A DNA stretch of 37,485 nucleotides from Actinomycetes bacterium (GTDB lineage Bacteria; Actinomycetota; Acidimicrobiia; Acidimicrobiales; RAAP-2), in NCBI GenBank assembly GCA_021794995.1, contig JAJYPY010000009.1, positions 1-37,485 of the forward strand. Direction: 5' to 3'. Numbering within the stretch: position 1 is the stretch's first letter; the number at the start of each line of letters is the position of its first letter. Of the stretch, positions 1 through 37,485 are shown one piece after another. The position numbers were made by a program, and so were the translations under genes. Below the pieces are notes generated by a model that was not told the DNA's origin, made no database searches, and was given only the letters and a program-made list of their open reading frames with translations.

Positions 1-99
1 TCGGCCGTCTCGGTCGCCTCGGCCGTCTCGGTCGCCGAGCGAGGGGAGGCGCCCCGCGATGCGTCCGCCGCGGGCACGACGCCGGACGGCAGTGGATGA
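1..99 (+). CDS. C-terminal end of an unidentified upstream protein (partial)
   Basis: Frame 1 is open from the window edge to a TGA at 97-99 and encodes about 32 residues, ending TTPDGSG. The first 36 bases are two exact copies of an 18-bp unit, which encode SAVSVA twice. The TGA overlaps the ATG of the next gene as ATGA, which is strong evidence that this is a real translated tail in the same operon. The residues are low-complexity and identify no family. In related actinobacteria a glycosyltransferase often precedes the DUF5719 gene, but that is context only and cannot be tested here. Confidence 0.6.
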   Translation, partial: SAVSVASAVSVAERGEAPRDASAAGTTPDGSG

Positions 100-1583
100 G
101 CGCGCCCCGCAAGGATGATGCCGAAGCCGTGCACGTTGGGCTCGCGCGTCCCCCGCTCGCCGGAGGGCGGGCCAGGATCCCGGCTGTCGCCATGGTCGCC
201 GTCCTGCTCGCCGCGGGCGTCCTCGTCGCTCACGTTGCCTCACCGCGCCCTCCCAGGATCCGCCTTCAGCCGATTGCGCTCGCGTCGGAGGCGAGCCCCG
301 TCGGGTCGCAGTCGTCGAGCTGGTACTGCCCTGGGGCCCCGGGGCCCGGGGGCCCGACCGTGGGGATGCACCTGGACCTTGTGAACGCGGGCGCCCGGGA
401 CGTCCGCGCGACGATCGTCGTGGTGGACGCACGAGGCCGATCCGCCGTGTCGCGCGTGGTGGTCCCCGCGCACGCGCAGATCGGCGAGACACCGGGGCGG
501 CTCGTGTCCGGCGCGTGGGTGGCGGCGCGTGTGAACGTCGCCGGTGGCGGTGTGACGGCAAGCGAGCTCGTGGACGCAGGAGGCCGGCAGTCGGTCGCCC
601 CGTGCGCGTCCGAGCGGTCGGCGACGTGGTACTTCGCGAGCGGATCCACCGCTCAGGGAAGCTCGTTGCGGGTCGCGCTCTTCAATCCGTCAACCGATCT
701 TGCGGTCGTCGACCTGTCCTTCGTCACCACGTCAGGGATCACATCACCTCAGCCGTTCCAGGGTCTGGTGATCGATCCCGGTGCGGTGTTGGCAGTCACA
801 GTCGGCCGGTACGTCCAGCACAGGTCGGCGGTGGCGACCGTCGTGAGCGCGCGCTCGGGGACCGTGGTTGCCGGAGAGCTCCAGCTGTACGGACCGGGCG
901 GCGCGGCCGGAGTGGCGATTCGCCTCGGGTCCCCCGCACCGTCGCCCGTGTGGGACGTGCCGTGCGCAGAGGATGCCGTGGGCGGAACGTCGGAGCTCGC
1001 GGTCTTCAATCCGTCGTCGCAGACCGAGCAGGTGAAGGTCGACGTGCGGCTGGCATCGGGTCCGGTGGCGCCGTTCACCCAGGTCGTCGGTCCCCACTCC
1101 GTCTGGAATCTTGAGACCGGCGACGCGCTGCGGATCCCGGCCGGTGTGGTGTATGCGATGCGGGTGCGGACCACCGGCCCGGGCGTCGTGGTCGCCCGCA
1201 TCGGCGCAGGGACTCCGGGGAGCCAGACGTCGCAGTGGGCAGACGCGATCGTCGTCCCGAGCGTCGCGACGAGCACCTCCCTGCGCTGGGTGGTTCCCGC
1301 GGTCCGCCAGCCGCCCGGAGCCCAGCGCGCCCCGCTCTCGGTTGCCGTTGACAATCCGGGCCGCCGAGCGGTCCGGGTCACGCTGTCGTGGTTTTCGGCC
1401 CCAGGGGTCCGGCGAGTGCGTCACGTCCGCGTTGCCGGGGGATCGTTCAGCCAGCTCGACGGCGGCCCAGGACCGCTCGTGGTGGCCGCGGACGCCCCCG
1501 TCGCCGTGGTGGGCCAGTCCCCCCTGCCCGGGGCTGGAGGAGCGGGCGTGGGGCTAGGGGTGCCGGCGGTGGCTCAGGCCTGA
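96..1583 (+). CDS. DUF5719-like secreted or membrane-anchored protein
   Basis: This 495-residue protein has one hydrophobic segment near residues 29-50 (VAMVAVLLAAGVLVAHVA), which would act as a signal anchor or signal peptide. The rest is an exported beta-rich domain with recurring phrases such as ALFNPSTDLAVVDLSF and AVFNPSSQTEQVKVDV, spaced like repeated immunoglobulin-like modules. That layout matches the actinobacterial DUF5719 family, whose function is unknown. Cysteines at WYCPG, APCAS and VPCAED could form disulfides outside the cell. The start is the ATG overlapping the previous stop, so it is probably co-translated with the upstream gene. It converges on ftsH with about 20 bp between the two stops. 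The family call is from recognition, not from a search. Confidence 0.7.
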   Translation: MSAPRKDDAEAVHVGLARPPLAGGRARIPAVAMVAVLLAAGVLVAHVASPRPPRIRLQPIALASEASPVGSQSSSWYCPGAPGPGGPTVGMHLDLVNAGARDVRATIVVVDARGRSAVSRVVVPAHAQIGETPGRLVSGAWVAARVNVAGGGVTASELVDAGGRQSVAPCASERSATWYFASGSTAQGSSLRVALFNPSTDLAVVDLSFVTTSGITSPQPFQGLVIDPGAVLAVTVGRYVQHRSAVATVVSARSGTVVAGELQLYGPGGAAGVAIRLGSPAPSPVWDVPCAEDAVGGTSELAVFNPSSQTEQVKVDVRLASGPVAPFTQVVGPHSVWNLETGDALRIPAGVVYAMRVRTTGPGVVVARIGAGTPGSQTSQWADAIVVPSVATSTSLRWVVPAVRQPPGAQRAPLSVAVDNPGRRAVRVTLSWFSAPGVRRVRHVRVAGGSFSQLDGGPGPLVVAADAPVAVVGQSPLPGAGGAGVGLGVPAVAQA

Positions 1584-1602
1584 CCGCCCGCGCACGACCC
1601 CG

Positions 1603-3894
1603 TCAGCGATCTCCCGGTTCGCTCCGAGGGCCGGCGCCCGGGGACGCCGAGGGGCCGTCGGCGCGATCGGATGGACTCGGGAGCGGTGGTTCCGTCGAGG
1701 GATCGGTGCCCCGGTCGGGTTCGGCGGGTGGCCGGGGAGTGGGATCGGCGTGCGCCAGGGGCTCTCCCGGAGGGGACGGCCACTGTGGTGGCGGGCCACC
1801 CTGGGCCGCGGTGGCGTCCGGCTGCCAGCCGGGATGCTGCGGCCACGGCGGGGGCCATGCGCCGGCGGGGGGCTGCGGCGCACCGGCCACGCGCGCAGGC
1901 TCCGCGTAGCGTGCTCCAGCGGACGGGTCCACGGAGGGTCCCGAGCCGGCGGCCAGTTCTGCAGGGTCGTGGCCGTTGGCGCCATGGCTCCGGCCGTTCC
2001 CGTTGAACTGGATCGTCCTGGCCTTCGCTCCATTGGTGTGGACCGGGCCGCCGTTCGCTTCGTCAACGAGGCGGCCGACCTCTTCTCCTGGAATGCTCTC
2101 TTCCTCGAGAAGTGCGTGTGCGACGGCGTCGAGGCCGGAGCGGTGCCGGGTGAGGAGCTCCATCGCCCGCTCCTCTTGCGTGCGCAGGATCCGCTCCACC
2201 TCGTCGTCGATCACGCGGCTCGTGTCTTCGGAGTAGTCGCGGGTGTGCATGAGATCTTCTCCCAGGAACACCTGACCCTGGGAGCCCCACGCCATCGGGC
2301 CGATCTCCTCGCTCATGCCCCATTCCCGCACCATCTTGCGGGCGAGCTCGGTGTTTCCCACGAGGTCGTTCGCCGCCCCCGTCGACAGATCGCTGTAGAC
2401 GAGAAGCTCCGCGACTCGACCGCCCATGCGCACGCAGAGCGAGTCTTCGATGTGGGCACGCGGATGGATGTGACGCTCCTCGACGGGGAGCTGCATCGTC
2501 ACGCCGAGTGCCATACCGGTCGGAAGGATCGTCACCTTGTGCACCGGATCGGCGTGCTCGAGGACGTAGGCCAGCACCGCGTGGCCGCCCTCGTGGTACG
2601 CGACACGCTCCTTCTCCTCGTCGGAGAGCACGAGGCTCTCGCGGCGCTGCCCCATGAGCACTCGATCGCGCGACGACTCGAAGTCGGCCATTTCGATGGT
2701 AGGACTTCCGCGGCGCACTGCGTGGAGTGCCGCTTCGTTCACCAGGTTCGCCAGGTCCGCACCGCTCATGCCGGGGGTTCCCCGGGCGACCAGCTCGAGA
2801 TCTACGTCGGGCCCGATGCGCTTGCCACGGCAGTGCACCTGCAGGATCGGGAGGCGTTCGTCGAGGTCCGGGAGCGGCACCACGATCTGACGGTCGAAGC
2901 GTCCGGGCCGCAGGAGGGCGGGGTCCAAGATGTCCGGACGGTTCGTGGCGGCGATGATCACGACGCCCTCGGCAGGATCGAACCCGTCCATCTCGTTCAG
3001 CATCTGGTTCAGCGTCTGCTCGCGCTCGTCGTGACCACCGCCGAGACCAGCGCCGCGCTTGCGTCCGATCGAGTCGATCTCGTCGACGAAGATGATGGCC
3101 GGGGCCTGCTTGCGTGCGGTCTGGAACAGGTCGCGGACGCGACTCGCCCCGACGCCCACGAACATCTCCATGAAGTCCGACCCGCTCACCGAGAGGAACG
3201 GCACGCCGGCTTCTCCCGCCACGGCACGGGCGAGCAGGGTCTTGCCGGTCCCCGGCGGCCCGACCAGCAGGACGCCCTTGGGGATCTTGGCGCCGATATC
3301 GCGGAACCGCCCCGGAGTGCGCAGGAAATCGACCACCTCGCTGATCTCCTGCTTGACCCCGTTGTAGCCCGCCACGTCCTGGAAGGTCGTGGTCGGACGG
3401 TCACTGCTGAACAATCGGGCCTTGGATCGGCCGATCGACATGATTCCCGACATCTGCCCGCGGGCCTGTCGACTGATGAACACCATCAGCACGATGGCGA
3501 TCCCGAAGAAGAGGACGTAGGGGAGGAAGGTGCCCCACAGGTTGGTCGGGGGGTTCGAGTAGTCGACGGCCACGCCGTCCCTGCGCATGAGCTGGACTGT
3601 CGTCTGGCTCGCGGGATGCGGCCCGGTGACCGTGTAGGTCTGCCCGCTGGCGAGCTTGCCCGTGATGACGCCGGTTGTGTTGTCGATTGTGGCCGTCTTG
3701 ACGGCCTTGGCCTTCACGTCACTCAGGTAGCGGGAGTATGTCATCGCCTTTGCCGAGGTGTGCGGCAAGAGGCTGGGGATGACGAGAACCGCGAGGATGG
3801 CGAGGATGAGGATGCCCCAGATCCATCGCCAGCTCTGGTCCTGTCCTTGACCAGGGGAACGCGGCGGCATGCTGTCGGGCCGTTGCTGGCTCAC
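1603..3894 (-). CDS. ftsH: ATP-dependent zinc metalloprotease FtsH
   Basis: FtsH is a membrane-bound hexameric AAA+ protease that extracts and degrades membrane and regulatory proteins. The 763 residues show two transmembrane helices (about 22-44 and 123-141) flanking a small extracytoplasmic domain. The AAA+ module follows, with Walker A GPPGTGKT (212-219), Walker B IIFVDEID (267-274) and the second region of homology around [20 protein letters not shown]. The M41 zinc site is HEGGH (434-438), where HEAGH is more usual, and a likely third ligand lies in TGAANDLV. The enzyme core ends near residue 625. It is followed by a Pro/Gly/Ala-rich tail of over 100 residues that probably carries no catalytic function. 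The start is GTG at 3894; no strong ribosome binding site is seen. The gene is divergent from the CPBP gene. Confidence 0.95.
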
Positions 3895-4029
3895 CGGGCC
3901 ATGCTATGCGGCACGTGTGGCGAGCGGTGACCGGGGGATGCACGACCGGTGCGCCGCGCCGCCGGCGCGCCGCCGTCGCCGGGCGGCGCTGCCCGAGGTC
4001 GCCACGGCCCGGACCGAGGATATCGTGAC

Positions 4030-5034
4030 GTGGTGGCCCGCCCCGGCGAGACCGAGCACGGCTCGGCGGAGCCGAGCGGGGATCCCCGCCCGGCTGCGGG
4101 TGCCCCCCCCGCTCCGGCGCTGCCACCGTGGCCACCGCCTCCCGCACCGCCCCAGGCCCCATGGCTGAACCCACCCCGTGACGCATCGCCCCATGCGTCT
4201 GCATCGGCGTCTGGATGGTCCGGCTCCGAGCTCCCCGAGATCCAGCGGGGCGAGCTCGAGCCCGCGCGGGTCCCTCCGGCGTCGAGGCATGCAGCCGCCT
4301 TCTGGCTCCTCATGGGCCTCGTGGGGTTCGCCATCGGGCAACTCGTCGGGACGGTCTTCGTGGCGATCGCCGCCGCAGCGGCGGGCGAGAGCGGCGAGGT
4401 GTCCCGGTTCGCCACGATGTCCGCGCCACCAGAGTGGTATGTCGGAACGTCGCTCGTGGGCCTGTGGGTCGGCTTCTTCGTCGGGCCGTGGATCGCCAGC
4501 AAGGCATGGGGGACCGGCCGATTCTTGAAGGACCTCGGGGTGCGGTTCCGTCCCGTCGACCTCGTGGGCATCCTCATCGGCTTGGGTTCACAGATCCTGA
4601 TCGACGCGCTCTACGCGCCGTTCATCACCCATCTGAAGAACTTCACAGCACCGACGCACAAGCTCGTCGGGGCGTCGCACGGATGGGGCTTCATCGTGAT
4701 CGCCCTGCTCACGGTGTGTGGCGCACCGTTCTTCGAGGAGGTGCTCTTTCGCGGGCTCGCCTTCAAGGCGCTCGCCCGGCTCTTCACGCCCTTGAGGGCG
4801 GGTGCGTCGCGCCGACGAGCGGTGGGCATCACCGCAGCGGTGGTCGTCGACGGGCTGGTGTTCGGGCTCGCCCACTGGGAGCTCTACCAATTCGCAGGGC
4901 TGGCCGCGTTCGGCATGGTGCTCGCGTTCGTCAGCTACAAGACCGGCCGGCTCGGCATGAACATGGTTGCGCACGCCACGTTCAACCTCGTGGCGGTCCT
5001 CGCACTCGCCAGCACGTCGGGCGGTGTCCACTGA
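4030..5034 (+). CDS. CPBP-family intramembrane metalloprotease (CAAX/Abi type)
   Basis: A predicted multi-pass membrane protease of the CPBP (Abi/Rce1-like) family. The three diagnostic motifs are present: FFEEVLFRGL (EExxxR glutamates), the FGLAHW histidine motif, and a C-terminal HATFN. The ORF track starts at GTG 3949, but I prefer GTG 4030, which has GAGGA about 9 bases upstream and gives 334 residues. The first 80-90 residues are an acidic/proline-rich cytoplasmic extension (PPWPPPPAPPQAP) before the first helix (FWLLMGLVGFAIGQLVG). Bacterial members act in bacteriocin immunity, prenyl-protein-like processing or unknown pathways, and the substrate cannot be told here. The next gene starts 29 bases downstream on the same strand, so the two are probably co-transcribed. 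Confidence 0.85.
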   Translation: MVARPGETEHGSAEPSGDPRPAAGAPPAPALPPWPPPPAPPQAPWLNPPRDASPHASASASGWSGSELPEIQRGELEPARVPPASRHAAAFWLLMGLVGFAIGQLVGTVFVAIAAAAAGESGEVSRFATMSAPPEWYVGTSLVGLWVGFFVGPWIASKAWGTGRFLKDLGVRFRPVDLVGILIGLGSQILIDALYAPFITHLKNFTAPTHKLVGASHGWGFIVIALLTVCGAPFFEEVLFRGLAFKALARLFTPLRAGASRRRAVGITAAVVVDGLVFGLAHWELYQFAGLAAFGMVLAFVSYKTGRLGMNMVAHATFNLVAVLALASTSGGVH

Positions 5035-5063
5035 GCGTTGACGCGGCGGGAAAGTAGGGAGCG

Positions 5064-7613
5064 GTGACCGTCCCGCCGACTCCATTTCGGGTCTCGTGGC
5101 CCGACGCTCCCGACGCCGGCCCCGACGACGCTCCCGACGCCGGCCACGAGGACGAGGCGGCTCCGATGCGACCGGGGGGGTCATGGCTCGCGCGACGCGC
5201 TCCCGCATGCGCCGCCGCGGTCGTGGTCGTCGGCGTGGTCGCGGTGGTCCTGTGGCAGTTGCATCTTCCACTGCTGCTCGCGGACACGAGCACGACGGGA
5301 GGGGACACCGGCGCGCATTTCATGATGCCGGCCTTCTTCAACACGCACCTCTTCCCACACCTCACCGGCTGGGATCCTGCGTGGTACGACGGCTATCCGG
5401 CCTATTCGCTCTACTTCGTGCTGCCCGATGTGCTCGTGGCACTCGCGGCGCACGTCATCTCTTACGACGTCGCCTTCAAGCTCGGTACGGTGCTCGGTTC
5501 CGTGCTGCTGCCCGTCTGCGCCTGGGCACTCGGACGGCTCTTCGGGCTGAGAGCGCCGGTACCGGCGGCCCTGGCTGCGGCCACGCTTCCGTTCCTGTTC
5601 GACTACACGTGGACCATCTACGGCGGGAATCTGTTCTCCACCTTGGCGGGGGAGTACTCCTACTCCCTGTCGGATGCGTTCCTGCTGGTCTTCCTCGGGT
5701 TGTTCGCCCGCGGGGTGCGGACCGGCCGGCACCGGGGGTGGGCCGCCGTCACGCTGGCGGCCTGCATCCTGGCGCACATCGTGCCCGGCGCGCTCGCGCT
5801 CACCGGTGCGCTGGTGCTGACCGTTGTCGAGCTCGCCCCGCGCTCGGTCCGGCTCACCGACGACATCGAGCCCATCGCGGCGAGCTCCGTGCCGCGCGAC
5901 GCCGCGTGGCGAGGCCCCGCGGGCCGCGGCCGGTGGCCCACGTTGTGGTGGGCGGCCTCCACCGTCGCCCTGGGCCTCCTGCTCTGCGCATGGTGGCTCG
6001 TGCCGTTCGGATTGCGCAGCGTCTACTCCACCTCGATGAACTACTCCAAGGTCACCACGTACGTGACCCTCCTCTTCCCGCGCGCAGACCTGTGGGCCCT
6101 GGCCCTCGCGGGGATCGCGGTGATCGTCGCCGTCGCGACGAGGAGCCGTTTCGGCCTCGTGGTCTCGGTCCTCGGGGGAGTGTCCGCTGTCGCCATGGTG
6201 ATCGATCCACTTCGAAGCCTCTACAACGTGCGCTTCCTTCCGTTGTGGTTCCTCTTCGTGTACCTCATGGCGGGGTGGGTCTTCGGGGTGGCCGTTGTCG
6301 CGGGCGTGCGCCGGGTCCGCCGCAGGCGCGTGACGCGGTGGGCCCTGCGGGCTGCAGCGGCGCGCCAGGTCCAAGATGCAGGGGCGGCCGCCGAGGTTCC
6401 CCTCGTGCCACCACGCGTTGCGCGCTGGACGCCGGGGGCCGTTGGCGGCGCGCTCGGAGCGCTCGTCGCCGCGCTGGTGGTCGTGGTGCCCCCGTTCGTC
6501 CCCGCGCTCGCGACGTCGCTCCCCAAGATCGGCGTTCGGCCAGGCGCCAACGAGGTGAGCGTGTGGGCGAGGTGGAACTATTCGGGATACGGGGCCAAGC
6601 CCGCCTATCCCGAGTACCACGGGCTGATGCGGCTCATGTCCTCCATCGGGCGCCAGCACGGGTGCGGGCGAGCAATGTGGGAGTACAACGCGAACGAGAA
6701 CCGGTTTGGCACGCCTGAGGCGCTGATGCTCCTGCCGTACTGGACGCATGGGTGCATCGACTCGATGGAAGGGCTCCTTTTCGAGTCGTCGGCCACGACG
6801 CCGTACCACTTCTTGAACCAGGCGGAGCTGTCCCAGGCTCCCTCCGAAGCGATGGTCGGGCTGCCGTACGGCCCGCTGACAGTGCCGCTCGGGGTCGAGC
6901 ATCTCCAGCTCCTGGGCGTGCGGTACTTCATGGCGGCGAGCCCTCAGGTCCAAGAGGAGGCGTCGGCCGACCCCACACTCCGGCTGCTCGCCACGAGCGG
7001 CCCATGGGCGTCGACATACGAGGGACAACGCCTCTCCACCACCTGGAAGGTCTACGAGGTCGCCCGCGCACAGCTCGTCACGCCGCTTGCCGACGAGCCG
7101 GCGGTGCTGTCGGGCGTCGGACCCGGGCAGACAACATGGCTCGGCCGGATCGGCTCAGGGAACGTGATGCGCGAGGGTCCGTCGCTGCGCTGGTACCTCG
7201 ATCCGCTGGCGTGGCACACCGAGCTGGTCTCCGGGGGGCCGCCGGCGTGGCCGCGGGTGCCCGCCAGACGTGCGACCGACGCACCTGCGGTGCCCGTCCA
7301 CCCGACGAGCGTCTCGCACGTGCGCGTCGGCACGAGCTCGGTCAGCTTTGACGTCGGCGCGGTCGGCCGGCCGGTGCTCGTCAAGATCTCCTATTTCCCC
7401 AACTGGCATGCAGCAGGCGCGCTCGGTCCGTGGCGGGCCACGCCGAACCTCATGGTGGTCGTCCCCACCCGGCACCACGTGTCGCTCACCTACGGGACGA
7501 CGTCGGTGACACGTGCGGGCGACGCCTTGTCGGCACTGGGCGCTCTCCTCCTCGTGGCGATGCTCATCGGCTGGATCGTCCGGCGTCGGCGAGAACCGGT
7601 GCGGATAGGCTGA
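5064..7613 (+). CDS. Large GT-C-like polytopic membrane protein
   Basis: This 849-residue protein has a cytoplasmic N-terminus rich in D, A and P. About ten or more hydrophobic helices follow, then a soluble extracytoplasmic domain from about residue 495 to 825 and a final helix (ALGALLLVAMLIGWIV). The first loop after helix 1 contains DTGAHFMMPAFF and then WDPAWYDGYPAYSLYF. An acidic first loop of this kind is typical of GT-C glycosyltransferases that use lipid-linked sugars. It resembles the actinobacterial membrane proteins labelled 6-pyruvoyl-tetrahydropterin synthase-related, a label that says nothing about function. It lies directly upstream of phosphomannomutase and isomerase genes, which suggests a role in envelope glycan assembly. 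The start is GTG with GTAGGGAG upstream. The enzymatic role is inferred. Confidence 0.7.
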   Translation: MTVPPTPFRVSWPDAPDAGPDDAPDAGHEDEAAPMRPGGSWLARRAPACAAAVVVVGVVAVVLWQLHLPLLLADTSTTGGDTGAHFMMPAFFNTHLFPHLTGWDPAWYDGYPAYSLYFVLPDVLVALAAHVISYDVAFKLGTVLGSVLLPVCAWALGRLFGLRAPVPAALAAATLPFLFDYTWTIYGGNLFSTLAGEYSYSLSDAFLLVFLGLFARGVRTGRHRGWAAVTLAACILAHIVPGALALTGALVLTVVELAPRSVRLTDDIEPIAASSVPRDAAWRGPAGRGRWPTLWWAASTVALGLLLCAWWLVPFGLRSVYSTSMNYSKVTTYVTLLFPRADLWALALAGIAVIVAVATRSRFGLVVSVLGGVSAVAMVIDPLRSLYNVRFLPLWFLFVYLMAGWVFGVAVVAGVRRVRRRRVTRWALRAAAARQVQDAGAAAEVPLVPPRVARWTPGAVGGALGALVAALVVVVPPFVPALATSLPKIGVRPGANEVSVWARWNYSGYGAKPAYPEYHGLMRLMSSIGRQHGCGRAMWEYNANENRFGTPEALMLLPYWTHGCIDSMEGLLFESSATTPYHFLNQAELSQAPSEAMVGLPYGPLTVPLGVEHLQLLGVRYFMAASPQVQEEASADPTLRLLATSGPWASTYEGQRLSTTWKVYEVARAQLVTPLADEPAVLSGVGPGQTTWLGRIGSGNVMREGPSLRWYLDPLAWHTELVSGGPPAWPRVPARRATDAPAVPVHPTSVSHVRVGTSSVSFDVGAVGRPVLVKISYFPNWHAAGALGPWRATPNLMVVVPTRHHVSLTYGTTSVTRAGDALSALGALLLVAMLIGWIVRRRREPVRIG

Positions 7614-7620
7614 CCGGCCC

Positions 7621-8979
7621 ATGGGCTCAACCGCGGACGTGTTCAAGGCCTACGACATCCGTGGGACGGTCCCCGACCAGATCGACGCCGAGATGTGCCG
7701 AGCGATCGGCGGCGCGATGGCCCGATTCGCAGGTGCACCCCGTCTCCTCGTCGCCTACGACATGCGCGCGTCGGGCGTCGAGCTCTCCACCGCCTTCGCT
7801 GAGGGAGCGCGTGCCCAGGGTGTCGCGGTGACCGATCTCGGCATGGTGTCAACGGACTGCGCATACTTCGCGTCGGGAAAGCTCGACGCCCCGGCGGCGA
7901 TGTTCACCGCCTCGCACAATCCCGCTGCCTACAACGGCGTCAAGCTCTGCCTCGCCGGCGCGCGCCCGATCGGCCGGGACTCGGGGCTCGCCGAGATCGA
8001 GGCCATGACGAACGAGCTCATGGCTGCGCCGCCGCCGAGCGGCCACCTCGCGCCCTACGATCGCTACGACATCCTCCAAGAGTTCGCGGACCACGTCCGC
8101 TCGTTCGTGGACACCACGACCCTGCGGCCACTCAAGGTGGTCGCGGACACCGCGAACGGCATGGGGGGGTTCGTCCTGCCGCTGGTGATGGAGGGGTTGC
8201 CGTTCGATGTCGAGATCCTGTACGGCGATCTGGACGGGACGTTCCCGAACCACCCTGCCGACCCCATCCAGCCCGAGAACCTGCGCGACCTCATGGACGC
8301 CGTCGTGGCTTCCGGGGCCGACATCGGCCTGGCGTTCGACGGAGATGCCGATCGCGTCTTCCTCGTCGACGAGCGCGCCGAGGCGGTCTCGGGCTCGCTC
8401 ACGACGGCGCTCGTTGCCGCCTCGATGCTCGACAAGCATCCCGGCTCCACCATCTTGTACAACTGCATCTGCTCGAAGGTCGTACCCGAGGTCATCGCCG
8501 AGCACGGGGGCACGGGCATCCGGACTCGGGTGGGACATTCGTATATCAAGCAGGTGATGGCCGAGACCGGTGCCGTGTTCGGCGGTGAGCACTCGGGCCA
8601 CTACTACTACCGCGACAACTACAGGGCGGATTCGGGCATCATCACGACGCTGCTCGTGCTCGAGCTCATGAGCGTCACCCGCCAGCCACTCTCCGAGCTG
8701 TTGGGTTCGTTTCGGCGCTACGCGGCTTCAGGAGAGATCAATACCGAAGTGCCGGACCCCGCGGCAGCGGTGGAGGAGGTCGCAGCCGTCGAAGCGCGGC
8801 GGGGAAGCATCCTCGATCGCCTCGACGGGCTCACCGTGGACCACGGCGACTGGTGGTACAACCTGAGGCCGTCGAACACCGAACCGCTGCTGCGGCTGAA
8901 CGTGGAAGCCCCCGATCAGGCATCGTGCGAACACCATGTACGCGAGGTGCTCGCGCTCGTTCATGAGGCCGGACACTGA
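7621..8979 (+). CDS. manB: Phosphomannomutase / phosphoglucomutase
   Basis: This alpha-D-phosphohexomutase interconverts hexose 6-phosphate and 1-phosphate and so feeds GDP-mannose or UDP-glucose synthesis. The 452 residues show all four family landmarks. These are the phosphoserine loop TASHNP (96-101, Ser98), the metal loop DGDADR (240-245), the sugar-binding loop GEHSGHYYY (about 322-330) and the phosphate-binding loop RPSNTEPLLR near 419-428. Its length is normal for the family. The ATG starts 7 bases after the previous stop, and the Trm112-like gene follows at 24 bases, so this looks like one operon. Whether mannose or glucose is preferred cannot be settled from the sequence. The neighbouring Pgi/Pmi suggests use for mannose donors. 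Confidence 0.93.
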   Translation: MGSTADVFKAYDIRGTVPDQIDAEMCRAIGGAMARFAGAPRLLVAYDMRASGVELSTAFAEGARAQGVAVTDLGMVSTDCAYFASGKLDAPAAMFTASHNPAAYNGVKLCLAGARPIGRDSGLAEIEAMTNELMAAPPPSGHLAPYDRYDILQEFADHVRSFVDTTTLRPLKVVADTANGMGGFVLPLVMEGLPFDVEILYGDLDGTFPNHPADPIQPENLRDLMDAVVASGADIGLAFDGDADRVFLVDERAEAVSGSLTTALVAASMLDKHPGSTILYNCICSKVVPEVIAEHGGTGIRTRVGHSYIKQVMAETGAVFGGEHSGHYYYRDNYRADSGIITTLLVLELMSVTRQPLSELLGSFRRYAASGEINTEVPDPAAAVEEVAAVEARRGSILDRLDGLTVDHGDWWYNLRPSNTEPLLRLNVEAPDQASCEHHVREVLALVHEAGH

Positions 8980-9003
8980 CCCCAAAGGACCCAGGAGGAG
9001 ACT

Positions 9004-9285
9004 GTGCCGCTCGACCAGCTGTTGATCGATGTCCTCGCCTGTCCCGTCGACAAGGGACCCTTGCTGTGGTTCGCCGACGAGAACCTCCTGTACAACCCGC
9101 GCCTTCGCAAGGGCTACGCCGTCCGTGACGACATCCCCGTGCTCTTGGTCGAGGAGTCGACCGACGTTCCCGACGCCGAGCACGAACGGCTGATGACCAA
9201 GGCCGCCGCCGGCGGTGTCCCGCAGACCGGTTCGGCGGGACGGCACGCGGACGGCGACACGGGCGCGCCAGGCACCGATACGTGA
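9004..9285 (+). CDS. Trm112-family small protein
   Basis: A 93-residue protein starting LDQLLIDVLACPVDKGPLLWF and continuing YAVRDDIPVLLVEEST, the typical shape of bacterial Trm112/YcaR-like proteins. The domain fills residues 1-62 and the remaining tail is disordered. Only one cysteine (in ACPVDKG) remains, so the zinc-ribbon of eukaryotic Trm112 is not intact. Trm112 proteins in other domains activate methyltransferases; the bacterial role is less clear. The GTG start has a strong AGGAGGAG ribosome binding site 5 bases upstream. The gene ends in a GTGA overlap with the isomerase gene, so the two are translationally linked. Confidence 0.85.
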   Translation: MPLDQLLIDVLACPVDKGPLLWFADENLLYNPRLRKGYAVRDDIPVLLVEESTDVPDAEHERLMTKAAAGGVPQTGSAGRHADGDTGAPGTDT

Positions 9286-10349
9286 CCGGGGCACCCGCGT
9301 CCCCGCTGTCGCTCGATTCCGCCGGCATGTGGCAGGCGACGGCCCTGTTGCCCGAGCAGATCACCGCCGCGATCCAACGATCCGCAGCGAGCGATCTCGG
9401 CCGCTTGGAGCGCGGCGCACCGTTCACCTCCGTCGTGGTGTGCGCAATGGGAGGGAGCGGCATCGCCGGCGACGTGCTGGCTGCGCTGGCTTGGCCCAGG
9501 CTCAGCGTTCCGGTGCACCTCGTGAAGTCGTACCGGCTGCCAGCACACGTCGACCACCGAGCGCTGGTCTTCGCGGTGTCGTGCTCCGGCAATACCGAAG
9601 AGACGCTGTCGGCAGCGGACGACGCTCGCACCCGCGGCGCCAGCGTCGTCACGGTGGCGGGCCCGGGGGAGCTCGCCCGCATCGCCGAGCGGGACGGGTC
9701 CCCGCTCGTGCCGGTGCCGACCGACATTCCCCAACCGCGAGCGGCCCTCGGCGCGCTTGCCGTTCCGCTCCTCGTGGTGCTCGAACGGGTCGGGATGTTC
9801 GAAGGGGCGGGAGACCTGCTCTCCCACGCGTGCGATGAGCTCGCCCGCAGCCGCGACCTCCTCGTGCAGCCGGGCAGCACCGCCGAGCAGCTCGCGGCGC
9901 GCATCGGGCGCACGATCCCGCTCGTCCACGGCGCGCCCGGGCCGACCGGTGTCGCCGCTCAGCGCTGGAAGACCCAGGTCAACGAGAACGCGAAGACGCC
10001 TGCGTTCTTCTCGCTCCAGCCAGAGCTGTGTCACAACGAGGTCGCCGGCTGGGGACAGCACGGCGACGTCACGCGCCAGATGCTGACCGCGGTCATGCTC
10101 CGCTATGGCGGTGAGCACCCGAGGGTCGCCCGGCGGTTCGACCTCGTGAAGCACCTGATGACAGAGGTGGTCGCGCACGTCATCGATGTCCGCACCGATG
10201 CGTCGACGGACGCCTCGGCGCTCTTCGACCTCGCGCTCCTGGGGGACTTCGTCTCGCTGCATCTGGCGTCTGCCGAGGGCGTCGACCCCGGACCGGTGCC
10301 CGTGCTCGCCGAATTGAAGGACCAGTTGGCGACGTCATGGATCCCCTGA
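9282..10349 (+). CDS. SIS-domain bifunctional phosphoglucose/phosphomannose isomerase
   Basis: A cytoplasmic isomerase that interconverts fructose 6-phosphate with glucose 6-phosphate and mannose 6-phosphate. The 355 residues carry an N-terminal SIS fold with CAMGGSGIAGDVLAALA and AVSCSGNTEET (phosphosugar-binding serines). A C-terminal region with RWKTQVNENAKTPAFF and the conserved E-x-C-H-N-E-like ELCHNEVAGW matches the family's C-terminal domain. The GTG start overlaps the preceding stop. The 3' end overlaps the next gene by 13 bases. Next to phosphomannomutase, the enzyme completes a short route from fructose 6-phosphate to mannose 1-phosphate. Confidence 0.9.
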   Translation: MTGAPASPLSLDSAGMWQATALLPEQITAAIQRSAASDLGRLERGAPFTSVVVCAMGGSGIAGDVLAALAWPRLSVPVHLVKSYRLPAHVDHRALVFAVSCSGNTEETLSAADDARTRGASVVTVAGPGELARIAERDGSPLVPVPTDIPQPRAALGALAVPLLVVLERVGMFEGAGDLLSHACDELARSRDLLVQPGSTAEQLAARIGRTIPLVHGAPGPTGVAAQRWKTQVNENAKTPAFFSLQPELCHNEVAGWGQHGDVTRQMLTAVMLRYGGEHPRVARRFDLVKHLMTEVVAHVIDVRTDASTDASALFDLALLGDFVSLHLASAEGVDPGPVPVLAELKDQLATSWIP

Positions 10350-10981
10350 GCGCACCCGAGGGCCGCGTCGTCGCGTCCCTTGTCGAGAAGCAGCTCACGA
10401 CCCCGCAGTACTACCCGCTCACGCTGTCGTTGCTGGTGGCCGCGTGCAACCAGACCTCGAGCCGCGACCCGGTGACGTCGTACGCCGAGCACGAGGTGCT
10501 CGGCGTACTGGAGTCGCTCAAAGTGAAACGCCTCGTCCGCGCGGTCCTCCCTTCCCACGGGCGGTCCGTGGTGCGCTTTCGCCATGTGCTCGACGAAGCC
10601 CTCGGTCTGGACGCGCCCCAGCTGGCGGTCCTGAGCGTCCTGGAGCTCCGCGGGCCGCAGACGGTCGCGGAGCTGCGGACCCGCACCGAGCGCATGACGG
10701 CCATCGAGACCGTCGACCACGAGCTCGACCTGCTCGCGGGGCGCGACGAACCGCTTGTCCAGCGCATCGGGCGGCGGCCCGGCCAGAAAGAAGACCGCTG
10801 GGTGTCATTGCTCCAAGGTGGGGACGTGGCACTCGCAGCGGAGGCATCTGCCCCGCTCGCGCAGGTGGTCACACCTCGTGCGCGCGACGACGACGTGCGC
10901 GGCGAGCTTGCGGACTTGCGCGCCGAGGTGGCAGCGCTGCGCCGCGCTGTCGAAGAGCTCCGCAGCGCTCTCGGAGGCTGA
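10337..10981 (+). CDS. YceH-like (UPF0502/DUF480) protein
   Basis: A 214-residue protein built from two winged-helix units. The first contains EGRVVASLVEKQLTTPQYYPLTLSLLVAACNQTSSRDPV, a highly recognisable block of the UPF0502/YceH family. The second contains LELRGPQTVAELRTRTERM. A predicted coiled coil (LRAEVAALRRAVEELRSAL) ends the protein. The molecular function of the family is unknown; the fold suggests nucleic-acid or protein binding. It starts at an ATG inside the end of the isomerase gene and closes the + strand run. It converges on the thiolase gene with 29 bases between stops. Confidence 0.88.
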   Translation: MDPLSAPEGRVVASLVEKQLTTPQYYPLTLSLLVAACNQTSSRDPVTSYAEHEVLGVLESLKVKRLVRAVLPSHGRSVVRFRHVLDEALGLDAPQLAVLSVLELRGPQTVAELRTRTERMTAIETVDHELDLLAGRDEPLVQRIGRRPGQKEDRWVSLLQGGDVALAAEASAPLAQVVTPRARDDDVRGELADLRAEVAALRRAVEELRSALGG

Positions 10982-11010
10982 CCGCCCGGCCCCGCGGCAT
11001 CGCAGGGATC

Positions 11011-12216
11011 TCAGCCGAGACGCTCCACGATCATCGCCATGCCCTGACCGCCTCCCACGCACATCGACTCGAGGCCGAGCGACAAGTCCGCGTCCTCCAG
11101 AGCGTTCAGCAGCGTGGTCATGATCCGCGCACCGGTCATCCCGAAAGGGTGACCGAGGGCGATCGCGCCACCGCGCACGTTCAGCTTGTCCCACTCGATC
11201 CCGAGCTCGGCGGCGCACGGCACGACCTGCGCGGCGAACGCTTCGTTGATCTCGACGAGGTCGATGTCGTCAATGGTCATGCCAGCGCGTGCGAGGACCT
11301 GACGGACCGCCTCCACGGGCCCGAGCCCCATGATCTCCGGATTGAGCGCGGAGACTCCACTCGCCACGATCCGCGCGATCGGCGCGACGCCGAGCGCCCT
11401 CGCTCGGGTGTCGCTCATGACGAGCACCGCCGCGGCGCCGTCGTTCAGCGGGCACGCGTTGCCGGCGGTCACGGTGCCACCCTCCCGGAAGACGGGTTGC
11501 AACTGGGCCAGGCCCTCGAGCGTGGTGTTCGGGCGGGGGCCGTCGTCCTTCGTCACCTCTGCTCCTCTTGGAGTGGTCACCGGGACGATCTCCCGCTCGA
11601 AGAAGCCGTTGTCCTGTGACTCGACCGCACGCATCTGGGACGTGAGGGCGTACTCGTCCTGGATCTCCCGGCTCACGTGCTTGAACTCCGCCACGTTCTC
11701 CGCGGTCTGACCCATCGCGATGTAGACGTCGTCGAGCCCGGAGTGCGGCGTCCACGCGTCTCCTGCCTTCGACGACCGTGCACGCGTCCGTGCCTCGGCG
11801 TCCGCGAAGACCGGGTTGTGCGGCCCGGCATCCGAGACGCCGTGGGCGTACCGGCTGACCGTCTCGACACCCGCGGCGACGAAGACGTCGCCCTCTCCGG
11901 CCTTGATCGCATGCGCCGCCATGCGGATCGCCTGGAGCGACGACGAGCAGTACCGGTTGACGGTGACTCCTGGGACGCCGTCGAGGCCGGCCATGACGGC
12001 CACCACCCGAGCGATATTGAACCCCGCTTCGCCAGCGGGCTCGCCACAGCCCACGATCAGGTCCTCGATCATGTGGGGCTCCACCTGGGGCACCTTGTCG
12101 AGCACCGCCTTGACGACATGGGCCGTGAGGTCATCCGGCCTGCATTCGACGAGCGACCCCTTGTTGGCCCGCCCGATCGGGGTACGGCCAGTGGCGACGA
12201 TGACGGCTTCGGGCAT
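11011..12216 (-). CDS. Acetyl-CoA acetyltransferase / thiolase (FadA-like)
   Basis: A type II thiolase-fold enzyme of 401 residues that cleaves or forms 3-ketoacyl-CoA. The nucleophile Cys90 lies in NRYCSSSLQAI. The other conserved blocks are NEAFAAQ, GHPFGMTGAR with the active-site His, and CVGGGQGMAM with the second Cys. These support a catalytically complete enzyme, probably in beta-oxidation, consistent with the acyl-CoA synthetase and acyl-CoA dehydrogenase elsewhere in the window. The ATG start is preceded by AAGAGGTG at good spacing. It is divergent from the DrrA-like gene, and the shared 166-bp spacer holds a perfect palindrome that may control one or both. Confidence 0.93.
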   Translation of the reverse strand: MPEAVIVATGRTPIGRANKGSLVECRPDDLTAHVVKAVLDKVPQVEPHMIEDLIVGCGEPAGEAGFNIARVVAVMAGLDGVPGVTVNRYCSSSLQAIRMAAHAIKAGEGDVFVAAGVETVSRYAHGVSDAGPHNPVFADAEARTRARSSKAGDAWTPHSGLDDVYIAMGQTAENVAEFKHVSREIQDEYALTSQMRAVESQDNGFFEREIVPVTTPRGAEVTKDDGPRPNTTLEGLAQLQPVFREGGTVTAGNACPLNDGAAAVLVMSDTRARALGVAPIARIVASGVSALNPEIMGLGPVEAVRQVLARAGMTIDDIDLVEINEAFAAQVVPCAAELGIEWDKLNVRGGAIALGHPFGMTGARIMTTLLNALEDADLSLGLESMCVGGGQGMAMIVERLG

Positions 12217-12297
12217 GCGACACCTCTTTTGGTTCGCGGGGGCGCACTCGGCGGGGCGCCGCCCTCTGTGGACCCACGCGGGGTTGAGAACCAGATG

Positions 12298-12311
12298 TTA
12301 CCCATGGGTAA
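12298..12311. promoter_or_regulatory. Perfect 14-bp palindrome, candidate operator
   Basis: TTACCCATGGGTAA is an exact inverted repeat in the AT-richer part of the spacer between the divergent thiolase and DrrAB genes. Palindromes of this size are typical TetR- or GntR-family operators, and thiolase genes are often controlled by such acyl-CoA-sensing regulators. No regulator gene is adjacent, so the binding protein is unknown. A TTGAGA hexamer at 12284-12289 could be part of a promoter reading toward the exporter, but no convincing -10 is seen. Confidence 0.5.
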
Positions 12312-12382
12312 ACAAGATGGGGTCACGCCGGGGCGACGGCAACGGTCGGGGTGCCCGGTCCCTCCGATACGCTCCAGACCCG

Positions 12383-13378
12383 GTGACCCTCTCGAGCGGC
12401 GCGGCGATCGCTGTCGGCAATCTGAGCCGCAGGTTCGGCGCGCTCGAGGCGGTGCGGGGGGTCAGCTTCGAGGTCCTTGCGGGCGAGACCTTCGGCTTCC
12501 TCGGTCCCAACGGTGCCGGGAAGTCGACCACCATCTCGATGCTCTGCACGCTGTTGAAGCCGACGTCGGGGACCGCACGCGTCGCCGGCTACGACGTGGT
12601 GCGAGATCGAGCCGAAGTGCGCAAGCGGATCGGCCTCGTCTTTCAGGAGACCACCCTCGACGACTACCTCACCGCCCAGGAGAACCTTCGCTTCCATGCC
12701 GAGCTCTACGGTGTGCCACGCGGCCAGACCGCGCCCCGCATCGAAGACGTGCTGCGCATGGTCGGACTCCTCGAGCGGCGCGACGGCATCGTGCGCACGT
12801 TCTCGGGAGGCATGAAGCGGCGGCTCGAGATCGCGCGGGGACTGCTCCACTCACCGCGGGTCTTGTTCCTCGACGAGCCCACCGTGGGGCTCGATCCCCA
12901 GACGCGCGCCCACATCTGGAGCTATATCAACGAGCTTCGTCAGCGCGAGTCGATCACCATGTTCCTGACCACCCACTACATGGACGAAGCCGAGCACTGT
13001 GACAGGATCGCGATCATCGACGAAGGGCGCATCGTCGTCGAGGACACTCCGGAGCACCTGAAGGCGAGCGTCGGCCAGGACAGGGTCCAGATCTCCACGG
13101 AGGACGACGCGGCAGCCATCGTTGCATTGCGGGACCACTTCTCGATCGACGCGACCGTGAGCGAGGGAGCGACCGTGTTCTACGTCCATCGAGGAGAGGA
13201 GTTCGTGCCGAGGCTGTTCGCTCAGCTTGGCGTGCCCATCAGGTCGGTGAGCGTCGCCCGGCCGACCCTCGACGACGTCTTCATGAACTACACGGGCCGC
13301 ACGATTCGCGACGCCGAGGCGTCGGGCTCAGAGCGCCTGGCGTCGACCCCCTGGATGAGAGCGTCGAGACGCCGGTGA
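12383..13378 (+). CDS. DrrA-like ABC transporter ATP-binding protein
   Basis: The nucleotide-binding subunit of an ABC-2-type exporter. From the GTG at 12383 it is 331 residues, with Walker A GPNGAGKST (41-49), the Q-loop in VFQETTLDDYLT, signature FSGGMKRRLEIARG, Walker B VLFLDEPTVGLDP and the switch histidine in TTHYMDEAE. The C-terminal PTLDDVFMNYTG block is characteristic of the DrrA/daunorubicin-resistance subfamily. The ORF track extends upstream to 11816, but that part is antisense to the thiolase gene and was trimmed. The gene overlaps the permease gene as GTGA. The exported substrate cannot be told; lipids or small hydrophobic compounds are common for this subfamily. Confidence 0.93.
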   Translation: MTLSSGAAIAVGNLSRRFGALEAVRGVSFEVLAGETFGFLGPNGAGKSTTISMLCTLLKPTSGTARVAGYDVVRDRAEVRKRIGLVFQETTLDDYLTAQENLRFHAELYGVPRGQTAPRIEDVLRMVGLLERRDGIVRTFSGGMKRRLEIARGLLHSPRVLFLDEPTVGLDPQTRAHIWSYINELRQRESITMFLTTHYMDEAEHCDRIAIIDEGRIVVEDTPEHLKASVGQDRVQISTEDDAAAIVALRDHFSIDATVSEGATVFYVHRGEEFVPRLFAQLGVPIRSVSVARPTLDDVFMNYTGRTIRDAEASGSERLASTPWMRASRRR

Positions 13379-14346
13379 GTGAGGCATCCAGCGCCCCTCT
13401 CGCCGGCGCGCTGCCGCACGCCGCAGACGCAGACGCAGACGCAGACGCAGGGCAGGAGCCACCGGGCGGGTCGGGTGATCCGTGGCACCGCGCGTCACCG
13501 GCCGCGGTGCGCGTGGCAGGAGGGCGCTGGCAGGACGACGCCCGGGCGGTGAAGATGGTCTGGCGGCGCGAGCTGATCCGGTTCAGCCGAAACCGGTTGC
13601 GGATCATCACCTCGCTCGTGCAGCCGGTCCTTTTCCTGTTCGTGCTCGGCACCGGCCTTTCTTCCCTCGTGGGCCGCGGGCTCGGTGCGGCCGGCAGCGA
13701 TTTCCGCACCTTCATGTTCCCGGGCGTCGTCGCGATGACGGTGCTGTTCACCGCGATCTTCTCCTCCGTCTCGATCGTGTGGGACCGCGAGTTCGGCTTC
13801 CTGCGCGAGATGCTGGTCGCCCCGGTGCGACGTGGTGCGCTGGTCGTCGGGAAGTGCGCCGGCGGTGCCACCGTCGCGACGCTGCAAGCGCTCATCATGC
13901 TTGCCCTGGCCGGGCTCGTGCACGTCCCGTACTCTCCCGTGCTCATGTGCACGCTCGTGGGCGAGATGGCGCTCGCGGCAGTCACGATCACCGCGCTCGG
14001 AACGGCGCTCGCCTCACGGATGGCGCAGGTGGAGTCGTTCCAAGTGGTGATGCAATTCGTGGTCTTACCGCTGTTCTTCTTGTCGGGAGCCCTGTTCCCG
14101 CTGCGCTCGTTGCCCACGTGGCTTGCCGTCCTGACCAAGTTCGACCCGTTGGCCTACATCGTCGATCCAATGCGCAGGGCGGTGTTCGCCAACGTCCACA
14201 CCACGGCATCCGTGCGCGCGTTGTTCGCCGGGGGCGTCACCTGGAACGGCTGGACGGTGCCGATCGGCGTCGAGCTCGGGCTGACTGCGGCGTTCGGGGC
14301 TGCGCTCCTAGGCGTGGCGATCTACGCCTTCGGCCGCACCGATTGA
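13375..14346 (+). CDS. DrrB-like ABC-2 type permease
   Basis: The membrane subunit paired with the preceding ATPase, 323 residues. About 60 residues of Ala/Asp-rich cytoplasmic N-terminus contain a DADADADA run. This leads into VWRRELIRFSRNRLRIITSLVQPVLFLFVLGTGL, typical of ABC-2 permeases. Further helices include FPGVVAMTVLFTAIFSSVSIVWDREFGFLREML and a region ending PLFFLSGALFPLRSLP, both conserved in DrrB proteins. The GTG start overlaps the ATPase stop. The 3' end overlaps the moaC-like gene tail-to-tail by 39 bases, which is unusual but internally consistent. Confidence 0.9.
   Translation: MSEASSAPLAGALPHAADADADADAGQEPPGGSGDPWHRASPAAVRVAGGRWQDDARAVKMVWRRELIRFSRNRLRIITSLVQPVLFLFVLGTGLSSLVGRGLGAAGSDFRTFMFPGVVAMTVLFTAIFSSVSIVWDREFGFLREMLVAPVRRGALVVGKCAGGATVATLQALIMLALAGLVHVPYSPVLMCTLVGEMALAAVTITALGTALASRMAQVESFQVVMQFVVLPLFFLSGALFPLRSLPTWLAVLTKFDPLAYIVDPMRRAVFANVHTTASVRALFAGGVTWNGWTVPIGVELGLTAAFGAALLGVAIYAFGRTD
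13423..13450. repeat. GCAGAC hexanucleotide repeat inside the permease gene
   Basis: Four complete GCAGAC units plus a partial GCAG, encoding alternating Ala-Asp in the N-terminal cytoplasmic region of the DrrB-like permease. Because the unit is six bases, gain or loss of copies keeps the frame. Confidence 0.85.
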
Positions 14347-14850
14347 CCGTCCCTCCCCGCGCTGCCACGTCCCGGATCGCCCGCCCGACTTGTGCCACAG
14401 GGCCAGTGTCGTGAAGCACGCGTCCGGATCACCCGGCAGGAGGGACATCACGATGGTGAGGGCTGCCGCGGCGCACGCGGCCAACGCTTCGATCTCGACG
14501 CCGGTCCTGCTGACGACCGACGTCGTGGCCCTGACCTCGATCGACGCCGCGCGGGGCGCGATCTGGACGTCGACGTCGTCGAGAGGAATCGGATGGCACA
14601 GCGGGATGAGGGACGACGCCTGCTTCGCTGCGTGCATGCCCGACGCCTTGGCGAACGAGAAGAGGTCCTCGGCCTTCGCGCCAGCTTCGATGGCGTCCGG
14701 AGTCGCGATGATGACGCAGCGCGCCATGGCCCTCCGCAGGGTTTCGGCCTTGCCGGTGACGTCCACCATCCGAGCGCGGCCGTGCTCGTCGAGATGAGTG
14801 AGCGCATGGCTCGCCGGGCGGTCACCGGGTGGGGGACCCCCGATGCTCAC
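14308..14850 (-). CDS. moaC: MoaC-like cyclic pyranopterin monophosphate synthase, atypical
   Basis: MoaC acts after MoaA in the first step of molybdenum cofactor synthesis. From GTG 14850, which overlaps the fdhD stop as GTGA, the protein is 180 residues. It shows LTHLDEHGRARMVDVTGKAETLRRA (17-41), LIPLCHPIPL (81-90, with the conserved His), the double-glutamate TGVEIEALAA, and HKSGGRSGTW near 153-162. The segment that reads ALTIYDMCKA in standard MoaC is ALTIVMSLLP here, at the same spacing. The Asp and Lys considered active-site residues in characterised MoaC are therefore absent. A tail of about 18 residues after SGGRSGTW runs into the end of the permease gene. It is either a divergent enzyme or a related protein with another role. 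Confidence 0.8.
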   Translation of the reverse strand: MSIGGPPPGDRPASHALTHLDEHGRARMVDVTGKAETLRRAMARCVIIATPDAIEAGAKAEDLFSFAKASGMHAAKQASSLIPLCHPIPLDDVDVQIAPRAASIEVRATTSVVSRTGVEIEALAACAAAALTIVMSLLPGDPDACFTTLALWHKSGGRSGTWQRGEGRSIGAAEGVDRHA

Positions 14851-15710
14851 GTGGGGGCACCGATCACGCGCCACGCTCCTGCATAGATGTTCGCCCGGCC
14901 CTCGCGGACGAAGCCGGCCAGGGTCATGTCGAGCGCACGTGCGGTGGCGACCGCGAGGCTCGACGGCGCGGACACGGCCACGAGCGTCGTCACACCGGCC
15001 ACCGCAGCTTTCTGGACGATCTCGTAGCTGACGCGTCCCGAGACGACGAGGACCGCGGCGTCGAGCGGAAGTCGATGCTGGAGCGCCGCCCATCCGACCA
15101 GTTTGTCGACAGCGTTGTGACGTCCCACGTCCTCTCGGACGGCCATCGCGCGACCGGTCGTGTCGAAGAGTCCTGCGCCGTGCAGGCCCCCGGTCTGAGC
15201 GAACACGCGTTGACGCTTCTGCAACGTCGCGGGCAAGCTCGTGAGCACGTCTGCGTGGATCGGCTTTCCGGTGGGAAGGGCGGGACATCGGTCTTTCAAC
15301 TGGTCGAGCGTCGCCGTCCCGCAGACGCCACAGCTCGCGCTGACCAGGACCTCCCGGCGTCGTGATCCGACGATCGTGGGCCGCGAGGATGCGACCGTGA
15401 CGACGTTGAAGTGCTGGACGTCCCCGTCTGGCAGGTCGCAGTACTTGACGGATTGGACCTCGTGCGCGTCAGTGACGAGTCCCTCGGTGAGGAGGAAGCC
15501 GACCGCGAGCTCGAAGTCGTTCCCCGGCGTGCGCATCGTGACGGCAACCGGCTCGGGTGGCGTCGAGGGACTGCTGAGGCGGATTTCAAGCGGCTCTTCT
15601 CCCACCACCTGGTCTGGGCGTTCGCTGGATCCCGTTTCACAGAGCACCGTCACGAGCACGGGCTCGACGGGTGCCGCGCGGTGCGCCGTGCTCCCGGGCA
15701 CGCCCGTCAT
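14847..15710 (-). CDS. fdhD: Formate dehydrogenase accessory sulfurtransferase FdhD
   Basis: FdhD passes sulfur to the molybdenum cofactor of formate dehydrogenases and is needed for their activity. The 287-residue protein has the conserved SCGVCG pair of cysteines near residue 125. It also shows the cofactor-binding blocks GGLHGAGLFD and REDVGRHNAVDKLVGWA, then VSGRVSYEIVQKA, all standard for the family. The length is normal. It overlaps moaC by GTGA and so is translationally coupled to it. This pairing with an FdhB/NrfD gene set just across the intergenic region suggests a shared role in a molybdenum- or tungsten-dependent oxidoreductase. Confidence 0.93.
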   Translation of the reverse strand: MTGVPGSTAHRAAPVEPVLVTVLCETGSSERPDQVVGEEPLEIRLSSPSTPPEPVAVTMRTPGNDFELAVGFLLTEGLVTDAHEVQSVKYCDLPDGDVQHFNVVTVASSRPTIVGSRRREVLVSASCGVCGTATLDQLKDRCPALPTGKPIHADVLTSLPATLQKRQRVFAQTGGLHGAGLFDTTGRAMAVREDVGRHNAVDKLVGWAALQHRLPLDAAVLVVSGRVSYEIVQKAAVAGVTTLVAVSAPSSLAVATARALDMTLAGFVREGRANIYAGAWRVIGAPT

Positions 15711-15776
15711 CGCCCGTGGAACCTCATGGCGCCGAACGTACCAGCGCCCGCCGCTCGTGCGAGTCCGCGAGCGGGC

Positions 15777-16007
15777 TCACGATTCGGACTCCAACTTCGC
15801 CGCGAGTCGTCGGGCTGCATCCTTCGCCTCTGCAGGGCTCGCTCCTGCGCGCCCGACGATCCACGCGGAGAGTGGGGCGGCGGTCCGCTCCGAGGCGTGC
15901 GCGGCGATGCCGGCGAGGCCGAGCAGCGCGTCTGCCTCCTCCTCGGAGGGGGCGGTCGTGCCCAGCGCCTTTGCGAACTGCTCTGCCCATTCGGTGGCGG
16001 TCGTCAC
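15777..16007 (-). CDS. Small DUF6457-like protein
   Basis: A 76-residue acidic helical protein beginning TTATEWAEQFAKALGT and containing ADALLGLAGIAAHASERTAAPLSAWIVGRAGAS. This arrangement is that of the small DUF6457 family, which in actinobacteria is found alone or fused to molybdenum cofactor guanylyltransferase. The function is unknown; the neighbourhood of fdhD and moaC fits a cofactor-related role. It ends 66 bases before fdhD on the same strand. The GTG start lies within an inverted repeat described separately. Confidence 0.75.
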   Translation of the reverse strand: MTTATEWAEQFAKALGTTAPSEEEADALLGLAGIAAHASERTAAPLSAWIVGRAGASPAEAKDAARRLAAKLESES

Positions 16008-16025
16008 GTGGACGCTTTACCACGT
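16006..16025. promoter_or_regulatory. Inverted repeat over the start of the DUF6457 gene
   Basis: ACGTGG and CCACGT are separated by 8 bases, and the repeat overlaps the DUF6457 start codon within the divergent DUF6457/fdhB intergenic region. It could be an operator or a translational hairpin. The arms are only six bases, so chance cannot be excluded. Confidence 0.3.
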
Positions 16026-16045
16026 TTTGCGCCGCCCAACCTTCG

Positions 16046-16082
16046 CCGAGATCCGTCGGCGCCGCGATCCGGCGCGTCTCGG
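16046..16082. promoter_or_regulatory. Imperfect hairpin upstream of the fdhB-like gene
   Basis: An outer stem CCGAGA/TCTCGG encloses an inner stem GCGCC/GGCGC with a 7-base loop and an asymmetric bulge. It lies about 90 bases before the fdhB start and could form in the leader RNA. No riboswitch class was recognised. Confidence 0.25.
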
Positions 16083-16174
16083 AGGGATTGCCCCGCAGCG
16101 CCCGGAGATGCGTCAGGCCGCCAGCTTGCGTCCGGGGTGGGAACCACCGGGGAAGGGGGTATGAGCCGAGTCAC

Positions 16175-17035
16175 ATGACGAGGAGCGCACGCATCTTCAG
16201 CAACGGTCAGGCCGTTGCGGCGGCAAGCGGGTACGACGGCGCACCCCCGCGGGTGGGCTTTTTCACCGACACGTCCGTGTGCATCGGCTGCAAGGCGTGC
16301 GAGGTGGCCTGCAAGGAGTGGAACCGGATTCCCGAGGACGGCCTGACCTTCACGGCGATGTCCTACGACAACACCCAGGGGCTCGGGGCCGACTCCTGGC
16401 GTCACGTCGCGTTCGTCGAGCAGGTCCGCGAAGGAGCTCCCGGCGACCTCGCCGGCGCAGGCCGCGTCCGCTGGCTCATGTCGTCGGACGTCTGCAAGCA
16501 CTGCACCGAAGCAGCGTGTCTCGACGTCTGCCCGACCGGCGCCATCTTGCGCACCGAGTTCGGCACGGTGGTCGTGCAAGAGGACGTCTGCAACGGCTGC
16601 GGTTACTGCGTCCCCGCGTGCCCCTTCGGCGTGATCGACCAGCGCAAGGAGGATGGCAGGGCCTGGAAGTGCACGCTCTGCTATGACCGGCTCGGCGCCG
16701 GACACGAGCCTGCGTGCGCCGGAGCCTGCCCCACCGAGTCGATCCAGTTCGGGCCGTTGGACGAGCTGCGAGAGCGTGCAGACCGCCGGCTCGCGGCGCT
16801 GCACGGCGCCGGGATGGTGGATGCCCGGCTCTACGGGCGCGATCCGGACGACGGCGTCGGAGGAGGTGGCGCGTTCTTCTTGTTGCTCGACGACCCCGAG
16901 GTGTACGGACTGCCGCCCGATCCGGTGGTGACCACCCGGGACCTCCCCCAGATGTGGCTGCACGCGGGGATCGCCGCGGTCGCGCTTGCGGTGACGGTGG
17001 CAGGTGTCTTCGTGGGGGGACACCATGCGCCATGA
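16175..17035 (+). CDS. FdhB-like four [4Fe-4S] ferredoxin subunit with membrane anchor
   Basis: The electron-transfer subunit of a complex iron-sulfur molybdoenzyme, 286 residues. Four cysteine clusters are seen: CIGCKACEVACKEWN, CKHCTEAACLDVCPTG, CNGCGYCVPACPFG, and CTLCYDRLGAGHEPACAGACP. These are the usual ligands for four [4Fe-4S] centres. A C-terminal helix (WLHAGIAAVALAVTVAGVFVGG) would anchor it in the membrane. No twin-arginine signal is present. The ATG at 16175 overlaps the stop of a five-codon leader reading frame. The ORF-track start at 15671 is too far upstream. The NrfD gene overlaps its 3' end. No catalytic (FdhA-type) subunit gene lies alongside, so the partner enzyme must be elsewhere. 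Confidence 0.92.
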   Translation: MTRSARIFSNGQAVAAASGYDGAPPRVGFFTDTSVCIGCKACEVACKEWNRIPEDGLTFTAMSYDNTQGLGADSWRHVAFVEQVREGAPGDLAGAGRVRWLMSSDVCKHCTEAACLDVCPTGAILRTEFGTVVVQEDVCNGCGYCVPACPFGVIDQRKEDGRAWKCTLCYDRLGAGHEPACAGACPTESIQFGPLDELRERADRRLAALHGAGMVDARLYGRDPDDGVGGGGAFFLLLDDPEVYGLPPDPVVTTRDLPQMWLHAGIAAVALAVTVAGVFVGGHHAP

Positions 17036-17999
17036 GGGAAAGCTCGCCCGGGTCGGGCCGGAGGGCGTCGTGCCGCGACGTCGCGCACAGGGCGGCGACG
17101 ATCAGACGTGCACCTCCTATTACGGGCTGCCTGTCATCAACCAGCCTGTCTGGTCGGCCAGGGACGTTGCGGGCTACCTCTTTTTGGGAGGGCTCGCCGG
17201 CGCATCGGCACTCGTCGGTGCGGGCGCGCACGTCACCGAGCGGCCGCGCCTCGCACGGTCGGCCAAGCTCGGGGCGGCAGGCGCCGCCGCGCTGTCGATG
17301 CTCGCCCTGGTGCACGATCTCGGACGCCCGGCACGCGCGCTGCACATGCTGCGCGTCGTGAAGCCCACCTCGCCGATGAACGTCGGATCGTGGCTCCTCG
17401 CCGCCTTCGGGCCGGCGACGGCCGTCGCGGCGGCGAGCGATGTCACCGGGGTGTCCCCGGTGCTCGGCGACGCGGCGACGGTGTGCGCTGCGGTGCTCGG
17501 GCCGGCGGTCGCCGCGTACACGGCGGCACTCATCTCCAACACGGCCGTCCCGTCGTGGCACGAAGGACGCCGCGAGATGCCGTTCGTCTTCGTGGCTTCC
17601 GGGGCGTCCGCGGCAGCCGGCGTCGGTCTCGTGCTGGCCCCCGCCGGCGAGCTCGCCCCGGTCCGTCGGCTCGCCGCAGTCGCCGGACCGACCGAGATCG
17701 TCCTCACGAAGCTCATGGCGCGCAAGATGGGTCTCGCGGGTGAGCCCTACCGGACGGGCAGAGCCGGTGCGACCCTGCGAATCGCCGAGGTGTGCACGCT
17801 TCTCGGGGCAGGCGGCGCGCTCTTCGCACGCACCCGGCGCGCGGTCGCGCTCGGTTCGGGCCTCGCGTTGCTCGCGGGCTCTGCGCTCGAGCGGTTCGCC
17901 ATCTTCTACGCCGGGCTCCACTCCGCGCAGGATCCCCGCTATAGCGTGCTTCCCCAGCGCGAGCGGCTGTCCCGGCCGCCGGACGGCACATCGCGCTGA
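17025..17999 (+). CDS. NrfD/PsrC-like polytopic membrane subunit
   Basis: A quinone-interacting membrane subunit of molybdoenzyme or polysulfide-reductase-type complexes, 324 residues. After a cytoplasmic start with SYYGLPVINQPVWS it has about eight to nine helices. These include GYLFLGGLAGASALVGAGA, the DLGRPARALHMLRVVKPTSPMNVGSW block typical of NrfD, and ISNTAVPSWHEGRREMPFVF. I chose ATG 17025, with GGGGGGA just upstream, over the GTG at 17004. It overlaps the fdhB-like gene by 11 bases, which fits a tight two-subunit module passing electrons between the quinone pool and an absent catalytic subunit. Confidence 0.88.
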   Translation: MRHEGKLARVGPEGVVPRRRAQGGDDQTCTSYYGLPVINQPVWSARDVAGYLFLGGLAGASALVGAGAHVTERPRLARSAKLGAAGAAALSMLALVHDLGRPARALHMLRVVKPTSPMNVGSWLLAAFGPATAVAAASDVTGVSPVLGDAATVCAAVLGPAVAAYTAALISNTAVPSWHEGRREMPFVFVASGASAAAGVGLVLAPAGELAPVRRLAAVAGPTEIVLTKLMARKMGLAGEPYRTGRAGATLRIAEVCTLLGAGGALFARTRRAVALGSGLALLAGSALERFAIFYAGLHSAQDPRYSVLPQRERLSRPPDGTSR

Positions 18000-18036
18000 C
18001 GCGCCCCCGCACGGCACCGCCCATGACCGTCGGCTC

Positions 18037-18109
18037 CCCCTCCAGCCACGTCCAGTTGCGGGGCGCTCACCCCTCCAGCCACGTCCAGTTGCGGGGCGCT
18101 CACCCCTCC
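18037..18109. repeat. 33-bp tandem duplication at the end of the acyl-CoA synthetase gene
   Basis: Two exact 33-bp copies (18037-18069 and 18070-18102) are followed by a 7-base partial copy. On the minus strand each copy begins with TGA; the TGA of the 18070-18102 copy is the actual stop codon of the acyl-CoA synthetase. The unit is a multiple of three. It fills most of the 100-base gap between the convergent nrfD-like and synthetase genes. Confidence 0.9.
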
Positions 18110-19743
18110 GGGTCGTCGCGGTGGTGGCCGGCGGAGATCCAGCGCGCCGCTTCTGCGCTGTGGCGGCGGTAGTCGAGCTTGCCGCTTGGTGAGCGGCCCA
18201 CCGATCCGACGATGCGCACCCTGCGGGGCGCCTTGAATCCCGCGAGACGAGCCTTGACGTGGTCGATCAATTCCTGCTCGTCGGGCACCACGGGGCCCGC
18301 GGGCTCGACGATGCCCACCACCATCTCGCCGAAGCGCTCGTCGGGCACGCCGACCACCGCCGCGTCGCGTACCCCCGGGTGCGTCTTGAGCGCTTCTTCG
18401 ACCTCTTCGGGGTACACCTTCTCGCCGGCGGTGTTGATCGAAACCGACCCGCGCCCGAGCAGATGGATCGACCCGTCGGCACGGACCTGCGCGTAGTCGC
18501 CTGGGATCGAGTACCGCACACCGTCGATCTCGCGGAACGTCGCAGCGGTCTTCTCGTCGTCCTTGTAGTAGCCGATGGGGTTGCGCCCGGCGAGCGCCAG
18601 CACCCCGACCTCCCCCGAGCCCGGGGCCACGGGGCGCCCGTCCTCGCCGAGGACAAGGACCTCGGACCCGAGCGCGAACTCGGCCGTCTTCGACGCCGCC
18701 GTCCCCGTCGAGATCGACGCGCCCATCCCGAGGGCTTCCGAAGAGGCGAAGAAGTCGAAGAGGACCATGTCGGGGCGGTGCCGGAGCAGGCCGGCCTTCA
18801 CCTCCTCGCTCCACATGGCGCCCGAAGAGAGGATGCCGACGAGCGACGAGAGGTCCCAGCGATCCGGCTCGGCGTCGAGGGCGGCGAGCATCGGCCGGCC
18901 GAACGGGTCGCCGACGATGACGACCCCGTTCACCTGCTCACGCTCGATCGCGTCGAAGAGCTCGACGGGATCGAAGTGCCGACCCTCCAAGAGCACGACC
19001 TTGCCGCCCTCGCTCAGGCATTCCATCGCGGTGAAGGCGCCCGTGGCGTGCATGAGCGGACATGCGGGGAGCAGCGCCATGCCCGGACCGCTGGTGCGCA
19101 GGGCTTCCTCCACGCCGGCCACCCCTGTCGCGTCGCGGTAGTGACGGAACCCCGAGGCGTTCATGCGGGCGAACAAGTCGTCTTGGCGCCACATGACGCC
19201 CTTGGGCATGCCGGTGGTACCGCCCGTGTACAGCATGACGAGATCGTCGCCACTTCGTCCCCACGGCGCCACGGTCCGCTGCGCAGCCGACGTCGCCGCT
19301 TCTTCATAGGGGGTTGCCCATGGAGGGCACGCCGACGTTCCGTCGTCCACCCAGAGCCAACCCCGCACCTTCGGAAGCTTGGCGCGGACCCGCTCCACGA
19401 GTTCTCGGAATGCGCCATGGAAGACGACCGCCGCCGCGTCGGCGTTGTCCCAGAGATAGACGATCTCGCGGTCGGCGTAGCGGTAGTTGGTGTTGACCGG
19501 GACGGCGCCCACCTTGAGGATGCCAAAGACCGACTCGAGGTACTCCGGCGCGTTGTAGAGATAGATCGCCACCTTGTCCTGCCGGGCGATGCCCACGCCC
19601 AGGAGCCAGCGGCCTACCCCGTCCGCTCGGCGGTCCATCTGCGCCCAGGAGATGCGCCGCTTGCCGTGGACGAGCGCCGGGGCGTCGGGTTGCATATCGG
19701 CCGCGACTTCCCAGACGTCGGCGAAATTCCAGCTCGAGCTCAT
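18100..19743 (-). CDS. FadD-like acyl-CoA synthetase (AMP-forming)
   Basis: This enzyme activates a carboxylic acid to the acyl-adenylate and then to the CoA thioester. From ATG 19743 it is 547 residues. It carries the P-loop YTGGTTGMPKG, the A5-type block FFASSEALGMG, the GDYAQVRADGSIHLLGRG hinge region and GEKVYPEEVEEAL. The terminal catalytic-lysine block is RSPSGKLDYR. These define a complete ANL-superfamily enzyme; chain-length preference is unknown. The ORF-track start at 20094 overlaps the divergent membrane-protein gene and lacks family similarity, so the internal ATG was chosen. It fits a fatty-acid degradation set with the thiolase and acyl-CoA dehydrogenase. Confidence 0.93.
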   Translation of the reverse strand: MSSSWNFADVWEVAADMQPDAPALVHGKRRISWAQMDRRADGVGRWLLGVGIARQDKVAIYLYNAPEYLESVFGILKVGAVPVNTNYRYADREIVYLWDNADAAAVVFHGAFRELVERVRAKLPKVRGWLWVDDGTSACPPWATPYEEAATSAAQRTVAPWGRSGDDLVMLYTGGTTGMPKGVMWRQDDLFARMNASGFRHYRDATGVAGVEEALRTSGPGMALLPACPLMHATGAFTAMECLSEGGKVVLLEGRHFDPVELFDAIEREQVNGVVIVGDPFGRPMLAALDAEPDRWDLSSLVGILSSGAMWSEEVKAGLLRHRPDMVLFDFFASSEALGMGASISTGTAASKTAEFALGSEVLVLGEDGRPVAPGSGEVGVLALAGRNPIGYYKDDEKTAATFREIDGVRYSIPGDYAQVRADGSIHLLGRGSVSINTAGEKVYPEEVEEALKTHPGVRDAAVVGVPDERFGEMVVGIVEPAGPVVPDEQELIDHVKARLAGFKAPRRVRIVGSVGRSPSGKLDYRRHSAEAARWISAGHHRDDPEG

Positions 19744-19861
19744 CGGCGCGGCCACCCGCCGGGAGCCTATGCGCCTGCCCCCATGGCGCGGCAACCTCGC
19801 CGTTCCCGCTGCCCTTGGTAGGCTCACGCAGCCTTCGACATGGAGCAGGGGGAAACGGACC

Positions 19862-21061
19862 GTGGCGCGCTCTCGGCAACAGTCTGACCGCGCCGGCTCC
19901 CCCCGGCGCCTACGCCGTCTCGGTCCGAACACTCCCGCGACGCCGGCGCTTGCGGCGGCGCTCGGCGGGGTCGTATTCGTCCTGCTGCGCCTCGTGGTCG
20001 TCGCCAAGGGCGACGCCAGCCGCTTTGTCATGGCCGGGCGGGACTTCGTCGTTCCTTCGCGCGCTCCACGCGGGCTGCACGTGTTTGCCGGCACCGGCTA
20101 CGACGGTCAGTTCTACTACCGGCTCGCGCTCGATCCGGCCGATCTGTCCAAGACGGCGTTCGGCATCACGCTCGACGCCGGCTTTCGGATCCAAAGGATC
20201 GGATTGTCGGTGCTGTCGTGGCTGGCGTCGGCCGGTCAGCACCAGCTCGTCCCAGACGCGGAGATCGCGGTCAACCTGGCGGCACTCGTCGTGCTCGCGT
20301 GGCTCGGTGGCGTCATCGCCAAGGACGCGGGACGTCACGCGCTGTGGGGTCTGCTCGTCGCGGGCTTCTGGGGCTTCCTCTTCAGCATCGGGAGAGACCT
20401 GCCCGAGGTCGTGGCGAGCTGCTTTCTCGTGGGGGGTCTGCTCGCACTCCGGCGGGATCGGCCGCTCGTCGCCGGGGCGCTCTTCGCGTGCGCGGTGCTC
20501 ACGCTCGAGACCACCTTGGACGTGGTCATCGCGGTGGCACTCGTCAGTCTTTTCCAGATCGCGAGGCACAAGAGGCGTCCGGGTCCGCGTGATGCGGCGT
20601 GGGTGGTCCCAGGTCTCGCGTTCGTCGGCTGGCAGCTCGTCGGCTGGCTCGCGACCGGCACGCTCCCGATGCGAGCCGACACCGGGGACAACATCGCCGC
20701 ACCCCTCGTCAACCCGATCGGGGCTTTCGTCTACTACCTCACCCATCCCTTCTCTGCGTCGTCCCTCGTCTGGCTGGGCCAGTTCTTCGTGCTGGCGGTG
20801 GTGACGCTCCTGGCCGGCTGGGCACTGCGCAGATCCAGGGTGCCCAGCTGGGAGAAGCTCGCGTGGGGCATCGCGTTGCTGGTCGCGCTCTCGCTCGCGC
20901 ACGGCGTGTGGTACGGAAAGGCGAACTTTCGCGGGTTCGAGGACCTCTACGTCCTCTCTTCGATCGTCCTGCTCGGCTCACGGCACCGGCTGTGGCTGCC
21001 TGCGGCGCTCGTCGGAGTGGCGTGGGCCGTCACCTTCGCCCATTACGTCGTCTCGCTCTGA
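19862..21061 (+). CDS. Polytopic membrane protein of unknown function
   Basis: From GTG 19862, with CAGGGGGAAA upstream at proper spacing, this is 399 residues. One helix (LAAALGGVVFVLLRLVVVA) is followed by an extracytoplasmic loop with FAGTGYDGQFYYRLALDP. Eight or more helices follow, and a small periplasmic loop contains RADTGDNIAAPLVNP. The acidic loop right after helix 1 recalls GT-C glycosyltransferases, but I do not recognise a specific family. The track ORF start at 19574 is antisense to the acyl-CoA synthetase and was trimmed. It converges on the riboflavin synthase gene. Confidence 0.75.
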   Translation: MARSRQQSDRAGSPRRLRRLGPNTPATPALAAALGGVVFVLLRLVVVAKGDASRFVMAGRDFVVPSRAPRGLHVFAGTGYDGQFYYRLALDPADLSKTAFGITLDAGFRIQRIGLSVLSWLASAGQHQLVPDAEIAVNLAALVVLAWLGGVIAKDAGRHALWGLLVAGFWGFLFSIGRDLPEVVASCFLVGGLLALRRDRPLVAGALFACAVLTLETTLDVVIAVALVSLFQIARHKRRPGPRDAAWVVPGLAFVGWQLVGWLATGTLPMRADTGDNIAAPLVNPIGAFVYYLTHPFSASSLVWLGQFFVLAVVTLLAGWALRRSRVPSWEKLAWGIALLVALSLAHGVWYGKANFRGFEDLYVLSSIVLLGSRHRLWLPAALVGVAWAVTFAHYVVSL

Positions 21062-21124
21062 TCCGAGGTGGGCATGCGGGGCAGACGCGCGCGCCTCGAC
21101 CAGGCCCGGCAGTGCCCCCGCTCG

Positions 21125-21601
21125 TCACTCGCGCAGAGGCCCCGCGTCCGTATATCCCTGTCGTACCCCGTGGCCCGCGCGTGCGATCAGCTGCTCGGGC
21201 TCGTAGAGCATCCAGTAGGCATTGCGGGCGTGCTTTCGGGAACGATCCTTGAAGACCGGTACGAGACGCGCAGGGTCGTCTTCCTCGTCCTCGTGCACGA
21301 ACACCTCGAGGATGGGGGTACTCGTCAGCAACTGCGCCAACATGATCCCGGTCGACGCCTCGTGGGCGCACACCTTGTCGATCGGCGCTTTGCCGGGCAT
21401 GCCGAGCGCGACCACGATCCGGCAGCCATCGATCTCGACGAGGCGCTTGGCAGCCACCGCCAGATCCTTGAAGCCAGGGACCGTGCGGCGCACGACCTCG
21501 AACCGCACGCCGTGGCCGGGGCAACGCTCGAGCTCGGCCACCGCCTCGGCCCCCATGTCGAACCGGGCGAACATCGTGTCGACCACACCGATCTTGTCCA
21601 C
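21125..21601 (-). CDS. ribC: Archaeal-type riboflavin synthase
   Basis: This enzyme dismutates 6,7-dimethyl-8-ribityllumazine to riboflavin. From GTG 21601 it is 158 residues and reads DKIGVVDTMFARFDM, then RRTVPGFKDLAVAAKRLVE and CRIVVALGMPGKAPIDKVCA. HEASTGIMLAQLL, LEVFVHEDE and GHGVRQGYTDAGPLRE complete it. This block order, and the conserved GMPG, CAHEAS, VHEDE and RQG..DAGP motifs, match the archaeal RibC type. That type is a lumazine-synthase relative, unrelated to the two-domain bacterial riboflavin synthase. The track start at 21679 adds 26 residues with no similarity. No other riboflavin gene is adjacent. The assignment rests on motif recognition. Confidence 0.88.
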   Translation of the reverse strand: MDKIGVVDTMFARFDMGAEAVAELERCPGHGVRFEVVRRTVPGFKDLAVAAKRLVEIDGCRIVVALGMPGKAPIDKVCAHEASTGIMLAQLLTSTPILEVFVHEDEEDDPARLVPVFKDRSRKHARNAYWMLYEPEQLIARAGHGVRQGYTDAGPLRE

Positions 21602-21691
21602 CGCCCTATTCTCGCGTGGCCGGCACGACCGGCACGCGCCCGCGCTCACGGCGCGCGCGCGTGGCCGATCGCGCCCCAATCGAGCAGCGCG

Positions 21692-21856
21692 TCACCACCG
21701 GTAGAAGCGGTGCCTCCCCGCGCTCTCACCACGTCCCACGGCGTAGCCAACGAGCCAGAGGAAAAGGAAAATCGCGGCAATGATCCAAAGGAAATGGAGA
21801 GCGAATCCAAGTCCAAAGAATAATAACACAATGATGAATGCAAGCAGCAAAAGCAC
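21692..21856 (-). CDS. Small hydrophobic membrane protein
   Basis: A 54-residue protein, nearly all of it two closely spaced hydrophobic segments (LLLLAFIIVLLFFGLGFALH and LWIIAAIFLFLWLVGYAVG), ending in a basic-aromatic tail RHRFYRW. It resembles the tiny hydrophobic proteins widespread in actinobacteria that are often stress-induced; the function is unknown. The start is GTG 21856 with a perfect GGAGGA 5 bases upstream; the track start at 21934 lacks this. The stretch is visibly AT-rich (I count 22 G/C in the 60 bases 21781-21840) and contains two consecutive TTA leucine codons, rare in high-GC genomes. A SigB/SigF-like promoter lies upstream. Confidence 0.8.
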   Translation of the reverse strand: MLLLLAFIIVLLFFGLGFALHFLWIIAAIFLFLWLVGYAVGRGESAGRHRFYRW

Positions 21857-21906
21857 GTGAATCCTCCAGGTCTCAGGCGATCCCGCGTCGCCTTGTACCT
21901 CACGAT

Positions 21907-21932
21907 CTACCCAGGGGTTAGTGCGGTGAACC
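21907..21932 (-). promoter_or_regulatory. SigB/SigF-like promoter of the small hydrophobic gene
   Basis: On the minus strand GGTTC is followed by 15 bases and then GGGTAG. This fits the actinobacterial SigF/SigB pattern GGTTT-N15-17-GGGTA with one mismatch. The transcript would start about 35-45 bases before the ribosome binding site. This is a pattern match only. Confidence 0.5.
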
Positions 21933-22134
21933 ATTTCCCTCGACCGTGTACTCGCACGAAGAGCAATAGCGGTTCTACGTCAGAGATCGTGCCCGCCCTC
22001 CCGGGTCTGCCTGCGGCCGCACGAAGGCGGAGGACCGGTCCCCCGAGCGTCTCGAGCTGGCCTCGCGATCAGGGGAATACGTGGGGATTCCATATGTGGC
22101 ACGGTCTTGACCTGGTCGGCAAGAATGGACCGGA

Positions 22135-23718
22135 ATGCTGGCGGACCTGAGGCATCGAGTCGCGGCCGAGCTCGAGGCCGACGAGACGCAGGAGCCGTGC
22201 CTGCGCCGATTCGGCATCGCCGGGCTCGTTGCGAGCCTTGCCGTCGTCGCCGGAGCCGTGGCGGGCGGATCGAGCTTCATCTCCCGGCTCCCGGGCGCCT
22301 GGTTCTTCGGCACGCCCGGCGGCCCGCTCGGATTCGTGTCTGCGAGCTCCGCGCGAGCTCCGGCTATCAGCATTCTCGCCGTCTACGGCGGCATGGCGGC
22401 CCTGTGCGTCATCTGGTGGCGGCTCCTTCGGGCATTGCACCGCCATCCCGGCATGTCCGTCCGGGGGGTCGTGCGCACGATCTGTGCGTGGGCCGTGCCG
22501 TTCGTGCTCGCTCCGCCGCTCTTCAGCCGCGACGTCTACAGCTATGCCGGACAGGGCGAGATGGTCACCTTCCACATCGATCCCTACCACTACGGGCCGG
22601 GCGTGCTCGGCGCCACGCGCTTCAACCTGCTGGCCGGGCCCCTGTGGGCGAACACGCCGTCGCCGTACGGCCCCACCTTCCTCTCGCTCGACGGGCTGGT
22701 GACCCGGCTGTCGGACCACCAGGTGCTGGTGACGCTGTTCCTGCTGCGTGGACTGGCACTCCTTGGCGTGGCGCTGGTGGCCGTGGGACTGCCGACGCTC
22801 GCACGCGGTGCCGGGCGGGATCCCGCGGCCGTCCTCGTGCTGGGCGTGGGGAGCCCGCTCGTGCTCGCCACCCTCATCGGTGGCGCGCACAACGACGCCT
22901 TGATGGTCGGCCTGCTCGTCGCGGGGCTGGCAGCCTGGCAGCGGTTCGGACCCGTGCCCGGGATCGTGCTGTGCGCGCTCGCAGCGGGGGTGAAGGTGCC
23001 CGCTGCGCTCGGCATCATCGTGATCGGGTGGAATTGGGCTCCCCAGGGGGCGCGACTGGTCCAGCGCGTCGGGCGGACCCTCGGTGCGCTCGGGATCGGC
23101 GCCGCGACCCTTGCGCTCGTGTCGGCGGTGACGGGCATCGGCTGGGGATGGGTGGTCACCGTGACCGCCCCCGACAAGGTCAGCACCGGGGTCACTCCGG
23201 TCGATGCGGTGGCCCATGTGATCACCGCGGTGCTCCACCTCGCCGGCAGCTCGGTGCCGCTGGCACCGGTACGCACCGCCGTGTCGATCACGGGTGTGGT
23301 CACCGCGGTGGTCGTGGGGACGGTGCTCCTCTGGCGCTCGCCTCAGCTCGGTCCGATCCGTGCGCTCGGGATGGCCCTGCTGGTCCTCGCGCTCCTGAGC
23401 CCGGTCCTGTGGGCGTGGTACCTCACCTGGGGACTCATCCTCCTCGCACCGGTCGCCCAAGGGGTGCTGCGGCGGGTGCTCATCTGGCTCTCGGTCGCCG
23501 AGTCCCTCATCGGGGTGTCGGCGGTCCTCGGGCTCTGGCGCGCCGCAGGTCACGACGGGGCACTCCCGATCGCCATGGTGGTGGTCGGCGTCGGCGCCGC
23601 GATCCTCACCGCGGCGCGCGCTCCCTATGCGCACGTCCCGCCACGGCCGCGTTCGGCGCCCTCGGGTCGTGACGTCAGCGTGTCGCCGGTGGTGAGCCGG
23701 GCACCCGTCGAGCGCTGA
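22135..23718 (+). CDS. mptB: MptB-like polyprenol-phosphate-mannose alpha-1,6-mannosyltransferase
   Basis: A GT-C glycosyltransferase that would extend a mannan chain outside the membrane using polyprenyl-phosphate mannose. The 527 residues form about a dozen helices. They include the family motif LFSRDVYSYAGQGEMV, followed by DPYHYGPGVLG and PYGPTFLSLDGLV, which corresponds to the donor-site loop of MptA/MptB. Further blocks are IGGAHNDALMVGLLVAG and SPVLWAWYLTWGLIL. The ATG has no strong ribosome binding site, and 278 bases without a recognisable gene separate it from the small hydrophobic gene. The pmm and isomerase genes earlier in the window would supply mannose donors. Substrate specificity is inferred from the family. 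Confidence 0.85.
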   Translation: MLADLRHRVAAELEADETQEPCLRRFGIAGLVASLAVVAGAVAGGSSFISRLPGAWFFGTPGGPLGFVSASSARAPAISILAVYGGMAALCVIWWRLLRALHRHPGMSVRGVVRTICAWAVPFVLAPPLFSRDVYSYAGQGEMVTFHIDPYHYGPGVLGATRFNLLAGPLWANTPSPYGPTFLSLDGLVTRLSDHQVLVTLFLLRGLALLGVALVAVGLPTLARGAGRDPAAVLVLGVGSPLVLATLIGGAHNDALMVGLLVAGLAAWQRFGPVPGIVLCALAAGVKVPAALGIIVIGWNWAPQGARLVQRVGRTLGALGIGAATLALVSAVTGIGWGWVVTVTAPDKVSTGVTPVDAVAHVITAVLHLAGSSVPLAPVRTAVSITGVVTAVVVGTVLLWRSPQLGPIRALGMALLVLALLSPVLWAWYLTWGLILLAPVAQGVLRRVLIWLSVAESLIGVSAVLGLWRAAGHDGALPIAMVVVGVGAAILTAARAPYAHVPPRPRSAPSGRDVSVSPVVSRAPVER

Positions 23719-23725
23719 GCGCCCA

Positions 23726-23745
23726 GCCCGGTCTCGCCACCGGGC
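23726..23745 (+). terminator. Hairpin after mptB
   Basis: A perfect 7-bp stem, GCCCGGT/ACCGGGC, with a 6-base loop begins 8 bases after the mptB stop codon. There is no T tract, so it may act as a weak or factor-assisted terminator. Confidence 0.5.
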
Positions 23746-23867
23746 GGTCAATGGCCGTACGCTCCGCAAGGAACCCGGTCGCCAGCGAGCCGCGCGGGCT
23801 GCACGGGCCGCCCCGCCCCGCAGCCCCGCACCCCGAAGACCGAGCCAACTTGACGACGGAGGCGACC

Positions 23868-25169
<1,302 letters not shown>

Positions 25170-25203
25170 CAGCGCCGGTCCGCAGGCCCATAATGGCGCT
25201 GGG

Positions 25204-25761
25204 ATGATCGGGGACGAGTTCGCTCGGGTGCTGGCAGCCGCGCAAGATGGCGACGCGCGGGCGTTCAGCTCGCTGTACCGCGACCTGAACGCTCCGCTGC
25301 TGCGGTATTTCGGCGCGCACGTCCCCTCGGAGGCCGAGGACCTCGTCGCCGAGACGTGGCTGTCGGTCGCACGGGGCCTGGGGTCGTTCCGCGGGGACGA
25401 GGCAGGGTTCCGGGGATGGGTGTTCACGATCGCCCACCGCCGCCTCGTGCAGCACTGGCGCGACGCGGCGAGGCATCCCACGTCTCCGGCCGCCGCGGAG
25501 TCACTGGTCGATCGGCCGGGACCCGAGGACACCGCGGAGACGGCGGTGCAGGCGACGCTCGCGGGCTCCGCCGCACGCCAGATCGCCGCGGCGCTCCCCA
25601 AAGAGCAGGCCGATGTCGTTCTCCTGCGGGTTGTCGCCGGGCTGGGCGTGGACCAGGTTGCAGAGATCCTGGGCAAGCGGCCCGGGACGGTCCGGGTGCT
25701 CCAGCACAAGGCGCTCCGGCGCCTCGCGGCACAATTCTCCCGCGAAAAGGTAACGCAATGA
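25204..25761 (+). CDS. ECF-type RNA polymerase sigma factor
   Basis: This 185-residue protein has region 2 with AFSSLYRDLNAPLLRYFGAHV, DLVAETWLSVARGLGSFRG and FRGWVFTIAHRRLVQHWRD. Region 4 has LPKEQADVVLLRVVAGLGVDQVAEILGKRPGTVRVLQHKALRRLA. These are the hallmarks of extracytoplasmic-function sigma factors. The ATG at 25204 was chosen because upstream sequence in the track ORF is antisense or out of frame with the dehydrogenase. It overlaps the following membrane-protein gene as ATGA, the usual arrangement of an ECF sigma factor with its regulator. No promoter could be recognised as its own target. Confidence 0.92.
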   Translation: MIGDEFARVLAAAQDGDARAFSSLYRDLNAPLLRYFGAHVPSEAEDLVAETWLSVARGLGSFRGDEAGFRGWVFTIAHRRLVQHWRDAARHPTSPAAAESLVDRPGPEDTAETAVQATLAGSAARQIAAALPKEQADVVLLRVVAGLGVDQVAEILGKRPGTVRVLQHKALRRLAAQFSREKVTQ

Positions 25762-26657
25762 CCCCCGCACGCGATCTCCAAGATGCAATGCACAGGTGGG
25801 CCATCGATTCCGACACCGCCGAGCGGCTGCTCGCAGGAAGGGTGCATCCGAGCGATGCGCCTCCCGGGTACGCCGGCGTCGCCGAGCTCGTCGAGACCGC
25901 ACGGGGGCCGGCAGCCCCGGTGGAGCTCCGCGGCGAGGAGCTGGTCGTCTCGGCAGCGGTGGCCCTCGTCGCGCAGCACACCCGTCGATACCGAGAAACG
26001 GAGACGCCCATGCGCCGCACGCTCATGTCGTTCAAGGTGGCAGCACTCGCCACCGTCGGGACCCTCGGACTTGCATCCGCGGCCGCAGCGATCGGGGGGA
26101 CCTTCACCTCGAGTCGCCAGCACGTCCCTTCGACGGCCACGGACGCGGGCGCTGCGGGGCTGCAGTCGCACACCTCAGGTGCTACGAGCGGAGGGCGAGG
26201 GACCACGACGGGCGGCGCGTCCGCCACGACGCACACGGGCACCGGCCCCGTCCAGGGCATGACCAGCGGACATGCGACCTTCGGGCTCTGCACCGCCTTC
26301 TTGGCGACCCACTCAGGTGCTGGCGCAGGGACCACTGGCGCAGGGAAGTCGGCGACATCGACCGCCTTCAAGGCGCTCATGACGGCCTACGGCAAAGCAA
26401 CAGTGGCAGCGACCGTCACCTTCTGCACCAAGTATGTCAATACAACAAAGCCGCCGGCATCGTCGTCGACGCTGACGCCGTCCGCCGCCCACAACGGGTC
26501 GGCCAATGGGTCGGCCAACGGGTCTGCGGGGACCCACCCGAACGCGACAACGCACCCGAACGCGACAACGCATCCGAACGCCTCAGCGAACCCGAACGCG
26601 ACGGCCCACCCGAGCGCGACATCACACCCGAGCGCGACAACACACCCCGGGTCCTGA
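25758..26657 (+). CDS. One-pass membrane protein with repeat tail, putative sigma regulator
   Basis: A 299-residue protein translated from an ATG that overlaps the sigma-factor stop. Residues 1-90 are a cytoplasmic helical region containing SDTAERLLAGRVHPSDAPPGYAGVAELVETARGP. A single helix follows (about 92-114, FKVAALATVGTLGLASAAAAIG). The outside part is Ser/Thr/Gly-rich with two cysteines (FGLCTAF and TFCTKY). It ends in low-complexity repeats: three NGSA units and then six or seven six-residue units of the form THPNAT. No zinc-binding anti-sigma motif (HxxxCxxC) is present. By position it is the probable anti-sigma or signal-sensing partner, but this is inferred. It converges on the amidase gene. 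Confidence 0.8.
   Translation: MTPARDLQDAMHRWAIDSDTAERLLAGRVHPSDAPPGYAGVAELVETARGPAAPVELRGEELVVSAAVALVAQHTRRYRETETPMRRTLMSFKVAALATVGTLGLASAAAAIGGTFTSSRQHVPSTATDAGAAGLQSHTSGATSGGRGTTTGGASATTHTGTGPVQGMTSGHATFGLCTAFLATHSGAGAGTTGAGKSATSTAFKALMTAYGKATVAATVTFCTKYVNTTKPPASSSTLTPSAAHNGSANGSANGSAGTHPNATTHPNATTHPNASANPNATAHPSATSHPSATTHPGS
26493..26654. repeat. In-frame coding tandem repeats (NGSA and THPNAT units)
   Basis: Three 12-base NGSA-coding units are followed by about seven 18-base units coding variants of THPNAT. The first units are almost identical at DNA level and later ones diverge, as expected for a repeat array that expands by slippage and then drifts. Confidence 0.85.
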
Positions 26658-26686
26658 GCAGCGCAGCACGCCCGTCGACCCACGGT

Positions 26687-26710
26687 CCGGCGCCCGTCTC
26701 TGGGAGCCGG
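26687..26710. terminator. Possible bidirectional hairpin between convergent genes
   Basis: CCGGC and GCCGG form the outer stem and CCC/GGG the inner stem, with one mismatch and a 6-base loop. It lies in the 75-base gap between the repeat-tailed protein and the amidase. There is no T tract. Confidence 0.35.
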
Positions 26711-26732
26711 GGCGGCTCGGGGCCGGCTGGCG

Positions 26733-28130
26733 CTAGATCGCAGCGAGGGCGTCGAAGCCGATCGCCCGCTCGAGTGCTGCGGCTGACCGGAGGACGACCA
26801 GGTCCGCGTGCTGGGGACCGACGAGCTGGACACCGACGGGGAGCCCGTGCGCGGTGAGGCCCGCACACACGGTCGCGGCAGGGGAGCGGGTCATGTTGAA
26901 GGGGTACGTGAGCCGGACCCAGTTGGCGTCGACGACGCCGTTGACCACGCCCTTGCCCTCGAGGTCGTTCGGGGGTGGCGGTGCGGCCGTCGTCGGCGTC
27001 ACGAGCAGCCGCACGTCCCTGAACAGCTCCACGAGTCGGAGGTTCATGGCGTGGCACCGGTCGAGGGCCTGCACGATTCGGAGCGCCGGCAGCGAGCGTG
27101 CGTGCTCGGCGATGGAGACGAGCGTCGCTGTCACCGATCCCCAGCGCTCGGCGTACGGTTCGAGTGTCCGAAGGAGACAGGTGCCCACGATGGCCAGCCA
27201 GTCGTCCAGAGGGTCTTCGTCGAACACGGTCTCGACCTCGATGACGTCGGCGCCCAGGGCATCGAGCACCGAGACGGTGCGCTCCGCGACCGCCAGCACC
27301 TCCGCGTCGACCTCGGTGTAGCCGAGCGCGGGCGACCAGGCCACGCGCGCCGGGACGTGCGGGTCGCGCAGCGCGTCGAGCCAGCTGGCCTCGGGCCGGG
27401 GGAGTGATCGCAGGTCGGACGGATCGGGGCCGACGACCGAGTCGAGCGCCGCGACCACGTCGTCGACGTGACGCCCGAGCACCCCCTTGGAGGAGAGACC
27501 CAGCCAGCCCGCACCGGTCGCCCCTCCGGAGGGCACCCGCCCGTGCGAGGGTTTGAGTCCCGACAGCGCGCAGCACGAGGACGGGATCCTGATCGACCCC
27601 CCGCCGTCGCTGCCCGTCGCGAGCGGGACCATCCCCGAGGCCACCGCGGCCGCAGAGCCCCCGGACGAGCCGCCCGCGCTGTGGTCGAGGTTCCAGGGGT
27701 TCTTCGTCGTGCCGAACAGCGCATTCGCGGTGTGGGCCGTCCAGGCGAGCTCGGGGAGGTTGGTCTTGCCGACCACGACGGCACCCGCCGCGCGCAGCCG
27801 TGCGACGAGCACCGAATCGTGCACCGCCGGTGCGGAATCGGCGAGCAGTGCCGAGCCGTGCGTGGTGCGGTACCCGGCGGCGTCCTCGCTGTCTTTCACC
27901 CCGAGCGGCACACCCGCGAGCGATCCGGGGTCCGTGCCCGACGCGACCAGCTGGTCCACGGCGGCCGCCTGCTCCAGCGCTCGTGTCCCGTCGACGGCCA
28001 CGAACGCGTGCACCGAGGGGTTCACCTCACCGATCCGGGCGAGCGATGCCTGCGCGACCTCCCGGGCGGAGATCTCCTTGTGCCGCACCCGGCGGGCGAG
28101 CTCGGTGACGGGAACGGTGCGGAAGTCCAC
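26733..28130 (-). CDS. Amidase (amidase-signature family)
   Basis: A Ser-cisSer-Lys hydrolase of 465 residues that cleaves an amide, releasing ammonia or an amine. The catalytic lysine lies in GVPLGVKDSEDAAGY. The glycine/serine-rich signature is SAGGSSGGSAAAVASGMVPLATGSDGGGSIRIPSSCCALSG, in which both conserved serines can be seen. Downstream PFNMTRSPAATVCAGLTAHGLPVGVQLVG is the usual C-terminal block. The start is GTG 28130, two bases after the LLM-oxidoreductase stop. The track ORF extends 294 residues further upstream through the LLM gene in another frame and was trimmed. It is probably co-transcribed with the LLM gene. The natural substrate is unknown; it is not obviously a GatA, because no gatB or gatC is adjacent. 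Confidence 0.92.
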   Translation of the reverse strand: MDFRTVPVTELARRVRHKEISAREVAQASLARIGEVNPSVHAFVAVDGTRALEQAAAVDQLVASGTDPGSLAGVPLGVKDSEDAAGYRTTHGSALLADSAPAVHDSVLVARLRAAGAVVVGKTNLPELAWTAHTANALFGTTKNPWNLDHSAGGSSGGSAAAVASGMVPLATGSDGGGSIRIPSSCCALSGLKPSHGRVPSGGATGAGWLGLSSKGVLGRHVDDVVAALDSVVGPDPSDLRSLPRPEASWLDALRDPHVPARVAWSPALGYTEVDAEVLAVAERTVSVLDALGADVIEVETVFDEDPLDDWLAIVGTCLLRTLEPYAERWGSVTATLVSIAEHARSLPALRIVQALDRCHAMNLRLVELFRDVRLLVTPTTAAPPPPNDLEGKGVVNGVVDANWVRLTYPFNMTRSPAATVCAGLTAHGLPVGVQLVGPQHADLVVLRSAAALERAIGFDALAAI

Positions 28131-28132
28131 CG

Positions 28133-29110
28133 TCAGCCCGCCAGTGCGAGGACCGCCTCGTGGAGCTCTCGCTCGGCCGTGACGACCATGAGCACGGGCA
28201 GGGTCACCCCGCGCTCGACGTAGCGGGCGACGTGGGCCCGGCACGACTCGGCGCTGCCATGGACGACCAGCGCGTCGACGACCTCGTCGGGGATCGCGGC
28301 CAGCGCCGCCTTGCGGTCGCCGGCGGCCCACGCCTCCCACATGCCGTCGAGCAAGGGCGCGCGCCCGAGCCACCGGTGGAACGCCGCGTAGGCGGGCACG
28401 GTGAGGTAGGCGGCGATCATGCGGCGGGCGACCGCTCGTGCGACTGCCGGGTCCGGTTCGGGGACCACGAAGATGCGTGCGACGACCTCGCCCGGGCCGC
28501 CGCCTCCGGCTCGCGTGGCGGCCCCGTCGTGGACCTCGGAGAGTGCCGTCGTCACGTCGTCGGCGGAGAGCCAATTCAAGATGACGCCGTCCGCCTCCCT
28601 GCCGGCGAGGCGGAGCATGCCGGCGCGCAGGGCCGCGAGGTACAGCGGTGGCGGGGTGGCGACCGGTCGGGAGAGGCGGAATCCGTGCACCGAGAACGTC
28701 TCGAAGTCCGTGCTCACCTTTTCCCCTGCAAGGGCGGCGCGCAGGAACCGAAGGGTGTCGCGCACCCGCGCGTAAGGCTTCTCGAACGCCATGCCGTTCC
28801 ACTGCTCGACGATCACGTCCGAGGACGTGCCGAGCCCGAAGGCAAAGCGCCCGGGGGCGGCCTCGGCCATCGCGGCGACGGTCTGGGCGAGGAGGGCCGG
28901 CCCGCGCGTGAACGCGGGCGCGACCGCCACGCCGAGCCGGAGGTCCGGCTCCCAGGCTGCTGCGAGCGCGAGCGGCGTGAAGCCGTCCGTCCCGTCCACC
29001 TCTGCGGACCACGCGTCCGTGTACCCCGCAGCGGCGAGGTCGGCGAACCAGCGGCGATGGTCGGTGAGCCCGACACCCGGGAACGGGACGGTGATGCCGA
29101 CGCGGGTCAC
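28133..29110 (-). CDS. LLM-class F420-dependent oxidoreductase
   Basis: A luciferase-like monooxygenase-fold enzyme of 325 residues. Many actinobacterial members use coenzyme F420 rather than FMN, and the sequence alone does not prove which. Family landmarks are RVGITVPFPGVG at the start, then DAWSAEVDGTDGFTPLALAAAW and APAFTRGPALLAQTVAAMAEAAPGRFAFGLGTS. VEQWNGMAFEKPYARVRDTLRFLRAAL and LAALRAGMLRLAGREADGVILNWL follow. I chose GTG 29110, which begins the beta-1 strand directly; GTG 29140 would add ten residues without similarity. It lies two bases upstream of the amidase gene, suggesting joint breakdown of a nitrogen-containing compound, though that is inference. Confidence 0.88.
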   Translation of the reverse strand: MTRVGITVPFPGVGLTDHRRWFADLAAAGYTDAWSAEVDGTDGFTPLALAAAWEPDLRLGVAVAPAFTRGPALLAQTVAAMAEAAPGRFAFGLGTSSDVIVEQWNGMAFEKPYARVRDTLRFLRAALAGEKVSTDFETFSVHGFRLSRPVATPPPLYLAALRAGMLRLAGREADGVILNWLSADDVTTALSEVHDGAATRAGGGGPGEVVARIFVVPEPDPAVARAVARRMIAAYLTVPAYAAFHRWLGRAPLLDGMWEAWAAGDRKAALAAIPDEVVDALVVHGSAESCRAHVARYVERGVTLPVLMVVTAERELHEAVLALAG

Positions 29111-29158
29111 GGGCTCACGATACCGGGGCGGTTCCGCCACGCACGGCCGAGCCGTCCG

Positions 29159-30265
29159 TCAGCGTCTCCGCGCGGGTGTGATCCGTCCGCGCCGAGCCGG
29201 CGACTCCGCGCCGGGATGCACCCGGGAGGCGGCCGCGACCGCGTGCCGGACCGCTGTGACGGCGCCGGCGACGACGAGGTACTCGCGGTTGTAGAGGTGC
29301 GAGACGGTGCCGACCTTGACGCCCGAGGGATTGTGGATGCCGATGCGGGCGCCGACGTAGCGCGCCGAGTCGAAGGAGAGCGTCACCACCTCGGCGTGGT
29401 GGGAGCACATCTGCTCGAGCTCGTCGAGCGACACCCACGACTCGTCGTTGTAGGAGAGCAGCAGAAGGTCGCAGTCGGTCGCTGCCACCGTGGCCGCGAG
29501 CGCGGCGGGCATGGTGCGCTTCGAGTTGAACTCGCTCTTGGTGCGAGGATCGCGGGCGTCGACACGTTTGCACGCGACGCCGTAGTGGTCCGGAGCGTCC
29601 CACGCGACCAGCGTCTCCCACACGTGGTAGTTGGTGAAGTAGCGGTGCTGGTTGTACGGCGGGTCCAAGTAGGCGAGATCGACGCGGCCGAGGGAAGGTG
29701 CGAGCACCCGCGCATCGGCGCGCAGTGCCACACCACTTCCCGCGAGAAGCTCGGGAGGGACGAGCTCGAGCCGCTTGTAGGAGCGCTCGGCCCATTGCTT
29801 GACATAGGCCATCTGGACGCCGACCGTCGAGTCCACGCGGTCAGCCGCCTCGATCAGGCTGGTAAGAAGGACCGGTTCGAGAGGGGTGCCCGCGTGCTGC
29901 GCGGAGATCGCGTCGCGGATGGCGTCGATGCGCTCGCCGTTGAAGGGCTGGAAGAAGCGTGCGCGCCGGCAGAACGTCTCGGTGACGTACCCGGCCCGTC
30001 CCTTGAGCCCGTTCAGTTGGGCGAGGGCGTCGCGCAGGAGCGCGCGTGTCACGGACGCAGCATCCGTCTCCACGTAGCAGCGCGCGAACGACTCTGCGTA
30101 CCGGGCCGAATCCACGGCGGTGACGTGGATGCCGAGGCGCTTGAACGCCTGCGCGACCCGGGTGGTCCCGGTGAACAGGTCGAGCGCAGTCCGTGCACCG
30201 CTCGACGCAGCGATCGCTTCGAGCACCGGCACCAGCCGGCGCTTCGACCCGAGGTACTTGATCAC
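29159..30265 (-). CDS. D12-class N6-adenine DNA methyltransferase (orphan)
   Basis: A Dam/D12-type DNA methyltransferase of 368 residues. Motif I and its surrounding are IKYLGSKRRLVPVLEAI and ALDLFTGTTRVAQAFKRLG for SAM binding. The catalytic motif IV is DPPYNQHRYFTNYHVWETL, which fits the COG3392-like group. The start GTG gives the N-terminal YLGSKR motif close to residue 1, as in related enzymes. The last 40 residues are basic and disordered. No restriction endonuclease, specificity subunit or defence gene is next to it, so it may be a solitary epigenetic or housekeeping methyltransferase. The recognition sequence cannot be told. Confidence 0.9.
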   Translation of the reverse strand: MIKYLGSKRRLVPVLEAIAASSGARTALDLFTGTTRVAQAFKRLGIHVTAVDSARYAESFARCYVETDAASVTRALLRDALAQLNGLKGRAGYVTETFCRRARFFQPFNGERIDAIRDAISAQHAGTPLEPVLLTSLIEAADRVDSTVGVQMAYVKQWAERSYKRLELVPPELLAGSGVALRADARVLAPSLGRVDLAYLDPPYNQHRYFTNYHVWETLVAWDAPDHYGVACKRVDARDPRTKSEFNSKRTMPAALAATVAATDCDLLLLSYNDESWVSLDELEQMCSHHAEVVTLSFDSARYVGARIGIHNPSGVKVGTVSHLYNREYLVVAGAVTAVRHAVAAASRVHPGAESPARRGRITPARRR

Positions 30266-30348
30266 TGCGCCCCGCGGCGTCGCGTGGGGGGCGCGGCAGG
30301 CACGCGCACGAGACTACGCCGGCTCGGGGACCCCACCGCGTGATGGAC

Positions 30349-30378
30349 CTCAGGAACGGTGCGCTCAGGAACGGTGCG
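30349..30378. repeat. 15-bp tandem duplication over the stop codon of the next gene
   Basis: CTCAGGAACGGTGCG occurs twice in direct succession. On the minus strand it spells the last codons AHRS and the TGA stop, repeated in frame, so the coding end and the stop were both duplicated. Confidence 0.85.
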
Positions 30379-32170
30379 CGCGGCCAAGGGCGAAGACGGC
30401 GACCCCGTCCGGGTGGGAGGGAGCGCCGAAGACCGAGGAGAGCGCGCGCCGCATCGCCGCCGAGCCGGTGTCGCCCGGCAGCACGACGACCGCGCGCGCG
30501 TGCATCGCCCGCAGGTCGGCGCGCATCGCCCGGATCGTCGACGTCGAGAGCGGGAGTCGGAGACGGTGCAAGGTCGCGGCGGCGAAGACGAGCCACACGG
30601 CGTCGTCCTCGGGTGCTTCGACCGCATGCCCGTGCCGGCCGGGCACGATGGCGTATCCGTCGGGAAGCGAGAACGTAAAGCCGCTCTCCGCCTGCCAGAC
30701 CATCTCGGTCGCGACCGCGCCCGAGGAATTGGGATAGACCACGAGTACCGGGGCCGGAGCGCCCGGAGGCGGGTGCAGCAACGAGGAGTCGAGCACCGCT
30801 GGGCGTCGGACGGCGGTCACGGCGTAGGGCCAGTGCGGCGCGGTCGCGAGCGGCACCAGGGCGAACGCACCGACGGCGAGGGCCAACGCGACGGGGGCGG
30901 CCCGCCATGAGCGAGCCCGCTGCCAGCGGCGGACATGGTCCACCACGATGGCGAGCGCGAGGCCCGCGAAGAGGTCGACCATCGCGCCGAAGCGCTCAGG
31001 GACGATCGAATCGAAGAGCGGGATGTGCCCGAGGAGAGCGGCGGGCAGCGCAATGTGCGTGTTCGCCGTTCCGACGTGGAGGTCGTCGCCGAGCGACAGG
31101 ACGAGCCCGACGAGCGCAAGGGCGAGCGCCACGCGCAGCGGTGCCGAGCGCCACAGCACGACGGCACCCGCCACCAGCACGACCAGGAGCCCCGGACCGA
31201 GGTAACTGCCGTTGGACCCTGAGATGAACGCCACGCCGGCGAGCTCTGCGTGGGGGACGACGATCGAGGCGAGCGAGGCTGCGATCTGCCCGCCATGCCG
31301 CCAGACGGGGCCCGTGACAACCCGGGGGCCGGCGGCCACGATCCAGAGCGGATAGGCGAGCGCGGCGCCCGCGATGCCGGTCGCGAGCGCGAGCCCGGGC
31401 CCCGCTGCGCGCAGCGAGGGACGGACCGATCGCGGCCGGGCGATGCACATCACGGCGACTCCCGCAGCCACCACGAGGGCCGTGATCGCGAGGAGCTCCG
31501 TCGAGACGAAGAACTGGGCGACGACCAGGACGCCCAGCAGTGCACCCGTGCCCAGCGACCGGTGCGACCGGTGCACGAGCAACGTGTCGAGGCACAAGAA
31601 GATGAGCGGCGGCAGCACGAGCCACGTCAGGTCGAGATGCGCGTAGCGAAGATCACCCGCCAGGAAGGGGCCGAAGCCGTAGCACAGAGCGCCGACAAAC
31701 GCCGCCGGCGGCCACGTCACGTAGCGGCGGCACAGGGCGAACGCTGCGAGGGCGCTGAGCGCAGGTGCCAGCAGCACCGCCACGTCGAGCGACGCCACCG
31801 GGCCGGCGGTCACCGTGATGGGGGACAGCACGAGCCCGAGCAGCTCCATCGAGGTGTTGACGAGGAGGTTCACTCCGGAGGGCGCGAAGAGCGAACGGCT
31901 GAAGAACGGGTTCACGCCGGCGCCGAGTGCGTGCGGCACCCAGGCGAGGAACCACACCTCTTGCCCCGGGTCGGCAGACCCTGCGGGGATCGCCGCACCG
32001 AACCCGGCGGCGAGCAGGTGCCACCAGACCGCCAGCGATATCGCCTCGTACAGCGCGAAGGCGGCGACGTAGTGCCAGGCGCGTGATCGTCGGCGCCCGG
32101 GGCTGCCGGCAGCCGCTTGCGGAGCGGTCAGTGCAGCTCCCGGTTGCGCCGCTCCCCACCCGGCGTTCAC
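30365..32170 (-). CDS. GT-C-like polytopic membrane protein
   Basis: From GTG 32170, which overlaps the preceding gene's stop as GTGA, this is a 601-residue protein. Helix 1 (WHYVAAFALYEAISLAVWWHLLAAGF) is followed by an extracytoplasmic loop, and about a dozen helices continue with the motif FLAGDLRYAHLDLTWLVLPPL. The C-terminal 150 residues (after LATAPHWPYAVTAVRRP) form a soluble extracytoplasmic domain. The overall form is that of bacterial GT-C glycosyltransferase-like membrane proteins of unknown donor and acceptor. The 1485-residue track ORF that includes it is an artefact upstream of 32170. The close coupling with the channel-like gene suggests a shared function, so far undefined. Confidence 0.72.
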   Translation of the reverse strand: MNAGWGAAQPGAALTAPQAAAGSPGRRRSRAWHYVAAFALYEAISLAVWWHLLAAGFGAAIPAGSADPGQEVWFLAWVPHALGAGVNPFFSRSLFAPSGVNLLVNTSMELLGLVLSPITVTAGPVASLDVAVLLAPALSALAAFALCRRYVTWPPAAFVGALCYGFGPFLAGDLRYAHLDLTWLVLPPLIFLCLDTLLVHRSHRSLGTGALLGVLVVAQFFVSTELLAITALVVAAGVAVMCIARPRSVRPSLRAAGPGLALATGIAGAALAYPLWIVAAGPRVVTGPVWRHGGQIAASLASIVVPHAELAGVAFISGSNGSYLGPGLLVVLVAGAVVLWRSAPLRVALALALVGLVLSLGDDLHVGTANTHIALPAALLGHIPLFDSIVPERFGAMVDLFAGLALAIVVDHVRRWQRARSWRAAPVALALAVGAFALVPLATAPHWPYAVTAVRRPAVLDSSLLHPPPGAPAPVLVVYPNSSGAVATEMVWQAESGFTFSLPDGYAIVPGRHGHAVEAPEDDAVWLVFAAATLHRLRLPLSTSTIRAMRADLRAMHARAVVVLPGDTGSAAMRRALSSVFGAPSHPDGVAVFALGRAHRS

Positions 32171-32847
32171 GTCAAGATGTTCACCGCGCGTGCGGCGACG
32201 ATGCCGATGGTGACGATCGAGACGAGCGACTCCGCGCTCATGAGCGCTTTCGCCGCGCGGGTGAGGGGCATCGTGTCGGTCGGGCTGAAGGCCGCAGCGT
32301 TCGTGAGAGAGACGTAGAAGTAGTCGAAGAACCCCGGAGCCCATCCCGCCGACGCCTTGGCGAGGCTCCCCATCTGGGGGAACAGGAAGTCGGGATTGCG
32401 CTCGTGGCCCTGTACCCTGGCGAGCGGCCCGCCGCGGTCGAGCTGCCAGAACCACAAGGCGTACACGATGATGTTCGTGAGCCACACGGACACCGCGCCG
32501 TAGAGCAGCGGGCGCCCCTTCGTGATCCCCCCATAGAGGAGGTCGTCGACGAGCAGCCCGATCGACACCATGTTCGCCACGTTCAACAACGCGATGACCG
32601 CGATGACGATCAGGCGCAGGTCGGTCTCTTCGCTGGTGCGCCGGTAGGTGCGGATCAGGTTCAACAGGACGACGAGCGTCCCCTCGATGGCGGGGACCAG
32701 CCACTTGGGGCCGAGCGCGAGCTGGTGCGGGAGGGCGAGGTAGAGCCCGAGCGCGATCAGGACCGCGAGCGTCGCCGACCAGTGGCGTACCCGTCCGGTC
32801 CGAGCCGCCGGTGGCGACGCAGGTCCCGGGGATGGAGCGTCCGTCAT
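32167..32847 (-). CDS. Six-helix membrane protein resembling ion-channel/DUF1345 proteins
   Basis: From ATG 32847 this is 226 residues with about six hydrophobic segments: LAVLIALGLYLALPH, VPAIEGTLVVLLNLI, IVIAVIALLNVANMVSIGLLV, YGAVSVWLTNIIVYALWFW, a re-entrant-like FFDYFYVSLTNAAAFSP and LVSIVTIGIVAARAVNIL. The order pore-like loop, then PLTRAAKALMSAE, then last helix is like that of two-helix potassium channel domains and of DUF1345 proteins. The GYG-type selectivity filter is absent (NAAAFSPTD at that place), so potassium selectivity is unlikely. It is coupled by a GTGA overlap to the GT-C-like gene and is divergent from the SOS mutasome operon. Function is unknown. Confidence 0.7.
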   Translation of the reverse strand: MTDAPSPGPASPPAARTGRVRHWSATLAVLIALGLYLALPHQLALGPKWLVPAIEGTLVVLLNLIRTYRRTSEETDLRLIVIAVIALLNVANMVSIGLLVDDLLYGGITKGRPLLYGAVSVWLTNIIVYALWFWQLDRGGPLARVQGHERNPDFLFPQMGSLAKASAGWAPGFFDYFYVSLTNAAAFSPTDTMPLTRAAKALMSAESLVSIVTIGIVAARAVNILT

Positions 32848-32953
32848 GGCAACCCCGACGGTACCGCCGCAGGCCATCGCTCGTGGGAACGACCGGCGCC
32901 CGTGTTGCCGGCATCCGCCCGTGAGACAGCGGGCCAGAGCGGAGATATCGTAG

Positions 32954-32967
32954 CGAACATATGTTCG
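32954..32967. promoter_or_regulatory. Perfect LexA/SOS box
   Basis: CGAACATATGTTCG is an exact palindrome matching the actinobacterial SOS consensus GAAC-N4-GTTC. It lies on the imuA' start: the ATG at 32961 sits inside it. LexA bound here would block transcription of the imuA'-imuB-dnaE2 operon until DNA damage. The position suggests either a leaderless message or a true start slightly downstream. Confidence 0.85.
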
Positions 32968-33599
32968 ATACAGAGCGGCTCCAGGTGCTCGCCGCGCGGG
33001 TCCGGCCGACCGCCGCCAGCAGGACGCGGCTCTTGCCGACCCTCCCTTCGATCGCCGCGTTGCTCCCCGACGGCGGGCTGCGGCGCGGGACCGTCGTGCG
33101 GTGCACCGGTCGTGCGGCCCGCAGTATGGCGCTGGCCGTGGCGGCGGGCCCATCGGCGGCAGGGTCGTGGTGCGCCCTGGTGGGGATGGACGACGTGGGG
33201 GCCCTCGCCGCTGCGGGGTACGGCGTCGACCTCGAACGCCTGGTCGTGGTGCACGTCGCGCGGGCCCAATGGGCCTCTGCGGCCGCCACGCTGGCCGACG
33301 GTCTCGACCTCGTCGTGGTGGTCCCCCCGCCGCACCCGCGGCCGGCCGAAGTGCGCATGCTCGTCGCGCGGGCCCGCGATCGCGGGGCCGTCATCCTCAT
33401 GGTGGAGGAGCGGCCCAGCTGCCCGGTCGACCTCGAGCTGGCGGTGGCGGAGGCGGGCTGGCACGGCCTCGCCAGGGGTGCCGGGCGTCTCCAGTCGCGC
33501 CGGGTGACCGTGGTGGCGCGCGGGCGGGGCCAGGCGGCCCGACCGGTCCGCCGGGAGCTCTGGCTCCCCGCCGCGACCGGGAAGGCGGCTGCGGCATGA
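32961..33599 (+). CDS. imuA': Mutasome accessory protein ImuA'
   Basis: First gene of a damage-inducible mutagenesis operon. The 212-residue protein begins FDTERLQVLAARVRP and has a RecA-like core region (ALAVAAGPSAAGSWCALVGMDDVGALAAAGYGVDLERLVVVHV, then LDLVVVVPPPHP). It has no intact Walker A, in agreement with its relatives in mycobacteria, which act as accessory factors for ImuB and DnaE2. The start is the ATG within the SOS box; this is plausible if the message is leaderless. A downstream start cannot be excluded. The 3' end overlaps imuB as ATGA. Position and gene order carry much of the identification. Confidence 0.85.
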   Translation: MFDTERLQVLAARVRPTAASRTRLLPTLPSIAALLPDGGLRRGTVVRCTGRAARSMALAVAAGPSAAGSWCALVGMDDVGALAAAGYGVDLERLVVVHVARAQWASAAATLADGLDLVVVVPPPHPRPAEVRMLVARARDRGAVILMVEERPSCPVDLELAVAEAGWHGLARGAGRLQSRRVTVVARGRGQAARPVRRELWLPAATGKAAAA

Positions 33600-34855
33600 C
33601 GCAGGCTGGACCGGGAGCGCCGCCACCGCGGCTCGTCCTGATCGAGTGCCCGGCGCTCGAGGCACCCGAAGGTGCTGCCGCAGACGGCGTGGAGCGCCTC
33701 CGACGATTCGGCCAGGTGATCGACGCGCTGTCGTCGGTGTGCCCATGGGTCGATGCCGTGCGGCCCGGCGTGTGCACGCTCCCCATCAAGGGCCCGGCGA
33801 GGTACTTCGGCACCGAGGAGGCCGTGCTCGACCGGGTGGGCGAGGCGGTGCGTGGGGCGCTCCAGGGTGCCGGGCACCGGGAGGCGCCGGGTGCAGACGG
33901 TGCGGCCTTCGGGGGACCCGCCTTCCGGCTCGGTGTCGCCGAGGGGGTGTTCGCCGCCACGCTGGCGGCCAAGGCTGGGGTGACGGTGCCGCCAGGGGAG
34001 ACCCCACGGTTCCTCGCGCCGTGGCCCGTCGACGTGCTCGGCGACCCCGAGCTGGCCGACGTACTGGTCCGTCTGGGGTTGTCGACCCTGGGGCGCTTCG
34101 CCGCCCTTCCTGCGCCCGACGTGCTCGCCCGGTTCGGTGCCTCCGGCGCCCGGTGCCATCGCGTGGCGCGCGGGTTCGACGGTGAACTGCCGGGCTACCG
34201 GATGCCGGGGACGGGTGCACGGCTGGTGGCTGCACTCGGGCGGTCGCTCGCGCTGGAGGCGCACCAGCCGGGGTTCTGGGGAGGGACGAGTGCGGCCGAC
34301 GAGCGGGCGGCCGAGGTGCTGATCGTCCTCCAGCGCCGCCTCGGGCCCGAGGCGGTCGCGGTCCCCGTCCTCGAGGGGGGCAGGGGACCTGCCGACCGGT
34401 GCCGGCTCGTGCCGTGGCGCCCACCGGCCGCGGCGCCCGAGCCGGAGGGCGCCCGCCGCATCCCGCCAGAGCCTCCGTGGCCGGGACGACTGCCGCCGCC
34501 TGCACCCGCGCGGGTGATTGCCACCGGCCGCCCCGCCGGGCCATCGCAGGTGGAGCGGGTGAACCAGGCGCACCAGGCGCACCAGGCGCACCAGGTGGAA
34601 TTGGCCGGCGAGGACGGCGCGCCGGTCGGGGTCAGCGGCAGGGGACTGCTCACCGGCACTCCCTGGCGCCTCTCCCTCGCAGGTGGCCCGTGGACGTCCG
34701 TCGCGGCGTGGAGCGCGCCGTGGCCCGCGGAGGAGCGGTGGTGGTCGAGGGCGCGCCGGCGGGCCGCGCGCCTCCAGGTCCTCACGGTCGACGGGGCGGC
34801 GTACCTGCTCGTGACCGAGCACGGCCGGTGGCGGGTGGAGGCCGTCTACGACTGA
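33596..34855 (+). CDS. imuB: ImuB, non-catalytic Y-family polymerase-like protein
   Basis: In mycobacteria ImuB recruits the sliding clamp and links ImuA' to DnaE2 during error-prone lesion bypass. The 419 residues begin PPRLVLIECPALEAPEG, where active Y-family polymerases have an Asp-containing strand; the catalytic acids are missing. A conserved clamp-type motif, HQPGFWGG, occurs near residue 224, followed by RRLGPEAVAVPVLEGGRGPADRCRLVPW, a standard ImuB block. Between that and the C-terminal domain lies a Pro/Gly-rich linker with a Q-A-H repeat (AHQAHQAHQ). It overlaps imuA' and dnaE2 by one or a few bases, so the three genes are one translational unit. Confidence 0.9.
   Translation: MTQAGPGAPPPRLVLIECPALEAPEGAAADGVERLRRFGQVIDALSSVCPWVDAVRPGVCTLPIKGPARYFGTEEAVLDRVGEAVRGALQGAGHREAPGADGAAFGGPAFRLGVAEGVFAATLAAKAGVTVPPGETPRFLAPWPVDVLGDPELADVLVRLGLSTLGRFAALPAPDVLARFGASGARCHRVARGFDGELPGYRMPGTGARLVAALGRSLALEAHQPGFWGGTSAADERAAEVLIVLQRRLGPEAVAVPVLEGGRGPADRCRLVPWRPPAAAPEPEGARRIPPEPPWPGRLPPPAPARVIATGRPAGPSQVERVNQAHQAHQAHQVELAGEDGAPVGVSGRGLLTGTPWRLSLAGGPWTSVAAWSAPWPAEERWWSRARRRAARLQVLTVDGAAYLLVTEHGRWRVEAVYD
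34564..34590. repeat. 9-bp CCAGGCGCA tandem repeat in imuB
   Basis: Three exact copies of a 9-base unit followed by a partial copy, encoding a Q-A-H run in the linker of ImuB. The unit keeps the reading frame. Confidence 0.85.
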
Positions 34856-37485
34856 TGTCGACGCGCTACGCCGAACTCCACTCCCACTCGAACTTCTCGT
34901 TCCTCGACGGCGCGTCGCACCCCGAAGAGCTCGTCGCCGAAGCCGCGCGTCTCGGGCTGTCGGGCCTCGCGCTCACCGACCACGACGGCCTCTACGGGGT
35001 GGTGCGATTCAGCGAGGCGGCGCGTCGCGTCGGTCTCCCCACGGTCTTTGGCGCCGAGCTCACCCTCGCCAGCGCGGGAAGCGTCTCCGCGGCGGCGCGC
35101 ACGGGTGACCCCGATCCCTCCGGGCAGCACCTCGTGGTGCTCGCACGGGATCCCGAGGGCTACGCGCGCCTCAGCCGCACCATTGCAGACGCACAGCTCG
35201 CCGGTGGGGAGAAGGGCCGGCCGGCGGTGACGCTCGGCACGCTGGCCGACGCGCACGGGGGGCACTGGCAGGCGCTGACGGGGTGCCGGAAGGGGGCGGT
35301 GGCCGCCGCGCTGACGGAGGAGGGCCCCCAGGCGGCACGCCGGAGGCTCGGTGAGCTGGTGGCGGCCTTCGGCAGCCCGAACGTCGCAGTCGAGCTGTGG
35401 GACCACGGCGATCCGCTCGACTCCACGCGCAACGATGCCCTCGCCCAGCTCGCCGTCCATGCCGGCTGCGCGTACGTCGCCACCAACAACGTCCACTACG
35501 CCACCCCCGCGAGGTTCCCGCTTTCCACCGCGCTCGCCGCCGTGCGGGCGCGCCGCCCGCTCGAGGAGCTCTCCGGCTGGCTCCCCGCCTCGGCCGCGGC
35601 CTCCCTCCGAGCAGGCGCCGAGCAGGCCAGGCGCTTCGCCCGCTGGCCCGGGGCGGTGGAGCAGGCGGTCGAGATCGCCGGGAGCTGCGCCTTCGACCTG
35701 CGCCTGGTCGCGCCCAGGCTGCCGGACTTCCCGGTACCTGCCGGCCACACCGAGAACAGCTGGCTGCGCCATCTCGTGGACGCGGGGGCGACCCGCCGGT
35801 ACGGCCCGCGCACGGCTGAGCGCGTCCCGGGTGCGTGGGCGCGCCTCGATCACGAGCTCGGTGTCATCGAGGCGCTCGGGTACGCCGGCTACTTCCTCAC
35901 CGTGTGGGACATCGTGGAGCAGTGCCGCCGCACCGGGGTCTACTGCCAGGGCCGTGGGTCGGCCGCCACCTCGGCCGTCTGCTATGTGCTCGGCATCACG
36001 CTCGTCGACGCGGTCTCGCTCGGCCTCCTCTTCGAGCGGTTCCTCTCCCCGGCGCGAGACGGTCCTCCTGACATCGACCTCGACATCGAGTCCACGCGGC
36101 GCGAGGAGATCATCCAGTACGTCTACGAGCGGTACGGCCGCCGCCACGCCGCGCAGGTGGCGAACGTCATCACGTACAGGCCCCGCTCCGCGTTGCGCGA
36201 CATGGGCAAGGCACTCGGCCATGCCGCGCAAGACGTCGACCGCTGGGCGAAGCTGACCGACCGCGCCGAACCGTTGGGCGCGCGCCAGGAGATCCCGCCG
36301 GTCCTGTGCCGTCTCGCTTCCGAGGTGCTCGACTTTCCGCGCCATCTCGGCATCCACTCGGGCGGGATGGTGATCTGCGATCGTCCCGTCGTCGACGTCT
36401 GTCCGGTGGAGCCCGCGCGCATGCCCACACGCACCGTCTTGCAGTGGGACAAGGACGACTGCGCGGCGACCGGCCTCGTGAAGTTCGACTTGTTGGGGCT
36501 CGGCATGCTCGAAGCCCTCCACCACATGGTCGACCTCGTGGCCGAGCATCACGGCGTCGTGGTCGACCTCGCGGCCCTCCCCCAGGAGGACGCCGTCTAC
36601 GACCTGCTCTGCCGGGCCGACACCGTCGGGGTCTTCCAGGTGGAGAGCCGGGCGCAGATGGGGACCCTGCCGCGCGTGCAGCCCCGCTGCTTCTACGACC
36701 TGGCGATCGAGATCGCGCTCATCCGACCCGGCCCCATCCAGGGGCACGCGGTCCATCCGTACATCCGCCGGCGGCGTGGCGAGGAGCCGGTCAGCTACCT
36801 CCACCCGCTGCTCGAGCCGGCACTGCGCCGGACCCTCGGGGTCCCGCTGTTCCAAGAGCAGCTCATGCAGATCGCGATCGACGTCGCCGGCTTCACGCCA
36901 GCCGATGCGGACGAGCTGCGCCAGGCGATGAGCCACAAGCGCTCGGACGAGCGGATGGGGGCGCTCCACGATCGGCTGTTCGCCGGGATGGCGGCGCGCG
37001 GCGTCCCCCCCGACGTGGCGCAGAAGGTCGAAGAGTACCTGTGTGCGTTCGCGAGTTTCGGGTTCCCCGAGAGCCACTCGCTGTCGTTCGCGTCGCTCGT
37101 GTACTCCTCGGCGTGGCTGAAGCTGCACTATCCCGCCGCGTTCACCGCCGGCCTGCTGAACGCGCAGCCCATGGGGTTCTGGTCGCCCCAGAGCCTGCTC
37201 GCCGACGCCAAGCGGCACGGCATCGCGGTGCACCGGCCCGACGTGAACATGAGCCGAGCCGGCGCGTCACCCTCCGGCGCGGCGGGGATCCGCCTGGGGC
37301 TCGCCTCGGTCCGCTTCATCGGAACGGACACGGCCGAGCGATTGGCCGGCGGCCAGCCGTGGGAGGGCCAGGAGGACCTGGTGCGTCGTGGCGGGCTGAA
37401 CCGCACGCAACTCGAGGCGCTCGCGCTGGCCGGGGCGCTCGACGGGCTCGACGGGCACGGCGGGCACGGCGGGCACGGACGCCTC
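34855..37485 (+). CDS. dnaE2: Error-prone DNA polymerase III alpha subunit DnaE2 (partial, runs off the window)
   Basis: This is the damage-induced C-family polymerase that works with ImuA' and ImuB. It is not in the ORF track because no stop is reached; 877 codons are visible. The ATG overlaps the imuB stop as TGATG. The PHP domain opens YAELHSHSNFSFLDGASHP (His9, His11) and continues GLALTDHDGLYG. The catalytic aspartates are in GPPDIDLDIES (D406 and D408) and KFDLLGLGML (D545). The DnaE2-typical FGFPESHSLSFASLVYSSAWLK is near residue 735, followed by LNAQPMGFWSPQSLLADAKRHG. The visible end carries an in-frame 9-base repeat coding HGGHGGHG. The large minus-strand ORF over this region is its antisense shadow. 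Confidence 0.95.
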   Translation, partial: MSTRYAELHSHSNFSFLDGASHPEELVAEAARLGLSGLALTDHDGLYGVVRFSEAARRVGLPTVFGAELTLASAGSVSAAARTGDPDPSGQHLVVLARDPEGYARLSRTIADAQLAGGEKGRPAVTLGTLADAHGGHWQALTGCRKGAVAAALTEEGPQAARRRLGELVAAFGSPNVAVELWDHGDPLDSTRNDALAQLAVHAGCAYVATNNVHYATPARFPLSTALAAVRARRPLEELSGWLPASAAASLRAGAEQARRFARWPGAVEQAVEIAGSCAFDLRLVAPRLPDFPVPAGHTENSWLRHLVDAGATRRYGPRTAERVPGAWARLDHELGVIEALGYAGYFLTVWDIVEQCRRTGVYCQGRGSAATSAVCYVLGITLVDAVSLGLLFERFLSPARDGPPDIDLDIESTRREEIIQYVYERYGRRHAAQVANVITYRPRSALRDMGKALGHAAQDVDRWAKLTDRAEPLGARQEIPPVLCRLASEVLDFPRHLGIHSGGMVICDRPVVDVCPVEPARMPTRTVLQWDKDDCAATGLVKFDLLGLGMLEALHHMVDLVAEHHGVVVDLAALPQEDAVYDLLCRADTVGVFQVESRAQMGTLPRVQPRCFYDLAIEIALIRPGPIQGHAVHPYIRRRRGEEPVSYLHPLLEPALRRTLGVPLFQEQLMQIAIDVAGFTPADADELRQAMSHKRSDERMGALHDRLFAGMAARGVPPDVAQKVEEYLCAFASFGFPESHSLSFASLVYSSAWLKLHYPAAFTAGLLNAQPMGFWSPQSLLADAKRHGIAVHRPDVNMSRAGASPSGAAGIRLGLASVRFIGTDTAERLAGGQPWEGQEDLVRRGGLNRTQLEALALAGALDGLDGHGGHGGHGRL
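37453..37479. repeat. 9-bp GGGCACGGC repeat at the window end, in dnaE2
   Basis: Three consecutive copies (the last with one mismatch) encode GHGGHGGHG-like residues between the polymerase and C-terminal regions. The window ends 6 bases later. Confidence 0.8.

Follow-up and report, generated by a model that had tools for sequence, protein, structure and literature searches.

An archaeal-type riboflavin synthase very probably stands in for bacterial RibE in a clade of Acidimicrobiales

The ribC locus

The window (the whole stretch of DNA analysed here, 37,485 nucleotides of contig JAJYPY010000009.1) comes from a bacterium of the order Acidimicrobiales and carries an unbroken reading frame for an archaeal-type riboflavin synthase, RibC, with a GTG start codon at 21601 (Table 1). 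In the genus, ribC is flanked by an MptB-like gene on one side and a gene for a membrane protein on the other, and nine further genomes of the genus have these same flanks. The membrane protein frame scores 139.9 bits against NF046093, slightly under the cut-off of 150, and its true start is uncertain, as the listed frame overlaps an AMP-ligase frame. Acyl-CoA dehydrogenases that are 68–79% identical to the one in the window are encoded close to ribC, and divergently to it, in families f1 (that of the window), f9, f99, f107 and f119, and the ribC locus is therefore old.

Table 1. Position of ribC, its putative promoter element and the neighbouring genes in the window
Feature	Position	Strand	Evidence
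Membrane protein frame (context), convergent neighbour, kept in genus	19574..21061	+	NF046093, synteny
Archaeal-type riboflavin synthase gene (ribC / ribE2-like), 158 aa, GTG start	21125..21601	-	TIGR01506, 2b98, predicted fold, conserved residues, dN/dS
Putative -10 element GAGAAT, 6 bases 5' of start codon, without Shine-Dalgarno	21608..21613	-	Recurring motif in congeners
MptB-like mannosyltransferase (context), divergent from ribC, kept in genus	22135..23718	+	NF038066 (122 bits), synteny
Acyl-CoA dehydrogenase (context, outside the function)	23751..25169	+	Pfam, synteny

The neighbours of ribC in the window are lipid, cell-wall and redox genes, with no rosB cluster among them. The window contains no RNA family, and a search for phage matches found none. 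The first-pass annotation, made from the sequence of the window alone, had described ribC as standing apart from other riboflavin genes, and the riboflavin operon does lie on a different contig of the genome (G000:C10). Elsewhere in the window, FdhD, a 4Fe-4S subunit and an NrfD-like membrane subunit (14847–17999) are probably part of a formate dehydrogenase-type respiratory set. A small reading frame for a hydrophobic product (21692–21934), located upstream of ribC, is partly kept in some congeners.

The upstream regions of ribC in most congeners share the motif CGCGAGAAT or CGCGACAAT about six bases ahead of the start codon, an ATG or GTG whose position does not change, and no Shine-Dalgarno sequence was found upstream of ribC in the congeners that share it. 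The motif is probably the -10 element of ribC's own promoter, which would give a leaderless mRNA. In some other genera, purine-rich ribosome sites are found upstream of ribC instead of the -10-like motif.

The encoded protein

RibC of the window is a member of the archaeal pentameric riboflavin synthase family TIGR01506. It scores 183 bits (E 3e-54) against this curated equivalog profile (ribC_arch, cut-off 100.55), with an alignment that is near full length (residues 3–156 to profile positions 1–151), and is about 53% identical over its whole length to RibC of Methanocaldococcus jannaschii (M. jannaschii; 2b98, E 1.7e-51). The two domains of the bacterial enzyme (PF00677, TIGR00187) gave no match in profile searches of the protein, and the sole match in a Pfam search was DMRL_synthase (53.9 bits), a family in which Pfam places RibH and RibC together. 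RibH (PF00885, TIGR00114) is a distant homologue that shares the overall fold of RibC (TM about 0.7 to 1di0), but the score of RibC against the lumazine synthase profile TIGR00114 is far below the cut-off (26.3 against 84.6 bits). The AlphaFold2 model of the monomer (pLDDT 89.9) has its best PDB matches in 2b98/2b99, with TM 0.84–0.95 and rmsd 1.2–1.9; in the structure search these entries and designed derivatives rank first, with lumazine synthases far behind. The assignment to the archaeal type rather than to the two-domain bacterial enzyme, as made in the first-pass annotation, is thus borne out, and the motifs on which it was based (VVDTMFAR, GMPG, CAHEAS, VHEDE and DAGP) are all present in the frame.

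Conservation extends to 44 alignment columns in which RibC of the window, its relatives and a diverse set of archaeal sequences do not vary; DT.FAR, TVPG.KDL, CAHEAS and EVFV.E are among them. The protein shares family, predicted fold and conserved blocks with the M. jannaschii enzyme, and differs from archaeal RibC in its bacterial host, in three extra residues near residue 27, and in its VVDTMFAR block, which is DTTFAR in most archaeal sequences. In many sampled archaea ribC adjoins ribH, whereas here it stands alone. Identity of ribC within the genus is 82–87%; changes among congeners fall mostly in third positions and dN/dS is about 0.1–0.16, which indicates that the gene is under purifying selection.

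A riboflavin operon without ribE

The genome that contains the window (G000) is a 2.6-Mb draft, 90% complete, in which ribD, ribBA and ribH are present and family searches detected no bacterial RibE. The lumazine synthase of the operon is a separate, true RibH (about 165 bits). As the other pathway genes are present and RibE is undetectable, RibC is the sole recognisable riboflavin synthase of this genome. Families that carry RibE have the order ribD-ribE-ribBA-ribH, often with hisG next, while in RibC-bearing genomes, G000 included, the order is fmt-rpe-ribD-ribBA-ribH-hisG. The position that lacks ribE is the exact position of ribE in the RibE-bearing relatives, and in most RibC genomes ribD and ribBA are separated by between a few and a few tens of bases. 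It appears that ribE was lost from an otherwise unchanged operon and that its role is filled from the distant ribC locus. In one RibE-bearing relative (G026; L095, 9210–9341), ribD is preceded by an FMN riboswitch; the operon regions of G000, G020, G021 and G037 contain none scoring at the Rfam threshold.

Distribution of RibC and RibE

In the window's own family, RibC was found in 21 of 25 genomes and bacterial RibE in none of the 25 by family search; the genomes without RibC (G005, G010, G011 and G023) are each 58–81% complete. A wider sample of 198 genomes of Acidimicrobiales, with RibC counted above cut-off, contained RibE in 133 and RibC in 26. The two enzymes overlap in a single genome, G579, whose RibC is divergent and falls outside the clade to which RibC of the window belongs. 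That clade is represented in this sample by 25 genomes from 10 families, none of which carries RibE (Fisher p 2e-14, a value that ignores kinship). Most of these absences come from draft genomes, so that RibE could have been missed in one genome, but hardly in all 25. RibC is the sole synthase of the clade at the level of family searches, and the gene in the window is not a stray one. The suggestion in the first-pass annotation that the bacterial enzyme had been replaced is supported both by this mutual exclusion across the order and by the absence of ribE from the operon.

Neither enzyme was found in 40 of the 198 genomes, including a 97% complete member of the window's family (G395), and the absence of RibE alone is therefore no proof of replacement. 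Such organisms may be auxotrophic for riboflavin or rely on an enzyme that goes unrecognised; in two of these genomes, G030 and G039, no lumazine synthase was found either. In G579 (family f14), which also carries RibE, a second-type lumazine synthase (PRK12419, 214 bits) is immediately followed by the very divergent RibC (120 bits; L238, 2995–3962), and the pair is possibly a dedicated flavin or lumazine unit.

The first-pass annotation raised the idea of a paralogue with a different lumazine-like substrate. Both observations lend something to a wider form of it, in which the substrate of RibC is some other lumazine or a flavin-like compound and riboflavin is obtained by uptake or from an unrecognised synthase: other supply routes may exist in the order, and so may specialised versions of the protein. 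We consider this improbable. The intact ribD-ribBA-ribH operon makes a product that needs a synthase, for which RibC is the only recognisable candidate; RibC is complementary to RibE in 25 genomes; RibC retains the columns that do not vary among the archaeal enzymes compared; and the related Streptomyces RibE2 has been reported as a riboflavin synthase (PMC11039241).

Beyond the order, RibC above cut-off was confined to Acidimicrobiales in a phylum sample of 397 genomes. Among archaea, the Thermoplasmata phylum had it in 80 of 116 genomes and the Micrarchaeota phylum in 24 of 97. Besides the genome of the window, bacterial carriers of ribC include bins from palsa, bog and fen. Two bins labelled Acidobacteriota (REEB240 and REEB101; L109 and L157) have a ribC of the Acidimicrobiales type, again next to the acyl-CoA dehydrogenase gene, and no RibE was found in either; given the shared arrangement and their place inside the clade, they are probably misnamed Acidimicrobiales. 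A 4.8-kb contig of a Desulfuromonadales bin (C00003107; L115) encodes a methanogen-like RibC and is probably archaeal contamination, the bin having a RibE of its own.

Phylogeny and origin

Trees of RibC were built from 88 to 106 proteins and about 155 columns; they are unrooted, and their archaeal sequences come from outside Thermoproteota and Asgard. RibC of Acidimicrobiales forms one clade (99/97). With long branches left out, the bacterial sequences exclude all archaea (99/98), and with wider sampling of Micrarchaeota and Thermoplasmata they form a clade with support of 100/99 among archaeal sequences. This single bacterial clade among archaeal sequences is best explained by one acquisition from archaea long ago, with ribE lost afterwards. 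The old transfer proposed in the first-pass annotation is thus supported, as far as an unrooted tree allows, with the refinement that ribC is inherited mostly vertically within a group of Acidimicrobiales families.

A single gain of RibC is compatible with the RpoB tree when f99 is left out (p-AU 0.33) and is rejected when f99 is included (0.004). The f99 relatives of G442 carry RibE; G442 itself probably received its RibC from another member of the order, with loss of RibE.

It is also conceivable, though quite unlikely, that there was no transfer from archaea to bacteria, either because an ancient family was kept here and lost in other bacteria, or because RibC arose in bacteria and then passed to archaea. 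The unrooted tree places the bacterial clade between Micrarchaeota and euryarchaeal sequences; in one data set with long branches Micrarchaeota fall inside the bacterial clade, and a constraint joining Micrarchaeota and bacterial RibC is not rejected (p-AU 0.57). Set against this are the restriction of RibC to one order of the phylum sample, while it is common in archaea, and the exclusion of all archaea from the bacterial clade once long branches are removed. Archaeal contamination of the bin, although mixed or misnamed bins do occur, as with the Acidobacteriota and Desulfuromonadales contigs above, is refuted for practical purposes by the 37-kb contig with its bacterial genes and typical codon bias (GC3 0.86), by the flanks repeated across the genus, and by the grouping of RibC of the window with bacterial rather than archaeal sequences.

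A hybrid riboflavin pathway

The explanation we favour, and hold to be very probably correct, is that the window encodes a working archaeal-type RibC, the cell's only riboflavin synthase, which derives from a single old gain from an archaeon or a like lineage followed by loss of ribE. The ancestor of a group of Acidimicrobiales families would have acquired ribC a single time, the source being an archaeon or some unsampled lineage with the archaeal type. The gene would have been retained apart from the operon, with a promoter of its own, and the bacterial ribE would have been lost from between ribD and ribBA. We infer both the direction of transfer, from archaea to bacteria, and the order of the ribC gain and the ribE loss.

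RibC belongs to a known enzyme family, in what looks to be a well-supported role with an ordinary mechanism. Judging from the completeness of the pathway and the absence of RibE, it would catalyse the dismutation of 6,7-dimethyl-8-ribityllumazine, joining two molecules to give one riboflavin and one 5-amino-6-ribitylaminouracil, with the substrate supplied by the genome's own bacterial RibH. Bacterial RibE (TIGR00187, PF00677), which most other families of the order have, presumably performs the same reaction at the same place in the pathway, but is a two-domain enzyme unrelated to RibC in sequence and fold, and occurs in no examined genome of the RibC clade. Archaeal riboflavin synthases are homopentamers and bacterial ones homotrimers (PMC10366380); by analogy with the M. 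jannaschii enzyme, RibC, of which the monomer was modelled, probably acts as a homopentamer.

Relation to RibE2 of Streptomyces

Archaeal-type synthases in actinobacteria are already known from the roseoflavin producers of the genus Streptomyces, where ribE2 encodes a riboflavin synthase, very similar to those of archaea, that raises riboflavin levels (PMC11039241). Horizontal transfer of RibE2 was proposed by Jankowitsch et al. 2012, as credited in PMC11039241. RibE2 is known from S. davaonensis, S. berlinensis and S. camelliae; the S. camelliae protein (WP_270086807.1) is 85% identical to that of S. davaonensis (PMC11039241). It is 63% identical to RibC of the window, and was the only plasmid match. 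In the tree it lies inside the Acidimicrobiales RibC clade (100/100, and 98/81 for a subclade), which suggests Acidimicrobiales or their kin as the likely source of Streptomyces RibE2. Its gene belongs to a roseoflavin-like rosB cluster on the S. camelliae linear plasmid (L348, 10543–19600), a possible vehicle of spread. RibE2 is an additional enzyme within an antibiotic cluster, while RibC of the window is the only synthase, is encoded away from any such cluster and is found across families.

In the literature searched, we found no description of RibC as the sole riboflavin synthase of a bacterial group. Both this role across a large clade of bacteria and the tracing of RibE2 to Acidimicrobiales as its likely source appear to be new. 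On balance, though with less assurance than for the replacement itself, we think that one transfer founded a bacterial lineage that entirely displaced RibE in much of Acidimicrobiales, gave a hybrid pathway of RibH and a pentameric synthase, and was later the source of RibE2.

Significance

The displacement of RibE and the link to RibE2 are of moderate interest. An essential step of the vitamin B2 pathway would have passed, across domains, to an unrelated enzyme, in what amounts to a clean natural experiment, with the operon otherwise intact and related families that keep ribE. A likely bacterial source is also given for the archaeal-type synthase of roseoflavin producers. For the organisms themselves, scoring genomes by RibE only would wrongly class a widespread group of soil, peat and mine water as riboflavin non-producers.
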